Assembly (NCBI GenBank): GCA_018659585.1
Contig: JABJMC010000006.1
Coordinates: 62,001 to 126,000 of the forward strand
Source of the DNA: Candidatus Peregrinibacteria bacterium
GTDB lineage: Bacteria > Patescibacteriota > Gracilibacteria > UBA1369 > UBA12473
Direction: 5' to 3'
Length of the DNA stretch: 64,000 nt
Below the pieces are notes generated by a model. It worked only from the letters and a program-made list of their open reading frames with translations, ran no database searches and was not told where the DNA came from. Made by a program: the position numbers and the translations under genes. Positions within the stretch are counted from its first letter, which is position 1; every line of letters starts with the position of its first letter. Below are positions 1 through 64,000 of the stretch, piece after piece.

Positions 1-1
1 A

Positions 2-304
2 AGATTTCTTGAAACTCATTATACTGAGAATTGGGAAGATGGACCCTTAGTAGATGTTTGGGAGCACAACTTTTTAGATTCAGGTTCTCGAATAGGGAAG
101 CGTTTAATTGATGCCAATCGTGATGGAGAAACTTTTCGGGTAGAAGTGTTAGTAGATGGGATGCTAGTTGGAGTAAGTGAAAGAGAAGATTTAACTATCG
201 ATGAAGTTGAAGCCTATGTTAGAAGTAGAGGCTCTGCTATAAATGGATTAGTTCAACCATCTGAAGACCCTTATATTCCCACCCCAGGCTACCCCGGAAT
301 ATAA
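2..304 (+). CDS. C-terminal part of a small orphan protein, cut by the window start
   Basis: An open frame enters from the left edge and ends at TAA 302-304; it is too short on this side to appear in the ORF track. The visible 100 residues contain LIDANRDGETF followed by VLVDGMLVG. The next gene carries the closely similar LIDENQDDLTF and VLVDGIEVA at the same distance from its C-terminus, so the two are paralogues. The Asp/Asn-rich turn could bind calcium, but that is inference. The protein ends with a Pro-rich tail (YIPTPGYPGI). The function is unknown. Confidence 0.75.
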   Translation, partial: RFLETHYTENWEDGPLVDVWEHNFLDSGSRIGKRLIDANRDGETFRVEVLVDGMLVGVSEREDLTIDEVEAYVRSRGSAINGLVQPSEDPYIPTPGYPGI

Positions 305-363
305 TTTAAACACACACAATTCACATGCCAATAAATATTGCACCCCAGCAAAGCGGGGTTAGT

Positions 364-1020
364 ATGCCTAAAACTGGAAAATCACCAGAGGCGATTTTAA
401 GAATAGCCGCTCCTTTAGTTTTTGCTGCCATAGCCAGTACGCAAGTGGCTTGTGATAAATGGTTTGAATCACGTGAAAGAAGGCCTAGTACGCCTTTTGT
501 TGAGGCCCCACTCCCAGCTTCGGCTTTAGAACTTGCAGAGCCTCCTGCAAATTCAACCACTACAGGCTCAAGTCCTTTGCCTTTTTGCGAATCACCGAGA
601 AAACAACGAAATTGCGGTACCTTTATACAAGCTAGTAATCCAGCTGGAGAAATAAGAGAAGATAGTTGGTGTGACACTAATAATGATGGAGAGCCAGATT
701 GTAAAACTAGTGTTACTCATTATCCGGCAACTTTTCATCAAACAATAGATTTATCTACTGGTGGAATAACAACTTTTTATTCCGAAACCTCAGCCTGGGA
801 ACAAGGCGAAAAAATAACCGTTACCACTCAAGTACCCTCTGATGGATTAGCTATGACTTTAATTCTGATAGATGAAAACCAAGATGATCTTACCTTTGGA
901 GCCAGAGTTTTAGTTGATGGGATAGAAGTCGCTAGAACTGACCGTAATAACTTAAATCAATTGGACTTACACGAATTTATTGAAAAAAGTTTAGGTCCTA
1001 GTGATTACCAATCTCCTTAA
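364..1020 (+). CDS. Exported or lipoprotein-like orphan, second member of a tandem family
   Basis: The track starts this frame at 325, but ATG 364 gives a better export signal: a basic start (MPKTGKSPEAILR), a hydrophobic stretch, then VAC. The cysteine could be lipidated, although Gln at -3 makes a poor lipobox. The mature part is about 190 residues with paired cysteines (PFCESPRKQRNC, WCDTNNDGEPDC) and a D/N-rich turn. Its C-terminal 50 residues match the truncated gene upstream and, more weakly, the gene downstream. The three run in the same direction with gaps of about 20-60 bases, so they probably arose by tandem duplication. No function is recognised. Confidence 0.75.
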   Translation: MPKTGKSPEAILRIAAPLVFAAIASTQVACDKWFESRERRPSTPFVEAPLPASALELAEPPANSTTTGSSPLPFCESPRKQRNCGTFIQASNPAGEIREDSWCDTNNDGEPDCKTSVTHYPATFHQTIDLSTGGITTFYSETSAWEQGEKITVTTQVPSDGLAMTLILIDENQDDLTFGARVLVDGIEVARTDRNNLNQLDLHEFIEKSLGPSDYQSP

Positions 1021-1056
1021 TCAAAATTAATTATCAAAGCACCACAACCTTTATTA

Positions 1057-1737
1057 ATGGCCACCCTTAGTGCAGCTATTGGATGTCATCACCCCGTGGA
1101 CTTGGAGAACCCTCTGGCCGACGAACCCCAAGATGTAAATACCCACATCCGCGCCAGATTAGATGAGCTGCCACTTTGTCCACCAGAAGAAGGCGATGAT
1201 TTATATCTCCAGCAGGCTCAAGTTTCTATTCCTTATCCAATGGATGAATCAACCAATTGGGAAGCTTATCCCGAGGTTGAGTATTTTGTTTACAACAATG
1301 CTGATACTGGTGAGGAATGCACAACTAAAACAACTTTCACTCGTCCAGTTATGTCTACCTATTTATTACCTAATGAAATTATTACGACTTGGGAGTATGA
1401 CGCGGTTTACTCAGGCTTAGGGGATTCTACGCGAGGGACTCACCTAGAAGTGCTTATAGAATCAGTTCTGCCAATTAAAACTAGAGTGAAGGTAACGGCT
1501 TTTGATAATGATGGTGATGGTGATGCCGATAAATTAATGGTTACTGGAGATCACACTCTTAAGCTTCCTTCCCTAGAGCTTATCCCTCCAGATGGTTATT
1601 CAACGCATCAAGCAGTTTTGGAGTGGCTTTTGGAGAATATGGAACCAGAAGAACTTGAACCCTCAACCCCAATTTGGCCTGATAGTGCTCCTTTGGAGCC
1701 AGATTTAGATGATAGAAACAGAAGAACGGAAGTGTGA
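1057..1737 (+). CDS. Lipoprotein-like orphan, third member of the tandem family
   Basis: The frame opens at ATG 1057 with the very short hydrophobic stretch MATLSAAIGC, in which AIGC resembles a lipobox. No other ATG, GTG or TTG lies between the previous in-frame stop and 1057. In-frame ATT and ATC codons at 1030-1035 would give a fuller signal peptide (IIKAPQPLLM...), so a rare start cannot be excluded. The body carries FDNDGDGDADK, a calcium-loop-like turn, at the position of the D/N-rich turns in the two upstream paralogues. The stop is TGA, showing that UGA is not reassigned. The function is unknown. Confidence 0.7.
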   Translation: MATLSAAIGCHHPVDLENPLADEPQDVNTHIRARLDELPLCPPEEGDDLYLQQAQVSIPYPMDESTNWEAYPEVEYFVYNNADTGEECTTKTTFTRPVMSTYLLPNEIITTWEYDAVYSGLGDSTRGTHLEVLIESVLPIKTRVKVTAFDNDGDGDADKLMVTGDHTLKLPSLELIPPDGYSTHQAVLEWLLENMEPEELEPSTPIWPDSAPLEPDLDDRNRRTEV

Positions 1738-1929
1738 ACTTTCAGGTTAAATATCTGACGTAAAAAACAACCCTTAATTCGCGCTAGGGGAATAATTTGA
1801 CGATTCTCCAATGTGAGGATACAATTTTATGATTTCAACAAATAAGAAATCAAAAATAAAAACAAAAACAAACTTCTTTAAACGCTTGCTCTTTAAAAAC
1901 TCTTGGCCCTCTTTCCCTCCTTCACTTCA

Positions 1930-2290
1930 TATTACATATTGAAAACTTGAGGAGGACGCAAAGAACGGCCTTCCTCCAACCTCTAGGAAACGGGTAAATC
2001 CCTTTCCCGGACTGGACCGTTTATAGAGCATGGACGGCGAGGTTAGAAAAACACCGCTTGTTTCTAACTTCACCGACTCTGCTCTGTGATGGTAGTTCCC
2101 TTGACCAGGAACTTCCGATTGTTAGAAATAGTCTGGTGTTTCCCCATTGACCCGTAAGGTGTCAGTCTGGAAACACGTCAAACAGACGGCTATGGTCAGG
2201 CTTATATATTGAACCAAAGCAAGGCAGTCCAAAAACCGAGGATAGGATCACCTCACTAAAAACCACTCTTTTAAAAGGGACCTCTGAGCA
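1930..2290 (+). ncRNA. Unidentified structured RNA in a gene-free stretch
   Basis: The interval 1738-2346 holds no credible gene. It contains many exact complementary segments: GGAGGA 1951 with TCCTCC 1972; AGTTCC 2094 with GGAACT 2108; and a long arm GTCTG-GTGTTTCC 2131-2143 with GGAAACAC 2169 and CAGAC 2183, enclosing GACC/GGT. TTTCTAAC 2061-2068 can pair either with GTTAGAAA 2042-2049 or with an identical GTTAGAAA 2121-2128, so two folds are possible. I could not match RNase P, tmRNA, SRP, 6S or a known riboswitch. The strand is a guess; the ends are approximate. Confidence 0.5.
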
Positions 2291-2341
2291 GCTTAAAACA
2301 AAAATAAAACTGCTAATAGAAAGCCAATAAGGGTGGTTTTT
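2258..2341. terminator. Long hairpin with T-runs, probably a bidirectional terminator
   Basis: AAAAACCACTC (2258-2268) pairs with GGGTGGTTTTT (2331-2341) through 11 positions with one G-U. The loop is large and contains a smaller GCAG/CTGC pair. A T-run ends the hairpin on the plus strand and an A-run (T-run on the minus strand) begins it. It lies between the structured RNA and the end of the minus-strand gene at 2347, so it could terminate both. Confidence 0.5.
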
Positions 2342-2346
2342 GCTTA

Positions 2347-2973
2347 TTAAACAGCCGTTGGCCTAATCATCGGAGCACTCTTATAAACTACATAACCCAT
2401 GATTGGCAGGATTATGAGCAATGCCCAAACTCCCATTTCTGGAGTTTCTGCAGGGGGAATAAAAATTTCATAATCAGAATAAAAATTGAATGCATTTACA
2501 TCCCATCCTGAACCTCCGCCAGTGGTTAAACACTCAAATTTAACAAAGGCTGTATTAGAATCGGTTGCAAAAGATACAAACATTGTTTTCGTTGAACTTG
2601 TCTCGTTGCCTTGATAATTCCAGTCAACATTATTGGATGAAGTATAAGCTTTAAAATTAGTACAATAGGTGCCGGAATCATCCCCTTGATGTACAACTTC
2701 CAATTTATTTACATTTACTTTACTGGAATCAATAAATAACCTACCAATAGCCGTTGCACTTCCGCCGCTCACGCTAAATTCAAAACTATTAAAAGGATCC
2801 ATATCTCTAACAGCCTCTAAGCTTTCCAGACTACAAGATGAAGCGCCATCTTCCAAACAGGTCAGATAGGCTTGAGGAATCATCAAAGTAAACTCACCAG
2901 CAAAAGCCACGTGTGGCAAAATCATGGCTGCAACCATAAGCGCTGCTCCAATCCTTTTAAAACTCTTTAACAT
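2347..2973 (-). CDS. Exported orphan protein with C-terminal membrane anchor
   Basis: 208 aa. The N-terminus is a classical signal peptide (MLKSFKRIGAALMVAAMILP...AFA) with likely cleavage before GEF. The middle is Ser/Thr/Asn-rich with cysteines spaced as in a secreted beta-sandwich. Near the C-terminus PPAETPEMG is followed by about 18 hydrophobic residues and a short basic tail (YKSAPMIR). This layout (Pro-Glu word, membrane span, basic tail) resembles the sorting tails of PEP-CTERM/IPTL-CTERM proteins, but the motif is not canonical. Upstream of the start the minus strand reads TTAACCTCCCAAAATATG, without a Shine-Dalgarno sequence. It follows the lipoprotein gene and enolase on the same strand. 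No enzymatic function is visible. Confidence 0.75.
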   Translation of the reverse strand: MLKSFKRIGAALMVAAMILPHVAFAGEFTLMIPQAYLTCLEDGASSCSLESLEAVRDMDPFNSFEFSVSGGSATAIGRLFIDSSKVNVNKLEVVHQGDDSGTYCTNFKAYTSSNNVDWNYQGNETSSTKTMFVSFATDSNTAFVKFECLTTGGGSGWDVNAFNFYSDYEIFIPPAETPEMGVWALLIILPIMGYVVYKSAPMIRPTAV

Positions 2974-3056
2974 ATTTTGGGAGGTTAAAAATAATATGTT
3001 TATACTATAAAAAAAACATACCCTAACCGGAAAGTCAATTAAGGATGGTTTTTTAC

Positions 3057-3446
3057 TTATTGATCACCATATTTTTCTTCGGCGGCTTCGATTTGTTCTT
3101 GTACCATTTGTTGTTCTTCTTCAGAGATTTCAGGGCCATCATAAGATAGGCGGAAAAGATCATCCCCATCTTCACGAACATAAGTATGATCGTTCTCTGG
3201 ATAAACAACACAATTATCTCCACACCAATCTTCGGCCGAAGGAGTAAAAGTAATCTCTACACCATCATTGAGCAAAGTGACAGTTTCAGCTTGAGCAGCT
3301 TCTTCAGCCGCCTCGATTTGATCTTCAACTATTTGAAGATTTTCTTCGGAAATTTCAGGTTGAGGCTCTTCGTTGGTGGTTGAAGTGCAGCCTAAAAACA
3401 GCACACTTAACCCAATAATTGCCAGGATTGATAAAGTTTTTTTCAT
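3057..3446 (-). CDS. Small lipoprotein with two copies of a helical repeat
   Basis: 129 aa. The N-terminus MKKTLSILAIIGLSVLFLGC is a textbook lipoprotein signal with lipobox LFLGC; the mature protein would be anchored through Cys20. Two near-identical acidic segments, PEISEENLQIVEDQIEAAEE and PEISEEEQQMVQEQIEAAEE, begin and end the mature part. Between them lies about 60 residues with WCGDNCVVY, a likely disulfide pair. The duplicated helices may pair as a coiled coil. The gene lies 27 bases downstream of enolase on the same strand, but a functional link is not evident. The family is not recognised. Confidence 0.8.
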   Translation of the reverse strand: MKKTLSILAIIGLSVLFLGCTSTTNEEPQPEISEENLQIVEDQIEAAEEAAQAETVTLLNDGVEITFTPSAEDWCGDNCVVYPENDHTYVREDGDDLFRLSYDGPEISEEEQQMVQEQIEAAEEKYGDQ

Positions 3447-3473
3447 AGAAATGAAAATTAAAAAATAATAAGT

Positions 3474-4850
<1,377 letters not shown>

Positions 4851-4858
4851 GCCGCCGT

Positions 4859-5527
4859 ATGGAAATTATTTGGCACGGACAATCTTGTTTCACTTTAAAA
4901 GGATCAAAAGCTACAGTTGTAACTGATCCTTACGGTGATATTGGTCTTAAACTCCCTAGTTTGAAGGCCAATATTTTAACTGTGAGCCACGATCACGAAG
5001 ATCATAATAATGTGGCCGCAGTTGAAGATAATCCTCAACTTTTTGATTGGCCCGGCGAATACGAAGCCAATGGTGTTATGATGACCGCTTTAAATGCTTT
5101 TCATTACCGTAAATCCGAAGAAGAAGATGAAAAAGCAGCCGCCCGTGGAAAAACATTAATTTTTCACTTTGAAATCGATGGCATAAAAGTTTGTCATTTA
5201 GGAGATTTAGGACACAAATTAACAGATGATATGGTCGAAGCAATCGGCGATGTTGATATTTTATTAATTCCGGCTGGCGGCGATTCAACCATTGATCACA
5301 AAACTGCTCACCAAGTTATTGAACAAATCGACCCCCGCATAGTTATTCCTATGCACTACAAAATTCCCGGCTTAAAAGTCGAAGCTGATTTACAAGACGT
5401 AGAACCTTTCTTAAAAGAAATGGGAGTTTCTTCCAGTGAATCTCAAGAAAAATTAGAAGTCAAAGGCCGCAGCTCACTCCCAGAAGCCACCACTGCTTAC
5501 GTGGTTTTGGAGGCCCAACTGGGATAA
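4859..5527 (+). CDS. Metallo-beta-lactamase-fold hydrolase (UlaG/YtkL-like)
   Basis: 222 aa from MEIIWHGQSCF, chosen over the track start at 4823 because this is where the family begins and because the promoter lies between the two. The metal-binding motif is SHDHEDHNN; further ligands are probably His in CHLGDLGH and in IPMHYKI, with Asp in HLGD. GEYEANG follows, as in the COG2220 group of zinc-dependent hydrolases. The substrate cannot be told from sequence; relatives hydrolyse lactones, phosphodiesters or N-acyl lipids. The protein is probably cytoplasmic. The stop codon overlaps the first bases of a dispersed repeat element. Confidence 0.85.
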   Translation: MEIIWHGQSCFTLKGSKATVVTDPYGDIGLKLPSLKANILTVSHDHEDHNNVAAVEDNPQLFDWPGEYEANGVMMTALNAFHYRKSEEEDEKAAARGKTLIFHFEIDGIKVCHLGDLGHKLTDDMVEAIGDVDILLIPAGGDSTIDHKTAHQVIEQIDPRIVIPMHYKIPGLKVEADLQDVEPFLKEMGVSSSESQEKLEVKGRSSLPEATTAYVVLEAQLG

Positions 5528-5583
5528 ATATGGTCTAGTTTTCAGGTTGCAATTCACTCCCGGGAGTGAATTTTTCTCTGTAA
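5526..5583 (+). repeat. Dispersed palindromic element, copy A
   Basis: It begins AAATATGGTCTAG, continues TTTTCAGGTT (5539-5548), then a perfect 22-base palindrome with core CACTCCCGGGAGTG centred at 5561.5, and TTTTTCTCTGTAA. Copy B at 10318 shares the flanks almost letter for letter but has a different palindrome. TTTTCAGGTT, palindrome centre and CTGT have identical spacing in copies A, B and C. Here it follows a stop codon and could also act as a terminator (hairpin plus T-run). Confidence 0.8.
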
Positions 5584-5787
5584 TAGCTGTCAATGGGTTG
5601 CGTTATTATTAAATCAAATCATACGTGACCGTATGCGGTGAATCTACAGGTTGAAAAATGGCAAAATCACATCCAATCATCACTTTTAAAACCCCCATCT
5701 TCCATTCACAAAAATTTAATTTTTTATTCATTTTCCGTTCATTTTTTTGTTAAGTTTTCGTAATGGGTGATGTGGCAGGATGAAAGC

Positions 5788-6147
5788 ATGAAAAAAATGA
5801 TTCCCTTGTTGGCCGCATTAACTTTTGTTCCTGGTTGTCGCGACAAATGTTTAGAACAGAACTACACTTCGGCCCTCCAAATTGTCCGAGAATTTAACCA
5901 AGGACGTTGCCAGTCAGTCTTTAATAGTGACCAACGTGATCTTAAATGTCCCACTGGAATCCTACGCGGCAGAGTTAATAGCCATGTTTTTGAGTTAGAA
6001 ATGGAATGTGGGCAAGTTCAAATTCAAATGCAAGAGGAGGCAGGAGCTTTAGTTTGCGGTCATAATTTGCAATTAACCACCGGTCCTGAATTTATAGCCA
6101 TGCGTGATCAATTCGAAGAAATTCTATCTCAATTAGAGGTAGACTAA
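5788..6147 (+). CDS. Small lipoprotein, orphan
   Basis: The track begins at 5767 (MMWQDES), but ATG 5788 opens a standard lipoprotein signal: MKKMIPLLAALTFVPGC. An AGGA lies eight bases upstream, one of the few Shine-Dalgarno-like words in the window. The mature part is about 102 aa with four further cysteines (DKC, GRC, LKC, MEC/LVC region), suggesting disulfides outside the membrane. The protein is acidic at its C-terminus. It stands alone between the repeat element and the tRNA gene. The 260-base gap upstream contains an inverted repeat, CATACG-TGAC-CGTATG, at 5620-5635. The function is unknown. Confidence 0.7.
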   Translation: MKKMIPLLAALTFVPGCRDKCLEQNYTSALQIVREFNQGRCQSVFNSDQRDLKCPTGILRGRVNSHVFELEMECGQVQIQMQEEAGALVCGHNLQLTTGPEFIAMRDQFEEILSQLEVD

Positions 6148-6180
6148 ATCAGGGGTAATCGTTATTCTAAGCACGATTTT

Positions 6181-6255
6181 GTCCCCGTAGTTCAATGGAT
6201 AGAACAAGACCCTCCTAAGGTTTAGATGTAGGTTCGACTCCTACCGGGGACACCA
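6181..6255 (+). tRNA. tRNA-Arg (anticodon CCT)
   Basis: The acceptor stem GTCCCCG (6181-6187) pairs with CGGGGAC (6245-6251), followed by A and an encoded CCA (6253-6255). The D arm GTTC...GAAC, the anticodon loop CTCCTAA and the T arm AGGTTCGACTCCT are complete. The anticodon CCT reads AGG. It is the only tRNA seen in the window. Confidence 0.97.
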
Positions 6256-6258
6256 CAC

Positions 6259-6325
6259 GCAAAACGGAATGAAATTCCTGTTTTGCGCAGCGAGCCAAAG
6301 GCGAGCAACCTTTGCTGGGTTTTTG
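6259..6325 (+). terminator. Tandem hairpins downstream of tRNA-Arg
   Basis: GCAAAAC-GGAAT / ATTCC-(T)-GTTTTGC forms a 12-bp stem (6259-6286). A second stem CAAAGG/CCTTTG (6296-6314) is followed by GGGTTTTT. The pair probably ends the tRNA transcript. Confidence 0.6.
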
Positions 6326-6529
6326 CATTCAAAATAAAAGTTTGTTTCGCGGCGGAGCGGCGGATTTTTATTTGACACCTTTTCGAAAACCATTTAAATT
6401 ACGTCCGCGTTCACAATTCGTATCAGTAAGACATTCCCCACCCCTTTCCAATTTTGGTGGAGGAATTTCTTCGATACACGTGATCCTTGACAGTGCGAAA
6501 TGTATAAATTGATTAACGGTGGTTATCTG

Positions 6530-7140
6530 AGAGTTTCTTATCAGTTAAGAGGTTCCTAGATGACCACCGCTCGCGGTGGACTGAGTGCCCCTTCGGGGGC
6601 CCATAGCTGAGGTCCTACACCTAATTAGGAGAGCTGTCCCCATTGGATTGGGACCCCATAGCATAGAGAACATCGCAGAACTCAACAAAAAACCAAAACC
6701 TGGGCGAAAAAAAACCGTACGCCGACGTCCGCAAGCAAAGTGAGTGCTGTATTGCGCTGATGTAGAAGCTGCAGCCAAGAGCTGGATGCGCTGATGTTGA
6801 TGCTGAGCTGAAGTAGACTACTCATAACGCTCCGGAAACGTGGTCGTACCCCACCAATATAGCCCGACACCCCGGTGATTGCTTGTGGTGAGACTTTCTG
6901 ACTATAACCCTCGTGTGAGGGGAATATCTTAGTTCAGTTTTGTTCGAACCTCAAGGTGGAGACTTAGCAACTTCGCTGCTGTCGCGTTGGCTCCCCAACA
7001 CGGAGTTTCATCGCGTTTAGTGATGCGGGTCGCCAAAGTTCCCCACAATCAGGTCACTGCCCATCTCTGTCGCTTCCTTCACGGGTCGCGGCAGGGGTGG
7101 GACTGGGAGGAGGATCAATCAATCCACATCTCGCACTGTC
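6530..7140 (+). ncRNA. Probable large structured noncoding RNA, class not identified
   Basis: From 6326 to 7163 there is no convincing gene; the two track ORFs here have unlike-protein composition. From about 6530 hairpins crowd the sequence: CCACCG-CTCG-CGGTGG, GCCCC-TTCG-GGGGC (a cUUCGg tetraloop, favouring the plus strand), GTCCC/GGGAC, CTATGG/CCATAG and CCCTC-GTGT-GAGGG. The stretch is richer in G+C than its surroundings. tmRNA ends, RNase P conserved regions and the SRP tetraloop were not found. Large ornate RNAs such as GOLLD sometimes lie by tRNA genes, but I cannot assign this one. The ends are approximate. I see nothing in 6326-6530. Confidence 0.5.
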
Positions 7141-7163
7141 CATTCCCTAAATTTAGCTTAAGT

Positions 7164-7502
7164 ATGGTCAGGTCATTACCAAGCGATGTAGCTGACAAAA
7201 TAACAAGTTTTTATCAAACACATAAAGACCTAAGCGGAAAAGATTGGAACCCTGATCAAGGCCAGCCAAGAAATTGTCCCGCTTTTGATGATAAAAAACA
7301 TGATCTTAATACAGGTGGAGGTTTCACTGAAATAGACAAAATATGTAGACAAATTTTTCATTGCCGAGTGTGTGAAGCTTGCAATACTTTAATTAGAGGA
7401 GATATTGCTTTTCAAGACCAAGCTAACGAACAAGTTAGACGCATAGACGAAGGAGTCCCAGCCTTAGGTGATGACGAATTTTACGGAACAATCGACGACT
7501 AA
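7164..7502 (+). CDS. Small cysteine-containing orphan protein
   Basis: The track extends this frame to 6987, but the first 59 residues lie in the structured-RNA stretch and look non-coding; ATG 7164 (MVRSLPSDVADK) gives a sensible 112-aa acidic protein. The centre has CRQIFHCRVCEACNTL, four cysteines in 14 residues, which could bind a metal or form disulfides. There is no signal peptide or membrane segment. Its stop lies two bases from the end of the convergent ABC transporter gene. The family is not recognised. A short frame beside a putative RNA gene could be spurious, but its codon use after 7164 looks like a real gene. Confidence 0.55.
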   Translation: MVRSLPSDVADKITSFYQTHKDLSGKDWNPDQGQPRNCPAFDDKKHDLNTGGGFTEIDKICRQIFHCRVCEACNTLIRGDIAFQDQANEQVRRIDEGVPALGDDEFYGTIDD

Positions 7503-7504
7503 AT

Positions 7505-9268
7505 TTATTCCAAATACCCCCCAACTTGCAGTCCCCACAGTCTTTCGTAAAGGCTGTTTTTTTGACGAATCAATTCTGTGTGTGTGCCTTCCTCTACAAT
7601 TTTCCCATCATTCAAAACAATAATCCGATCCATATTTACAATTGTCGAGAGTCGATGCGCAATAATAAAAGTTGTCTTGTTTTTCATCAAATTATGCAAA
7701 GCCTCTTGAATCAATTTTTCAGATTCAGAATCCAAGCTAGAAGTAGCCTCATCAAGAATCAAAATTTTAGTATTACTTAAAATTGCGCGGGCAATGGCCA
7801 CTCGCTGGCGTTCGCCACCAGACAATTTTACCCCGCGCTCTCCAACATAAGTTTTATAGCCTTTGGGGAATTTTTTAATAAAATCATGACAACGTGCGAG
7901 TTTTGCAGCCGCCATCACCTCCTTATCCGAGGCGCCAAGTCGGCCATAACGAATATTTTCTATAATCGTACGATGGAATAAAATCGGATCTTGCGGAACC
8001 AGAGCAATTTGTTTACGCAAACTATCTTGAGTAACTTTTGAAATGTCATGACCATCCACCAAGATTTTCCCTTTTCCAACATCAAACAGTCGCAATAACA
8101 GTTTAGTAACTGTGGATTTTCCACCTCCAGACGGACCAATCAGAGCAATCTTTTCGCTGGGCTTAATTTTTAGGGAAAGTCCTTTAATAACGCCAGTACC
8201 GTCTTCATAAGAAAAACGAACGTTTTTAAATTCAACGCGACCATGCACGATTTTAATCTTTTGCGCATCTGGAGCATCTTGAATCTCCCAATCAGTATTC
8301 AAAACTTTTGTCATCTCTTCCGCATCGGCAAATCTTTCGTAAAGTCGTTGCAAATTATGCCCAAAATGCCAGAGCTGCCTAAACAGTTCTAACAGATAAA
8401 ATTGAACTAAAACAAAGTCACCAACAGTAATTTCTCCTTGTTGCCACAACTTAATCGCCACAAACATAAGCAAGGCATTAAGCGCCAAGGCAAACACTCC
8501 TTGAACAGTCTCAACATGCGTCCCAAAAAACCAAGACGCCTTTTTCTTTTTTCGCCAATCTTCCGAAACTTTTTTAAACTTAATAGTCTCCTTATTAAGG
8601 TTCGCAAACAACTTAATATTAATGTTGTTCATAATCGTATCCGCCAAATTTGCAGTCACCTTAGTATCGGCGCGAACAGATTTAAGATCGTAATGTTTAA
8701 TCTTATAAAGAGTGACGAAATAGCTAAAAACTATAAAAAACACACTCCAAATAAGTAGCGGCACTCCAAGTTTCCAACTTAGATATAAAAGAACGCCATT
8801 AGCAATTATCGTCCGGATCGCAATCGGAATAAATTCAAAAATAATAATGTCAAAAATTCCCTCAAACGCGTAACTAATTCGGTTCATTTTTTTAACCAGC
8901 CCTCCTGTAAAACTATTATTAAAAAAGTTATAAGAGTGACGATGCAAATGCTCAAAACATTCATCCAAAATATTGCGCATTACATTCGTTTCCAGAACAG
9001 ACATTGTATAAAGAAGCGCACGCCAACACATCATATTGGCGAAATCTACTCCCACCATAATCGCAAGAAGCGTTAAAAGCGTTCGGACTGCATCATCAAC
9101 AACTTCGGCCTCCACAATTGTATCAATAAATTCTTTGTAGATAACCGGGAAAACCATACTCAAACTAATCGCCATCACAATCGAAAAAATCGAAACAGCG
9201 GTTAGCACCTTGTAACGCGCCAAGTGTTTTAAATAAAATCGAATTGTTTGTTGACGTAGGTTTTTCAT
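7505..9268 (-). CDS. ABC exporter, fused permease and ATPase (MsbA/MDR-like)
   Basis: 587 aa half-transporter that should dimerise and use ATP to export a lipid, peptide or drug. Residues 1-320 form the six-helix transmembrane domain. The ATPase domain has Walker A GPSGGGKST, Q-loop ALVPQDPILF, signature LSGGERQRVAIARAIL, Walker B ILILDEATSSLD and switch His in IIAHRLSTI. No peptidase domain is present. The substrate cannot be told. On the minus strand the start is preceded by AATAACCCCTATG, the TAACC leader word seen throughout the window. It stands alone, convergent with the gene at 7164. Confidence 0.93.
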   Translation of the reverse strand: MKNLRQQTIRFYLKHLARYKVLTAVSIFSIVMAISLSMVFPVIYKEFIDTIVEAEVVDDAVRTLLTLLAIMVGVDFANMMCWRALLYTMSVLETNVMRNILDECFEHLHRHSYNFFNNSFTGGLVKKMNRISYAFEGIFDIIIFEFIPIAIRTIIANGVLLYLSWKLGVPLLIWSVFFIVFSYFVTLYKIKHYDLKSVRADTKVTANLADTIMNNINIKLFANLNKETIKFKKVSEDWRKKKKASWFFGTHVETVQGVFALALNALLMFVAIKLWQQGEITVGDFVLVQFYLLELFRQLWHFGHNLQRLYERFADAEEMTKVLNTDWEIQDAPDAQKIKIVHGRVEFKNVRFSYEDGTGVIKGLSLKIKPSEKIALIGPSGGGKSTVTKLLLRLFDVGKGKILVDGHDISKVTQDSLRKQIALVPQDPILFHRTIIENIRYGRLGASDKEVMAAAKLARCHDFIKKFPKGYKTYVGERGVKLSGGERQRVAIARAILSNTKILILDEATSSLDSESEKLIQEALHNLMKNKTTFIIAHRLSTIVNMDRIIVLNDGKIVEEGTHTELIRQKNSLYERLWGLQVGGYLE

Positions 9269-9330
9269 AGGGGTTATTAAAAGTCCTCCCAGAAGGAGGA
9301 TGCTTACTATACAATTTATGAAAAATTAAG

Positions 9331-10263
9331 TCAAGGGGTGTCAATGCTATGCAAAACTAGCATGTTTGTACAGCTTCTGCCTTCCCCAAAATCTTCATCG
9401 ACCATTAAGTAATGTTGTCCATTTTTATCATAAAAAAATCCTTCCGAAGCTATCCCAGTATCAAGTCCAATGGCTTTTTGAATATTAAAATTAGAGGTTT
9501 GTTCCATAACTTGAAGAGCTTCACCGTAAGTCATATTTTCAGTAAAATTCACAACTCCCTTCTTTTCTCCTCCTTCCACAAAGAAGCGGAGTTCATATTG
9601 GAGTGGATTAGAAGATGAAAATTTTCCTCCTGGACGAATGAACGAAGTTTGTTGAAAGAGTGACCCCCCGCTTTGTTTGAGTTGACCTAAAAATTCTTGA
9701 AAATTAGAAAGTTGATTCAAGTATTCAATTCTTGGGTTACCGTTTTCAATTACTAATAAACCGTTAAGGCTTGATTTAGGAGTAGCTTGGCCGACCATTT
9801 CACCATTCTCCAAGGCAACGCCTTCTATTTGGCGATCTCCTCCTGGCGCTAAAAATGCTCCGGCAACTATTACAGCTTGCCCATTGAAGTCTTTTTCAAT
9901 TGCTGCAAAATTAGGCCGACCATTAGTATCAAAATATTGGGGATGTTTGTCGTTTGAAACAAAATCTGCTCTAGCCTGAGGATCTTCCATTTCAAAAAAG
10001 CTACCTACCAATTTTTCTGGTTCTCCTTCAAATGTCGCAAAAATTTTATAGCGAGAAAATCCTGGGCCCATATTGTGGTCAGGCATAACTTCAATCCGAG
10101 AATCAACAACTTGGCGTTGAGGAATGGTTTCAGCTGCTTCAGCATCAGAAATAATCAATCCCTGCAGAGATTGCAAAGAGTTTTTTGCAAGTTCGAGTGG
10201 ATTCAATTCGTCCCCGGTAGATCCGCTTTCAAAGTCATTCATTTTTAAGGTTTTAAATTCCAT
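9331..10263 (-). CDS. Orphan protein, soluble
   Basis: About 310 aa. The track starts at a GTG (10275); ATG 10263 (MEFKTLKMNDF) is preferred, and ATG 10242 (MNDFESG) is also possible because AACCTTAAAA precedes it. There is no signal peptide or membrane span. The sequence is rich in Gly, Asn and Phe and has beta-strand-like stretches (YKIFATFEGEPEKLVGSFFE, YELRFFVEGGEKKGVV). A GLLVIENGNPRI segment recalls phosphodiester glycosidase-type proteins, but the similarity is too weak to use. The C-terminal GQHYLMVDEDFG could bind a metal. The gene diverges from the SOS operon. Confidence 0.7.
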   Translation of the reverse strand: MEFKTLKMNDFESGSTGDELNPLELAKNSLQSLQGLIISDAEAAETIPQRQVVDSRIEVMPDHNMGPGFSRYKIFATFEGEPEKLVGSFFEMEDPQARADFVSNDKHPQYFDTNGRPNFAAIEKDFNGQAVIVAGAFLAPGGDRQIEGVALENGEMVGQATPKSSLNGLLVIENGNPRIEYLNQLSNFQEFLGQLKQSGGSLFQQTSFIRPGGKFSSSNPLQYELRFFVEGGEKKGVVNFTENMTYGEALQVMEQTSNFNIQKAIGLDTGIASEGFFYDKNGQHYLMVDEDFGEGRSCTNMLVLHSIDTP

Positions 10264-10317
10264 TAATAATAACACAAATTGGCGATTTGGTCAATGAAAG
10301 GGGCGATTTTCCTTGCG

Positions 10318-10375
10318 AAATATGGTCTAATTTTCAGGTTAAGAGTTGACGCATGCGTTAACTTTTCCCCTGTAA
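10318..10375 (+). repeat. Dispersed palindromic element, copy B
   Basis: AAATATGGTCTAA, TTTTCAGGTT (10331-10340), the near-perfect palindrome AGTTGACGCATGCGTTAACT centred at 10353.5 (one position is a G-U pair in RNA), then TTTTCCCCTGTAA. The flanks match copy A at 5526; the palindrome core TGACGCATGCGT matches copy C at 36410. It lies between two divergent genes, so it is not simply a gene-end terminator here. Confidence 0.8.
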
Positions 10376-10414
10376 AACATTTCGCGCCAATTTATAGTGT
10401 CAACTAAAAAGATA

Positions 10415-10458
10415 TTGACGGTGAGTCAGACCTCACCTATAGTGTGACCACACTCACC
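10415..10458 (+). promoter_or_regulatory. SOS operon promoter with overlapping inverted repeats (candidate LexA operator)
   Basis: TTGACG (10415-10420), a 17-base gap, TATAGT (10438-10443). The gap is filled by the inverted repeat GGTGAG-TCAGAC-CTCACC (10420-10437). A second perfect one, AGTGTG-AC-CACACT (10441-10454), overlaps the -10 box and start point, and another CTCACC follows at 10453. Because lexA is the second gene of this operon, these are the obvious candidate sites for LexA autoregulation. They do not match the E. coli (CTGT-N8-ACAG) or Bacillus (GAAC-N4-GTTC) boxes. Confidence 0.65.
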
Positions 10459-10468
10459 TAACCCAGCT

Positions 10469-10645
10469 ATGAAAACATTTTTTATCATCTATTGGACTAT
10501 TTTTGGCATCGGGTGGTTGGCGGCACGTTCTTATAAGAGATATCACCGTCATCACATTCAGCGTCATCGGTACGCCGAGCGTCATCGGGCTCAGATCGCT
10601 CGCTTAAATGGTCGTCATCAACTTCGGCTTTTCAAGACTCTCTAA
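10469..10645 (+). CDS. 58-aa basic single-span membrane peptide in the SOS operon
   Basis: This gene is too short for the ORF track. It starts MKTFFIIYWTIFGIGWLAAR, a single membrane span, and continues with a strongly basic, His/Arg-rich tail (SYKRYHRHHIQRHRYAERHR). It lies between the regulated promoter and lexA, 19 bases upstream of the lexA start, and is preceded by CTAACCCAGCT before ATG. Small SOS-induced membrane peptides in other bacteria (SulA-independent division inhibitors such as SidA, or TisB-type toxins) offer a functional analogy only; there is no sequence similarity to claim. The reading frame is clean and has its own start context, so I consider it real. Confidence 0.7.
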   Translation: MKTFFIIYWTIFGIGWLAARSYKRYHRHHIQRHRYAERHRAQIARLNGRHQLRLFKTL

Positions 10646-10664
10646 TTCCTAACCCATCCTTTTT

Positions 10665-11282
10665 ATGGAAGACCTTACTAAAAAGCAGAAAAAAGTTCTT
10701 AAATTTATTGAAAAATATCAGTGGGAAAATGGTGCTTCTCCAACAATCCGCGAAATGAAGGAACGGTTCGAGGTTAGCTCCGATAATAGTATTTTAAAAC
10801 TATTAAACGCCCTTAAGAAAAAAGGCTATATCAAAAAAGACGACACTCCGCGCGGAATTAAAATGCTTTCTAGTGTTCGCGAGCGGATGGATGCGGCCGC
10901 CGCAATCATTCGTGTGCCTTTGGTCGGAACAATCCCGGCCGGCGGCCCCGTCGCAGCCGAAGAAAACACCATCGAGACTTACGAAATTGGCAAAGGGCTT
11001 ATGCCTAGTAGCAAAGGGGCTTTTTTGCTCCGAGTAACCGGCAACAGCATGATCGATGCTGGAATTTACGAAAGCGATATGGTTATGGTTGCTCCAGATC
11101 AAAATGTTCGCTCCGGTGACATTGTAGTCGCCCTTATTGATGGCGAGAATACCGTCAAAACGTACATTAACGAAAAAGGTAAAGTTTATTTGCAGGCCGA
11201 GAATCCTGAATACGAAAATATTTATCCAACTGAAGAACTTCAAATTCAGGGTGTGGTTACCGGCCTTATCCGAAATTATTAA
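10665..11282 (+). CDS. lexA: LexA repressor, SOS regulator
   Basis: 205 aa, the usual length. The protein represses DNA-damage genes until activated RecA triggers its self-cleavage. Residues 1-66 form the winged helix (LTKKQKKVLKFIEKY, SPTIREMKERFEVSS, KKGYIKKDDTPRGIKML). The cleavage site is Ala92-Gly93 in IPAGGPV, the nucleophile Ser128 is in GNSMID, and the general base Lys165 is in VKTYI. It is the second gene of an operon with dinB downstream, the classic lexA-dinB layout. The start is preceded by CTAACCCATCC rather than a Shine-Dalgarno word. Confidence 0.97.
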   Translation: MEDLTKKQKKVLKFIEKYQWENGASPTIREMKERFEVSSDNSILKLLNALKKKGYIKKDDTPRGIKMLSSVRERMDAAAAIIRVPLVGTIPAGGPVAAEENTIETYEIGKGLMPSSKGAFLLRVTGNSMIDAGIYESDMVMVAPDQNVRSGDIVVALIDGENTVKTYINEKGKVYLQAENPEYENIYPTEELQIQGVVTGLIRNY

Positions 11283-11346
11283 TTCTCGCGCCATAAGGCG
11301 CAAACTTCCTTAAACGTCACGCGCCAGCAGGCGCGAATCTACAATT

Positions 11347-12474
11347 ATGAATGAAACCCCTATTTTGCATGTTGATGCAGACGCCTTTTTTGCATCTGTT
11401 GAACAACGACTCGAACCTAAATATCGAGGGAAACCAGTGATAGTGGGAGGAAGTCATCGCGGAGTGGTTAGTAGTGCTAGTTACGAAGCCCGTCAATTTG
11501 GGATTCACTCCGCGATGCCTATATTTAGAGCTCGTAAACTCTGTCCACACGGGATTTTCATTAAAGGTAGTCACCACACTTATGCCGAATTTTCCCAGGC
11601 TATGTTTCAGATTTTCAAAAAATACACTCCTACCGTAGAAATGACCTCCATCGACGAGGGCTATCTTGACCTTACCGGTACCACCAGGCTTCACAAAGCC
11701 GCTTACCACCAAATCGCCGCTCATCTTCTTTGCGAGGTCGAAAAATCCCTGGGGATTACTCTTTCCGGTGCTCTTTCTTCCTGTAAAATTGTTTCCAAAA
11801 TTGCTTCATCGCGTTTTAAACCACGACGACTTTCTTGGGTTCACGCGGCTCACGAAAAGCAATTCTTGGCCTCCTTGCCCCTCAAAGAAATGCCTGGAAT
11901 CGGCCCCCAAAGCCTCCCTAAATTTACCCGCCTCGGTCTCCAGACAATCGGCGATTTGGCCGAACTCCAGTTCGAGGCCATGTGGCAGATGTTTGGTGGC
12001 TACGGCATGGTTCTTTGGGAGCGCGCCAACGGCATTGATCATCGCCCGGTTTCACCACACGCCCCTAAACGAAAATCAATTTCCGAAGACAAAACTTTCC
12101 CTATTGATCTCGATTCCCCTCAACTCCTTCTCGAGGAATCTTCTCGCATGCTCAAAAAACTGTGCTACCAAATCCGCAAAAATAATCGTTTTGCCGCTAC
12201 TCTCACTCTCAAAATCCGTTACTCAGACTTTGCCACTTACACCCACCAACGTTCCCTCGACCAACCTTCTAACGTTCCCTGCGGCCTCCTTCCAACCCTC
12301 AAATTACTTCTTAAAAAACGCGATTCATCCCGCCGCGTCCGCCTGCTCGGAGTTAGTCTTTCCAACCTCCAGAGCCAAGTTCAGCTTGAGCTCTTCGGCC
12401 GCAGCGCAAAGAGCCAACATCTCGAGCAGTCGTTAGATACACTCCGCAAAAAGTATGGACTTGGGGTTATTTAG
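11347..12474 (+). CDS. dinB: DNA polymerase IV, Y-family translesion polymerase
   Basis: 375 aa. This low-fidelity polymerase extends past DNA lesions. The catalytic carboxylates are Asp10 in HVDADAFFASVEQ and Asp103-Glu104 in SIDEGYLDLTG; the steric-gate region FFASVE and the nucleotide-contact YEARQFGI are intact. GALSSCKIVSKIASS replaces the more common GIASNKLLAKIAS. The helix-hairpin-helix thumb (MPGIGPQSLPKFTRLG) and the little-finger domain follow. It sits 64 bases after lexA and has no promoter of its own that I can see. From about 11650 onward the codons are C-richer than in neighbours. Confidence 0.95.
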   Translation: MNETPILHVDADAFFASVEQRLEPKYRGKPVIVGGSHRGVVSSASYEARQFGIHSAMPIFRARKLCPHGIFIKGSHHTYAEFSQAMFQIFKKYTPTVEMTSIDEGYLDLTGTTRLHKAAYHQIAAHLLCEVEKSLGITLSGALSSCKIVSKIASSRFKPRRLSWVHAAHEKQFLASLPLKEMPGIGPQSLPKFTRLGLQTIGDLAELQFEAMWQMFGGYGMVLWERANGIDHRPVSPHAPKRKSISEDKTFPIDLDSPQLLLEESSRMLKKLCYQIRKNNRFAATLTLKIRYSDFATYTHQRSLDQPSNVPCGLLPTLKLLLKKRDSSRRVRLLGVSLSNLQSQVQLELFGRSAKSQHLEQSLDTLRKKYGLGVI

Positions 12475-12496
12475 TCGCAACAAATCTACGCCCTCA

Positions 12497-12524
12497 TTGA
12501 GGGAGCGTCATAATATGCTAAACT
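12497..12524 (+). promoter_or_regulatory. Promoter of the VTC-DUF4956-CotH operon
   Basis: TTGAGG (12497-12502), 16 bases, TAAACT (12519-12524), with TGC directly before the -10 box as in the promoters at 4823, 19984 and 38702. The hairpin CCCTC-ATT-GAGGG overlaps the -35 box. The leader would be about 85 bases. Confidence 0.5.
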
Positions 12525-12616
12525 ACCCTTAATGACCTCCCACTTCGTCAATCATAAATATTTGTAATTTAATCGCGCCCAGCGCGTTTGTTTAAGCTAG
12601 AAATTAATTCCTACAC

Positions 12617-13375
12617 ATGGAACCAATCCGCAGCTTCAACCGCTACGAGTTAAAATTCATCCTCGACACCAAGCATATGCGTGAGGTGCAGGAGGGTTTA
12701 AAGGCTTATTTAGTCCCAGATAAATATGGTGACAAATACGGCAATTATAACCTGTCGAGTCTTTATTACGACAACGATGATTTCACTTTTTATTGGGAAA
12801 AGGTAGAGGGTCTTAAATTTCGCCGCAAGATCCGAATCCGCCATTACGAAACCAAAAAAGCCCTCACTCCAAAATCCAAAGTTTTTGTCGAAATCAAACA
12901 AAGACTAGACCGCGTAACTCAAAAGCGTCGGGTAGTTCTTCCTTACGAACAGGCATTGCAGCTTTGTGACGAACGTATTCCTCCTAAAAACATCAAAGAC
13001 GAAAAAGACCAAATGGTAATCGACGAAATTTTTGGAATGCTCTTTCAGTACAACTTAAAACCACAGTGCATAACGAGTTACCAGCGCATGGCCTTAGTTG
13101 GCACTGAACTCGATCCGGGGCTTAGAGTGACTTTTGACACCAATCTTCGCTATCGTCGCCAAGATCTCGACCTCGCGTCTAAAAAGCCAGGTCCTTATAT
13201 GCTCGACCCTGACAAATGTGTGGTCGAAATCAAAGTTAACGACCGTATCCCGTACTGGCTCACTGAATTTGCCGCTGACACCGGCCTTTCTCTTGTTCGT
13301 ATTAGTAAATATTGTACCGGGTTAGAAAAAGCGGAATTAGTTCCGCCTCTAACCTATGATTATCCAACTAAATAA
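12617..13375 (+). CDS. VTC-domain protein, probable polyphosphate polymerase
   Basis: 252 aa, essentially one VTC domain. In yeast Vtc4 this tunnel-fold domain makes polyphosphate from ATP; bacterial single-domain versions are often annotated polyphosphate polymerase. The basic and acidic tunnel strands are visible: NRYELKFIL near the start, RRKIRIRHYE, KVFVEIKQR, RRVVLP, SYQRMAL and VVEIKVND. It heads an operon with the DUF4956 membrane protein (gap 18 bases) and the CotH protein, a combination that recurs in bacteria. The protein is expected to be cytoplasmic, at the membrane. Activity is inferred from the family. Confidence 0.88.
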   Translation: MEPIRSFNRYELKFILDTKHMREVQEGLKAYLVPDKYGDKYGNYNLSSLYYDNDDFTFYWEKVEGLKFRRKIRIRHYETKKALTPKSKVFVEIKQRLDRVTQKRRVVLPYEQALQLCDERIPPKNIKDEKDQMVIDEIFGMLFQYNLKPQCITSYQRMALVGTELDPGLRVTFDTNLRYRRQDLDLASKKPGPYMLDPDKCVVEIKVNDRIPYWLTEFAADTGLSLVRISKYCTGLEKAELVPPLTYDYPTK

Positions 13376-13393
13376 TTTCTTAACTTTATTATT

Positions 13394-14101
13394 ATGGATG
13401 CTTCTACTGCCGAATTTCTCCAGACAATCTTCACTTTTGAAGATCTAACTGGAGTGTTCTCCATCACTGATGTGGTGCTTACGATTGCTTTAAGTTTTGT
13501 ACTTACAGCGATCATTGGTTACGTTTATAAGATTACTCACAAGGGAGCTTCTTATACTCAAAGTTACGTTCACACCCTAGTTTTAATGGGTATGATTGTG
13601 GCGATCATTATGTTAATTGTTGGTTCAAATATTGCGCGAGCCTTCTCTTTAGTTGGTGCTCTTTCTATTATCCGTTTTCGTAATGCGGTTAAGGAGACGC
13701 GTGATGTTGGATTTATCTTTTTTGCGATGGCAATTGGGATGGCCAATGGAACTCGATTTTATTCACTCGCGATCATCTCTACTATTATGATCTGTTTGAT
13801 TGTCCTTATGATGAATCGGTTTGATTTTTACAAAAAGGACTTAACCAGCAAGATTTTGAAAGTCTATGTTACGAGTAAGACCGATTACGATCATATTTTT
13901 GATAGCACTTTTGTTAAATACACCAAGGAATCAGATTTAATTAGTGTGGATTCAGTTCGTTCTGGCATGCTGACTGAATTGGTTTATAACGTGGATCTTA
14001 AAAAATCCACCAAATCCAACGAGTTTTTAAACGCAATTAAGAAACTCAACGGCAATAACAAAGTCACTCTAATTACAGGTTATAATACCACGGATCTTTA
14101 A
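13394..14101 (+). CDS. DUF4956 membrane protein
   Basis: 235 aa. Three or four hydrophobic helices occupy residues 20-140: VVLTIALSFVLTAIIGYVY, LVLMGMIVAIIMLIVGS, IGMANG...LAIISTIMICLIVLMM. Between them lies AFSLVGALSIIRFRNAVK, the conserved signature of the DUF4956 family. The C-terminal 90 residues are soluble and may form a ferredoxin-like fold. The family usually sits next to VTC-domain proteins, and the spacing here (18 bases upstream, 3 bases to the next gene) indicates one transcript. It may anchor the polymerase or move phosphate, but no mechanism is established. Confidence 0.88.
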   Translation: MDASTAEFLQTIFTFEDLTGVFSITDVVLTIALSFVLTAIIGYVYKITHKGASYTQSYVHTLVLMGMIVAIIMLIVGSNIARAFSLVGALSIIRFRNAVKETRDVGFIFFAMAIGMANGTRFYSLAIISTIMICLIVLMMNRFDFYKKDLTSKILKVYVTSKTDYDHIFDSTFVKYTKESDLISVDSVRSGMLTELVYNVDLKKSTKSNEFLNAIKKLNGNNKVTLITGYNTTDL

Positions 14102-14104
14102 AGT

Positions 14105-15811
14105 ATGCATATTCCCATAAAACTTAGGCGTCATTATAAACTGCTAGTAGCAGTAGTAGCAGTATTTGTAATTTCGATTACTGTTTTAGGTGAAGTGCGT
14201 GTAATCCCATATACCGTCAGTGCCGATACTTATGCTCAGGATGTAGAGAGTGAGGGCAACACTTTTGGGTTATTGGGACGAGCTGATAGTTCAGATTTTT
14301 TTGATGAAATTGATGTGATGCACGAGGTTGAAATCGATATGGACCCCGATGATTACGATATGATGATTCTCACTTACGAAGAAACAGCGGAAAAGGATTA
14401 TTTTGAAGTGGATATAACTATTGATGGTGTTCTTTATGAAAGTGTGGGGATTCGTCTTAAGGGGAATTCTTCACTGCGGGGAGCAATTGGAATGGGTATG
14501 GGACAAGGGGCCGCTGTTAATAAAGTACCTCAAGAATTTCAAGAAAATGATTACGAAACTCCTTTTATGATTAAATTTGATGAGTATGTTGATCAGGATT
14601 TTATGGGTCAAACTCTAATGTCACTGCGGGCGCAGTTCAACGATGCTACAGCTATGCAGGAGGTACTTTCTTATGAAATTTTGGAGGATATGGGAATTAC
14701 AGCGCCAAGTATTGTTTATGGAACAGTTAGTATGAATGGTGAAGGGGAACGACTTTATATGCTTTGCGAAGTTGTTAATGATGAATTTTTAGTAGAGTAT
14801 ATGGGAGCTACAGATGGCGCTGAGGGAGATTTGTTTAAATCTGGGGGAAATGGTCATATGATCTATGAAGGCGATGATCCCACCATGTATGGAACCTACG
14901 AGCTTCAAACTAACGAAGGAGTTTCGGATTTATACGACTTAATTGAAATGTTTAAGTTCTTTGACGAGGCTGAAGAGAATGAATTTTTCGCCCAAATAGA
15001 CGAGTATATGGATATGGATGTTTATTTAGATTATCTGGCGTTTTGTAATGTGTTGGTGAATTTAGATTCGCACGCTGGGAATGGAAATAATTATTACATT
15101 TATCAGTATCCAGACACTGAGCAATTTGTAATTATTCCTTGGGATTTGAATGAAGCTTTTGGAAGATTTGGAATGAATGGTGATCGCTGGCAGTTTGGAC
15201 TTTATTTTGAGGAATACAAAATTAAGCAAAGTATGGGACAGGGTGGAGCTGGGGGAGAACAACAACGTAATGGAATGGGGCCTCCTGAAGATGGCATGAT
15301 GATGCCTCCAAAAGATGGAGGAGGGATGATGCCAATCAACGAGAATTTTGAGATTGCAGACCTGTTTTTTGACACTGCTTTTGCCGCTGCCCACTCAAAC
15401 CATCCACGCGCGGAACTTGTTCAACAACAAATGATGCCTCAGGATGGCCAGAAAGGAATGCGCCCACCTCGCAATAAAGGTAATAATTGGCCGTCCGCAC
15501 CAGTAGTTTTTGAAGAAGACATGGACTTGTCTGAGCTTTCGCCACTTATGGCCTGGGTTTTTGATACCGAAGAATTAAATGAACAGTATTTAGATGCCAT
15601 AATTTCCTTGCTTAAGGATGAATTCGCAATCGATAAGGTTCAAACACGCGCAGATGAGCTTATAGAGTTTTTAACCACGGAAAATGAAGAGCGCGGTTTT
15701 TGGACAGATAAAGAATATGAACGGTTTGTTACCGGGGCAGAGGGGCTTAAAGATTTTGTCGAAAACAGGCATGAATATTTGTGGGAACTTTTGAGGGAAG
15801 AGATAAAATAA
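14105..15811 (+). CDS. CotH-like protein, exported, with Met/Gly-rich insert
   Basis: 568 aa. The N-terminus has a single membrane span (KLLVAVVAVFVISITVLGEV) that could be a signal anchor. CotH features follow: DVMHEVEIDMDPDDYDMM near the start, VGIRLKGNSSLRG, PFMIKFDEYVDQDFMG, VNLDSHAGNGNNYYIY and FVIIPWDLNEAFG, where the DSHAGN and PWDLN words correspond to the atypical-kinase active site of spore-coat CotH. Residues 380-410 form a Gly/Met/Pro-rich insert (GPPEDGMMMPPKDGGGMM). CotH kinases phosphorylate proteins; here the partner is unknown. It is the last gene of the VTC operon. Confidence 0.85.
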   Translation: MHIPIKLRRHYKLLVAVVAVFVISITVLGEVRVIPYTVSADTYAQDVESEGNTFGLLGRADSSDFFDEIDVMHEVEIDMDPDDYDMMILTYEETAEKDYFEVDITIDGVLYESVGIRLKGNSSLRGAIGMGMGQGAAVNKVPQEFQENDYETPFMIKFDEYVDQDFMGQTLMSLRAQFNDATAMQEVLSYEILEDMGITAPSIVYGTVSMNGEGERLYMLCEVVNDEFLVEYMGATDGAEGDLFKSGGNGHMIYEGDDPTMYGTYELQTNEGVSDLYDLIEMFKFFDEAEENEFFAQIDEYMDMDVYLDYLAFCNVLVNLDSHAGNGNNYYIYQYPDTEQFVIIPWDLNEAFGRFGMNGDRWQFGLYFEEYKIKQSMGQGGAGGEQQRNGMGPPEDGMMMPPKDGGGMMPINENFEIADLFFDTAFAAAHSNHPRAELVQQQMMPQDGQKGMRPPRNKGNNWPSAPVVFEEDMDLSELSPLMAWVFDTEELNEQYLDAIISLLKDEFAIDKVQTRADELIEFLTTENEERGFWTDKEYERFVTGAEGLKDFVENRHEYLWELLREEIK

Positions 15812-15818
15812 CAAGGGG

Positions 15819-15847
15819 TTGACAAAAAGCAAAAGGTGGTGTTAAGG
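15819..15847 (+). promoter_or_regulatory. Promoter of the 15878 gene
   Basis: TTGACA (15819-15824), 17 bases, TTAAGG (15842-15847). The -35 box is a consensus match and the -10 box a weak one. The leader then reads TTAACCCCACCCCCAA before ATG. Confidence 0.5.
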
Positions 15848-15877
15848 TGATTGCCATCCATTTAACCCCACCCCCAA

Positions 15878-16831
15878 ATGGCTTCAGACAATGATACTCC
15901 TTCTAATGAAGAAGGCGATGGCGAGTTAACAGTAAATCAAGCCCTAGATTTCCTCAGCGAAGAATTAGGATTAGGAGATAGTGCAGATGTAGCCGCCGAA
16001 GATCCTCAAGAAGTAACAGATCCTATAGCGGAATGTCGCGATAGAATGCACGGCCCCCCTAGACCTACTCTCCAAAACCAGCTAGATAGTGTATTTGGGA
16101 TGCCAGATACACAGCGTGAAGCTTTAGAAAACAACCCTCTTTATTCAGCCAATGTAATTTATTGTATGGCTACAGTTAACTCAGAAGCTTTAAGAGAAAT
16201 TAGAGCAAGAGTAGCGAGTACCCCAAGTGATGAAGATCTAGAGGACTTAGGTTTAGCATTATTCACGGATGCTGAGATTCAGCTAACAGAGCGCGAACTA
16301 GGAATTGCTGATGATGCGCAAACAATTTCAACGCAGCTAGCGGTTCTGGACGCTATGATTAAATACGAAGAAGAAAGAATTAGAATCAGCTGTGAAAGAT
16401 TATTATTCTTTGGAGTGGATAGACTGTCTTCAACTCCACTACCTAGCGATGTTGTAGAGGCATCTACGGAATCAATACAAGAATTTAGAGTACCTTCAGC
16501 TGCTCGATTAGAATTAATAGAAGGGATGGATGAGGATGAAGCACATGAAAAATTAGAAATGTACCTAGGGATTATTAAAAGTGTTGACCAAGCCATCACA
16601 TTCCTCCAAGGAGAAGATTCTACCGCTGTAAAATTTTTATCAGACGCAGCTAGAAATTTAGACCCCTTCCCTTTAGAATCAATCCCCACAGATTATAATT
16701 ACGCTTTGAGAATAGCCATAGCCGAAGCTCTAACCAAAGAAGAACAAATCGCTGTGTTAGAAGTTGTTAAGGCTAACTGTGAAGGTCAAACAGGAGCTCT
16801 GAATGCAAGGCTAAAAGAGATAGAGGAATAG
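15878..16831 (+). CDS. Acidic orphan protein, soluble
   Basis: 317 aa with no signal peptide, membrane span or recognised domain. The N-terminal 60 residues are acidic and low-complexity (ASDNDTPSNEEGDGELT...), probably disordered. The rest is predicted helical by composition (many Glu, Leu, Ala) with four scattered cysteines (ECRDRM, IYCMA, SCERL, ANCEG). Its start context, TTTAACCCCACCCCCAAATG, resembles that of the next gene, ACTTACCCCCAAAATG, which lies 26 bases downstream; the two are probably cotranscribed. Codon use is richer in A-ending codons than in mutS next door. The function is unknown. Confidence 0.7.
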   Translation: MASDNDTPSNEEGDGELTVNQALDFLSEELGLGDSADVAAEDPQEVTDPIAECRDRMHGPPRPTLQNQLDSVFGMPDTQREALENNPLYSANVIYCMATVNSEALREIRARVASTPSDEDLEDLGLALFTDAEIQLTERELGIADDAQTISTQLAVLDAMIKYEEERIRISCERLLFFGVDRLSSTPLPSDVVEASTESIQEFRVPSAARLELIEGMDEDEAHEKLEMYLGIIKSVDQAITFLQGEDSTAVKFLSDAARNLDPFPLESIPTDYNYALRIAIAEALTKEEQIAVLEVVKANCEGQTGALNARLKEIEE

Positions 16832-16857
16832 TTAACTATCCATAACTTACCCCCAAA

Positions 16858-17346
16858 ATGCCCAATTCATGTCCAGAATGTTCCTTGGGCGGAGTATATG
16901 ATCCTAATGTAGTAATACTCGGCTACAAAATCCCTTGGACGGCGTTAGGTAGTAAGGTGCCTAAAGAATTAAATATTCAAAATGGCTATGTAGGCACTAG
17001 GACTGATGGGACAGGATTTTGTAACCTTAGAGACAAAAAAACAAAACTCTGTAACATGCCAGTAGTGGTGGTTCAAGAACTTTTTGAGCAAATGGTGGAT
17101 AAAATAGAAGGACCAAGCCCTCTTACAGATAGTAATTTGAATAATTATTTCGAAGAAACAAATCGTAAATTAATAAAAATATTTGGCCCCCAATTTAAGC
17201 CTGTTCCGCATGATAAAAATTTAGTAAAACCTTTTCGTAGGGCTGTTCTTGATCAGATAGAAAAATTTAAAGCGAAGTGTGAAATAATAGTTGACCCCAC
17301 AAAATCCATTGATCCGCCACTGGAAGAGCTTGAAAATCAGGCCTAG
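16858..17346 (+). CDS. Cysteine-bearing orphan protein
   Basis: 162 aa. It opens with MPNSCPECSLGG, a CxxC pair that could form half of a zinc site; a second group (GFCNLRDKKTKLCNMP) could supply the other half. The C-terminal half is helical and charged. No signal peptide is present. The protein is not recognised. It shares the C-rich leader with the gene upstream and ends 17 bases before mutS, so a common transcript with mutS is possible. Confidence 0.7.
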   Translation: MPNSCPECSLGGVYDPNVVILGYKIPWTALGSKVPKELNIQNGYVGTRTDGTGFCNLRDKKTKLCNMPVVVVQELFEQMVDKIEGPSPLTDSNLNNYFEETNRKLIKIFGPQFKPVPHDKNLVKPFRRAVLDQIEKFKAKCEIIVDPTKSIDPPLEELENQA

Positions 17347-17363
17347 AAGTCTAGAATACGGCC

Positions 17364-19961
17364 ATGGCCAAGCTTACTCCCATGATGCGGCAGTATACGG
17401 AGATAAAAGGCGAATTTCAGGACTGCATTCTGTTTTTCCGTCTCGGGGATTTTTATGAAATGTTTGAGGAGGATGCCAAGCAGGCAGCCAAGGTTTTGGG
17501 AATAGTTTTAACCTCCAGACATGGGACCCCGATGTGTGGAATCCCTTATCATGCCGTTGAGCAGTATTTGGCCAAGCTCACCGCAGCTGGTATGAAAGTA
17601 GCGATTTGTGAACAAACTAGTGACCCGAGTTTACCCGGAATTGTAAAAAGAGAAGTTGTGCGCGTAATAACCCCCGGAACAACTTTTAGCGACAATCTAC
17701 TCGAAGGAAAATCCAATAATTACGCAGTCGCAATTTTCCCAAAACGTGATTATTTTGGGTTAGCAGCAATAGACTTAACTACTGGCGAATTTTTGGTGAC
17801 TGAATTGCACGGTTACGACCAATTAGCCACCGAAATTCAACGTCTCCAGCCGCGCGAAGTGATCTTGCCGCAAGAAATTAACGATGAAAATTTAACAACT
17901 TTACTCGAGGCTTTCGAAGGAGTTCACGTTTACCCGTACGACACTTACAAAGACGCGAACGAGACTTTGCGCCAACAGTTTGAAGTGCAGAGTTTAGAGG
18001 CTTTTGGGATTGATAAGTGGCCTTTTGCTATTCAAGCTGCTGGGCGTTTATTGAATTATTTAAGAGGCACGCAAAAAACAAATATTTCCCATTTGAAGAG
18101 GTTGCGTCCGTACGCTCCAGACGATCATATGATTTTGGATGAGGCGACGCTTCGTAATTTAGAATTGTTGTCAAACTTGCGCGAGGGTCAGAAAAAAGGG
18201 TCTTTGCTTGGTGTTTTGGATCACACTCAAACCGCCATGGGAGGACGACTATTAAAGAATTGGATTATTCGTCCGCTGACCGACATTGTTCGCATTGAAG
18301 GCCGACTTGAGGCCGTTGAAAAACTATATAATGAGGAACGTTTACACAGCGACTTAACAGAAGAGATTTCTGAAATTTTGGATTTGGAAAGAGTGCTTGG
18401 AAGGCTTAGTTTAGACCGAGGAACTCCACGGGATTTAGTGGCCCTCAAAGTTTCGTTAATGCGAATTCCAGCCATTAAAAAAATGCTCAAAAAAACCAAA
18501 TCACGTGTTTTGAATGAAGTTTATAATCGTTTGGAACCTTTGCCAGATTTAGTTTCGTTGTTACATAAGGCAATTATCGAGGAGCCACCAATAAATTTAA
18601 AAGAAGGTGGCTATATTCACGATAGTTTTAATAAGGATTTATATGAATTAAGAACACTGGCGCGTGAGGGGAAAGGGTTTATCACTAGTCTGCAGGAGCG
18701 TGAGATTAAACGGACTGGAATTTCTTCGTTAAAGGTTAAATACAACAAAGTTTTTGGTTATTATATTGAAATTTCTAAGTCTAATTTGGATCATGTGCCA
18801 AATGATTATTTGCGCAAACAAACCCTGGTAAATGCCGAACGATTTATTACTCCGGAATTAAAGGAATATGAAGAAAAAGTTTTGTCCGCGGATGAAAAAA
18901 GTAAGGCTTTAGAAATGGAATTGTTTAAAGAAGTGCGAGCCGTGGTCATGCAAGAACTGCGAACGATTCAACAGAATGCTGAGGCCATTGCGAAATTGGA
19001 TGTTTTATTAAATTTTGCGGAAATTGCGCGACGTAATCGTTACGTTAAACCAGACCTTTCTAAGGAAAATATTTTGGAAATTAAAGGGGGGCGTCATCCA
19101 GTCGTAGAGTGCATGAATGTGGCGGGGGATTTTGTGCCAAATGACACTATTTTGGGAACCGAGAATCAACAAATTATTCTGTTAACCGGGCCCAATATGA
19201 GTGGGAAGTCGACTTTGCTGCGGCAAGTTGCCCTAATTACTTTGATGGCCCAAATGGGGAGTTTTGTGCCGGCTCAGGCCGCCCGCTTGGGCGTTTCTGA
19301 TCGAATTTTTACGCGTGTTGGAGCTAGCGATAATTTAGTTCGCGGCCAATCTACTTTTATGGTCGAAATGCAGGAAGCCGCCAATATTTTGAATAATGCT
19401 ACCGCCAAGAGCCTTATTATTTTGGACGAAATTGGCCGCGGCACCTCTACTTACGATGGAGTTAGTATTGCCTGGTCCATCCTTGAACATATTCACGATA
19501 AAATTAAAGCCAAAACATTGTTTGCCACGCACTATCACGAGCTTATTTCTGTGGCAGACAAGTTAGCCCGCGCCCAGAACTTTTGTGTGGCGGTTCACGA
19601 AGATGATAAGGGCGTTGTTTTCCTTCACAAAATTCAACCTGGCGGCACGGCCCGCAGTTACGGAATCGAAGTTGCTAAACTAGCCGGCCTCCCTCCTGAA
19701 GTTATTAAAAAATCTGAGCACATCCTGCAAAATCTCGAAGAAGGAGTTGTTGAAAAAGGCATTCGCGAACAAATGAAAGGAGCTTATGACAGTTCTCAAA
19801 TCGGTCTTTTTGATCCTTCGCAAGAAGCTCCTCAAATGCTCGAACGCGAACACGGCAAACTAACGCATCCCGCCCTCGAGCGCCTCAAAGAAATCGATGT
19901 TAATCGAATGACCCCCTTAGAAGCGCTTCAGGCCTTGGAAGAACTTAAAAAGGAGGGTTGA
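17364..19961 (+). CDS. mutS: DNA mismatch repair ATPase MutS
   Basis: 865 aa, full length. MutS recognises mispairs and recruits MutL. The mismatch-reading Phe-x-Glu lies in GDFYEMFEEDA (residues 28-38). Domain order is as usual: N-terminal mismatch domain, connector, lever and clamp (TGISSLKVKYNKVFGYYIEI), then the ATPase with Walker A GPNMSGKST, the MutS signature LIILDEIGRGTSTYDG and the conserved ATHYHEL. The C-terminal tail of about 60 aa is shorter and diverged. No mutL is visible in the window. The stop is TGA. Confidence 0.98.
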   Translation: MAKLTPMMRQYTEIKGEFQDCILFFRLGDFYEMFEEDAKQAAKVLGIVLTSRHGTPMCGIPYHAVEQYLAKLTAAGMKVAICEQTSDPSLPGIVKREVVRVITPGTTFSDNLLEGKSNNYAVAIFPKRDYFGLAAIDLTTGEFLVTELHGYDQLATEIQRLQPREVILPQEINDENLTTLLEAFEGVHVYPYDTYKDANETLRQQFEVQSLEAFGIDKWPFAIQAAGRLLNYLRGTQKTNISHLKRLRPYAPDDHMILDEATLRNLELLSNLREGQKKGSLLGVLDHTQTAMGGRLLKNWIIRPLTDIVRIEGRLEAVEKLYNEERLHSDLTEEISEILDLERVLGRLSLDRGTPRDLVALKVSLMRIPAIKKMLKKTKSRVLNEVYNRLEPLPDLVSLLHKAIIEEPPINLKEGGYIHDSFNKDLYELRTLAREGKGFITSLQEREIKRTGISSLKVKYNKVFGYYIEISKSNLDHVPNDYLRKQTLVNAERFITPELKEYEEKVLSADEKSKALEMELFKEVRAVVMQELRTIQQNAEAIAKLDVLLNFAEIARRNRYVKPDLSKENILEIKGGRHPVVECMNVAGDFVPNDTILGTENQQIILLTGPNMSGKSTLLRQVALITLMAQMGSFVPAQAARLGVSDRIFTRVGASDNLVRGQSTFMVEMQEAANILNNATAKSLIILDEIGRGTSTYDGVSIAWSILEHIHDKIKAKTLFATHYHELISVADKLARAQNFCVAVHEDDKGVVFLHKIQPGGTARSYGIEVAKLAGLPPEVIKKSEHILQNLEEGVVEKGIREQMKGAYDSSQIGLFDPSQEAPQMLEREHGKLTHPALERLKEIDVNRMTPLEALQALEELKKEG

Positions 19962-19983
19962 CTCTAGTCTAGGTAAAAATCTC

Positions 19984-20012
19984 TTGCACTCCTTATTCGC
20001 CCCTGCTAGTAT
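19984..20012 (+). promoter_or_regulatory. Promoter of rpsF-rpsR
   Basis: TTGCAC (19984-19989), 17 bases, TAGTAT (20007-20012), with an extended TGC before the -10 box. The leader is about 80 bases and ends AGTAACCCTTAACTATG. Confidence 0.6.
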
Positions 20013-20098
20013 CTTCTCGCCTTCTTAGAAATAAGAAGCTTTTCTACTTGCGGAAAGGCCCTTGCAAGTTTATATCCACAGAAAAGTAACCCTTAACT

Positions 20099-20818
20099 AT
20101 GTCTGAAGAAAACACTGCCGAACTCGTTTCCTACGAGATTATGGCCATCATCGAGCCCGATGTTACCGAGGCTCAATACAAAAAGCACGTTGATGCTTTG
20201 AAAGCCCTTCTTAAAAAAAGTGGTGCCGAAATCACACACGAACAAGAATGGGGCAAACGCGATTTTGCTTATCCTATCAAGAAGCAAGATAACGGATTTT
20301 ATGTAGTTCTTAATTTCCAAGGTGTTCCTTCCGAAATTGTAGAGCTCGAAAATCAACTTCGAATCACTCCTTTTGTGCTTCGTCACTTAATTATCAAAAC
20401 TCCAGCTGACTATGTGCCGCTTGAGTATGATTGGGACGCTGAATTAGAGGAAGAAGTTGTTAAAGAAGAGAAGAAACCTGTGAAAAAACCTGCTCCAGTA
20501 GTGGTAAAAGCCAAGGAGGAGGAAGCTCCAGTCGAGGAGAAAGAAGAAGTCAAAGAAGAGCCAGCCGAAGAAGTAGTTGAAGAGGCTGCTCCAGTTGAGG
20601 AAGAAGCTCCAGCCGAGGAGAAAGAAGAGGCCAAAGAAGAAGTCAAAGAAGAACCAGCCGAAGAAGTCGTTGAGGAGGAAAAACCTGCCAAGGAGGAAGC
20701 TCCTGCTAAAAAGGAGAAAGAAGAAGTTATCACTGATAAAGCCAGTTCAGAGCGTCTTTCTAAATTAGATGAAAAACTCGAAGAACTTCTTAGTTCTGAC
20801 AATGACCTTAATCTTTAA
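20099..20818 (+). CDS. rpsF: Ribosomal protein bS6 with long acidic C-terminal tail
   Basis: 239 aa, about twice the usual length. Residues 1-105 are the S6 fold (VSYEIMAIIEPDVTEAQ, WGKRDFAYPIKKQDNGFYVV, LRITPFVLRHLI), which binds bS18 in the 30S platform. Residues 115-225 are a low-complexity Glu/Lys/Ala/Pro/Val tail with repeated units such as EEVKEEPAEEVVEE and APVEEEAPAEEKEE. A short helix-forming end follows (SERLSKLDEKLEELL). Glu-rich extensions occur in some S6 proteins, but this one is large. rpsR follows 12 bases later; the usual ssb between them is absent. Confidence 0.95.
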   Translation: MSEENTAELVSYEIMAIIEPDVTEAQYKKHVDALKALLKKSGAEITHEQEWGKRDFAYPIKKQDNGFYVVLNFQGVPSEIVELENQLRITPFVLRHLIIKTPADYVPLEYDWDAELEEEVVKEEKKPVKKPAPVVVKAKEEEAPVEEKEEVKEEPAEEVVEEAAPVEEEAPAEEKEEAKEEVKEEPAEEVVEEEKPAKEEAPAKKEKEEVITDKASSERLSKLDEKLEELLSSDNDLNL

Positions 20819-20830
20819 CCCTAAGTAATA

Positions 20831-21043
20831 ATGCCTAACAAGAATCGCAAAAATTTCGGAAAACTTTGCTACCCAGGCACTACTTGGGTAGATTACAAAA
20901 ATCCAGTTATCAAAAAATACGTTACTATTTACGGGCGCATTAAACCTCGTTACTACACAAAAGTGCCGATGGTTGTCCAAAAATCTCTTTCTCGGGCTAT
21001 CAAAAATGCTCGAATTATGGGGCTCGTTCCTTTCACCAAATAG
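20831..21043 (+). CDS. rpsR: Ribosomal protein bS18
   Basis: 70 aa, the usual length. The S18 pattern is clear: DYKNPVIKKYVTIYGRIKPR followed by QKSLSRAIKNARIMGLVPFTK. It contacts bS6 and rRNA in the 30S platform. A single cysteine (LCYPG) stands where zinc-type S18 proteins have one ligand. The leader contains CTTTAACCCTAAGTAATA before ATG, in part the end of rpsF. Translation is probably coupled with rpsF. Confidence 0.95.
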   Translation: MPNKNRKNFGKLCYPGTTWVDYKNPVIKKYVTIYGRIKPRYYTKVPMVVQKSLSRAIKNARIMGLVPFTK

Positions 21044-21049
21044 TATTTT

Positions 21050-21709
21050 ATGGCGAAACAGGAACTAGCAATCATCTGTGATTTAGATGGTTTACTCGTA
21101 GACAGCGAACCCCTTCACTGGAAGGCGTATCAATCTGTTTTAGGACAGTATGGTTTGGATATTACCAAGGAAATGTTTATTGAAAGTTGGCTTTCGGGAA
21201 AGCATTATGGGACTACTTTTTATCTTAACAAAGTAGGTATCAACGATTCTGCGGAAATAGCGGAAATAAGAGAACAAAAATCCGATAAGTTTATTGAATT
21301 AGCCACGGGAATATTGCCGTTAATGCCTGGAGTAGAGGAATTTTTGGATATGTTAGGGGAAAATGAAATTCCGTGCGCCGTTGGAACAGGTGGACACAGC
21401 AAAGAATATGATTTTACCAAAGAAGAATGTGGACTTGATCGTATTAAAGTTTGGGTTGGTGGTGATGATGTAAAACACAACAAGCCAGCGCCAGATATTT
21501 TCTTGGGAGCAGCTGAAAAATTAGGTGTCAAACCTGAAAACTGCATTATTTTTGAGAATTCAGATATTGGAATGAGTTCGGGGTTAGCCGCGGGTATGAA
21601 AGTTGTGGTGATTCCAAGCCCGTACACAAAAGGACAAGACTTTACCGGGGCAAATAAGGTATTATCTTCTTTGAGCGAAGTTACTCCTGACTTGCTTTCC
21701 AGTCTCTAA
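21050..21709 (+). CDS. HAD-superfamily phosphatase, beta-phosphoglucomutase type
   Basis: 219 aa. The nucleophile motif is CDLDGLLVDSEPLHWKAY (DxDG form), followed by a helical cap, motif II GTGGHS (Gly-Thr-Gly in place of the more usual Ser/Thr-Asn), the Lys in HNKPAPDIFL and motif IV FENSDIGMSSGLAAGM, where Glu-Asn-Ser replaces the usual Glu-Asp-Ser. The substrate is probably a small sugar phosphate or nucleotide, which cannot be specified. The gene starts six bases after rpsR and ends ten bases before proB, so it lies inside a run of cotranscribed genes. Confidence 0.88.
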   Translation: MAKQELAIICDLDGLLVDSEPLHWKAYQSVLGQYGLDITKEMFIESWLSGKHYGTTFYLNKVGINDSAEIAEIREQKSDKFIELATGILPLMPGVEEFLDMLGENEIPCAVGTGGHSKEYDFTKEECGLDRIKVWVGGDDVKHNKPAPDIFLGAAEKLGVKPENCIIFENSDIGMSSGLAAGMKVVVIPSPYTKGQDFTGANKVLSSLSEVTPDLLSSL

Positions 21710-21719
21710 CAAAATTTTC

Positions 21720-22811
21720 ATGCGATTTGTGGTTAAAATCGGAACAAATCTTCTGACTAATGAAGATAATTCTTTAAATACCAATTTTATTCAGCATATT
21801 GTGGATCAAGTTGCCTCTTTGCACAAGAAAGGACACGAAGCAATTATTGTTACCTCTGGGGCCGTGGCCGCGGGCCGTAAAAGCGTTGATTTAAAAAAAG
21901 AATCCAAAAATATTCCCTATCGCCAAGCCTTAGCCGCGATTGGACAAACTTATCTGTTAGAAACCTATCAGAAGAGTTTTGAAAAATACGATATTGTGAT
22001 TGGACAGGTGCTACTGACCATGGTGGATTTGGAACATCACCAGAATTTTTTGAGCACCCGCAATACCATGGAGCTTTTGCTCAAAATGAAGACGGTTCCC
22101 ATTTTAAATGAGAACGATGTTACTACTTTTGACGAGATTAAATTTGGGGACAATGATAATCTTTCGGCGCACATTGCCAGCCTTTTGAATGCTGACAAAT
22201 TACTGCTTTTAACAGATGTGGGGGGAGTTTATGATAGCAATCCTAAGGAGAATCCAAACGCTAAGTGTCTTCGTGTTATTGAAAAAGTTGATGAATCAAT
22301 TTTGAGTCTGGCTGATGGCGGTTCAGATAAAGGCATAGGTGGCATGGAAAGTAAGCTCAAATCCGCTCAGTTTGCGACCGAAGCCGGAGTCGATGTTTGG
22401 ATTGCAGACGGAAACGAGGAAAACGTAATAATAGATTTAGTAGAAGAGAAAAAACATCACGGGACTCATTTTCAAAAACAATTTGGATCCAAAGAAACGC
22501 GCCGCAAATGGCTTCAAACCAAACAGGTCAAAGGCGCTTCTATCACCCTAGACGAAGGTGCTGTTAAAGCTCTTTTGGAGCGTGGAAAAAGTTTGCTTTC
22601 TTCGGGGATTACCGCTGTTGAGGGTGAATTTGAACGCGGTAATGTGGTGGTAATTCTTGGTCCCAATAAAGAAAAAGTTGGTTTTGGGCAGGTGAATTAT
22701 AATGCCGAGGAATTAGTTAAAATAAAAGGCGCTCAATCTGAAGAAATAGAAAAAATCTTGGGTTATGCCCTTGAAAAAGAAGCAATTCATCGCGACAATA
22801 TGGTGGTCTAA
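21720..22811 (+). CDS. proB: Glutamate 5-kinase
   Basis: 363 aa. It phosphorylates glutamate with ATP in the first step of proline synthesis. The amino-acid-kinase fold shows VVKIGTNLLT at the start, VTSGAVAAGRK, PILNENDVTTFDEIKFGDND and LLLTDVGGVYDSNP, then GGMESKLKSAQFATEAG. Residues from about 275 form a PUA domain (GASITLDEGAVKALLERGKSLLSSGI). The pathway partners proA and proC are not in the window. The frame overlaps nothing. Complete. Confidence 0.95.
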   Translation: MRFVVKIGTNLLTNEDNSLNTNFIQHIVDQVASLHKKGHEAIIVTSGAVAAGRKSVDLKKESKNIPYRQALAAIGQTYLLETYQKSFEKYDIVIGQVLLTMVDLEHHQNFLSTRNTMELLLKMKTVPILNENDVTTFDEIKFGDNDNLSAHIASLLNADKLLLLTDVGGVYDSNPKENPNAKCLRVIEKVDESILSLADGGSDKGIGGMESKLKSAQFATEAGVDVWIADGNEENVIIDLVEEKKHHGTHFQKQFGSKETRRKWLQTKQVKGASITLDEGAVKALLERGKSLLSSGITAVEGEFERGNVVVILGPNKEKVGFGQVNYNAEELVKIKGAQSEEIEKILGYALEKEAIHRDNMVV

Positions 22812-22834
22812 ATTTTGGTTCTCTAGTAAACAGG

Positions 22835-22863
22835 TTGAAAAAGTTGGGAAAATTTGGTAAAAT
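22835..22863 (+). promoter_or_regulatory. Promoter of the 22893-29235 gene cluster
   Basis: TTGAAA (22835-22840), 17 bases, TAAAAT (22858-22863), 30 bases before the GTG start at 22893. This separates the following genes from proB. Confidence 0.6.
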
Positions 22864-22892
22864 ATATAGAAATAAAAATAAAATAAATTCAC

Positions 22893-23393
22893 GTGAAAGA
22901 AATACCCAACGAACAAAACTTAGAAAAAAGTAAACCTTTGCTTACTTGGGCTGCTCCGGAATTCATCAAGCATTCCAAAACCGAGAAATGGTTTTACGTA
23001 GCTGGGTTTTTGGTGGCACTGCTAGTTTTGTATGCTTTGTGGAGTGGTTCTTGGACAATGGCCATTGCCTTTATTGTGCTGGCTGGTGTTTATTACATCT
23101 CTCATCACAAAGACCCTGGCGAGGTGACTATTAGTCTTAGTCATTTTGGGGTAAAAATTGGTAATCGACAGATTCCTTACAACCAAATCAAAGCTTTTTG
23201 GATTATTTATCATCCTCCGCATGTTAAGACTCTAAAACTTTTGACAACTGATAAGTGGATGTCAGAAATGACTATTCAACTAGAAAATCAGTCTCCCGGA
23301 GAAGTGCGAACTATTTTGATGAAGCACGTCCCTGAATATGAAGGGAAAGGGGAATCCTTTGTCGATACTCTAATCCGCTTGGCTAAACTTTAA
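22893..23393 (+). CDS. Membrane protein with two spans and a PH-like domain (DUF5673-like)
   Basis: 166 aa, starting with GTG. KTEKWFYVAGFLVALLVLYALW and TMAIAFIVLAGVYYIS are two membrane spans at residues 30-70; the rest is a cytoplasmic beta-rich domain (VTISLSHFGVKIGNRQIPYNQIKAFWIIY) of the kind seen in bacterial PH/DUF5673 proteins. Such small proteins commonly stand next to secretion-like loci in candidate-phylum genomes, though this is from memory rather than shown here. Its stop overlaps the next start as TAATG, indicating coupled translation. Confidence 0.7.
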   Translation: MKEIPNEQNLEKSKPLLTWAAPEFIKHSKTEKWFYVAGFLVALLVLYALWSGSWTMAIAFIVLAGVYYISHHKDPGEVTISLSHFGVKIGNRQIPYNQIKAFWIIYHPPHVKTLKLLTTDKWMSEMTIQLENQSPGEVRTILMKHVPEYEGKGESFVDTLIRLAKL

Positions 23394-25366
23394 TGATTAT
23401 GTTTTACGAAAACAAAATAATTTGGAAAAAGAACCGAGAGGAGCGTCGCGCCGAACGTGAGGCTCGTCGCCTTGAACGACAAGGCTTAGAAGAATTTGAT
23501 GCCGTGGCTGAAACTACAGATGAGTTGTCAGATTTAACACACGAATTAATTGAACCTCGACCAGCTGAAACAGAATTAGAAGAATTAATTGATGAAATCG
23601 ATATTAAGAAAATCGATATGAGTCGTAATTTAATGAGTCAGGAAGCGAATCTTTATATAAATGGGCTTGATGATGAAACAGATCTATTTAAGAAAAGTTT
23701 TGCCGAGGATTTGAAAAAAACCCTAATGGCTCGAGATATTCCTATGCGTGAAAAAGGAAAAACAATCTACAACGATACAGATTTCCAGTATCGACGTTAT
23801 ATTGATGATGTTAGAGAGCAGTATCACGTGGAAGTCTGGGAGATTGACCAAAAAATTAAAGAAGCCGTGGCTAGGGGCGAAAGTGAAGAAGATGCCGTTG
23901 AATACTATCGAGAAGAATTTGATAAGCTAACTGAAAACGCAATTGTTGTTTTGGAAGCCTACAACAAAGCAATTCGGATGCTATTAGCTGTGGCTGGAAG
24001 CCAAACTGGCGTAGATAATTATATTGATGGTGGGGCTGAATGGAGTGAATTAGATGGATTTAATCGGAATGGTCGCGAATTAATGGAAAAAATGAGCCCG
24101 CCAGCGGGGATTTTGAGAGATTCGATGTCTTCAGATTTTGATATTGGCGCTTTTAGTTTAGAAAACATGGGTGATTGTGGTGAGAGTATTCAAATTATTG
24201 GCAAAATCCATGAAGGCGTAGAGCCACTTACTTCTGATGACTACAATCATGTAATTGATTCAATTGAAGTGTTTTTTGACCACAGTTTTGACCCCGAAAC
24301 ATCCGCTTCTTTAGAAAGATCCATTCGGGTTGTTGAGGATACGGGAATGATGACCGCAGTTTACGCTATGAATCAAAAACAACGTTATGAATTGGGAAAA
24401 CATATTGTGGAAAGATTTAAAAAAGACGATCCCGATCAAGCTAAAAAAGGAATAGAATTTTTAACGAGTACAAGTGTCCTAGATGTTGGCCAAGCTCAGA
24501 ATCTTCTAGAAGAGGGAATTGGGTGGGCCGCTGTATTTGATGACGAAGAATTAGAAGAAATTCACGCTATCCGCGATCAACTTGAGCAGTTACGCAAGCA
24601 ATGTGCTCGTGATATGAAAAAAGGATTGCCCATGAATATGGCCATGGAAAAGATTACTGGCTCAAACGGAATTCTTTATGAAATTGTTTTCCGCTTTGCC
24701 GCAATTGGAACGGTTTTACCATTTGTTTTGGGAATTAAAAACCCTGGGAATTGGGGTGAAATTGTTACTAATCCGATGTGGCTCGGATGTTTGGCTGTTT
24801 CGGGAGTGACTTTGGACCACGTAACTGGAGGGATTGGTAGTGGTTATACCTCGCAAGCAATTGCCGGGATTGGAGCCAAAACCGAAACTACCGAAGAATC
24901 TGAGGATCGCTATAAGTGGGCCGCCTTTAACCGCGTTGTCGGTGATAATTATCAGGCTCGAAAATATTTATTGGGATCCCGAATAGAAGGTTCTGACGGT
25001 TTTGAATATGACGCTGAAGTTTTGGGAGACATTATGTTGATGGCTCTGGATAGCGAAGAAAATATTTCGGATTTCCACTTTGATTTCGATGAATTTATTG
25101 AATATCAAATGGAAGAAGAACTTCATCACTTATCACAAACTGACCCTGATCTTGAGAACCCAGAGGAAGAAGCTCTCACGGTTTTGGCGGAACGATATGG
25201 AGCGACTTTAAATGATCAAGATCCATTAGGAATGACCCCTCCCGAAGGAATAGACGGTGTTGCTGATATTTGCGACCAACTTTTCCGAGTTATGGAAGCT
25301 AAAGAGTTGGGGGATGCCTTATTGATTTTTGAGGAGTCTGACGAAAAACGTGGAATTAATAATTAA
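23393..25366 (+). CDS. Large acidic orphan protein of the 22.9-33.3 kb cluster
   Basis: 657 aa. The start overlaps the previous stop; a second ATG lies six bases later. Residues 10-35 are Arg/Glu-rich helix (KKNREERRAEREARRLERQ). The main body is helical and acidic with no recognised domain. Around residues 425-475 there is a hydrophobic Gly-rich part (FRFAAIGTVLPFVLGI, MWLGCLAVSGVTLDHVTGG) that could be membrane-embedded. The C-terminus is acidic. It appears cotranscribed with the genes on both sides (gaps of -1 and 5 bases). The function is unknown; position suggests a part of the same membrane assembly. Confidence 0.75.
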   Translation: MIMFYENKIIWKKNREERRAEREARRLERQGLEEFDAVAETTDELSDLTHELIEPRPAETELEELIDEIDIKKIDMSRNLMSQEANLYINGLDDETDLFKKSFAEDLKKTLMARDIPMREKGKTIYNDTDFQYRRYIDDVREQYHVEVWEIDQKIKEAVARGESEEDAVEYYREEFDKLTENAIVVLEAYNKAIRMLLAVAGSQTGVDNYIDGGAEWSELDGFNRNGRELMEKMSPPAGILRDSMSSDFDIGAFSLENMGDCGESIQIIGKIHEGVEPLTSDDYNHVIDSIEVFFDHSFDPETSASLERSIRVVEDTGMMTAVYAMNQKQRYELGKHIVERFKKDDPDQAKKGIEFLTSTSVLDVGQAQNLLEEGIGWAAVFDDEELEEIHAIRDQLEQLRKQCARDMKKGLPMNMAMEKITGSNGILYEIVFRFAAIGTVLPFVLGIKNPGNWGEIVTNPMWLGCLAVSGVTLDHVTGGIGSGYTSQAIAGIGAKTETTEESEDRYKWAAFNRVVGDNYQARKYLLGSRIEGSDGFEYDAEVLGDIMLMALDSEENISDFHFDFDEFIEYQMEEELHHLSQTDPDLENPEEEALTVLAERYGATLNDQDPLGMTPPEGIDGVADICDQLFRVMEAKELGDALLIFEESDEKRGINN

Positions 25367-25371
25367 CTTTT

Positions 25372-26832
25372 ATGTCTGACGAAAAACCACAATTCGAAAT
25401 CTCTGCTGATGAGTTGATGTGGGATCAAATAGATCTCGACGCATCCTTGTCTCCAGAAGAGGCTAAAAAATATAAAAACCTTATCGGTGGTGGTTTGATT
25501 TTTGTAGATCCAATTGGCAATAACAATGCCAATGATTTCATGTATCTTTCGGAAGGAGATATTGAATCAATGATTTCTGAACACAGAGTTCCTGGAGATC
25601 GCAAAGTTTGGCTACATTCTTCTTACGGAGGAGAACTAGAAACTACTCTTGGTGAAATTAAACGCACTCGATTTATTGGTATTGTTGATGAAGACGGACA
25701 ACCAATGACTTTCTCCGCACCAGTACATGTGTCAGGAAAATTACTGCCAATTTTTTCTTTACCACCTGCCAATCAGAAACCAAATAAAGAAAAATCACAT
25801 CAAGAATCCCATGAAACCGAAGCCGATAAAAAAGATAAAGAAGAAGAAAGTCCCTTAATCGCCAAAATCAACGAAGATTTTGAAAACGGCTTAATCACCG
25901 AAGAGCAACGCGATGAATTTATTCAACTCGCCGAAGAAGAAAATTTAATTTACGTGGATATTAATGGCACGCCGCAATATCTTTCCAAGGAATACGTGCA
26001 ATGGTTAATTGATGAGGGAAATGATCCTAGTTTAGAGGTTGAAATAGTATTGTCAGCCACGGGCGAACATGAGGGTGAAAAAGTAGCTTTGGAAGAATTA
26101 ATTCCAATTTTAGATCGCCCAGATTCCGGTGGTGTTAGCAATCGCGTCGAAGAATCTAGCGTGGACGAAGAGAGTAAAGAAAAAGACATTCCAACTGATG
26201 CCGTTCCAATCCCCGAAGAAAAAGAGGGAGATGCGGACCCAAATCACATAGATTTACCAGAAGGATTTGCTCCACCAGAAAATCTCCAATCTTTATCTAA
26301 TGATCTGCCAAAAGTTTCGGCAGCCCTTCCTGGCGACGGAACTCTAGAAGAAAAAGATAGCATCAAAGTGTCTCACAAGGGAAGAGAGGAAGGAGTGGCT
26401 TTAAGTGATCGACCACATCAGATGTTAGTGGATCTTGGAGAAGAACAAGCAGAACTCGAGGAAGATAATCCTATGGACATGCTTCCGGATGGAATCAAAG
26501 CTCCACAAGCTCCTCAAAAAGGACCGGCTGGCCAGCAACAACAAAAACAGAAAGATGCCGAAAAAGAAGCTGCTAAAAAACAACAAAAAAACGTTGACGA
26601 TCAATTGAAGAAATCTGAAGAAGACGGAGAAAAGGAAGATGAACAAAAACCAAATCGTGTGAATAATAATTCTTTTCGGAGTGGTGGAGGAAAAGGAATC
26701 CTGCGAAAAGCTGCGCCGTGGGCTGTTGGGGGAGGGATAGGCCTTGGGATGGCTAGTCCGTTTGCTTTAAATTCTCTTAGTGCTAGTGCCCACTATGAAC
26801 CGTTATTATCTCTAATTTCTATACTTGTTTAA
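25372..26832 (+). CDS. Orphan acidic protein with C-terminal membrane span
   Basis: 486 aa. It contains repeated 'DIEFMYLS/YLSK-EY' segments: NDFMYLSEGDIESMI at residue 60 and TPQYLSKEYVQWLIDEGND at about 200, each followed by a V-L-G/E strand, which suggests two copies of one small domain. A long acidic and Gln/Lys-rich linker follows (QQQQKQKDAEKEAAKKQQK), then a Gly-rich hydrophobic end (AAPWAVGGGIGLGMASPFAL) that could cross the membrane. It lies five bases after the previous gene and nine before the TrbL-like gene. No known family. Confidence 0.75.
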   Translation: MSDEKPQFEISADELMWDQIDLDASLSPEEAKKYKNLIGGGLIFVDPIGNNNANDFMYLSEGDIESMISEHRVPGDRKVWLHSSYGGELETTLGEIKRTRFIGIVDEDGQPMTFSAPVHVSGKLLPIFSLPPANQKPNKEKSHQESHETEADKKDKEEESPLIAKINEDFENGLITEEQRDEFIQLAEEENLIYVDINGTPQYLSKEYVQWLIDEGNDPSLEVEIVLSATGEHEGEKVALEELIPILDRPDSGGVSNRVEESSVDEESKEKDIPTDAVPIPEEKEGDADPNHIDLPEGFAPPENLQSLSNDLPKVSAALPGDGTLEEKDSIKVSHKGREEGVALSDRPHQMLVDLGEEQAELEEDNPMDMLPDGIKAPQAPQKGPAGQQQQKQKDAEKEAAKKQQKNVDDQLKKSEEDGEKEDEQKPNRVNNNSFRSGGGKGILRKAAPWAVGGGIGLGMASPFALNSLSASAHYEPLLSLISILV

Positions 26833-26841
26833 AAAATCATC

Positions 26842-29235
26842 ATGAAAAAGTGGCTTACAAAAATCAAAAATTGGATCGATAACAAAGGATTAATAAAAAT
26901 CTTAGTCCCACTCGCTGTCTTGGTAATTGCCATAGTGGTTCTACCAGATATAGTGGGAGCAGATGAACCTAGCGAGGCTTCAAAAAAAGTCGAAGAGGTA
27001 AAAGCAAACCTAGTGGCCACAGTCATTACTTTCCACGCCTTTTTACAGGCTTTATTGTACCCAGTGGTGATGATTGCGAGTGCTTTAATGGATAACGAAA
27101 TTCTTTTGAGTCCAGAAATGGAAAGTAAGATTTTGGGTATTTGGGTGGAAATTCGAAACTGGGTAAATATTATTTTTGTTTTAGTGTTGGTGGGAATTGC
27201 GCTTTATAACGTTATGGGTGTTGCCGGTGATGGTAGTAATTACGCCTTAAAAGCTATTTTGCCGAAAATTGTGATTGGTTTGATTGCTGTGAATTTCTCG
27301 TTCTTAGCAGTGAAACTAATGATTGATTCGGTGGGAGTGTTAACCGAGGCGGTGTATGCTTTACCAACGAATTTTATAACCTGGGATAGTTATGCCGATG
27401 ATCTAGAATTGCGGTTATGTAGAAGTAGTGAAAGCAGTACTGCAGAAGGTGAAAAAGTGAAGGATTTAGGCCCCAAAAAGGTAAAAGATGCCTCGGTTTT
27501 GGGTATGATTTTTTGTGAAATCGAAAACCCTGAGGCTGCGGCTGATGATAAGGTGTTAAGCGGTCTTTTTAGTCCCACTGGAGAAACTTATTTCAGTCAT
27601 TTTGGAGAACATAATGCCACGGCCTCGATTATGATTAATATGGGCTTAACCGCGGATGCTGATGTGGTTAAGTTAGACGAGGGAGGATTAGATGAGTTAG
27701 CAGCCATGGCGATTCACGCTTTATTTGGAATTTTCTTGTTTTTAATGTTTGGATTTGCCTTTGTGGCGTTGGTGGTGGTGCTCATTGCTCGATTGATTAT
27801 TTTGTGGATTTGTTTAGCCTTATCGCCACTAATTGTGCTGTTCTTTGTATTCCCAGATATTGCTAATTTTGGGGGTGGAGAAATGGATCTTAAAGATAAA
27901 TTCTTAAAGCACTTATTTGTGCCTTTGGTAATTGGAGTGGTGCTTTCCATTGGCTTTACTATGTTAAATGTTTTATATGACTCTGAATCTGGACAATGGA
28001 CCAAGCAATTAGGTCCCAATGTTGAATTTGGTCAGTTAGATACAACTTCCGTTGATGTGGCCGAAATGACCACTACTTTAGGAAAAGACATTACTGACTT
28101 CCAAGATTTATTAATTGCGATTTGTGCAGTGTTGATTATTTGGATTGGAGTATTTGCAGCCGCGGATCAGACAGTGGCTAGCAGTGTTACTTCTACTATT
28201 AAGGGTGCTGGTGAAAGTGTTGGTAAGTTCATTGCCAAGACTCCACTCTATATGACTACTATCCCTGTGCCAGGTATGGGTGACGAAAAAGGTGATATGT
28301 CGTTGATGTCATTGATGAAATTGCCGAAGATGAAGGCTAATGCTCGGGATAATAAAAGTTCCGAACAAGCACGAGACGTTGGTAAACATATTGGAATGCT
28401 AGAGGCTGATTTAGGTGATAAGTTTGAGGACTCAAAAACAAAAATGCGTGATGCTACGGGTGGTCCAGCGGAAGCACAGGTTTTACAAGAATATATGATG
28501 AATAAAGGTGCTGATGATAACCAGGGTTACATTGCTAAACTTTTAGGAGAGTCAGAAGGGTTAGGTTTAAATAATCCAGGTTGGCAAGAAAAAATTAAAG
28601 AATGGAAAGAGGATGGTACGCTAGCAAGTCAATTAGAATCAGGAGAATTACATGAGCATATCAACGGTGTGTCTTCTGGCGGGTTAGACCCAACTGAGGG
28701 TGATGGTTGGGGGACTTCAGATGTTTCCGATGGCTCCGCCTCTGGTAGTGCTGGTACAGATTCTGGTGACAGTAGTACAACTTCTACGACTGATGTAGGC
28801 ACTGACTTATCTACCCTTAATGATGAAGGTCATGAAAATATGGATGATGATGAAGCCGCTCCTGTTAGACAACAAATAGTTAGTGGCTTATTAACTGCTG
28901 GTAGTGACCAAGAACCTACTATGCAAGGAGCCTTTAGTGGTATTAATTTTGAAGATGAGAATGACCAAGTTAGAGCCAATTTAGAAGCAACTTTAACTGA
29001 GGCTCGAACGGGTGGTCGAAAGAGTGGAGAAATAAGTACTATTATTAATGAAGCCTTTGATGGAATGGCTATTGGTGGTGATGGCAAGATTAGTGCCGCG
29101 CAATATACGGAGCGTTTGAAAGATGCTATAACTGCTCATCCACCGAAGCCAGCCACTGCTGAAGAAGCTCCTGGTGAAGGTGAGCCTCTGGTTCCTCCCT
29201 CTCCAACTCCGGGAGGAGGGGAAGAGGAAGGATAA
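26842..29235 (+). CDS. Polytopic membrane protein, TrbL/VirB6-like
   Basis: 797 aa. After an N-terminal span (LIKILVPLAVLVIAIVVLP, residues 18-36), hydrophobic helices lie at about 55-80, 107-130, 140-165, then a loop, then about 290-345 (LFGIFLFLMFGFAFVALVVV, LWICLALSPLIVLFFVF), 360-375 and 425-440. The order of spans with a long central loop and the words LWICLALSPL and TVASSVTSTIKGAG resemble TrbL/VirB6 channel proteins of type IV secretion. The C-terminal 330 residues are soluble, Ser/Thr/Gly-rich, with a calcium-loop-like IGGDGKISAAQYTERL near the end. No secretion ATPase is in the window, so the system remains hypothetical. Confidence 0.7.
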   Translation: MKKWLTKIKNWIDNKGLIKILVPLAVLVIAIVVLPDIVGADEPSEASKKVEEVKANLVATVITFHAFLQALLYPVVMIASALMDNEILLSPEMESKILGIWVEIRNWVNIIFVLVLVGIALYNVMGVAGDGSNYALKAILPKIVIGLIAVNFSFLAVKLMIDSVGVLTEAVYALPTNFITWDSYADDLELRLCRSSESSTAEGEKVKDLGPKKVKDASVLGMIFCEIENPEAAADDKVLSGLFSPTGETYFSHFGEHNATASIMINMGLTADADVVKLDEGGLDELAAMAIHALFGIFLFLMFGFAFVALVVVLIARLIILWICLALSPLIVLFFVFPDIANFGGGEMDLKDKFLKHLFVPLVIGVVLSIGFTMLNVLYDSESGQWTKQLGPNVEFGQLDTTSVDVAEMTTTLGKDITDFQDLLIAICAVLIIWIGVFAAADQTVASSVTSTIKGAGESVGKFIAKTPLYMTTIPVPGMGDEKGDMSLMSLMKLPKMKANARDNKSSEQARDVGKHIGMLEADLGDKFEDSKTKMRDATGGPAEAQVLQEYMMNKGADDNQGYIAKLLGESEGLGLNNPGWQEKIKEWKEDGTLASQLESGELHEHINGVSSGGLDPTEGDGWGTSDVSDGSASGSAGTDSGDSSTTSTTDVGTDLSTLNDEGHENMDDDEAAPVRQQIVSGLLTAGSDQEPTMQGAFSGINFEDENDQVRANLEATLTEARTGGRKSGEISTIINEAFDGMAIGGDGKISAAQYTERLKDAITAHPPKPATAEEAPGEGEPLVPPSPTPGGGEEEG

Positions 29236-29247
29236 TCAGCCTAAGTC

Positions 29248-29275
29248 TTGACAAATAATATATAAATGATATAAA
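29248..29275 (+). promoter_or_regulatory. Strong consensus promoter of the 1342-aa protein gene
   Basis: TTGACA (29248-29253), 16 bases, TATAAA (29270-29275), 22 bases before the ATG at 29298. This is the best -35 match in the window and suggests high expression. Confidence 0.75.
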
Positions 29276-29297
29276 GATAGAAAAATAAAAAAATATT

Positions 29298-32200
29298 ATG
29301 TTAGACCCTAAAATACTAAAACTCGATTGGCTCCAAACCGGCTCGCTCGCCGGAGGCCACCGTTTTGTGTTTCAAATGGGTCCTGGTGGCGGACAAGGCG
29401 GGGGAAACCCGGGTGAAGATAGTTCTTCCTCTCAAATAGCGGCGGCCGAAGCGCAACAACAAGAGGCGCTAGATCGTCAAGAACGCCAAGAAGAACAAGA
29501 GCAAGTAGATGATGGCAATCCATCCTCGCAACGTCGCAATCAACAACATATTCGCCGTTTAGAACAGTTATCAGCTCGTGATGCTATTAGTGGGGAAACC
29601 TTGGCTCAGGCCACGGATGCCCTCCAAAGTAATGATCGCTACCGCCAAAGTGCGGCTCGCTTACTGGCAGTGCAACGCATTAACGGCGCTACTTTTGACA
29701 CAGCTTACGAATGTTTAGAAAGCGGGAATAACAGTGAAAAAGCCCTGGCTCGTGGATTTGTTTCTGGACGTCTTACACAAGACTCTTTTACCAGTGCTGT
29801 TTCGGATTTAGATAGTAATGACCAGTATGAATCACGGCTCGCGCGACGACTTGCTATGCGCCGTATCAACGGCGAAGAATACGAACGGGCGCGCGAAGGA
29901 CTCAGGAGCACTGATGTTGATGTGCAGCGTGCTTCTCAAATGTTGGCTCTGGGTGGTTTAACACCGCAGGCTTTCCGTGATGAATTACAAATGGCCGCTC
30001 GGGCGAATGAGGAGGCCCAGCTTAATCCAGAAGAAGAAACCTCTCCGGTGGATGCGCAACGCGAACGAACTCATGATCAAATTATAGAGCTACTTTTACA
30101 AGCTAATGTTTTGATCGAAGAACTTCCGGAACGCGAACGAACTCGTCCGCTACTCCGTCTTCGCAATAATTTGCGAGACATCAACACTCGCGATACTCAA
30201 AACCAAACCGCTTTATCTGTTCTTTTACGCCAAATTAATGAGGAGGAAGAACATCTCACCGAAAAAGAACGTAATGAAATTTGGAACTTTACCGCTGATA
30301 CTAAAGACGAATTTACTCAATTTAGAGAGCGATTAGGGCAAATGGATTTAACTTCTAGCCAACGCAAAAACATTATTCGATTAAAAGCCGAAGAATACGA
30401 TATTGAAGAAAGATTTATAACTGAAGCTAAGATTTTTGATTCTATTATGAAAGCTTCCTCTAGCATGGTTTTACAGGAAAGACGACGTGAACAAATGATT
30501 GAGGAGGCCACTCAAACTTCGGGTATTAATATTGAAAAAGGCACCCAAATTCAGTACGTCACACCAAATGCGATTAGTGGAAATATGCAGACCGTCACCA
30601 TTCATAATGTTGAAACAGTGGTGGCCCCAATCATGAACCGTCAGGGCGAAGTAATTGGGTCGCAACCAACTAACTTACGCATTCATTTAGATAATGGCGA
30701 AACTCATTCTTTGGGACGTTTTATTAAATGGGTGGAAGCGGCTGATGTTCACGAAACTATCAATTCTCAGGCTGAATTAGATCAAAAACTAGGCTTACCA
30801 GAATTAGGAGTCACTCTTCAGTCTGGACAACAATTAGAATACAACACTGGCTATAACGTAAATCGAAAAGGAAATATCGTTCCTCAGCGCGACAATGTTC
30901 AAGTGGTTTCAGTTAGTGACAATGGCGTGGAATTAGCTGAACCAGTGGTCACTTTGACCCCGGAACAAGCCCCGCACGTTGGACTTACTGCGCCGCGAAT
31001 GTCCCGAGAAATGAATCTGGGTGAATTTGCTAAATGGGCGCGGCGCAACGAAGCTATGCCTGATGTGACAAATCTTCCTGCTTTACGCGAGCATTTACGC
31101 AACATGAGCAATCATCGCAATCAGACTATGAATCGCAGCCCACAGGCTTATCCACCAATTCGCGTGGAAAAAGATGAAGTTGTGAAGTTTGGCGATGAAA
31201 ATGGACGCAAGTTTCAAATCAAAAAAGCTGATGATGATGAAGTGACTTTTCAAGACGGAACCAAGATGACTTTACCGGCTTTCTTGGTGTGGGCCCGCAA
31301 TAACAATGTAGAAAGCTCCATGCCAGAACCAGAAAGTGAAAGGGCCGCTGATGCAGCTTCTAATTTAGGCGATGAACCTCGTAAAAAAGCCAAAGAAAAT
31401 GCTTTCAAAAAAGCTATGGCCGATATTTTTAGTGGCAATAAAAAAACTGATGACGGAAAATCTTTCTTTGAAAAAATGGATCCGTATATCCCCTCTCGCG
31501 AACATCCTTATGGTTATTTTCAAGAGCTTTATGCCCAAACAACATTCCTTTCTATGATGGATATTTACAACATGGGTAAGGAAATTATTGAACTTGTCAA
31601 ACGTAAACACCAACGTCGTTCTAAAAGTCGTTTTGGTAACGTTGGTAAAAATCTTCCAGGAGTACTAGGAACAGAAATGAATCGTATTACTCAAGCCGCG
31701 GAAAACGAAGAGGTAAATCAGTATAAAGAAGCCATGGAACAATGGGGTGTCTGGGAAGTCTTATCTCAGCTACATGGGACAAGCAGTAAGGATGAAGCCA
31801 AGGCTTGTTTCCTTGTATTAACTGAAAAGGGTGAACTCCGGTGGGATGACATGCGCATGTGGGGGACTTTGAATATTTTGACTTCTAAATTTACGCATGA
31901 GGGAGCCAAGTTGTTTATTCCTATTAATGAAAAGCCACAACCTCACCCTGAAACCGGGATCAAAACCTCTGGTGAAGATCGCGCTCGTGAAGCCATGGAT
32001 GCTTTGTGGGGAGAAGGTCAGGGAGCAGATTGGTTTAGTAAAAACACCAATGCTTTTAATAGCAATAAAAGTGCTTACGAATACAAAGGTAAAACTTTGG
32101 AGCATGATCCGAAATCTACTGGAGGTCTAGCTGGTGAGTTGACTCGTCTTTTAAAAGAATGGAAAACAGGTAAATACGTTAATCCGCATGAGTATGAAGA

Positions 32201-33326
32201 GCTAATCGATTTTGGAATTAAGTACGGTAAAATGTCTGGTGAAGAAAAGATCTTTTTCTTGTTTGAAGGTATCACTGCCAAGTGTCCTTCGGGTCCAATG
32301 TCTGGCATGACACTCTTGCATTTAGATCGTATTGGTGAATTGGATGGTGTTTATTTGAACCAATTTCCAATGTTGGACTTTTTTACTAACAAACTTCCTA
32401 AACCACAGCATCCTAAGTTTATTTCTGGAGAAACAGATGAAGTCCCAAAAGGAGGATATAAAGTTGAAGATTTTGAATATTTTAGAGATAAATATTTTAA
32501 AGAGGATTCAAAAAATTGTGAAGTTAGTAAGAATTTCTCTAAATTTTTGTGGGAACACATGGTGGTGGATCCTTACTTTAGATTGCGTTTATCAAAAGGT
32601 CTACGTCGCGCGGAAGCCATGGATCATGATGATGCTCATATCTTTATTCCACCGGCTGGTTTAGAGGAGTTAGGTAACTTAACTCGTTCCTACCAAGGTA
32701 ACCAAAAGTTCTTCACCCCTGAGGGTTACAAAAATGGTTACTGTGGATTTAATCAATATATTGTTAGTTTAAGTAATCGTTACGAGGAGCTTAATCAAAC
32801 TTTGAATAACACCAAAGAGCCAAATATTAGAAAGGCTTTAGAAGATTTAATTAAAGAAACCGAAGATCAAATGATGAATGGTGTTCAAGGGTATCTGCTT
32901 TATGATTCTTATTTAAGTGGCCGAAATGACCAAAGAGATCCTGCCCGGGCTCGTCTAGACCGCGAACACTACAAACAAGTAGCGGTTAATGATTTAAGCT
33001 CCGGCGATGATTTTACAGTTGGTCAGCACCAAGCTCAACTTAGTAATTTAGTAAAAGAAGTCTGTGAGGATTATGGTATTGATTGGCAAAAAGAAATGCT
33101 TTTTGAAGGCGCTAGTTACAATGATCGTCAAAAACAAAGTGATATTGCCGCGGGAATTGATAATTTCTTGAAAAACAGTCTTCCACAAAAAATTATAGAA
33201 ATGGGCCCCAAACAAATGTTTGCAATTGTAAAGAGAAGAAAATTAGCTGCTCAGAACGGAAATCATCACGATGAAAATGCTTTGCGCGGAATTCCAGATT
33301 CAAACAACTGGGTTACTCTTAAATAA
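29298..33326 (+). CDS. Giant soluble orphan protein with two kinds of internal repeat
   Basis: 1342 aa. The N-terminus is Gly-rich and then Gln/Glu-rich. Residues about 80-235 hold four or five helical repeats of about 33 residues with the words RLLAVQRINGATFDTA, RGFVSGRLTQDSFTSA and RRLAMRRINGEEYERA. Residues about 400-670 hold three copies of a beta-plus-helix domain ending in HSLGRFIKWVEAADV, MNLGEFAKWARRNEAM and MTLPAFLVWARNNNV. The C-terminal half has no recognised domain. No signal peptide or membrane span is seen. It has its own consensus promoter and follows the TrbL-like gene. It may be a scaffold or an effector of that locus. Confidence 0.8.
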   Translation: MLDPKILKLDWLQTGSLAGGHRFVFQMGPGGGQGGGNPGEDSSSSQIAAAEAQQQEALDRQERQEEQEQVDDGNPSSQRRNQQHIRRLEQLSARDAISGETLAQATDALQSNDRYRQSAARLLAVQRINGATFDTAYECLESGNNSEKALARGFVSGRLTQDSFTSAVSDLDSNDQYESRLARRLAMRRINGEEYERAREGLRSTDVDVQRASQMLALGGLTPQAFRDELQMAARANEEAQLNPEEETSPVDAQRERTHDQIIELLLQANVLIEELPERERTRPLLRLRNNLRDINTRDTQNQTALSVLLRQINEEEEHLTEKERNEIWNFTADTKDEFTQFRERLGQMDLTSSQRKNIIRLKAEEYDIEERFITEAKIFDSIMKASSSMVLQERRREQMIEEATQTSGINIEKGTQIQYVTPNAISGNMQTVTIHNVETVVAPIMNRQGEVIGSQPTNLRIHLDNGETHSLGRFIKWVEAADVHETINSQAELDQKLGLPELGVTLQSGQQLEYNTGYNVNRKGNIVPQRDNVQVVSVSDNGVELAEPVVTLTPEQAPHVGLTAPRMSREMNLGEFAKWARRNEAMPDVTNLPALREHLRNMSNHRNQTMNRSPQAYPPIRVEKDEVVKFGDENGRKFQIKKADDDEVTFQDGTKMTLPAFLVWARNNNVESSMPEPESERAADAASNLGDEPRKKAKENAFKKAMADIFSGNKKTDDGKSFFEKMDPYIPSREHPYGYFQELYAQTTFLSMMDIYNMGKEIIELVKRKHQRRSKSRFGNVGKNLPGVLGTEMNRITQAAENEEVNQYKEAMEQWGVWEVLSQLHGTSSKDEAKACFLVLTEKGELRWDDMRMWGTLNILTSKFTHEGAKLFIPINEKPQPHPETGIKTSGEDRAREAMDALWGEGQGADWFSKNTNAFNSNKSAYEYKGKTLEHDPKSTGGLAGELTRLLKEWKTGKYVNPHEYEELIDFGIKYGKMSGEEKIFFLFEGITAKCPSGPMSGMTLLHLDRIGELDGVYLNQFPMLDFFTNKLPKPQHPKFISGETDEVPKGGYKVEDFEYFRDKYFKEDSKNCEVSKNFSKFLWEHMVVDPYFRLRLSKGLRRAEAMDHDDAHIFIPPAGLEELGNLTRSYQGNQKFFTPEGYKNGYCGFNQYIVSLSNRYEELNQTLNNTKEPNIRKALEDLIKETEDQMMNGVQGYLLYDSYLSGRNDQRDPARARLDREHYKQVAVNDLSSGDDFTVGQHQAQLSNLVKEVCEDYGIDWQKEMLFEGASYNDRQKQSDIAAGIDNFLKNSLPQKIIEMGPKQMFAIVKRRKLAAQNGNHHDENALRGIPDSNNWVTLK

Positions 33327-33342
33327 AGATCCCTGAGGGTTA

Positions 33343-35586
33343 TTATGGTCGGGCGTCAGCGTATTTTTTGATGAGGTCAGAAGTTTTCATGACCTCTTGT
33401 TCACGCTGTCCGTAATAACGCGCCGTAACTGTGCCGTCTTTAGCTTCTTTTTCTCCCACAATTAACATTACAGGGATTTTGGAAGTCTCGGCCTCGCGGA
33501 TTTTTTTGCCTAAAGTTTGATCACTAACATCCATGTCTACACGGTAGCCCGCTTCGAATAATTCATCACGAACTTGCTTGGTATATTTGTTGAATTTTTC
33601 GCTAAGTGAAAGCACACGCATTTGCACCGGAGCTAGCCAGAATGGGAAGGCTCCAGCGTAGTGCTCAACCAAAATAGCCATGAATCGTTCCAAAGAGCCA
33701 AGCAGCGCGCGGTGAACCACCACTGGAGTATGCAATTGACCATCTTTACCTTCGTATTTAAGTTCAAATCTAAGTGGCATTTGAAAATCAATTTGAATAG
33801 TGGCGCACTGCCATTCCCGTTTTAAACAATCCCTGATTCTAAAGTCAATTTTTGGGCCGTAAAAAGCGCCATCACCATCATTAAATTCATATTTAATTTT
33901 GGCTTTTTTAAGAGCGTTTTCTAGGGCGTCTTCTGCTGTTTTCCATTGCTCGTCAGTCCCCATAGACTTCTCTGGTTTAGTAGAAAGAACCACTTCGTAC
34001 TCAAACCCAAATATGTCATAAACATGCTGCGTAAACTCAATACAACGAATAATTTCGTCACCTAATTCCTCTAGCGATACAAAAATATGAGCATCATCCA
34101 TAGAGAACTTACGCACGCGAGTTAGGCCACCCAGAGCTCCGCGAACTTCATTACGATGAAGCATGGCAAAATCAGCAATTCTAAATGGTAAATCACGATA
34201 ACTTCTAGTTCGCATCTTAAACATCAACATGTGCGACGGACAGTTCATGGGCTTCAAAGAGCAATCAATCCCATCAACTTCCATACAAAACATATTTTCT
34301 TTGTAGTGTTCCCAGTGTCCACTTTGTTCCCACAGCGCTTTGTCATAAACCAGGGGAGTTATCACTTCTTGATAATCTCTTTCGCGGTATTGACGACGAA
34401 TCAAATTAGAAAGCTCGTTAAAAACAACCGTTCCTTTGGGATGATAAAAAGCTGCTCCTGGTGAAACATCGTGGAATTGATAGAGATCCAAATCCATTCC
34501 CAGCTTGCGGTGATCACGTTTTTTAGCCTCTTCTAGTCGCACTAAATAATCATTAAGATCTTTTTTATTCTTAAAAGCCACGCCATATATGCGCTGCAAC
34601 ATGGGACGTTTTTCATCACCACGCCAGTAAGCTCCGGAAATTTTCATTAATTTAAAGACTCCAGCTTGGCCCGTGTGTTCTAGCTGTGGTCCGCGGCAAA
34701 GATCCGCAAAAGTCACTTTATCATTTAGCTTATTAGTATAAAAAGTCACTTCTTTTGCACCTTCTTTTTCTAAATCTTCAACTAATTCAACTTTGTAAGT
34801 TTGTTTAGCTTTTTTAAGGATGGCTTTAGCCTCTTTGGTACTGGCGGTTTCTTCGTGAAATGGTTGTGCCTGTGAAATAATTTTCTTCATTTTTTTCTCT
34901 AATAACCGCAAATCCTCGGGAATCAAAGTACGCGGTAAATCAAAATCATAGTAAAAACCATCTTCAATAGTCGGCCCAATACCCAGATTAGCTTCTGGAA
35001 ACATTTCCAAAACAGCTTGCGCCAAAATATGAGACAGCGAGTGGCGCATAGTATCTAGGTCTTCATTATTTTTTGGTGCTAGTTTAACTTTGGAACGTTT
35101 TTTCGTGGACTGAATAATAGGCTCAAGACGTGGCTTGGCTAATTTTATATAATCAGACGTTTTTAAGGCCATTGATCTATCCAAACGAGCCGCATTAAAA
35201 TAAAGTTCATCATGCTCTAGAAGTGCTGGATCAACAATCAATTCCAGGTTAGGATCAAAGGAAAATGGAAGAACCGTCCCAGCCACCGACCCAGAAAGTT
35301 CTTCAGCAATTTCAGTGGTCGCAAAAGATATATATGTGCCATTAAATAGTGCTTTAACTGCCTCTAAGTCTACTTTTGCATCGCCTGGTATAACTGCTAA
35401 AACATATTTCGTTACTTTTTTAATTTTCACCATCATAACAATACATTTGGCGGCCTGTGATAGTTTATTGCCACGCATCTTGCTAACAATGTCGGTCTGT
35501 CCCTCGGGGGAATGATCGATCAACTTATATTGGGCCTTATTTTTATCAAGAAGCTTAATAAGTTTAGTGTAGAGATCATTAGTCAT
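33343..35586 (-). CDS. thrS: Threonyl-tRNA synthetase with N-terminal YbaK-like deacylase domain
   Basis: 747 aa, about 100 longer than usual. Residues 1-150 resemble YbaK/ProX trans-editing deacylases (KLIKLLDKNKAQYKLIDHSPE, KYVLAVIPGDAKVDLEAVKAL, GTVLPFSFDPNLELIVDPALL) and stand where TGS normally does. The Thr editing domain follows with HSLSH and CRGPQLEHTG. The catalytic core has the zinc ligand Cys in KPMNCPSHM, motif 2 HRNEVRGALGGLTRVRKF and motif 3 VHRALLGSLERFM; an anticodon-binding domain ends the protein. It is preceded by a T-box riboswitch, so expression responds to uncharged tRNA-Thr. The start follows CTAACCCTCATAACTATG. Confidence 0.95.
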   Translation of the reverse strand: MTNDLYTKLIKLLDKNKAQYKLIDHSPEGQTDIVSKMRGNKLSQAAKCIVMMVKIKKVTKYVLAVIPGDAKVDLEAVKALFNGTYISFATTEIAEELSGSVAGTVLPFSFDPNLELIVDPALLEHDELYFNAARLDRSMALKTSDYIKLAKPRLEPIIQSTKKRSKVKLAPKNNEDLDTMRHSLSHILAQAVLEMFPEANLGIGPTIEDGFYYDFDLPRTLIPEDLRLLEKKMKKIISQAQPFHEETASTKEAKAILKKAKQTYKVELVEDLEKEGAKEVTFYTNKLNDKVTFADLCRGPQLEHTGQAGVFKLMKISGAYWRGDEKRPMLQRIYGVAFKNKKDLNDYLVRLEEAKKRDHRKLGMDLDLYQFHDVSPGAAFYHPKGTVVFNELSNLIRRQYRERDYQEVITPLVYDKALWEQSGHWEHYKENMFCMEVDGIDCSLKPMNCPSHMLMFKMRTRSYRDLPFRIADFAMLHRNEVRGALGGLTRVRKFSMDDAHIFVSLEELGDEIIRCIEFTQHVYDIFGFEYEVVLSTKPEKSMGTDEQWKTAEDALENALKKAKIKYEFNDGDGAFYGPKIDFRIRDCLKREWQCATIQIDFQMPLRFELKYEGKDGQLHTPVVVHRALLGSLERFMAILVEHYAGAFPFWLAPVQMRVLSLSEKFNKYTKQVRDELFEAGYRVDMDVSDQTLGKKIREAETSKIPVMLIVGEKEAKDGTVTARYYGQREQEVMKTSDLIKKYADARP

Positions 35587-35624
35587 AGTTATGAGGGTTA
35601 GGGGCGCAAATGAGCGCGAGATTT

Positions 35625-35849
35625 TTAAAACAACACAGCGATGAAGCTGTGCTCGGACCTAACGTAACCAATCTGGTCAATTAGGCGGTTCCACCGAGCT
35701 TCCCTAGGTAGTTAAGGCACTCTTGTTTTTGGGTAATCCTTTCTAAAGGTGGTGTTTATTGGGACGTTTTAAGGAAGTTTTCAGCCATGACTTCCCTCTC
35801 TTTTTAAACCGCAAACCAGGTAACGTATCCTTAAGATCAAGCAGATTAC
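35625..35849 (-). promoter_or_regulatory. T-box riboswitch of thrS (Thr specifier ACC)
   Basis: On the minus strand the leader contains GGTGGAACCGC (35695-35685), the T-box sequence that pairs with the tRNA 3' end. The base of Stem I is GTAATC/GATTAC (5' end at 35849), with an upper stem TACGTT/AACGT. The 3' side of the specifier loop reads AAACACCACCTTT and offers ACC, a Thr codon. A terminator-type hairpin CACAGC-TTCATC-GCTGTG and TTGTTTT follow (35651-35627). GCTCGG of the antiterminator can pair instead with CCGAGC next to that hairpin. All features suit tRNA-Thr sensing. Confidence 0.87.
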
Positions 35850-35856
35850 AACTAAA

Positions 35857-35885
35857 AGTATAGTTGGATTGCCCAAGGACTGCAA
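35857..35885 (-). promoter_or_regulatory. Promoter of the thrS leader
   Basis: On the minus strand TTGCAG (35885-35880), 17 bases, TATACT (35862-35857). Transcription would begin near 35850, exactly where T-box Stem I starts. Confidence 0.6.
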
Positions 35886-36003
35886 ATTTAGTGATTTTTA
35901 GTGGAATTTTTTGGGAAATATTTCGTAATCATTAAAGTGATCTTGTGCATAGATTTTTAACCTGTTAAGGTAGAAATACACTCACCCTAAAAAGCACCCC
36001 AAA

Positions 36004-36960
36004 ATGAAACGAAATTTTATTAACCCCAAACAATTAACCGATTCCGAACTTTACAAGCTCTGCCAAGAATACGGCGGTAACGCGCGTCAGTGGATGCGTA
36101 AATTTGCCGGCCTTTTGCCCGAAGTCTACCGCCGCCGATTATATCGTCGCCATGGCTGCTCTTCTATTCACGAATTTGCGGCTAAAATGGCGGGGATGAG
36201 TCATGCTAACGTCGATCGCATTTTACGTTTATCTCGAAAACTAGAAGACAAGCCAACCCTCCGTGCTCAACTTGAAAACGGCGAACAAAGTTGGGCTAAA
36301 ATCGAAAAAATTGCTCATATTGCGACCCCTGAAACTGAGCAAGAATGGGCCCAAAAAATCGAAAAATTTCCCCAACAGGTTATAGCTCAAATTGTCCAAG
36401 TCGAACGAATTAACAGATTAGAAAGTGACGCATGCGTCAAAACTCAACCTGAAAAATGGGCCACAATTTCCTTCCCTGTTAGCCCAAAAGTTGAATTAAA
36501 AATGCGTCAATTTAAACAAAAATATGAAAAAGAAACAGGAGAAACACTTTCTTGGAATGAAGTTTTTGAAAAAGTGTTCAAAGAATTAGAAAAATCTCCT
36601 CAAATTAAAAAACAAGCCACTATCCAACTTTGCCCAGACTGTATAAAAGAACGCGCGCGTAAAAAAGCCGAAAACAATCAAGTTGGAAGAACGATCCCAA
36701 CCGAAATTCAACGCCTAATCCAAACCCGCCAACAAAACAAATGCAACACTTTAAATTGCAACCATCCCATAAAGGAATTCCATCACGCTAAGCGTTTTGC
36801 ACTAAACCAGAGCCACGACCCAGACTTCATAGTTGGCCTCTGTAAAAAATGTCATAATTTAGAGCATAGTAATTGGCAAATGATCGAAATATCAGCCATC
36901 GATCAAAAGGTTCTAAACTATCGGCGTGAAGTAAGTATTGAGCCGCGGGCTGGGCCGTGA
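36004..36960 (+). CDS. HNH endonuclease-family protein
   Basis: 318 aa. The N-terminal 140 residues are helical and basic, resembling the DUF222-type region that precedes HNH domains (QWMRKFAGLLPEVYRRRLYRR, AAKMAGMSHANVDRILRLSRKLEDKP). The C-terminal domain has paired zinc cysteines (LCPDCIKERARKK, NKCNTLNC) and the HNH centre IKEFHHAKRF...GLCKKCHNLEH. It is probably a DNA endonuclease, as free-standing relatives in restriction or mobile contexts, but no partner is present. Codons for residues SDACVKTQ are a copy of the dispersed palindromic element (36410-36456). The start is preceded by GCACCCCAAA. The stop is TGA. Confidence 0.82.
   Translation: MKRNFINPKQLTDSELYKLCQEYGGNARQWMRKFAGLLPEVYRRRLYRRHGCSSIHEFAAKMAGMSHANVDRILRLSRKLEDKPTLRAQLENGEQSWAKIEKIAHIATPETEQEWAQKIEKFPQQVIAQIVQVERINRLESDACVKTQPEKWATISFPVSPKVELKMRQFKQKYEKETGETLSWNEVFEKVFKELEKSPQIKKQATIQLCPDCIKERARKKAENNQVGRTIPTEIQRLIQTRQQNKCNTLNCNHPIKEFHHAKRFALNQSHDPDFIVGLCKKCHNLEHSNWQMIEISAIDQKVLNYRREVSIEPRAGP
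36410..36456 (-). repeat. Dispersed palindromic element, copy C, inside the HNH gene
   Basis: Read on the minus strand: TTTTCAGGTT (36455-36446), the perfect palindrome TGACGCATGCGTCA centred at 36432.5, then ACTTTCTAATCTGTTAA. Distances from the palindrome centre to TTTTCAGGTT (13.5) and to CTGT (16.5) are the same as in copies A and B. It encodes about 15 residues of the linker between the N-terminal region and the rest without disturbing the frame. Confidence 0.75.
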
Positions 36961-36971
36961 GTTAAGAGGAC

Positions 36972-37000
36972 TTGCTAAATTAGCAAAACTATGATATAAT
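36972..37000 (+). promoter_or_regulatory. Promoter of the PrsW-like gene
   Basis: TTGCTA (36972-36977), 17 bases, TATAAT (36995-37000), a perfect -10 box. GGAGTGAGC follows at 37005, but the ATG lies at 37043, so it is not a start-codon Shine-Dalgarno. TTGCTAAATTAGCAA forms an inverted repeat over the -35 box. Confidence 0.7.
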
Positions 37001-37042
37001 TACAGGAGTGAGCTAAAAATAGAATTAAAAAACAACCTGCAA

Positions 37043-37888
37043 ATGTCCTCAGAACTTGTTCAAATCATAATCTGTTTTCTGCTGGCCTGTGTGCCTGCCT
37101 ATATCTGGGGGTATATCTTTTTTAAGAAACAGCCAGAGCCTCGAAAATGGGTGGCTCTAACCTTTATTATGGGGATGTTGGCGGTTCTGCCAATTATGAT
37201 TTATAAGTTCAGTTGGCAGTTTTTCCCTAAACTGAATGTTTTCTTTTACACTGACCAGTTTAGCCAAGATGTAATAGGTTTTTCTAGTATTGCCTATGTT
37301 CCACTGGGAATTGTGTTGGCTTTTATGTTTGTTGGAGTTTTAGAGGAATATATGAAGAATGTTGTGGTTCGTATTAGTGATCGAAAACATTTAAATCATA
37401 TTGATGATGCCATTGAATTTTGTATTATTGCGGCGCTTGGTTTCGCTTTCATAGAGAACATTATGTATTTCTTCTATATTTGGAGTTATCAGGGCTTTGA
37501 AAGTCTATTTTTGTCGTTTATTTTTAGGTCAATTTTTTCTACTTTTGCTCATATCTTCTTCTCTGGAATTTATGGGTATTACTATGGAGTTGCGCATTTT
37601 GCGACTCCTATTTTTCAAGAAGAAATTCGCGAGAAAAGACATTGGGTTTTGCGTTGGATGCATAAAGTATTCCATTTAAGAGCGGCTACCAGAATCTTTA
37701 AGGAAGAGAAGATCTTAGAAGGACTTCTTTTTGCTGTTCTATTGCACGCTTTCTTTAATATTTTCTTAGAGATTGGTTGGACCTTTATTATTGTTCCTTA
37801 TCTGTTTGTTGGCTACAGCATTCTTTCTTACTTATTCAAGAAAAAGGAAAACCACAAAGAATACAACCGGCTAATATTTAAGAAGTAA
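37043..37888 (+). CDS. PrsW-family intramembrane protease
   Basis: 281 aa with seven or eight hydrophobic spans. The family's active-site words are present: EE in GVLEEYMKN (residue about 111), Glu in GFAFIENIMYF, His in FAHIFFSGIYGYYYG and His in LLHAFFNIF. PrsW proteins are metalloprotease-related (CAAX/ABI superfamily) and cut membrane proteins such as anti-sigma factors; the substrate here is unknown. A basic loop (EKRHWVLRWMHKVFHLRAATRIFK) lies between spans. The stop is only one base from the stop of the convergent gene at 37890. Confidence 0.87.
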   Translation: MSSELVQIIICFLLACVPAYIWGYIFFKKQPEPRKWVALTFIMGMLAVLPIMIYKFSWQFFPKLNVFFYTDQFSQDVIGFSSIAYVPLGIVLAFMFVGVLEEYMKNVVVRISDRKHLNHIDDAIEFCIIAALGFAFIENIMYFFYIWSYQGFESLFLSFIFRSIFSTFAHIFFSGIYGYYYGVAHFATPIFQEEIREKRHWVLRWMHKVFHLRAATRIFKEEKILEGLLFAVLLHAFFNIFLEIGWTFIIVPYLFVGYSILSYLFKKKENHKEYNRLIFKK

Positions 37889-37889
37889 A

Positions 37890-38609
37890 TTAGTCAAAAT
37901 CTTCTGGAAGTGGAGTAGCTCGGAAATAAAGGCCAATCACAATAAAAGAAAAACCTATTAGCAAACTATAATATCCTATAGGAGAATTTAAAGTGGCGAT
38001 AATTGGTTGCGCAATACCGCTAGCCTTCCCAGAAAAAGTATCTTTATTAAGCGCCGATTCTTCTAGGGCAATTTCTAGTTTCTCCATCATACTTTCGCCT
38101 GATGATTCTTCGACACTTGAAGTTAATTGAATAGCTAAATCTTGAACATCTTTGCCCGTACGACCTAGTTCAGTATACATTGTTGAATAAGCAGTAGAGT
38201 TTGCCCTTTTGCTAAAACTAACTTCAGTTAGGGCCGAATTCCCCCAATAATCCATGGCCACAATCTCTAGAGATTGATTTTCCGTATCAGTTAAGTCTAG
38301 TTCTATCCATACGTAACCTTGTTCATCACTTTGATATGAATAAGTTCGACGATAAGAGGTTGTTACATAGATAGTAACTAAAGGTTCAGTTTGAATCTGG
38401 AGATGATAAGTGTCTGGGTCTTCAATATGTCCCAGGGGAAGGATTTCTACAATCTGTGGAGGAATGGAAATATCTTCATCTGCCATAATGGTCATTTCTG
38501 TGGTTGTGGTGAATCCATCAGCCTGGCACAAAACAGCATACAGAGGCGACAGGTATAGAATTAGCCCGAGAAGGAGGAGTTTTAACGAAATTAAACGAGA
38601 AGAGTCCAT
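37890..38609 (-). CDS. Exported orphan with an Ig-like domain and C-terminal anchor
   Basis: 239 aa. A signal peptide (LKLLLLGLILYLSPLYAVLCQADG) is followed by a beta-sandwich-like domain (PDTYHLQIQTEPLVTIYVTT, YVWIELDLTDTENQSLEIVAMDYWGNSA), which resembles bacterial Ig-like domains. A helical part and a C-terminal membrane span (YYSLLIGFSFIVIGLYFRA) end the protein. The topology suggests a membrane-tethered surface protein. ATAACCTT precedes its ATG on the minus strand. It is divergent from uvrA. The function is unknown. Confidence 0.75.
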   Translation of the reverse strand: MDSSRLISLKLLLLGLILYLSPLYAVLCQADGFTTTTEMTIMADEDISIPPQIVEILPLGHIEDPDTYHLQIQTEPLVTIYVTTSYRRTYSYQSDEQGYVWIELDLTDTENQSLEIVAMDYWGNSALTEVSFSKRANSTAYSTMYTELGRTGKDVQDLAIQLTSSVEESSGESMMEKLEIALEESALNKDTFSGKASGIAQPIIATLNSPIGYYSLLIGFSFIVIGLYFRATPLPEDFD

Positions 38610-38701
38610 AAGGTTATAATTATCTTATTATTATACAACAAATAATTAAAAATATCAATATTAAAAGGGTGGGCACCGAAAAAGAAAGTGGTTTAGCCCC
38701 C

Positions 38702-38730
38702 TTGAAGAAAAAAGAACTTCATGCTAAGCT
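38702..38730 (+). promoter_or_regulatory. Promoter of uvrA
   Basis: TTGAAG (38702-38707), 17 bases, TAAGCT (38725-38730), with TGC before the -10 box. The leader is about 30 bases. No LexA-like inverted repeat of the 10415 type is seen here. Confidence 0.5.
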
Positions 38731-38765
38731 AATCTTCGACCCCAAGTTGACCTTTACCAAATTTT

Positions 38766-41630
38766 ATGGGATTAAAACATATCGTTGTAAAAGGCGCCAA
38801 GATCCACAATCTTAAAAATATTGATGTTAAGATTCCGCGCGACAAACTAACTGTTATTACTGGCCTCTCTGGATCCGGGAAGTCATCACTTGCTTTTGAT
38901 ACTATTTATGCCGAAGGGCAGCGTCGTTATGTAGAGAGTCTTTCTACTTACGCGCGGCAGTTTTTGCAGTTAATGGAAAAGCCTGACGTTGAATCAATTG
39001 AAGGGCTTTCACCAGCTATTTCGATTGATCAAAAGACTGCCAGCCGAAATCCACGTTCTACTGTGGGAACCGTGACAGAAATCTATGATTATTTAAGATT
39101 GTTATTTGCCAAAATTGGTAAACCTCATTGTCCAGAATGTAATGAGCCAGTTTCTAAACAAAGCGTTTCTCAGATCGTGGACCACATTGCCAAAATGGAA
39201 GAAGGGAAAAAGATTATTCTTTTAGCGCCGGTAGTACGAGATCGCAAGGGACAACACGTTAAGATTTTTGAAAATATTAAAAAGGATGGATTTGTGAGGG
39301 TTAGAGTAGATGGGGAGGTAGTTAGTGTGTTGGATATTCCAGAATTAGATGAAAAGAAAAAGCATAATATTGAAATTGTAGTTGATCGTTTAGTGGTAAA
39401 AGATTTGAAGGAAAAAGTCCAAAAAATGAAATCCGGCCAGGAAATTCCTCTTTCCAATGAAAATAGAACGCGGCTGGCCGACTCTATCGAAACAGCTCTT
39501 AATTATGGCGACGGTCTAATGAAGGTAATGGATCACGAAAGTGGTAAAACAGATTTATTTTCCGAGAATTTTTCTTGTGCTGATTGTGGGGTGAACTTGC
39601 CCGGGATTGAGCCCCGCAGTTTTTCTTTTAATAGCCCACATGGTGCTTGTGAAGAATGTCACGGATTAGGAACTAAATTAGAAATTGATTCAGATTTAAT
39701 TATTCCAAACCGGCGGTTGAGTATTGCGGAGGGCGCTATTATGCCCTGGTCAACCACCACTTCACATTTGGATTGGTACACTCGAATTCTTTATGAAGTG
39801 GCCCGCAAAAAAGGATTTTCTTTGGATGTCCCCGTGGAAGATCTTTCGGATGATGTTATGAAAATGGTGCTCCACGGAACCGGCGAAGAAGAATACAAAG
39901 TAAACTGGGATAAGGGTTACACCACTAAATTCGAAGGGGTTATCCCCAATTTAGAACGTCGTTATTTAGAAACAGATTCTGATTATGTGCGCAATAAAAT
40001 CGAACAATTCATGCGAATTATTGAATGTCCAAGTTGTAAGGGGCAACGTCTTAAAAAAGAAATTCTAAGTGTAAAAATTAAGGAATCCTCAATTATTGAC
40101 GTGACTCATCGATCAATTGATAAAGCTTTTGAATTTTTTGAAGACATTAAACTTAGTGATAGTGAAAAAGTAATAGCTGAACCGATTTTGCGTGAAATTG
40201 GCCATCGTTTGAAGTTTTTAAACAACGTGGGGATTTCGTATCTTTCTTTGGATCGAGCAGCCAACACTCTTTCCGGTGGTGAGGCCCAGCGTATTCGTTT
40301 AGCTACTCAAATTGGATCACAATTAACCGGGGTGCTTTATGTTTTGGATGAGCCGACTATTGGATTGCACCAGAATGATAATGAAAAATTAATCAAAGCC
40401 ATTGTGGCGCTGCGCGATTTAGGAAATACCGTAATTATTGTGGAACATGACGTAGATACCATGCTAGCCGCAGATTATATTTTTGATATTGGACCCGGAG
40501 CTGGAAAATACGGTGGAAATGTTATTGCGGAGGGGACCCCACCTGAGTTAATGAAAGATAAAAACTCCATTACTGGAAAATATTTGTCTGGGGAACTTAA
40601 GATTTCAGTTCCAAAAAAGCGGCGCAAAGGCAATGGGAAGAAAATTCGCATTATTGGCGCCGCCCAACACAACCTCAAAGACTTAACAGTCGAGCTTCCA
40701 CTCGGAACTTTTGTGGGAATCACTGGAGTCTCTGGCTCTGGAAAATCCACGCTTATTAACGATGTTTTAGTTAAAACTGTCAGTGCCAAAATCAACCGAT
40801 CCAAAGTCCGTCCGGGTAAACATGAGTCGATCGAAGGCATTGAACACCTCGACAAAATTATTAATATTGATCAGGCACCGATTGGTCGAACACCACGCTC
40901 CAATCCCGCTACTTACACTCGCGTTTTCACTGACATCCGTGATTTATTTTCTAGTACGCCGGATTCCCGCACCCGTGGGTACAAGGCTGGGCGATTTAGT
41001 TTTAATGTCAAAGGTGGTAGATGTGAAGCCTGTCAGGGAGATGGGATGAAGAAAATTGAGATGCACTTTTTGCCCGATGTTTATGTGATGTGTGAAGTGT
41101 GTAAAGGTCGTCGTTATAATAAAGAGGCTTTAGAAATTAGTTATCGCGGTAAAAATATTGCTGATGTTTTGGACATGACAGTTGATGAAGCTTTGGAATT
41201 TTTCGATGCTATTCCAACTATCAAAACTAAATTAGAAACCCTAGCCGCCGTGGGACTAGGTTACATTCACTTAGGCCAATCCGCTACCACACTATCTGGT
41301 GGTGAGGCGCAACGTATCAAGCTAGCCACCGAACTTTCCAAACGTTCCACTGGAAAAACTTTGTATGTGCTCGACGAACCAACCACTGGTCTTCACTTTG
41401 ATGATGTTAAAAAATTATTAGAAGTATTAGAGCGACTTGTTGAAAAAGGAAACACAGTTCTTACCATTGAACATAATTTAGACGTAATTAAATCGGTCGA
41501 TCACATTATTGACATGGGCCCTGATGGCGGTGACGCCGGCGGAGAAGTAGTTGCCGAGGGGACTCCCGAGGAAGTTGCTAAGCAGAAAAAATCTTACACT
41601 GGGATATGGCTTAAGAAGATGGGGCTCTGA
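38766..41630 (+). CDS. uvrA: Excinuclease ABC subunit A
   Basis: 954 aa, full length. UvrA finds bulky DNA damage as a dimer and loads UvrB. It is a tandem ABC ATPase: Walker [10 protein letters not shown] and signature [16 protein letters not shown] in the first half, GVSGSGKST and [16 protein letters not shown] in the second. Zinc modules lie at [17 protein letters not shown]...CEECHGLG and CEACQGDG...CEVCKGRR. The UvrB-binding and insertion regions are present. uvrB and uvrC are not in the window. The stop is TGA, 42 bases before the pilin-like gene. Confidence 0.98.
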
Positions 41631-41672
41631 AAGAAACTCGACCAAAGCTGCAACTGCTGATAAACTACTTTT

Positions 41673-42320
41673 ATGAAAATCCCCTTCCTGAGCTTGCCCT
41701 CCCTGAAGCGTATTAAGAGTAATGCGGCCGAAACTCTGGCCGAAGTTTTAATTGCTTTAATTGTAATTTCCGTGGGCGCGGGCGGAGCTTTGACTTTGGT
41801 GGTCACTTCCATGCGCGCTAATCAGGAAGCCGAAGAAAGATTAGTAGGTTACAACCTAGCTCGTGAAGGAGTCGAGGCCATGCGCACCATCCGCGACACC
41901 AACTGGCTGCGTTTTCCTAGTGATCGCGAAAACTGTTGGGATGTTGAACCCGGGGTAACAGATCCCGGGGATTGTAGTACGTGGACCAAAATAGGGGACG
42001 TCACTTCTTATATTGTTTATCAAGAAGCAGACCCAGACGATCAGTACAGTCTTTTAACGTGGAAGTTAGAAGACGCCACGACTTTAGTTGATGAATATCA
42101 AATAATTTACGCCTACCATGTTCGCTACGGCACGATTTACACGCACGAATTTGGCTGTCCTAGTGGTGGGGATATTTGTGACGAAGCAACAATTTACAGT
42201 CGCTTAGTTACGATTCCTTATGTCGACGCGAATTCCATAGAAGTTAACTCCACTGTTACCTGGGAATCCCGTGGTCAATCCAAATCAATCACATTTTCTG
42301 ACTTGCTCACTAATTATTAA
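41673..42320 (+). CDS. Type IV pilin-like protein
   Basis: 215 aa. The N-terminus has a basic leader ending in SNAAETLAEVLIALIVISVGAG: a prepilin peptidase site followed by the Glu5 position and the hydrophobic helix. ANQEAEERLVGYNLAREGVEAMR then continues the pilin helix, as in minor pilins of the PilV/GspI kind. The rest is an acidic beta-domain with two cysteines near GCPSGGDICDEA. It is followed by a second pilus-related protein with a gap of three bases. Other pilus genes are not in the window. Confidence 0.82.
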   Translation: MKIPFLSLPSLKRIKSNAAETLAEVLIALIVISVGAGGALTLVVTSMRANQEAEERLVGYNLAREGVEAMRTIRDTNWLRFPSDRENCWDVEPGVTDPGDCSTWTKIGDVTSYIVYQEADPDDQYSLLTWKLEDATTLVDEYQIIYAYHVRYGTIYTHEFGCPSGGDICDEATIYSRLVTIPYVDANSIEVNSTVTWESRGQSKSITFSDLLTNY

Positions 42321-42323
42321 GGT

Positions 42324-43511
42324 ATGAAAAAACCACGCGCTGCCTCACTCATTTACGCTCTCGTTATTGTCACGGTGTTAATGGTTGTGGCCGGCACAAT
42401 GGCCGCCTCTTTTTTACGGACCAGCCAGCGCACTTATGATATGTTCCGCGGCACCCAAGCTTATTACGCCAGCCGCGCGGCCATGGAAGTTTCTTTTTCA
42501 TTGGTGTCGAGTGAGGGGATTGGATATGAAACAACTTCGGAAGAATATTTTGGGGGAGATTACGCGGTGGAATTAGACACAGACGGAGACGGCTCAGATG
42601 ATGTTTTTGGAGAATTTGAAATTTTTGCCCGGGCCAGACAAGTTGGGTGGAGAGATGAAGTTGATGATTGCGGTGGATTTAGCGGGCCAGCTCATTGCTA
42701 TTTAGTGCCAATTCCTGGTACTGGCGATGCGGGAGACAGCTGTAATTTTGAAGAACCCGCTGACGGCGACGGCGATGACGGTGACGCCTGGGATGTGGAA
42801 GCCGATGACAAGTGCAACTGGAACAAAATCGCGTATGGAGAAACAATAACAATCCCACTTTATTATGAGGATGATACAGGTGTGTGCCCAGATGATGAGA
42901 TTTGTAATCCGGCGGAAATTGGCCTTACGAGTTTTTATTTAAGGATTAGGACGCCGGAGGGGAGTGATTTATCAGGTAATAGTGATGAGTCTATCGTAAA
43001 CTGGGAGATTAGTGGAGATTGTGATACGGATGAGGATTTTGTCTCTGATAAGAGTTGTTATTTAATGGCCGCGAGTGGGGGGACGGTAATGGGAGGGGAT
43101 GTTTTTGATAGCTATATAGATTATACAGCAATAAATAATGCTAAAAGTAATGGAGATTATATTGTTTTAAATGGTTTTAATGATTACTATCTAGGAAAAG
43201 ACGAAACAAAAATAAATCGAATGATAGAAGAATTTCTTACAAGTTTTGCAGGGGACGGAGATATAGAAAAAGAAGTTCTAAATCCCAAATTAAAACTATC
43301 AGTAATTTCTCCTTTATTAAAAATAGACATGACTACTTCCGTCCCATATTTAGAGTACCAACTAATCACGGATCCCGCTTATTCAGATAATAAAATTGTT
43401 TACACAGCAACTGGAAAATCTAATGGTCGTCTGGGATCCTACATCAGGGGAATTCAAGCTACACAAGCCCTTGGTAGCGATTCAGTAATTAGCTTCGCCT
43501 TACAGAATTAG
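42324..43511 (+). CDS. PilX-like pilus or surface protein, Asp-rich
   Basis: 395 aa. The N-terminus MKKPRAASLIYALVIVTVLMVVAGTMAASFLR is a short basic leader and a hydrophobic helix without a clear Glu5, as in PilX/GspK-type minor pilins; RTYDMFRGTQAYYASRAAMEV matches their next segment. The middle is very acidic (DGDGDDGDAWDVEADDKCN). The last third is richer in Lys/Asn. It is coupled to the preceding pilin gene. Together they may form the tip of a pilus. Confidence 0.75.
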   Translation: MKKPRAASLIYALVIVTVLMVVAGTMAASFLRTSQRTYDMFRGTQAYYASRAAMEVSFSLVSSEGIGYETTSEEYFGGDYAVELDTDGDGSDDVFGEFEIFARARQVGWRDEVDDCGGFSGPAHCYLVPIPGTGDAGDSCNFEEPADGDGDDGDAWDVEADDKCNWNKIAYGETITIPLYYEDDTGVCPDDEICNPAEIGLTSFYLRIRTPEGSDLSGNSDESIVNWEISGDCDTDEDFVSDKSCYLMAASGGTVMGGDVFDSYIDYTAINNAKSNGDYIVLNGFNDYYLGKDETKINRMIEEFLTSFAGDGDIEKEVLNPKLKLSVISPLLKIDMTTSVPYLEYQLITDPAYSDNKIVYTATGKSNGRLGSYIRGIQATQALGSDSVISFALQN

Positions 43512-43541
43512 TTGACAAAGGTTACAAAAAAGTGTTAACAT
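43512..43541 (+). promoter_or_regulatory. Promoter of the 968-aa surface protein
   Basis: TTGACA (43512-43517), 17 bases, TTAACA (43535-43540), with TG at the extended -10 position (GTGTTAACAT). It begins one base after the previous stop codon. Confidence 0.65.
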
Positions 43542-43584
43542 CAATTGCCTGTCATCAGGACTGTTTCCTCTAAAAAAATAATTT

Positions 43585-46491
43585 ATGAGCGAAATCCCTC
43601 AGGCTAATGGATTACTTCGAAATACTTGGGAAAGAGTGTCTAATTTTGCTAATAAGGAAAGAAGTTTAAATTTAGGCGGAGGAATAGGTGGTAAGCCTAT
43701 TAAGTTAGCTATGTGGATGACAGCCTTAGGGGTAGCAGCTATCGCTGCAGACAGAGCTGAGGCTCATGATTTTCTAGCAACCTCAGCCGAAAGCAGTAGT
43801 AATACTTGGAATGCTTATGAATCTAGTGATGGTAGTTCGCGTGGATCTGGATCAATTTCTCCTGATGAAGATCATATTATTAGTATGCTTACGTTAGAAG
43901 ATGAAGGGATGATGTTGGCTTCCTCTTTTGATTCAACTGGAGGGAGCGCCGGTTCTCTCAAAACGGTAACTAGTGTTGATGGGACAGGAACCCCTAGTTG
44001 GAGCTCCCCTTTAGCTATTTCAGCTGATAACCCAGGCTATTTTCGTTTAGATGAATCTGATGGGACTTGGACGGTAGTTAGTGATTATGCCTCAGATGAA
44101 GTAGTACAAGGCTTGAATGATTTATCTGATTCCGAAACATTTACCTTGTCTTCTGGAACATGGCCAAGAACATTTTTAGTTGATAATGGTGATGGCTACG
44201 CTCTAGCCGTAAATATGGGTGACGATACAGTAAGTTTATATAATTTTAGTGGTACTGATACTGATGGCGATGGATTTATAGATGATTTTGATGGCGATGG
44301 TTTAGATGATCATGCACCAATTGAAGTAACCTCTTTTACTTGTAATGGTCCGCAAGGAAGTCATTTAGACACTACTAATGACGTTTTTACTGTGGCTTGT
44401 GCTGACGACGGCACTGTTTTAGGAGTAGATGTTAATACAGGCTCTTTAGTTAGTTCTACCTCTACCGTGGTTGGAACCTTTGCTTTTGATACAAATGACA
44501 TCACTTCTTACAGTGACGGATCAGATGACTTTTTAGCAGTTAATGGTAATTCAGGAAGTACGGGTTATGTTGGCTTTATACAAATGGGTAGCAGCACAGC
44601 CGCCTATACACAATTATCATCGATTGCATTAGGTGGTAGTGGGACAATCCCAGCCTATTATGAATCCATCAAAAGTATTGGTGGTACAGATACGTTAATT
44701 GTTTTAGAAGCAGCCTACACAGCCCACATCCTCCAAGGCGAAACCAGCACCCTTTCACCAAGTGTTACAGATACCTACCCTTTGGCCTATTACTCTATGG
44801 GCGCCCTAGGCGTCGGCATCGAGCCCACGGCTGGTGACCCTTGTGACGACCATGGCGGAGACACAGACGGCGACTTAATTTGTGGTGATGATGATTGTGA
44901 CCCAACTGACCCAACTGTTTGGTACGACATCTATGGTGTGGTTGACGCTGATGGCGACGGTTTCGCGGACGCCTCTGGATCAGAGGTTCCTTTCTGTGCC
45001 TGGGTTCTTCCTTCTGGATTTTTAGACGCTGCTTATGCCACGGATTGTAATGACGCCGATGCCGCGGTCCACGCTTATGAATACTGGTTTGCCGATTATG
45101 ATGGGGATTTCTTTGGAGATAATGTTTGGAATTACCAATGTGGAGCCAGCTATCCTTATACCGCCGAAGTAAACAGCGATTGTAATGACTCAGACGCCAC
45201 CGCCTATCCAGGAGCCACCGAAGTTTGTGATGGCGATATCGAAGCTTGCGAAAACGATCCGATAGCTGATTTAGGCTTACCCACTTCTACTTGGTGGCTT
45301 GATGCTGATGACGATGGTTACGGAGTAGATGGTGACACGCAAGAAGCTTGCGGGGCATTTGGTCTTTATCGAGCGACCGAAGGCGGTGACTGGGCTGATG
45401 ACGACGCCACAAGTTACCCTGGAGCCCCCGAAGTCTACGGCGACGGCATCGACAATGACGGCAACGGTTTTGTAGATCGTCAGTGTGAATATGGACCGGA
45501 CGGCGATTGGAGTGAACCAGAATTATGTTATATGGAAGTTGGTGAAGGAATGGAAATTTATGGTTACGGAGAAGGGGCCTTAGATTTAGCAGAAGTTGGA
45601 GAAGATCGTGTTTTGGACCTTCTTGATGGTGAACTTGGATTTTTATTAGAAGTTGATTATGACGCTGAAGTCGCCCAAGGAGAAATTCACGTAAATATGT
45701 GGGGGGCACATGCTGGAATTGGAGGAACTCTTGGAGTTTTTGTTCAAAACATGTCTGTAGACAGAGACTGGGGATCTCTAGAATGGGAATGGGATCCTAA
45801 TGAGGTGTGGATGACTAGTGTTCCGCTTGGTGATGGCTTATCCCACTGTATTGATTTAGATGTTACTTATAATGGAGTAACAACGGAAATAGACGAGGCT
45901 TTCTGTGTAGTAGATGATGGGAATGGCGGAGAAGTTGGCGAAGAAGTAGTTTTAGACACGGTAAGTGGCGAAGTTGATCAGGAGAGCACCACCTCTGACG
46001 AAGTTCTTGATTACGCCGAAGAAGAGCAAGATGAAGAAGTTGATTCTGATAGTGATGGAGTTCCTGATAGTGAAGATGAATGTCCTGGAACTACCGATTA
46101 TGAAACTGTAGACGAGGAAGGTTGCTCTGACGAACAACGGGATACTGATGGAGATGGAATTATGGATGATAAGGATCAGTGTATAGATGAATATGCCGCT
46201 CCTGAGGAGGACCTTGATGGGGATGGCTGTATTGACTCTGTTGACTCGGATGACGACGACGATAGTGCAGTCGAAACAGGCGATGATGACGATTCTGGAA
46301 TTGGTGGCAATCCTCCTGATTGTGACGGTTGTAGCTCTGGTGGTAATAATCCTGAAGGAGGACTAGCCTTGCTTGGAGTGTTGGGTGGCTTAGCTGGCCT
46401 TCGCCGTCGACCTCGAAAAACAGCCTTAAAATTAGCCAATACTGTTAATGGTGCCATAAGTGGTGTTAGAAATTGGTTAAACGCTGCTTAG
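43585..46491 (+). CDS. Large surface protein with metal-binding and TSP3 repeats and a C-terminal sorting-type tail
   Basis: 968 aa. A late signal segment (KPIKLAMWMTALGVAAIAADRAEA) precedes the mature protein. Residues 70-410 look like a beta-propeller-type domain. Residues 430-640 carry MopE-type metal-binding motifs (DCDPTDPT, DCNDADAAVHAYE, DCNDSDATAYPGATEVCDG). Thrombospondin type 3 repeats follow (DSDGVPDSEDECPG, DTDGDGIMDDKDQC), which bind calcium in other proteins. The end, CDGCSSGGNNPEGGLALLGVLGGLAGLRRRPRK, resembles a MYXO-CTERM-like tail: cysteine and glycine, hydrophobic span, arginines. It is probably displayed on the cell surface. Confidence 0.85.
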   Translation: MSEIPQANGLLRNTWERVSNFANKERSLNLGGGIGGKPIKLAMWMTALGVAAIAADRAEAHDFLATSAESSSNTWNAYESSDGSSRGSGSISPDEDHIISMLTLEDEGMMLASSFDSTGGSAGSLKTVTSVDGTGTPSWSSPLAISADNPGYFRLDESDGTWTVVSDYASDEVVQGLNDLSDSETFTLSSGTWPRTFLVDNGDGYALAVNMGDDTVSLYNFSGTDTDGDGFIDDFDGDGLDDHAPIEVTSFTCNGPQGSHLDTTNDVFTVACADDGTVLGVDVNTGSLVSSTSTVVGTFAFDTNDITSYSDGSDDFLAVNGNSGSTGYVGFIQMGSSTAAYTQLSSIALGGSGTIPAYYESIKSIGGTDTLIVLEAAYTAHILQGETSTLSPSVTDTYPLAYYSMGALGVGIEPTAGDPCDDHGGDTDGDLICGDDDCDPTDPTVWYDIYGVVDADGDGFADASGSEVPFCAWVLPSGFLDAAYATDCNDADAAVHAYEYWFADYDGDFFGDNVWNYQCGASYPYTAEVNSDCNDSDATAYPGATEVCDGDIEACENDPIADLGLPTSTWWLDADDDGYGVDGDTQEACGAFGLYRATEGGDWADDDATSYPGAPEVYGDGIDNDGNGFVDRQCEYGPDGDWSEPELCYMEVGEGMEIYGYGEGALDLAEVGEDRVLDLLDGELGFLLEVDYDAEVAQGEIHVNMWGAHAGIGGTLGVFVQNMSVDRDWGSLEWEWDPNEVWMTSVPLGDGLSHCIDLDVTYNGVTTEIDEAFCVVDDGNGGEVGEEVVLDTVSGEVDQESTTSDEVLDYAEEEQDEEVDSDSDGVPDSEDECPGTTDYETVDEEGCSDEQRDTDGDGIMDDKDQCIDEYAAPEEDLDGDGCIDSVDSDDDDDSAVETGDDDDSGIGGNPPDCDGCSSGGNNPEGGLALLGVLGGLAGLRRRPRKTALKLANTVNGAISGVRNWLNAA

Positions 46492-46556
46492 GTGGGGAAG
46501 AAGTCCCTGTGCTTTCGAAGAACCGTCCCCGATAGGGTAGCCTAATAATACTTTTT

Positions 46557-46566
46557 ATGGTATAAT
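46557..46566 (+). promoter_or_regulatory. Extended -10 promoter of the cyclase gene, leaderless
   Basis: TATGGTATAAT: TGG precedes a perfect TATAAT (46561-46566), six bases before the ATG at 46573. Transcription would start at the A of the start codon. No good -35 box is visible. Confidence 0.6.
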
Positions 46567-46572
46567 AATAAG

Positions 46573-48639
46573 ATGAAAAAACAAAAACTACTCAAAAAAA
46601 TCAGCTATACCCTGCTGTTTACTGTCGTAACTACAATTCTGTTTACGGCCCTAGCAGCCTGGAATCCACTCAACAAGTGGCAACTGAAATTAACTAATCA
46701 CTTATATGATCGCAATGAGCCAAGTGACGAGATAGTAATTGTGGGAATTGACAATGTTAGTATAAGCGACGAAGGACTAGGCCGTTGGCAGGATTGGAGT
46801 AGGTTAGCTTACGTTGATGTAATAAAGAATTTAGAGGAAGCCGGGGCCAAAACAATTGGTTTTGACATATTTTTCACACAGGGATCTAAAGGAATATCAG
46901 AAGAATCTTTAATAGATATTATTAGTGATAATCCCACCATGGATGAATATTTCGAGCAAACCGTAGACTTTCTTAAAGATGAACATCCTGATGATATTCT
47001 TTTAGCCGAAGTTTTAGCCGAATTTGACAATATTGTTATTGGTGAAGAAATGCATATGGATGAATCTGGAAATATTATCGAAAACATTTCAATGCTAGAT
47101 ATTTTCAAGGAATCAGTCGAGTCAGCTCATGTTTTCTATATGGCAGATAGCGATGATGTCGGACGCAGAATCCCAGTTACAATTACATCACTGGATGAAG
47201 AAGAAAAATTTCATAGCCTAAGCGCAGTTTTAGCTGAGAAATACAAAACTGGAGCGCTGGACAATTTAGAAGGGAATGAACTTCTTATCAATTACGCTGC
47301 CGAACCTTACAGCTTCAAAATGATCCCTTTTATGGATGCTTATAGTAATTTACTAGAAGGAGTCGACCTCGAAGATAAAATTGTATTAATTGGAATAGTC
47401 ACTGAGTTTATTCAAGACCACGTCCTCACCCCCACCTCGCCGTACGTGGAAATGCCCGGGGTCGAGATGCACGCTAACGCCATTCAAACTATCCTTGATG
47501 AAAGTTATTTAACTGAACAAACAGTGGCTGGGCAAACTGTGATGATTGCCGTGCTTACCTTTGTTTTGATTGGGGCGGTGATGTTTTTACCAATTTTTGG
47601 TGGAGTCGGGGCTACGGTTGTGGTGATCGCTGGGCACCAGTTATCGGCTCCGTTGTTTTTTGATAAAGGCTTAATTATTAATTTAGTTTATCCCGCGCTG
47701 GCACTTTTGGCCGCGTATTTAACAACCACCCTTTACAAATATATGACCGAAGTTCGTGAAAAAGCCCAGTTAAAAGGCGCTTTTGGGAAGTACGTAAACA
47801 AAGACTTGGCTAACAAGATTTTGGAAAATCCCGAGATGTTGAAACTAGGGGGAGAAAAGCGGGTGATCACAGTTTTCTTCTCTGATATTGCGAATTTTAC
47901 GCACTTTTCTGAGCAGTGCGAACCAGAGGCTTTGGTGCAACAATTAAATGAATATTTTGATGTGATGGCCGGTATAATTTTGAAAAACGGCGGGAATTTA
48001 AATAAATTTGAAGGTGATGCCATTATGGCATTTTGGGGCGCTCCACTCGACCAACCCGATCACGCGGTGCTTGGGGCCAAGAGTGCTCTGGAATGTCGGG
48101 CGGCTCTTACCAGTCTTCATCAAAAATGGCAGCAACAAAATAAACCGCTTTTAAATTTTAGAGTGGGACTTTCTACGGGTGAGGTTATTGCTGGGAATGT
48201 TGGGTCTCATGAACGGTTTGATTACACGGTCATGGGTGACATTGTTAACCTGGGAGCTCGCTTAGAAAGCGCTAATAAAGAATACGGCACACACGTTATG
48301 ATTCCGGGAGCTACAGTCGCCGCAATAGGGGATTTGTTTGAGCTCCGAAGACTTGATCGCCTCCGGGTGAAAGGAAAGGAGGAACCAGTTGATGTTTATG
48401 AACTTCTAGCACACAAAGGCCAATTAGCAGAGCAACATCGAACAATTGTGGATCAGTTTCATCAAGCAATTGAATACTATCGAAATCAAAAATTCACCGA
48501 GGCTGAGGCCCGTTTTCAAGAAGTTCTAAAACTCGCACCCAACGACGGCCCAACCAAAACTTACTTAGAACGTTGCGCTCACTTCAAAGCCAATCCACCG
48601 CAAGGCTGGGACGCAACTTGGACCTTAGACCATAAATAA
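46573..48639 (+). CDS. CHASE2-domain class III adenylate/guanylate cyclase
   Basis: 688 aa. A first span (YTLLFTVVTTILFTALAAW) is followed by an extracytoplasmic CHASE2 sensor (residues 35-310: DEIVIVGIDNVSISDEGLGRW, GAKTIGFDIFF, YVEMPGVEMHANAIQTIL), three spans (residues 315-385), then the cyclase domain from about 420: FFSDIANFTHFSE, NKFEGDAIMAFWGAP, RVGLSTGEVIAGNVGS, DYTVMGDIVNLGARLE. The two metal-binding Asp are in these words. The C-terminal 70 residues resemble one or two TPR helices. It probably makes cAMP in response to an outside signal; the effector is not visible. Confidence 0.93.
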   Translation: MKKQKLLKKISYTLLFTVVTTILFTALAAWNPLNKWQLKLTNHLYDRNEPSDEIVIVGIDNVSISDEGLGRWQDWSRLAYVDVIKNLEEAGAKTIGFDIFFTQGSKGISEESLIDIISDNPTMDEYFEQTVDFLKDEHPDDILLAEVLAEFDNIVIGEEMHMDESGNIIENISMLDIFKESVESAHVFYMADSDDVGRRIPVTITSLDEEEKFHSLSAVLAEKYKTGALDNLEGNELLINYAAEPYSFKMIPFMDAYSNLLEGVDLEDKIVLIGIVTEFIQDHVLTPTSPYVEMPGVEMHANAIQTILDESYLTEQTVAGQTVMIAVLTFVLIGAVMFLPIFGGVGATVVVIAGHQLSAPLFFDKGLIINLVYPALALLAAYLTTTLYKYMTEVREKAQLKGAFGKYVNKDLANKILENPEMLKLGGEKRVITVFFSDIANFTHFSEQCEPEALVQQLNEYFDVMAGIILKNGGNLNKFEGDAIMAFWGAPLDQPDHAVLGAKSALECRAALTSLHQKWQQQNKPLLNFRVGLSTGEVIAGNVGSHERFDYTVMGDIVNLGARLESANKEYGTHVMIPGATVAAIGDLFELRRLDRLRVKGKEEPVDVYELLAHKGQLAEQHRTIVDQFHQAIEYYRNQKFTEAEARFQEVLKLAPNDGPTKTYLERCAHFKANPPQGWDATWTLDHK

Positions 48640-48777
48640 AGGTCCTGCGCGTTCGCTGTTGTTCCTTCTTCAACAACACCGTTAACAGGTTCAAAAACTC
48701 AAAAAACATCCCAAAATTCATCGTTTCCTAGTCAAACTATTGACTTCACCGTAAGCTAATCTCCTTAGCGAACCTCC

Positions 48778-49131
48778 ATGAATCCTAAGACCTTTCTCAA
48801 AGTTGTCGTTTACGTTCCCAGTGACTATGTATATCTGATTCGCGAAATCCTTTCCGATATCGGTGCTGGCGCAACTCATCATTACGAATTTTATACTTTT
48901 AGTGTGAAAGGAGTCAGGCGCTCTCGGTCCTTAGCTGGGCCACGCGCTTTACTTGGTCAAACTGATGAAATTGAATTAAAAGAGGAGGAGCGCATCGAAA
49001 GCTTTATCCCGGCAGAACGCAAAGAAGCTCTCTTAAATGAGATTCGTAATGTTCACCCTTATATCCACCCTATTGTTGACTTTTATCGGGTTGAAGACAG
49101 CACTTGTTTTAGCCATTTTGAGGAAGAGTAA
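48778..49131 (+). CDS. YqfO/Nif3-like C-terminal (CutA-like) domain protein
   Basis: 117 aa. KVVVYVPSDYVYLIREILSDIGAGATHHYEFYTFSVKG matches the inserted ferredoxin-like domain of YqfO/Nif3 proteins (usually VVFVPEEHAE.VREALFEAGAG..GNY..CSF...G), and FIPAERKEALLNEIRNVHPYIHPIVDFY ends it. The stand-alone form is widespread. The biochemical role is unknown; structures of relatives suggest a trimer. GAACCTCC precedes the ATG. The gene is isolated in a stretch with an AT-rich region downstream. Confidence 0.8.
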   Translation: MNPKTFLKVVVYVPSDYVYLIREILSDIGAGATHHYEFYTFSVKGVRRSRSLAGPRALLGQTDEIELKEEERIESFIPAERKEALLNEIRNVHPYIHPIVDFYRVEDSTCFSHFEEE

Positions 49132-49184
49132 ATTTAACGCGTAAAAACTACATTTTCAGGTTAAAACGCGCTTTTTGGGTGTTT

Positions 49185-49288
49185 AATAGGCTTTAATAAA
49201 ATATAATAAAACATTTCACAATATAACCCAATTTAACACAACAAGTTAAACATAAAATAGGCTTGATTTAACTAACTAAAATATAATA
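49185..49288 (+). promoter_or_regulatory. AT-rich region with duplicated AATAGGCTT and AAAATATAATA
   Basis: AATAGGCTT occurs at 49185-49193 and 49256-49264; AAAATATAATA at 49198-49208 and 49278-49288. Both of the latter contain TATAAT, so two tandem promoters for the helix-turn-helix gene at 49349 are likely. No clear -35 boxes are seen. A half copy of the dispersed element (TTTTCAGGTT, 49153-49162) lies just upstream. Confidence 0.45.
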
Positions 49289-49348
49289 GAATTAACTCAC
49301 TAACCCAACAACTCGGACCCGCTTGCCAGATTTCCAAAGTTAAACGAT

Positions 49349-49519
49349 ATGGGAAAAAGACTTTATACAGCCGAACAGGTGTCAAAGATCCTCCAGGTCC
49401 ATCACCTAACGGTTCTCAAACTCATTAAGCAAAAAAAGCTTAAAGCGGTAAAAGTTGGTCGGGTCTATCGAATTACCGAGGCCGCGCTCAACACGTTTAT
49501 CGATAACTATTCTACTTAA
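49349..49519 (+). CDS. Small helix-turn-helix protein, excisionase/MerR type
   Basis: 56 aa, too short for the ORF track. RLYTAEQVSKILQVHHLTVLKLIKQKKLKAVKVGRVYRITEAALNTF is a complete HTH_17 domain: recognition helix and wing with the typical VGR-YRI end. Such proteins bind DNA as excisionases or as small regulators. The gene follows an AT-rich promoter region with direct repeats, which may include its own binding sites. The zinc-ribbon gene begins 21 bases downstream, so the two are probably one transcript. No integrase is visible, so a phage role is not supported. Confidence 0.88.
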   Translation: MGKRLYTAEQVSKILQVHHLTVLKLIKQKKLKAVKVGRVYRITEAALNTFIDNYST

Positions 49520-49540
49520 AACCCTCGCCCTCCTCCTATT

Positions 49541-49810
49541 ATGCTCTTCAATTGCATTAATTGTTGCAAAGCTATCTCTTCCCAGGCCACGACTTGTCCT
49601 TACTGTCTGGTGGGCACGGACCACGCTGTTCGTGAGATGGCCCTAAATGATGAAGACCTAAAAATACCTATCACCCTAGCTGCCAAGCGCAAAGTAGCAC
49701 GTATTAAGCGCTTAACTAATCGCGTCAATCGAGTTCGCAAAGCCTTCCCCGGGACTATTACCGAAATTGTGACTAACGTGCAAGTTCAAGACCGAATTCA
49801 ACGGGCCTAA
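49541..49810 (+). CDS. Small zinc-ribbon protein
   Basis: 89 aa. CINCCKAISSQATTCPYC at the N-terminus forms one zinc ribbon (two CxxC pairs). The remainder is basic and helical (AAKRKVARIKRLTNRVNRVRKA), suited to nucleic-acid or ribosome contact. It follows the helix-turn-helix gene and ends at a strong terminator. The leader contains AAAACCCTCGCCC before ATG. The function is unknown; regulatory partnership with the upstream gene is an inference from position. Confidence 0.75.
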   Translation: MLFNCINCCKAISSQATTCPYCLVGTDHAVREMALNDEDLKIPITLAAKRKVARIKRLTNRVNRVRKAFPGTITEIVTNVQVQDRIQRA

Positions 49811-49814
49811 AGCC

Positions 49815-49872
49815 AAAAGAACGTCCTAATCCATGGGAGTAAGCCACCATAAGAATAGAGGGCGTTCTTTTT
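49815..49872. terminator. Bidirectional terminator
   Basis: AAAAGAACGTCC (49815-49826) pairs with GGGCGTTCTTTT (49860-49871), 12 positions with one G-U, flanked by A- and T-runs. It separates the convergent gene ends at 49810 and 49884 and can serve both strands. Confidence 0.8.
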
Positions 49873-49883
49873 ATTATGAAATT

Positions 49884-51065
49884 TTACCCCCCTGCTTTTC
49901 CGGAACCAGCTTTTTTATGAATTTCCTTAGCCGCTTGTTGTAAACCTGGTAAAAAGCTTGGTACTTGCGAAGAGTTATCAATCACTCCGGATAACTCGTA
50001 AATTGAGCTAGCTAATGTTGCCCCAATATCTCCGTAGTTTTCCTTATAAAGTTTCCAGTAATTGCCAATTAATTTAGAGCCATCATAAGCATTTTTATAT
50101 CTTTCCTCCTCTCCAATCATTAAGTCCTGAGCCGTATTAAAGGTTACAAGCCCTCCACTTTCTTCGGCTAATTCCGTGGTAGATTTAGGCGGATCAATTT
50201 CTTGCAGCCGAATTTTAAAATGTTTTTTAAAGAAATTGCCAATCGCTTTTAATCCTTTTGGTGGGCCATCTTTTTCACCGCCAGACGTGGCTCCGGTAGC
50301 TTCTAGTTCAGCTTCACGCTCTGCTTTAGTATCTTGATATTCCTTTTGAATTTCCGCAGCTTGTTCTTTGAATGAATTCAATTCGTTAAAAGCCGTGAGA
50401 GTTTCCCAAAACTCGATTGCTTTGTCTGCCACTTCTTCCCACGGGGAAACAGAGCACCCCCAGTATTGTGGGATGCGGTGTTCGTAATCAGAAACCCAGC
50501 CCTCTACTAATTCTTCCAATTCTTCTTTGGTTTCGACCCATTTCTTTTTTTCCACATACCGTTCATTCATTTTATCAATTACATTGGTCGTATCAATTAC
50601 CATCCCATCACTAGTTGTAGAAACATAACGGGTATCAGATTTTTGCTCAGCCGCGGCTTGAGCGCTTTCTTCATCCTTTTTGTAAATGCTTTTTTCATCA
50701 AATTCAACAATATGCCGCACAAAATACATTTCCATTTTCTTCATTCTAATATCTATCTTTAATTGAGGTATTTCCTCACTAGCACAGTGCTCTACATATT
50801 CATTTCTAAGTTCATCCAATAGATTTTCAATTTCATCATCAAGCGCAAAAATATCATCCTGCTGACATTGATTTCTAACAAAATAATCCTGCCAATAATC
50901 TTCAAAAGCCATGGTATCAAGCAGCGAAATCAAAAAATTTCCTAGCTGATCCATACAGTCAGATGCATTCTCGCCAAAAGTGCTGTCGTCCTCCGCCCGA
51001 ACTACCTGCCCTCCTAGCGAGAACCCAATCAGGAACAACAATATGAGAATAGAAAAACGTTTCAT
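49884..51065 (-). CDS. Exported orphan, last gene of the giant-surface-protein operon
   Basis: 393 aa. A signal peptide (MKRFSILILLFLIGFSLGGQVVRA) precedes a helical, Glu/Lys-rich body with four to five cysteines (SDCMDQ, NQCQQDD, EHCASEE, WGCSVS). The last 40 residues end PSFLPGLQQAAKEIHKKAGSG. No domain is recognised. The start overlaps the stop of the upstream gene by one base, so translation is coupled. Shared features with the next genes (signal anchor, cysteine-bearing helices, a NLP/FLPG-like end) suggest a functional set exported with the giant protein. Confidence 0.78.
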   Translation of the reverse strand: MKRFSILILLFLIGFSLGGQVVRAEDDSTFGENASDCMDQLGNFLISLLDTMAFEDYWQDYFVRNQCQQDDIFALDDEIENLLDELRNEYVEHCASEEIPQLKIDIRMKKMEMYFVRHIVEFDEKSIYKKDEESAQAAAEQKSDTRYVSTTSDGMVIDTTNVIDKMNERYVEKKKWVETKEELEELVEGWVSDYEHRIPQYWGCSVSPWEEVADKAIEFWETLTAFNELNSFKEQAAEIQKEYQDTKAEREAELEATGATSGGEKDGPPKGLKAIGNFFKKHFKIRLQEIDPPKSTTELAEESGGLVTFNTAQDLMIGEEERYKNAYDGSKLIGNYWKLYKENYGDIGATLASSIYELSGVIDNSSQVPSFLPGLQQAAKEIHKKAGSGKAGG

Positions 51066-52804
51066 TAGCTTACGGTTGGTAAATTATTTTTAAGGTCATT
51101 AGCCACTTCTTGCGTAAGTCCGATTAAGGTTCGGTAACTAGAGAAAAAGAACACCATCTGATCCAGTTCGTACTTCATGCTTTGATAAAAACTTTGGGAA
51201 CCAGAGGCTCGGGAGTAATTAACTATTTGATCAAAAGTTTCGTCAATTTCGGCTAAAGCATCTTCATAACCAGACATGGCATTATTAAAAATTGATTCAT
51301 TGGAAACCGTGGAACCACTTATGGTCGCTTGTTGTTTGGCTCCTTTTTCGTAGAGTTGTTCAAAGAAAGTCATAATCTTATATTCGTTTTCTTCTTCCTC
51401 GACCTCAACCCCGCCTTCGTCACTAGATTCTTCGTCTTCTTCAATGGCAAAGTTTTTAGCATCATCCAAAGGCCAAGTATCTTCTATAAAGTCTTTGAAA
51501 CTATCTTTTAGATTAACTCCACTAACAATATCATCTGGGGGGGGAGTACGGATTGGCATGGCAATCGGAATAAAGTTCAAACTTATTCGTCCATTATTCA
51601 AAGCACTTTTTTTACACATGGCCGGCTCAAATAAATTCCCAGACAATTTACCTGGATTGAGCGAAACAGAAGTAGTTTCGTCCAAGCCTTTAGCAATGTA
51701 ATCCACGTGACATTTCACACAATTAGAAGCCGTGTCATATTCAGGATCACCACGATCCACAAATCGAATCACCAAACAGAACACCGAGCTACAAATTTTT
51801 GGAGTAGTCCAATTTTCAGTCTGATCACTAGCCACTGTAGTTGCGTCATCACCGTAAGTCCCACCTGACCCCGAACCATCGCCACTACCACCACCAGAAC
51901 CATCATCATCATCGTCCTCGTCGTCTGATTCAGAATCATCATCACTATCTTCGGGGACTACAGCGCCAAAGGCCGCTTGCACATCACTATCCGCAATACA
52001 TTCAGAGGGATCCATTGATTCTTCCTCTTCCTCTTCGGATTCTGCTTCTGGATCATCTTCATCTTCCTCAGGTTCTTCCTCTTCATCCTCGGGGTCCACT
52101 TCTGGTTCGTCTTCTTCCTCATCTTCGGGGTCCACTTCGATGTCTTCGTCATCATCACCCCAATCGCCCATGCCATAACTGCCACCTGAGCCAATAGTGC
52201 TGTCTTCACCAAACAAAATATATTCAATAATTTCTAAATCATACAAAACATCAAATCCAGAATCTTCAGTGTCACCATTTACAAAAACTTCTTGAGGGAA
52301 AGTTTCTAAAAACAACTCTTGTTCAAAAGAAGCCACATCCAAAGCTGTATTATAATCATCTTTTAAGCTTTCCACTTGGTCTAGTAAATCTTCGGTAGAA
52401 AAAGTCTCGTTATAAATAGTAGAAAGTAATTGGTAGTTACCTCCTAGAATTGAACAAATCTCAGTTTCGGTCATTTGATTTTGTTCAGCCGCGGCAGTTA
52501 GAGCGGTGTCACTTGGTGCAGTTTTCATCTGTTTATAAAGGCTTATGTAGAGATTTTCGACTTTTGGTTTTTTCTGAGTACCGCCAAACACTTTTGAAAA
52601 ATCTAAATCAACATTGATTCCTCCTTGCTCAAAAATTTCTTCCATCATGCCCGCTCCATTTAATTTAAAAGCAAAACATAATTCCTCCATTTTTTCGGTA
52701 TCAGCATCTTCTTCCGCGGACACCATTACCGTTCCTGAGAGGAGAATCCCGCTCAAGATCAGGAGAACAGCACTAATTGGATAAAGATATTTACTTAGGT
52801 GCAT
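51065..52804 (-). CDS. Exported acidic orphan with one CxxCH word
   Basis: 579 aa. A signal peptide (YPISAVLLILSGILLSGTVMVSA) begins it. Residues 190-320 are an extreme low-complexity acidic region (PEDEEEDEPEVDPEDEEEE, DDDDDGSGGGSGDGSGSGG). It is followed by a cysteine cluster ICSSVFCLVI...SNCVKCHVDYIAKGL; CVKCH is formally a c-type heme site, though a lone copy may instead form disulfides. The C-terminus is helical and ends VANDLKNNLPTVS. It overlaps its neighbours by 10 bases and one base. The function is unknown. Confidence 0.78.
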   Translation of the reverse strand: MHLSKYLYPISAVLLILSGILLSGTVMVSAEEDADTEKMEELCFAFKLNGAGMMEEIFEQGGINVDLDFSKVFGGTQKKPKVENLYISLYKQMKTAPSDTALTAAAEQNQMTETEICSILGGNYQLLSTIYNETFSTEDLLDQVESLKDDYNTALDVASFEQELFLETFPQEVFVNGDTEDSGFDVLYDLEIIEYILFGEDSTIGSGGSYGMGDWGDDDEDIEVDPEDEEEDEPEVDPEDEEEEPEEDEDDPEAESEEEEEESMDPSECIADSDVQAAFGAVVPEDSDDDSESDDEDDDDDGSGGGSGDGSGSGGTYGDDATTVASDQTENWTTPKICSSVFCLVIRFVDRGDPEYDTASNCVKCHVDYIAKGLDETTSVSLNPGKLSGNLFEPAMCKKSALNNGRISLNFIPIAMPIRTPPPDDIVSGVNLKDSFKDFIEDTWPLDDAKNFAIEEDEESSDEGGVEVEEEENEYKIMTFFEQLYEKGAKQQATISGSTVSNESIFNNAMSGYEDALAEIDETFDQIVNYSRASGSQSFYQSMKYELDQMVFFFSSYRTLIGLTQEVANDLKNNLPTVS

Positions 52805-53583
52805 TCCGTGGTGGTAACGTTATGGAATTTATCTGGATATTTTTCAACTTGGAAACGAACATCAGAAAGAGCATCGCGATATTCTTCTAAATCTTCGATT
52901 ACGCCTTCGTAAGCCACGTGAAGTTTGTAATACATCAAAAGTTGGTTATAGGTGGCGAGTGCCACATTCATCACATCTTTGGCTAACTCTTTTTGGTCTT
53001 CGATTAAAGCAATTCTTTGCGTTCGACTTTCCATCAATCCTTCAAAAGTAGAGGATTCATACTCTCCGTCAGTAATATTAAAAATATCAAACCATTTTTG
53101 ATAAAATTCAGAATTAACCATACTTTCGACCGAATCACGGTAATTTTCTACAAATTCAACTTTGTCATAAGAATGTTCACTATGGCTCGCGTCATCATCG
53201 CTATAAAGCGCTTGTTGGAATGCCAAATAATTATTCACCATTTTCACAGACAAACAGAAAGTACTCACATTCCCATCTGTACAAGCGGCTTCCATTTCTT
53301 TTGGATCACAGGCCTCCCCATCACAAGAAGGTGGGTTAGAGTCTTCGCCATCAATTAGTTTTTCCGTGAAATCATTCATCAAATCATTCATGTCATTGTG
53401 GTATTTGGTCACGGCTCGGCGCAAGACCACGTGTTCGCGATCATAACGTTCCGAAAGGCTATCAACTTCGCTTTGGTCATAAGCTCCCACGGCTGGTAAT
53501 TGGATGATTGAAATCACAAACACTCCTAAAGCAAACACAAAAAACCACACTTTAAACGGAATTTTTTTGAGAGCTTGAGTCAT
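52795..53583 (-). CDS. Signal-anchored orphan of the surface operon
   Basis: 262 aa. A single span (PFKVWFFVFALGVFVISIIQL) near the N-terminus anchors or exports it. The rest is helical, acidic, with paired cysteines (PPSCDGEACDPKEMEAACTDG, TFCLSV). The final residues TTTECT include a cysteine. The stop overlaps the next gene's start by 10 bases. No known domain. It shares size, topology and cysteine-bearing helices with the genes at 51065 and 53586 and may be a distant paralogue. Confidence 0.75.
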   Translation of the reverse strand: MTQALKKIPFKVWFFVFALGVFVISIIQLPAVGAYDQSEVDSLSERYDREHVVLRRAVTKYHNDMNDLMNDFTEKLIDGEDSNPPSCDGEACDPKEMEAACTDGNVSTFCLSVKMVNNYLAFQQALYSDDDASHSEHSYDKVEFVENYRDSVESMVNSEFYQKWFDIFNITDGEYESSTFEGLMESRTQRIALIEDQKELAKDVMNVALATYNQLLMYYKLHVAYEGVIEDLEEYRDALSDVRFQVEKYPDKFHNVTTTECT

Positions 53584-53585
53584 AA

Positions 53586-54221
53586 TTATTTAGTTACTCC
53601 AGGGAGATTATCAGATAAAGTTTTGAAGCCAGCATAGACTTCACCAAAACTACGGTTCATTTCGCGGAGGCCTTCATTAATTTCTTGCAATTTGCGTACC
53701 AAAATATAGGAAGACTTCGCGGAGGCTGTTTTTGTGTTTTGGCTGGCAATCAAGGCCTCCACGGTTTTTTTGTGCTGATCAATTAAAAAGTCGCAAGTAT
53801 TTACTTCGGCTATATAAGATTCAATAGTGTAGTCTTGAGGCATTTCGCAATTAAACTCTTCTTCGGACTCTTTACAAGTTATAGACATTTTTTCTGCCTT
53901 TTTTTCATTAATCCAATTAAATGTGTCCTGAAATTCTTCATTCACATCCGCAATAATTTCACTATTGAATTTTTCTTCTTGGAATTTATCGGAAATATAA
54001 GCAATGAGTTCGCCTTCTTGATCTTTTACGATCCCAATAATGTCTTCGGCGCACGGGGTGTAGTTGGCGACAGAAGTTGTTGTAGTAGAAGAGCCACTCT
54101 CATCTTCATCAGCCAAACTATAATCAGCCCACGGTACCCTAAACCATAATCCAAGCGCTACCATAATTAGCAGAATGCTTAAACTGTTAAGCCACGAAAT
54201 TTTAAGTTTAAAGAAACGCAT
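53586..54221 (-). CDS. Signal-anchored orphan directly after the giant surface protein
   Basis: 211 aa. One span (LNSLSILLIMVALGLWFRVPWA) is followed by a Ser/Thr linker and a helical domain with cysteines (YTPCAED, ITCKESEEEFNCEMP, VNTCDF). The end GFKTLSDNLPGVTK resembles NDLKNNLPTVS of the 579-aa protein. It begins nine bases after the giant gene's stop; the context on the minus strand is AATAACCCTCCTAAATG. The probable role is assembly or anchoring of the giant protein, inferred from position only. Confidence 0.75.
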   Translation of the reverse strand: MRFFKLKISWLNSLSILLIMVALGLWFRVPWADYSLADEDESGSSTTTTSVANYTPCAEDIIGIVKDQEGELIAYISDKFQEEKFNSEIIADVNEEFQDTFNWINEKKAEKMSITCKESEEEFNCEMPQDYTIESYIAEVNTCDFLIDQHKKTVEALIASQNTKTASAKSSYILVRKLQEINEGLREMNRSFGEVYAGFKTLSDNLPGVTK

Positions 54222-54230
54222 TTAGGAGGG

Positions 54231-57200
54231 TTATTCTGTAGAAATAATATCAGTAACCGAGACTTCATTGCTAATAGAAAGTACTTGAGTATTCGCCATG
54301 TCCATAATTGCGGCAAAAATTGCATCACCAGGAATTAAGTCAGCCGCGTTTTCAATGCTTACCGGACAAGGACAAGAATCACATTCATAGGTAATTATAT
54401 AAATTCCAGGATCTACATCTTCGATTGCATTTTCCTCTTCTATTACACTTTCTTCAAGATCTTCCTCCGTGGCAATTTCTTCGTCGCCCTCGTCGCCGGC
54501 ATAATCATCCTCTGGCGTACTAATTGGTTCGGTGCCGGCGGCCACTTCAGCGCCATCATAAACACCACCATCATCCGTGTCTGGGTCATATGGATCTGTG
54601 CCGTAAATGTTTTCTTCATCCGCGTCAGTTAAGCCATCGCCATCTGTATCATCATCACTTGGCGTACTAATTGGCTCGGTGCCGGCGGCTATTTCATCCC
54701 CATCAGAAACCCCACCATCGTCAGTATCTGGATCATATGGATCTGTATAATAAACATTCACTTCATCGTAATCAGATAAGCCATCGCCATCCGTGTCAAT
54801 ATCTGCGTAACAATTATAGAAATCCAGCACCCTAGAGGCGATCACCACAAAATCATATCGCGTTAGCGCCTCGGAATGATAGCGTGCTTCATCTTCGGTA
54901 ATTACATAAATTTCACCCTCACCCAGCGTCGTGTCATTTACTAAGTACGGACCTACATCTTGCGCTACTTCTAAATAAGGAAGATACCATGGCTCTCCCA
55001 CTGTTACTTCACTAATATCAATCACACCCAGCGTATTCAAAGCTTCCAAAATAATCTTGGAGCCCTCGGCGCGACTAATCGTAATATCTGGTTTAAATGG
55101 CGCCATGCCCTCTTCATTTAATTCACCCAAATAACCATAAATAAATTCTTGGAAGAAAGATTCTTTAGTAATTGGGTAGTACCATTCTTCAGTGTCCAAA
55201 ATATCGTAGAAAACATTTGGTAATTCATAAGCTTCGTCCCGCGGAATAATACATAGCACTCCCAACAAAATCTTAGTAAATTCAGCTCTTGTAATGTATT
55301 GGTCTGGCATAAAGTAAAGTTCGCCATCAATTTCATAACCATCAATAATTCCCAACTCCGCTAAATTTAAAATTTCATCGTAATACTCATCATCCGCTTC
55401 TATGTCTATAAAACTAGAATCATCAGCTATTAAAGGATCAGTGTCTCCGTAAACTTCTTCGTAGTCCGTGACACCATCATTGTCAGTGTCTGCGTCATTT
55501 AAATTTGTGCCTTCCGCCGCTTCTTCGGAATTAGTAAGCCCATCACCGTCTGCATCGTCATTACCATCATCCGGGTCATATGGATTCAACCCAGACTGTA
55601 GTTCCTCTAAATCAGTAATTCCATCGCCATCCGTGTCTGTATAAGCCGCATCCTCATCAAGAAGATCAGAAACATCTTCTTCTAAGCCGAGTTCTGAGCT
55701 CTCCATGAAGTCTACCTCGGATTCATCATTTGAAGAGGCTCGTGGTGCAATGTAAATCTCGAGCCAGTCGCCTCCCACGGTAATTACAATTGGTTCCGCA
55801 TCTTCTTGGTCCGCGTCTTCACTAATTGAGCCTAAGCTCTTAACATCCAGTGAAATATCGGTTAAACGGTAAATATTTCCGTCAGTATCAATCACAGCCC
55901 AACGTTTTTCGGATTCATCAGCAATGGCCACGCCACCGGTAAAGAGTGGTTCATTGGACGGGATTTGTTCTAAGTGTAGAGTTTCGGGTAAATTAACATC
56001 TTTAACGTGCACTCCCACCATTTCGGCGGTGCTTTCTAAATCATATTCAACCGAATCCTCATCAATCTGCACATCCACGTTAGAATCCGGAGTAATAAAT
56101 ATATAAAGCAAGCGTTCTTGAGTGGCCACATCAACTAGAGCAATTCTAGTTGGCCATGGTAATTCCGCACTGTGAACTTGCACTTCTACGGAATCATCCA
56201 AAATCGTTATTTCACCAGTTTCGGGGTCAATCGAAGCTACTTCTTCGTAGAGTGAGTTATAAACCACCCAACCCTCGGAAAGCTCTAAATCATCAACCAC
56301 AAACGCGCCATCATCATCGGTATAGTACTTACTATTTGTATCGGCTGAAGGCGTGACAATTAACTCAAAAATCCCATCTCTTTCCCGCGCAATAACTATT
56401 GGAATTTCAGAATCTTGGGGATCAATTTCACCATCCACGCTACCAGAGCGGCTCGAAGAAACACTCAAAGCAACGTCTGGAACGTAAACACTAACATAAG
56501 CCGTAACTCCCGAAGAATTTCCAGCTTCATCTTCTACCCAGAGCTTGTATTCACGAGTTTCTAAATCATCAAACGGACCTACTTCCATGGTTGGATCACT
56601 CCAATCATTAGTCTTAAATCCATCGCCATCTAAATCTGTTAATGGATCATCATCCGCGTAATAATCCGCATCATTTTCACTGTCTCCATCACCATCAGAA
56701 TCAGTTTCTAAGTCAGTGTCATAGTAGTATTTAATAATATCGCTCGAAGTATCAAACGAACCACCACCATCAATAGTTATGGTTTTAAATACCGAGACTT
56801 CGTAATTAGATCCAACATTCGCGTAAGGGGGATCATCGTCCGCACAAACTTGCGGTGCAAACAATGTTGTCTCGCCCCAGGTGCCACGCGTGCTATCTAT
56901 TTGAATAGAGCGAATTTGGGAGTAGTAATCACCATTTTCTAAGGCAATATCTGCGGCTGGGTTGTCCGCGTCTGGAACTAAGTGCCACGCAAAATCTCCG
57001 GGTTGTTCAAACGTAGTTTCTACCTCGGCCACTGTGGAGTAGTACGAGACAGTTAAAGAATCATCATAAGTAACCAAATCTTTTTCAAACAGCATCATGC
57101 CTTCATAAATAGTTTGTGTTTCTTCGGATTCTTCCAAACCAATGACCTCTACTTCTCCGCTATTAACTCGCAGGGTGATTTCACCATAATAAGCATCCGA

Positions 57201-60200
57201 GATTACAAATAACATGTTTTCTGGCAGTTCAAGCGAGAATTCTCCACCCTGTTCTACTAAGGTGATAGTTACTTTACTATCGTCTAAGGTGTGAACTTTG
57301 TAACCTGTTTCAACTGACATTTCTCCGGAAGATTTAATAATTGTTCTAGTTAATAAATCAGTAACTAGCTCGGCTTCGCCACCAAAGTCAGTCACTCTCA
57401 TAACAGGATAGCTAAGTTGCGGTAGAGATAATTGAGTGCCGGTTTGAGCCACAATTTCCGCGTCACTGTCAGTATAAGTCACTGTAATATCTGCATCCTC
57501 GGCTTTTAATAAAGTCCCACTCGATAAATCATCCTCGGTTTCCAAGACCACATTATCTTCTTCGTTTAATAAATGTAAGAAATGAGTTTGCTCTGGTTCA
57601 TCTAAATCAAAGTCTGGAATCGCCTCGAAATAACGCAGCTCATAACCAATCACTTCATCCGCTGCCAACCAGGAAACAGCCGCTTCTTCATTGTCATAAC
57701 CATTAGCCCGGTAAATATCCACAGCCGGGGCCTCTGGGAGTAAATCTTCCAAACTTACAATTTCTGGGGCATCTGTTACATAGTCATAACCATCATCTTC
57801 GGTAAAGTTTTCTTTAAGGAAAATATCTGAATCATAAGCATAGAAAATATCGTCATCATCATCATTATCCACGTCCGTAAATATTAGATGAGATTCTTGG
57901 TCGGCATCCGCTGTGTTGGCAATTAAACGCTCATTTACACCATCCACAGAATTATAAATAAAGATTCCTTTATCTAGTACAATCGGGGAACCAAGATCAT
58001 TACTACTAGCTTCATCTTCGGTGGCATCAACTAAATAACGCTGCTGTTCTTCTTCTAACTCTTCTAAATTAGTAGCAAACGGAGTGTCTTTCCCAATTGT
58101 GGAGAAAGTATCTACTAAATAATCGCTCATAGCTTTGACCGCGGTCTCGGTACTAAATACATTAGTATCCGCCTCACGAGAAACTAGGAACGTGCTATTA
58201 ACAGGTTCAAAGCCGCCTTGCGATCCACTTTCATCAACCCAAGCTAAGAAACCATCCCAATTGTTTTCGGTCTCTAAACCAAGTTCTAGAGAATCAGTTT
58301 TAAATTGTTCATCTTCAAAGTAAGCGAGTAAATCATTGCGAAGTTCATCCACGTAAACATCATCGAGTTCCATTAAATCACCCGCGTAGTAACTGTTTTG
58401 AATATCATCAAATTGAGTCTCAATTTCAGAGTCTGTAAATGATAGGAATCGTTCTTCGGCTTTGATGTGATGTGTGTCGGGGAGTGAGGCAACATAAGTT
58501 TCCTGTTCAGCAGCAAACTCTTCTAAATTGCGCATTTCTACCTGCCATTGCGCAATATAAGGACTCACCATTGGATGATTACGTAAATTATCAATCATGG
58601 CCGTTCCATCACCATCTAAATCAACATCAATATCTGGCGAAGCAACTTCATCTACCGCATCCATGCCTTCTTCTACAAATTCACCAGCCATATCAAATGG
58701 TGTTTGCATCCCTTCATTAGCTAATTCCACCAGGTCAGTCACTAGACTATTTGCTGTATCCGCGGCCAATTCTACTAGTTGCACAATGCCATCAAAACTC
58801 ATTCCTAAATTCACGTAAGCAATTATTTCGATAGTGTCTTTAAAGTCTGGGCCAATGCTTGGGAATTGGAAGTTAACACTTAAATCAAACGGCCACACCA
58901 CGTCCAACGGTCGTTGGGTCATATTTTCAATCTGCGTCTTAAGCATTGCTTCATCCGTTGGGATAATAGCGGTTTGCACCAGACAAATTATTTTCATAAT
59001 CGCTTTCAAAATTTTGAGAGTCACTTGAACCACATTTGGCAAATCTGGAATCTTTGGTGGAGGAGGAATGTCTGGCAGATCCGGGATTGGAATACCAGGA
59101 AGTTCCGGTAAATCAGGAAGTGGAGGCGGAGCTGGTAATAAAGGAATTGTTGGTAAATCCAAAGATATCGATGGATAGTCTGGTAGCGGAATTAGTGGTA
59201 ACTGAGGAATTAACAGCGGCTCAGCCACAAAATTAAGCTCCGGCCAAGTCACGGTTAATCCGGCTTGGATTTCGGAAATATCAAATACAATGTCTGGCCA
59301 ACTCGGAATTGCTATTATGGGAGGCTCTGGGATAAAGGCAAACAGCTTAGCTAAGAGTTCATACAAACTAAAGCGATCATTTGTACATTGATCACACGAA
59401 GCCTGATAATCAACTACCAATGAGAAAATTAATTTCCAGGATTCAAAAGCTTCGGCCACGTCATAAACCGCCTGAATCCATTCGAGAATTCGAGCACGAT
59501 TAAGTAATATCCAGCCGCCAAACAGATTAATAATTGCATCTAAGTAACAAATAATTTGTTTAATATAAAAAGCTTCAACTCGGCGCCATTTAAGCAGTTC
59601 TTTCGGGAAATCTTGATAGTCTTCTAAGACTTCAATATTTTGTTCCACACTTGAAAGCAAGTCTTCTAGTTCTTGAATGGCGTCTTTAGCCGAGTCTTCC
59701 AAGGCGTCGCCATCCCATTCCCACGGCTTCACACTAGTATCAATGCCCCATTTAGTTTGGACCTGATCCTGCATTCCTTCTACCCACCGTTGGAAGAAAA
59801 ATTTCTGTTTCATGATTTCATCTTGAGTGATCCACGGAATTTTAAAGGTTACCTCTTCAGTTTCAATTCGAAGGAGCGGGAATGAACCTAATTGCGCCAA
59901 AATTTTATCTAATCCACGTAAGTCAGCCTTTTCAATTTTAGCTACATTTTCTGGTTTAAAAGCCCCAACAATAGACTGTGGATCCGGATAAATAATATAA
60001 ATATCCGGTAAGTCCGTTAGTTTGGTAATTAACTCTTCCCCCTGTTTACGGAACCATTCCGCAATTGGTTTGGGGAAACCGGGCACCCGAACCTTGCCCC
60101 CCGAATCAGAGGCGACCGCATACGATCCCAGGTTATAATTAATAACTCCACCACTTTCACTTCGTTCACCTCCTCCTGATAGCTTTCCAGCCAAAGAAGT

Positions 60201-63200
60201 TACTTTATTAGCGCCTTCTTGAATAAAAGCCGTGGCTTTGGACATCACCGCGGACAAGGCATTATTAATGGCGTCACAAACTCCCAGGGCCTCAAATAAA
60301 GGGATAGCAATGGACCAACATTTACCAGCCATATATGGGTTAACACAAACTGATAAAGTAGTTCCCAAAGTTAAAGTAATCGAGAAGTAAACTCGAACCG
60401 CTGTAGACCCTTGGAAAGGGGATGGTGGCCAGAACGGAATAACACTTGGCACTGCCGCGGCAAAAATTGGAATATGCACTGGATCAAACATCGATGCTGG
60501 AATGCCCATGGCATTTATTGGCCCAGGGACTAAAAAAGCGTAATTAACTGGCATCGCAATACAACCACCACCACACATTAATTGGGCCATCAAAGACTCC
60601 AGGCCATCGGCTACCATATTAGCTACTCCTTCTGCAATTTTATAACCAGCAGCAGCTCCAGCCATTATATCGGTAACACCCACATCATCACTATTAGTCA
60701 CATGATCAGTATTTGCATCCCATAAGTTAATTGCAGCCTCATTCCCTAATTCATTAATAATAGCCGCAATATCTTCCTCTTCCTCCTCATCAGGTTCCAT
60801 AAAATCAGGAACATCATTTTCATTTTCATCTAGCTCAAAATCAAATCCAGCCTCTGCTAAAGCATCAATCGCATCTGTGGCTTTTACCTCTTCTTCGGCC
60901 GCAGAAGTTTGTTTAGTGTAATTAACTTTTGTAAATCCATCCTCGGAATAAGTTCCATTAGAATAAAAGAAAATCATTTGTCCCGAAGGATTGTCCTCTG
61001 GAGAAGCCCCAATATCCGGCAAATAATCATCTGGATAACTAGTATCCAAATCATCACCTACAAAAATATTAACCACTGGCATGGCCATTCCAGACACAGT
61101 TCCTTGGTAAGAGATTTGCGCTGAATCACCAGCCCCAAAATTCAAACCACTAACCACAAATGGCCTCAAAGCTTGTCCACTTTCTATTACTTGCCAGCCC
61201 GCACATTCCGCTCCAGAACAGTCAAAACTATCCCAATCTAATTCAATCATGCTCGACACCACATCTGTTACAGACAAGCCAGTTACCGGTGTGCCACCAG
61301 AATTTGTAATAGTAATAGTATATTCCACGATATCGCCATCTTCTAAATTACCGCCATTTAAGTCCGAAACATATTTAGTCGAAGTGTATAAGTTTTCATC
61401 TAAATCAGCGTAAAGGAAAGCCACAGTCTCCGTCACCACAGTCTCATCCATCTCATAAATCAGGGTGTCAGAACTGCTCTCAACCATAGATGACAATTCA
61501 TCCATAAAGTCAGCGTCAAAACCACCAGTTGAAAAAGTCGACATGGCCTCTGCAAATTTATCTTCGTAATCCGGCGATGATTCGCCAGTTGCCACGGGGA
61601 ATTCTTTGTACCAACCATCATCTTCCGGGGATAGAGGGTCTTCCTCGGGCATCTCATTGTAATAGATCAAAATTTCTTCGATCAGATCTGTTTCTTCATC
61701 CATTTGTAAGCCAACATCACCAATTTCCTGGCCTTTGGTTTGCATCACACCATCTTCATTATAAAAGACATAAATCACACCATTAATATCCGAAATAACC
61801 AAGTCCGGATAATCATCGTAGTTCATATCATGGGCCACGATTTGTTTAATTTGTGAACCATCAATTTCTAACTCTAGGTTTTCGCGTACAAAATTTGAAT
61901 CATAATTAGTGTATTGATAAATACAAATTTCACCAGCAATACAAGCTTCATTTGTCGCTATCACCAGATCAGTTTGACCATCTTGATTAAAGTCCGCTTC
62001 ATCCAAATCAATAATTCCATTAGTTAGATTCATTAGTAATCCCTGATTTTCAAAGCGAGGATAAGCCTCTTTATTTTCTAGTAACTCAACGGCTCCGTTT
62101 TCAAAAGCCACTAACAAATCATCCAAACCATCGGAGTTGTAATCCAAAGTTGTCATGTCTTGAATAGTTTCATTACCCGCCAAAATCAATCGTCCTACTC
62201 CAGACGTAAAGCCGGTGCTAGACACAGTTTGCGGATTCCAATCTGTTAAACGAATAGTTGGATCACCCAAAACAATCCCAATATCCGAAGCATAGTACTG
62301 ATTTGCTTCACCCACAGTTGAGCCATCCGCAAGCAATAACATAAATTTATTATCGCCTTCAAAACCAATTCCCTGCGCATCACCAGCTGTTTCTAACGAA
62401 CTGTTTCCAACTCCTGGCTTCTGACTATTCGCAAGAGTGGTTGTTTTATCCACCACAAACATTCCAGTGGGGGAGGCAGAAGAGTTTCCGCTATAAGCCG
62501 TGGAATAACCATATTTATTGGAGTTTATTCCGGTGAAATAAACACCTGGTGTTAATAAAGTCCAATCTTCCCAGGCAAATTGCTCGTCTAATTGGGTTAC
62601 ATTATTTTCAAAAGTTTGTTTAAGCAATACGCGTAAAACTGAGCTTTCACCCAACATCAAATCATAACCAAAATATTCATAATCTTCGTTAACTTCTAAA
62701 TAATAGGTGGGATCATAAACCTGAATTTGGCCATCTGGTTCTAAGCGAATAATCTCGTCACCATCTTCCAAAAAGCTCACATTCCCACGGAATTGTTTAA
62801 CTTCGTAATTAGTGTTTTCCGTTAATTGTTGAACGTAAATACCATCATCTTCGGCCGTACTTAAATCATAATCATTCTCCACAATATAGAAATCAGAACT
62901 ATCCAAAACAATCATTCCTTCGGCCACGGTAATCTGAGAAAGAAGATCTTTAATTAAAAAGCGAGTTGGGAAAGCCATACTATTAGCGGCCACTAATTTA
63001 AGATCCACAGCATTGCCATCTAAGACCGATAACTTACCTTGTGAATCCATCAGAGACAGTTGGGAGTTAGGTTCTGGATTAGCTGTTAAACTAACCGAAG
63101 CTTGAGTTTTACCAGTAAAAGTAAACCACCCAGCCCAGTAATCTTCTTGTGTTACTTCTCCAAATGGCGCCCCTAGCAAGGCCGCAAACAACACCTGCGG

Positions 63201-63998
63201 CTCTATACTTTCAAACGAAGTTCCTTCTAATTCTAAAACCGTATCCATGCTTAGCGTTCCAGAAACAGCGGTTCGATCACCATTGGTTTGACCAGTGGCC
63301 ACAATATTAACCGGCCCTGTTAAATCATCGGCCGTTACATTAAACGAACCTAATCCGCTAGAAAGTGTTAGTGAGCTAGAATTAACATCCCCGAATTCCT
63401 CGGACGCATCCGTGACTCGCATAGTGACCGTAGTCGAGGAATCAGTGTAAACAAAATTATCATAAACATCATAAGCTTTTACAATTACTTCTGCGGATTG
63501 ACCGGTTGGAATAACGCTAGAATCAGACGAAAGTTCTAAGCGATAAGTGTCATTTGGTAATAAAGTAATTGGGAGCGTTCCGGGATCAAAGCCAATCATC
63601 GAAGCCGTTACGTACGCCGTGCCAGACACAGTCGAAGCCGCAAAATCAACTTCAGCCTGCCCATTACTTATTTCCGCGGTTATCACACTTTCTTCATCTG
63701 TTAAAGTCCCATACAAATCATCCACCATCGAGAACGTCACACTGCCATTAAAGCCTTCTAGCGGCGCCCCAGAATCATCCAGAACCGCCCAAACAGTAAT
63801 CGTAGTTGTTGTCGCTCCATTAGCCGTCATTTCATCATTTGCTGTAAATAATTGCAGTTCAATATTGTCGTAAACTCCAATGTTCAAAGTTTGTTCAATG
63901 TTTTCCAAAGCCACTGTAATAGTGACGGTTCCTTCATCATCCCCAGAAGTTAAATCAAAGTTAAATCCACCTTCGTAAATCGTTACCTGGGTGCCAAT
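54231..63998 (-). CDS. Giant surface protein with S-layer, DUF11, FG-GAP and TSP3 modules (5' end beyond the window)
   Basis: At least 3255 aa. The track starts at a GTG (63914), but the frame stays open to the right edge (TIYEGGFNFDL, GDDEGTVTITVALENIEQ), so the start is missing. Using track numbering: filamin/invasin-like Ig domains 1-240; FG-GAP-type repeats (DYNSDGLDDLLV, DFNQDGQTDLVI) about 585-760; a DUF11 domain about 850-950; a Gly/Ala-rich part and helices 1090-1550; a Pro-Leu-rich stretch (LPDLPELPGIPIPDLPDIP) about 1570-1620; a PKD-like domain 2350-2480; TSP3 calcium repeats 2755-2820 and 3040-3110, flanking two S-layer homology domains 2830-3000 (YITRAEFTKILLG, ISRAEGSKIIL). SLH domains bind cell-wall polymers. 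Confidence 0.9.
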   Translation of the reverse strand: MGTQVTIYEGGFNFDLTSGDDEGTVTITVALENIEQTLNIGVYDNIELQLFTANDEMTANGATTTTITVWAVLDDSGAPLEGFNGSVTFSMVDDLYGTLTDEESVITAEISNGQAEVDFAASTVSGTAYVTASMIGFDPGTLPITLLPNDTYRLELSSDSSVIPTGQSAEVIVKAYDVYDNFVYTDSSTTVTMRVTDASEEFGDVNSSSLTLSSGLGSFNVTADDLTGPVNIVATGQTNGDRTAVSGTLSMDTVLELEGTSFESIEPQVLFAALLGAPFGEVTQEDYWAGWFTFTGKTQASVSLTANPEPNSQLSLMDSQGKLSVLDGNAVDLKLVAANSMAFPTRFLIKDLLSQITVAEGMIVLDSSDFYIVENDYDLSTAEDDGIYVQQLTENTNYEVKQFRGNVSFLEDGDEIIRLEPDGQIQVYDPTYYLEVNEDYEYFGYDLMLGESSVLRVLLKQTFENNVTQLDEQFAWEDWTLLTPGVYFTGINSNKYGYSTAYSGNSSASPTGMFVVDKTTTLANSQKPGVGNSSLETAGDAQGIGFEGDNKFMLLLADGSTVGEANQYYASDIGIVLGDPTIRLTDWNPQTVSSTGFTSGVGRLILAGNETIQDMTTLDYNSDGLDDLLVAFENGAVELLENKEAYPRFENQGLLMNLTNGIIDLDEADFNQDGQTDLVIATNEACIAGEICIYQYTNYDSNFVRENLELEIDGSQIKQIVAHDMNYDDYPDLVISDINGVIYVFYNEDGVMQTKGQEIGDVGLQMDEETDLIEEILIYYNEMPEEDPLSPEDDGWYKEFPVATGESSPDYEDKFAEAMSTFSTGGFDADFMDELSSMVESSSDTLIYEMDETVVTETVAFLYADLDENLYTSTKYVSDLNGGNLEDGDIVEYTITITNSGGTPVTGLSVTDVVSSMIELDWDSFDCSGAECAGWQVIESGQALRPFVVSGLNFGAGDSAQISYQGTVSGMAMPVVNIFVGDDLDTSYPDDYLPDIGASPEDNPSGQMIFFYSNGTYSEDGFTKVNYTKQTSAAEEEVKATDAIDALAEAGFDFELDENENDVPDFMEPDEEEEEDIAAIINELGNEAAINLWDANTDHVTNSDDVGVTDIMAGAAAGYKIAEGVANMVADGLESLMAQLMCGGGCIAMPVNYAFLVPGPINAMGIPASMFDPVHIPIFAAAVPSVIPFWPPSPFQGSTAVRVYFSITLTLGTTLSVCVNPYMAGKCWSIAIPLFEALGVCDAINNALSAVMSKATAFIQEGANKVTSLAGKLSGGGERSESGGVINYNLGSYAVASDSGGKVRVPGFPKPIAEWFRKQGEELITKLTDLPDIYIIYPDPQSIVGAFKPENVAKIEKADLRGLDKILAQLGSFPLLRIETEEVTFKIPWITQDEIMKQKFFFQRWVEGMQDQVQTKWGIDTSVKPWEWDGDALEDSAKDAIQELEDLLSSVEQNIEVLEDYQDFPKELLKWRRVEAFYIKQIICYLDAIINLFGGWILLNRARILEWIQAVYDVAEAFESWKLIFSLVVDYQASCDQCTNDRFSLYELLAKLFAFIPEPPIIAIPSWPDIVFDISEIQAGLTVTWPELNFVAEPLLIPQLPLIPLPDYPSISLDLPTIPLLPAPPPLPDLPELPGIPIPDLPDIPPPPKIPDLPNVVQVTLKILKAIMKIICLVQTAIIPTDEAMLKTQIENMTQRPLDVVWPFDLSVNFQFPSIGPDFKDTIEIIAYVNLGMSFDGIVQLVELAADTANSLVTDLVELANEGMQTPFDMAGEFVEEGMDAVDEVASPDIDVDLDGDGTAMIDNLRNHPMVSPYIAQWQVEMRNLEEFAAEQETYVASLPDTHHIKAEERFLSFTDSEIETQFDDIQNSYYAGDLMELDDVYVDELRNDLLAYFEDEQFKTDSLELGLETENNWDGFLAWVDESGSQGGFEPVNSTFLVSREADTNVFSTETAVKAMSDYLVDTFSTIGKDTPFATNLEELEEEQQRYLVDATEDEASSNDLGSPIVLDKGIFIYNSVDGVNERLIANTADADQESHLIFTDVDNDDDDDIFYAYDSDIFLKENFTEDDGYDYVTDAPEIVSLEDLLPEAPAVDIYRANGYDNEEAAVSWLAADEVIGYELRYFEAIPDFDLDEPEQTHFLHLLNEEDNVVLETEDDLSSGTLLKAEDADITVTYTDSDAEIVAQTGTQLSLPQLSYPVMRVTDFGGEAELVTDLLTRTIIKSSGEMSVETGYKVHTLDDSKVTITLVEQGGEFSLELPENMLFVISDAYYGEITLRVNSGEVEVIGLEESEETQTIYEGMMLFEKDLVTYDDSLTVSYYSTVAEVETTFEQPGDFAWHLVPDADNPAADIALENGDYYSQIRSIQIDSTRGTWGETTLFAPQVCADDDPPYANVGSNYEVSVFKTITIDGGGSFDTSSDIIKYYYDTDLETDSDGDGDSENDADYYADDDPLTDLDGDGFKTNDWSDPTMEVGPFDDLETREYKLWVEDEAGNSSGVTAYVSVYVPDVALSVSSSRSGSVDGEIDPQDSEIPIVIARERDGIFELIVTPSADTNSKYYTDDDGAFVVDDLELSEGWVVYNSLYEEVASIDPETGEITILDDSVEVQVHSAELPWPTRIALVDVATQERLLYIFITPDSNVDVQIDEDSVEYDLESTAEMVGVHVKDVNLPETLHLEQIPSNEPLFTGGVAIADESEKRWAVIDTDGNIYRLTDISLDVKSLGSISEDADQEDAEPIVITVGGDWLEIYIAPRASSNDESEVDFMESSELGLEEDVSDLLDEDAAYTDTDGDGITDLEELQSGLNPYDPDDGNDDADGDGLTNSEEAAEGTNLNDADTDNDGVTDYEEVYGDTDPLIADDSSFIDIEADDEYYDEILNLAELGIIDGYEIDGELYFMPDQYITRAEFTKILLGVLCIIPRDEAYELPNVFYDILDTEEWYYPITKESFFQEFIYGYLGELNEEGMAPFKPDITISRAEGSKIILEALNTLGVIDISEVTVGEPWYLPYLEVAQDVGPYLVNDTTLGEGEIYVITEDEARYHSEALTRYDFVVIASRVLDFYNCYADIDTDGDGLSDYDEVNVYYTDPYDPDTDDGGVSDGDEIAAGTEPISTPSDDDTDGDGLTDADEENIYGTDPYDPDTDDGGVYDGAEVAAGTEPISTPEDDYAGDEGDEEIATEEDLEESVIEEENAIEDVDPGIYIITYECDSCPCPVSIENAADLIPGDAIFAAIMDMANTQVLSISNEVSVTDIISTE

Positions 63999-64000
63999 TT

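Follow-up and report, generated by a model that had tools for sequence, protein, structure and literature searches.

Three short loci in a 64,000-nucleotide stretch of DNA from a Candidatus Peregrinibacteria bacterium (the whole stretch analysed here, referred to below as the window) hold different palindromes within one fixed frame, and the question that they raise is what kind of element this is and with which protein it is associated. The initial annotation saw in them a selected, dispersed two-fold element of the REP or MITE kind, a view supported by the analysis described below, and implied a RAYT or TnpA-REP partner, for which no support was obtained. The data point instead to a family of HNH nuclease-like proteins whose genes hold the palindrome, and it is almost certain that the palindromes are linked to this family.

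One frame with several palindromes

Exactly three matches to TTTTCAGGTT-N20..32-CTGT occur on the two strands of the window, where 0.04 are expected by chance, and none of 100 shuffles of the window reached three, which bears out the earlier report of three loci with a fixed frame. Copies A, B and C occupy one common 43-bp frame with the dyad centre 13.5 bases past TTTTCAGGTT and 16.5 bases ahead of CTGT, exactly the constant spacing first described. The flanks had been regarded as two separate fixed elements; their constancy holds but their independence does not, because CAG at one end of the unit and CTG at the other are equidistant from the centre of the palindrome and the flanks thus form part of the same dyad.

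Copy A (5539-5581, plus strand; palindrome AATTCACTCCCGGGAGTGAATT at 5551-5572) begins 12 bp past the stop codon of a metallo-beta-lactamase-fold gene (4823-5527), and its minus strand corresponds to the sense reading of the HNH genes. A tRNA gene (6181-6252, plus strand), identified with Rfam, lies about 600 bp away. Copy B (10331-10373, plus strand) is situated between an ORF at 9331-10275 (minus strand) and lexA (10665-11282, plus strand), and its dyad, AGTTGACGCATGCGTTAACT at 10344-10363, is the cognate of copy C and has one mismatched pair in the arms; the proposal that the arms change together while symmetry is kept is otherwise correct. The lexA-dinB pair (10665-12474) lies about 290 bp downstream of copy B, and the divergent gene at 9331-10275 is of unknown family; a link to DNA damage is possible. 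A LexA box was considered and rejected, since a single genome has several different palindromes. Copy C (36413-36455, minus strand; palindrome TGACGCATGCGTCA at 36426-36439) is not intergenic but lies within an ORF, 36004-36960, that encodes an HNH-like protein. The window also contains a very large ORF of 3227 aa (54231-63914, minus strand).

Further copies, sought as the initial annotation had suggested, are present in the assembly of this genome (G000; 1.41 Mb in 49 contigs), which has 11 in all: seven exact, and four with one or two mismatches in which palindrome and frame are intact, located on contigs C1, C6, C16 and C37 (one more there). The reversed exact pattern, used as a control, has no match in the same genome. 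Chance similarity or a single segmental duplication, to which the 12 bp shared before the unit by copies A and B only (the AAATATGGTCTA already recorded ahead of both) might have pointed, is refuted by the distribution of these 11 copies over six contigs with different flanks and with five arm sequences (CACTCCCGGGAGTG, CACTCTTAAGAGTG, CACCCCCGGGGGTG, GACGCATGCGTC and GTGCCCGGGCAC) in a single frame and with constant symmetry, and its probability is negligible. Copies A, L002, L011 and L017 are just past stop codons or between convergent genes, and the copies on C5, on C36 and at C37:141908 are, like copy C, intragenic, all in genes of the HNH-like family. Elsewhere on C37 a 32-bp perfect palindrome (L022, 1052-1083; TTCTTCAAAAAGAGGATCCTCTTTTTGAAGAA) is unrelated to the HNH-linked family.

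A family of HNH nuclease-like proteins

The gene that carries copy C (36004-36960, plus strand) encodes a protein of 318 aa, P0001, with a helical N-terminal region, a low-confidence interdomain linker in which the palindrome lies, a short helical middle segment and a C-terminal HNH zinc finger; the AlphaFold2 model as a whole has a pLDDT of 52. The residues invariant in the family (C247, C252, H260, H261, C280 and H288) correspond to the Cys and His ligands of an HNH/treble-clef finger, the assignment is reinforced by Pfam HNH (2.2e-5) and PHROG HNH (2.5e-7) matches, and the nearest solved structures to the finger are IscB HNH domains (E=8e-4). At the position of the HNH asparagine most members have F or Y, and some have N or D, and cutting by these proteins is uncertain for that reason. 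The segment following the linker bears a weak likeness to ribbon-helix-helix proteins (VAPB_antitox, 0.0058, in four members; RHH_10, 0.015), on which slender basis it may be a ribbon-helix-helix unit, and it is the similarity of this middle segment that best tracks palindrome similarity, with a partial r of 0.20 over pairs that are not independent.

Of 99 related genomes sampled, 71 have the family, with the highest number in G007 (44 profile matches, fragments counted); HNH genes that seem to be split at the linker in this genome were discounted as evidence, since many of the splits coincide with contig ends. This expanded family of an uncultured lineage has a name in neither Pfam nor NCBIfam, and two named relatives are a Candidatus Peregrinibacteria MAG and an unclassified MAG. 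Searches of viral contigs and of defence families gave no relative of, and no match for, the HNH-like protein.

Six paralogues were found in the genome itself by a search with P0001, and five of them have distinct perfect palindromes of 12-24 bp at the same point of the linker, that of L055 being AAAGTTATCGGCGCCGATAACTTT; in the remaining one, L054, the dyad is imperfect (AATTCACCGCATACGGTCA). What is conserved is the symmetry of the DNA, whereas the residues encoded there (FTPGGE, FTLKSE, SDACVKT, VIGADN) are not. Palindromes of at least 16 bp occur in 27 of 94 linkers, compared with three N-terminal and no C-terminal segments of equal size and 0.3 in shuffles. In all 53 linker palindromes of at least 12 bp the dyad is in codon phase 0, as in copy C, where it falls on a codon boundary (GAC GCA|TGC GTC), and within a set picked irrespective of phase or centre it does so in 30 of 33. 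The linker palindrome has a fixed position, orientation and codon phase across many genera; roughly one in two of the HNH genes sampled lacks a perfect palindrome of at least 12 bp.

Cognate addresses in genes and dispersed copies

The palindromes of the intergenic copies recur in the HNH genes of the same genome. Their mean best match to the genome's own HNH palindromes is 15.14 of 16, whereas random sets of the same size drawn from other genomes give 8.51 (p=0.0005, own genome). The address GACGCATGCGTC is shared by the gene of copy C and by dispersed copies B, L008 and L017, CACCCCCGGGGGTG by gene L056 and copies L010 and L011, and CACTCTTAAGAGTG by gene L057 and copy L002; the palindrome of copy A, CACTCCCGGGAGTG, has no exact partner among the HNH genes of this genome. 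The linker site of L054 is repeated beside copies A and L002, and near the former it is found as ATTCACCGCATACGGTCA (5626-5643, minus strand), identical to that of the paralogue. These two copies have about 80 bp more in common beyond the unit (window 5620-5665), a stretch that includes the second paralogue's site and so places two addresses side by side.

Among the 99 genomes, TTCACYC-type sites are found in three (G000, G042 and G055), each with an HNH gene bearing that palindrome, and the reversed control gave no site in any of the 99. The GTGTGT type is confined, among the genomes sampled, to G088 and G035, both of which have an HNH gene of that type. In genomes other than G000, G042, G055 and G088 the match between copies and own genes is weak (13.61 for own palindromes versus 13.01 in G007, 14.00 versus 13.21 in G058), since common addresses recur in more than one genome, and for further genomes too few HNH genes were sampled.

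The dispersed unit in related genomes

In relatives the dispersed unit is about 60 bp long and comprises a small conserved hairpin (H1) that a spacer separates from the variable palindrome (H2). Copies of the AGTCTGC type, from 15 genomes, align over about 60 nt as TGGCTT-N4-AAGCCA (H1), some 15 nt and H2, with 31.5 nt between the centres of H1 and H2, and a recognisable H1 is absent from some of them. HNH linkers, among them L081 and L079, have this H1, spacer and H2 in frame as well. The unit was also built into a covariance model (R1), another of the checks initially suggested, which has matches in 31 of the 99 genomes, up to 35 in one; all are among the 71 with the HNH family (31/71, a count not purely of dispersed copies, because some matches fall within HNH genes) and none among the 28 without it (Fisher p=2.8e-6).

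R1 does not match the copies of G000, in which the spacing differs, and their assignment to the wider family depends on the connection with the HNH genes and on the intermediates of G042 and G055, where the copies have an H1 like CTTGNCAAG at 32 nt. The intergenic copies of G000 have in common a TGTCAA/TTGACA box, at 5588-5593 for copy A and 10398-10403 for copy B, and the distance from box to palindrome is shorter in copy A than in other copies. A reading of the box as part of a -35/-10 promoter was rejected, there being no shared -10 downstream of it in this genome; for this reason, and because the box occupies the place of H1 in G042 and G055, it is possibly the counterpart or a relic of H1.

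Duplex site or RNA hairpin

The initial annotation had allowed for either a hairpin or a two-fold protein site. In a hairpin the innermost bases lie in the loop and are unable to pair, and in 33 HNH genes selected by the seven outer pairs only, both innermost pairs are complementary as well in 26. The mismatches are 32 G-T and 34 A-C, with no excess of G-T. Because the innermost pairs are complementary and no G-T bias is seen, we favour a duplex site, probably read by a symmetric dimer, over a hairpin. That the copies act as RNA, as transcribed terminators or small RNAs which pair with the HNH system or are bound by it, could be argued from copies A and L011, both of which resemble a hairpin and T-run 12 bp past a stop codon, and from the TTGACA box, which is upstream of the intergenic copies in the HNH-sense direction. 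Against this are the two results just given, the want of a common -10, and Rfam, which at the gathering score found only a tRNA in the window and no match for the copies; an RNA-level role is very unlikely.

Signs of movement and a proposed mechanism

In-frame palindromic copies are present in queG at two different positions in G058 (L190) and G075 (L186), and lipA has one in G059, in each case in a loop that is far shorter in relatives. Another insert is present in queG of G014. In G007 the copies have in common either H2 with the left flank or H2 with the right flank; to the left of H2, L180 shows no relation to the other copies, and from H2 rightwards it is nearly identical to two of them. 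Six elements of this genome (L180, L181, L265, L267, L268 and L270) are apparently chimeric, with flanks exchanged and H2 a frequent boundary, and some seem to bear longer remnants of HNH genes. These patterns suggest that H2 is a junction of flanks, as would follow from cutting or recombination at this point. No target-site duplication could be cleanly defined.

Insertions of this sort are also what would be seen if the element were a miniature of the Rickettsia (RPE) type, moved by another enzyme and able to enter any tolerant coding loop, the HNH linkers being mere hosts. The copies in queG and lipA accord with this, and RPEs show that in-frame insertion occurs (PMC10969869). Site and codon phase vary in queG, however, unlike the HNH linkers with their fixed position, orientation and phase across genera; addresses differ among paralogues and yet recur in dispersed copies of the same genome; and none of the 28 genomes without the family has a match to the element. 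Such passive residence is quite improbable.

A duplex site read by a dimer could also be an operator, in which case the HNH-like proteins would be DNA-binding regulators, perhaps not nucleases, the palindrome in the gene autoregulatory and the dispersed copies a small regulon. The palindromes do resemble the operators of dimers, a second near-copy lies upstream of genes L059, L067 and L077, the catalytic asparagine is lost in most members, and the possible ribbon-helix-helix segment is the part that best follows palindrome similarity. The perfect symmetry of 20-24 bp exceeds that of usual operators, though, copies A, L002, L011 and L017 have no gene to control in the conserved orientation, and copies are found within queG and lipA. 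A regulatory role is on balance unlikely.

The explanation that we prefer, to which we give about an even chance from these sequence patterns, is a REP-like mobile or recombination system in which the HNH partner carries its own cognate site. Many HNH genes, at least half of those sampled, carry one copy in the linker in a single orientation, H2 serving as an address that differs between paralogues, and copies of the same or nearly the same address are scattered through intergenic regions and through tolerant loops in other genes. A dimer of the HNH protein would bind duplex DNA at the cognate H2 and introduce a nick or a cut there or close by, after which the element would spread, and its flanks be swapped, through repair or recombination among cut copies. 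The element would in this way be mobilised in trans, as is thought for REPs by TnpA-REP, by an unrelated enzyme whose gene holds its own site. More tentatively, and with a probability somewhat short of even, multicopy HNH enzymes may be a new selfish class, each recognising a different perfect palindrome, which its own gene contains as both autonomous copy and address, and spreading address-matched miniatures over the genome by cutting or recombining at the palindrome, with specificity and address co-evolving gene by gene.

Comparison with known systems

A literature search of partial coverage gave no description of an HNH-palindrome system, in keeping with the initial remark that no described family has this layout; an earlier description is possible. 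HNH homing endonucleases are nuclease proteins that spread in many copies and have recognition-type sites, and in this the multicopy HNH-like proteins resemble them. A homing gene normally interrupts its own site, whereas here the gene contains the palindrome intact and the dispersed copies are intact as well. The DUF222/13E12 HNH repeat family of Actinobacteria is likewise multicopy with a helical N-terminal domain, and we know of no intragenic variable palindrome in it. The proteins described here share these general features but show no match to DUF222, either for P0001 or among the 25 families best represented for 36 members.

REP sequences and TnpA-REP provide a similar outline: short dispersed palindromes of several types per genome, each type cognate to one nuclease, for which mobilization in trans has been proposed (PMC8266576). 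In the present case, too, palindrome types are cognate to a protein of the same genome (15.14 of 16 versus 8.51), but as far as seen this partner is HNH-like and not a Y1 HUH transposase, and no Y1 transposase was found among the ten window ORFs scanned. The partner gene is highly multicopy here, while tnpA-REP is mostly single copy, and the palindrome is embedded in its coding sequence. Nor is the location strictly extragenic, with copies in HNH genes, queG and lipA; the palindromes have no unpaired loop, and in the aligned copies there is no GTAG or CGTC at the palindrome foot. RPEs are found in frame in protein genes (PMC10969869), as are the copies in HNH linkers, queG and lipA, but they are about 150 bp long, compared with a conserved unit of 43-66 bp here, and they reside in unrelated genes and have no known partner, as opposed to one gene family and one position. 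If the mobile reading is true, dispersed palindromes of the REP kind have evolved twice, the second time in association with a very different enzyme, and a protein gene can carry and diversify its own DNA address within a disordered linker. The family also offers natural pairs of enzyme and address by the dozen, so that the code relating protein to palindrome is directly testable. The system is REPtron-like in outline yet is not a REPtron, and it is RPE-like in its in-frame residence yet distinct from those elements.
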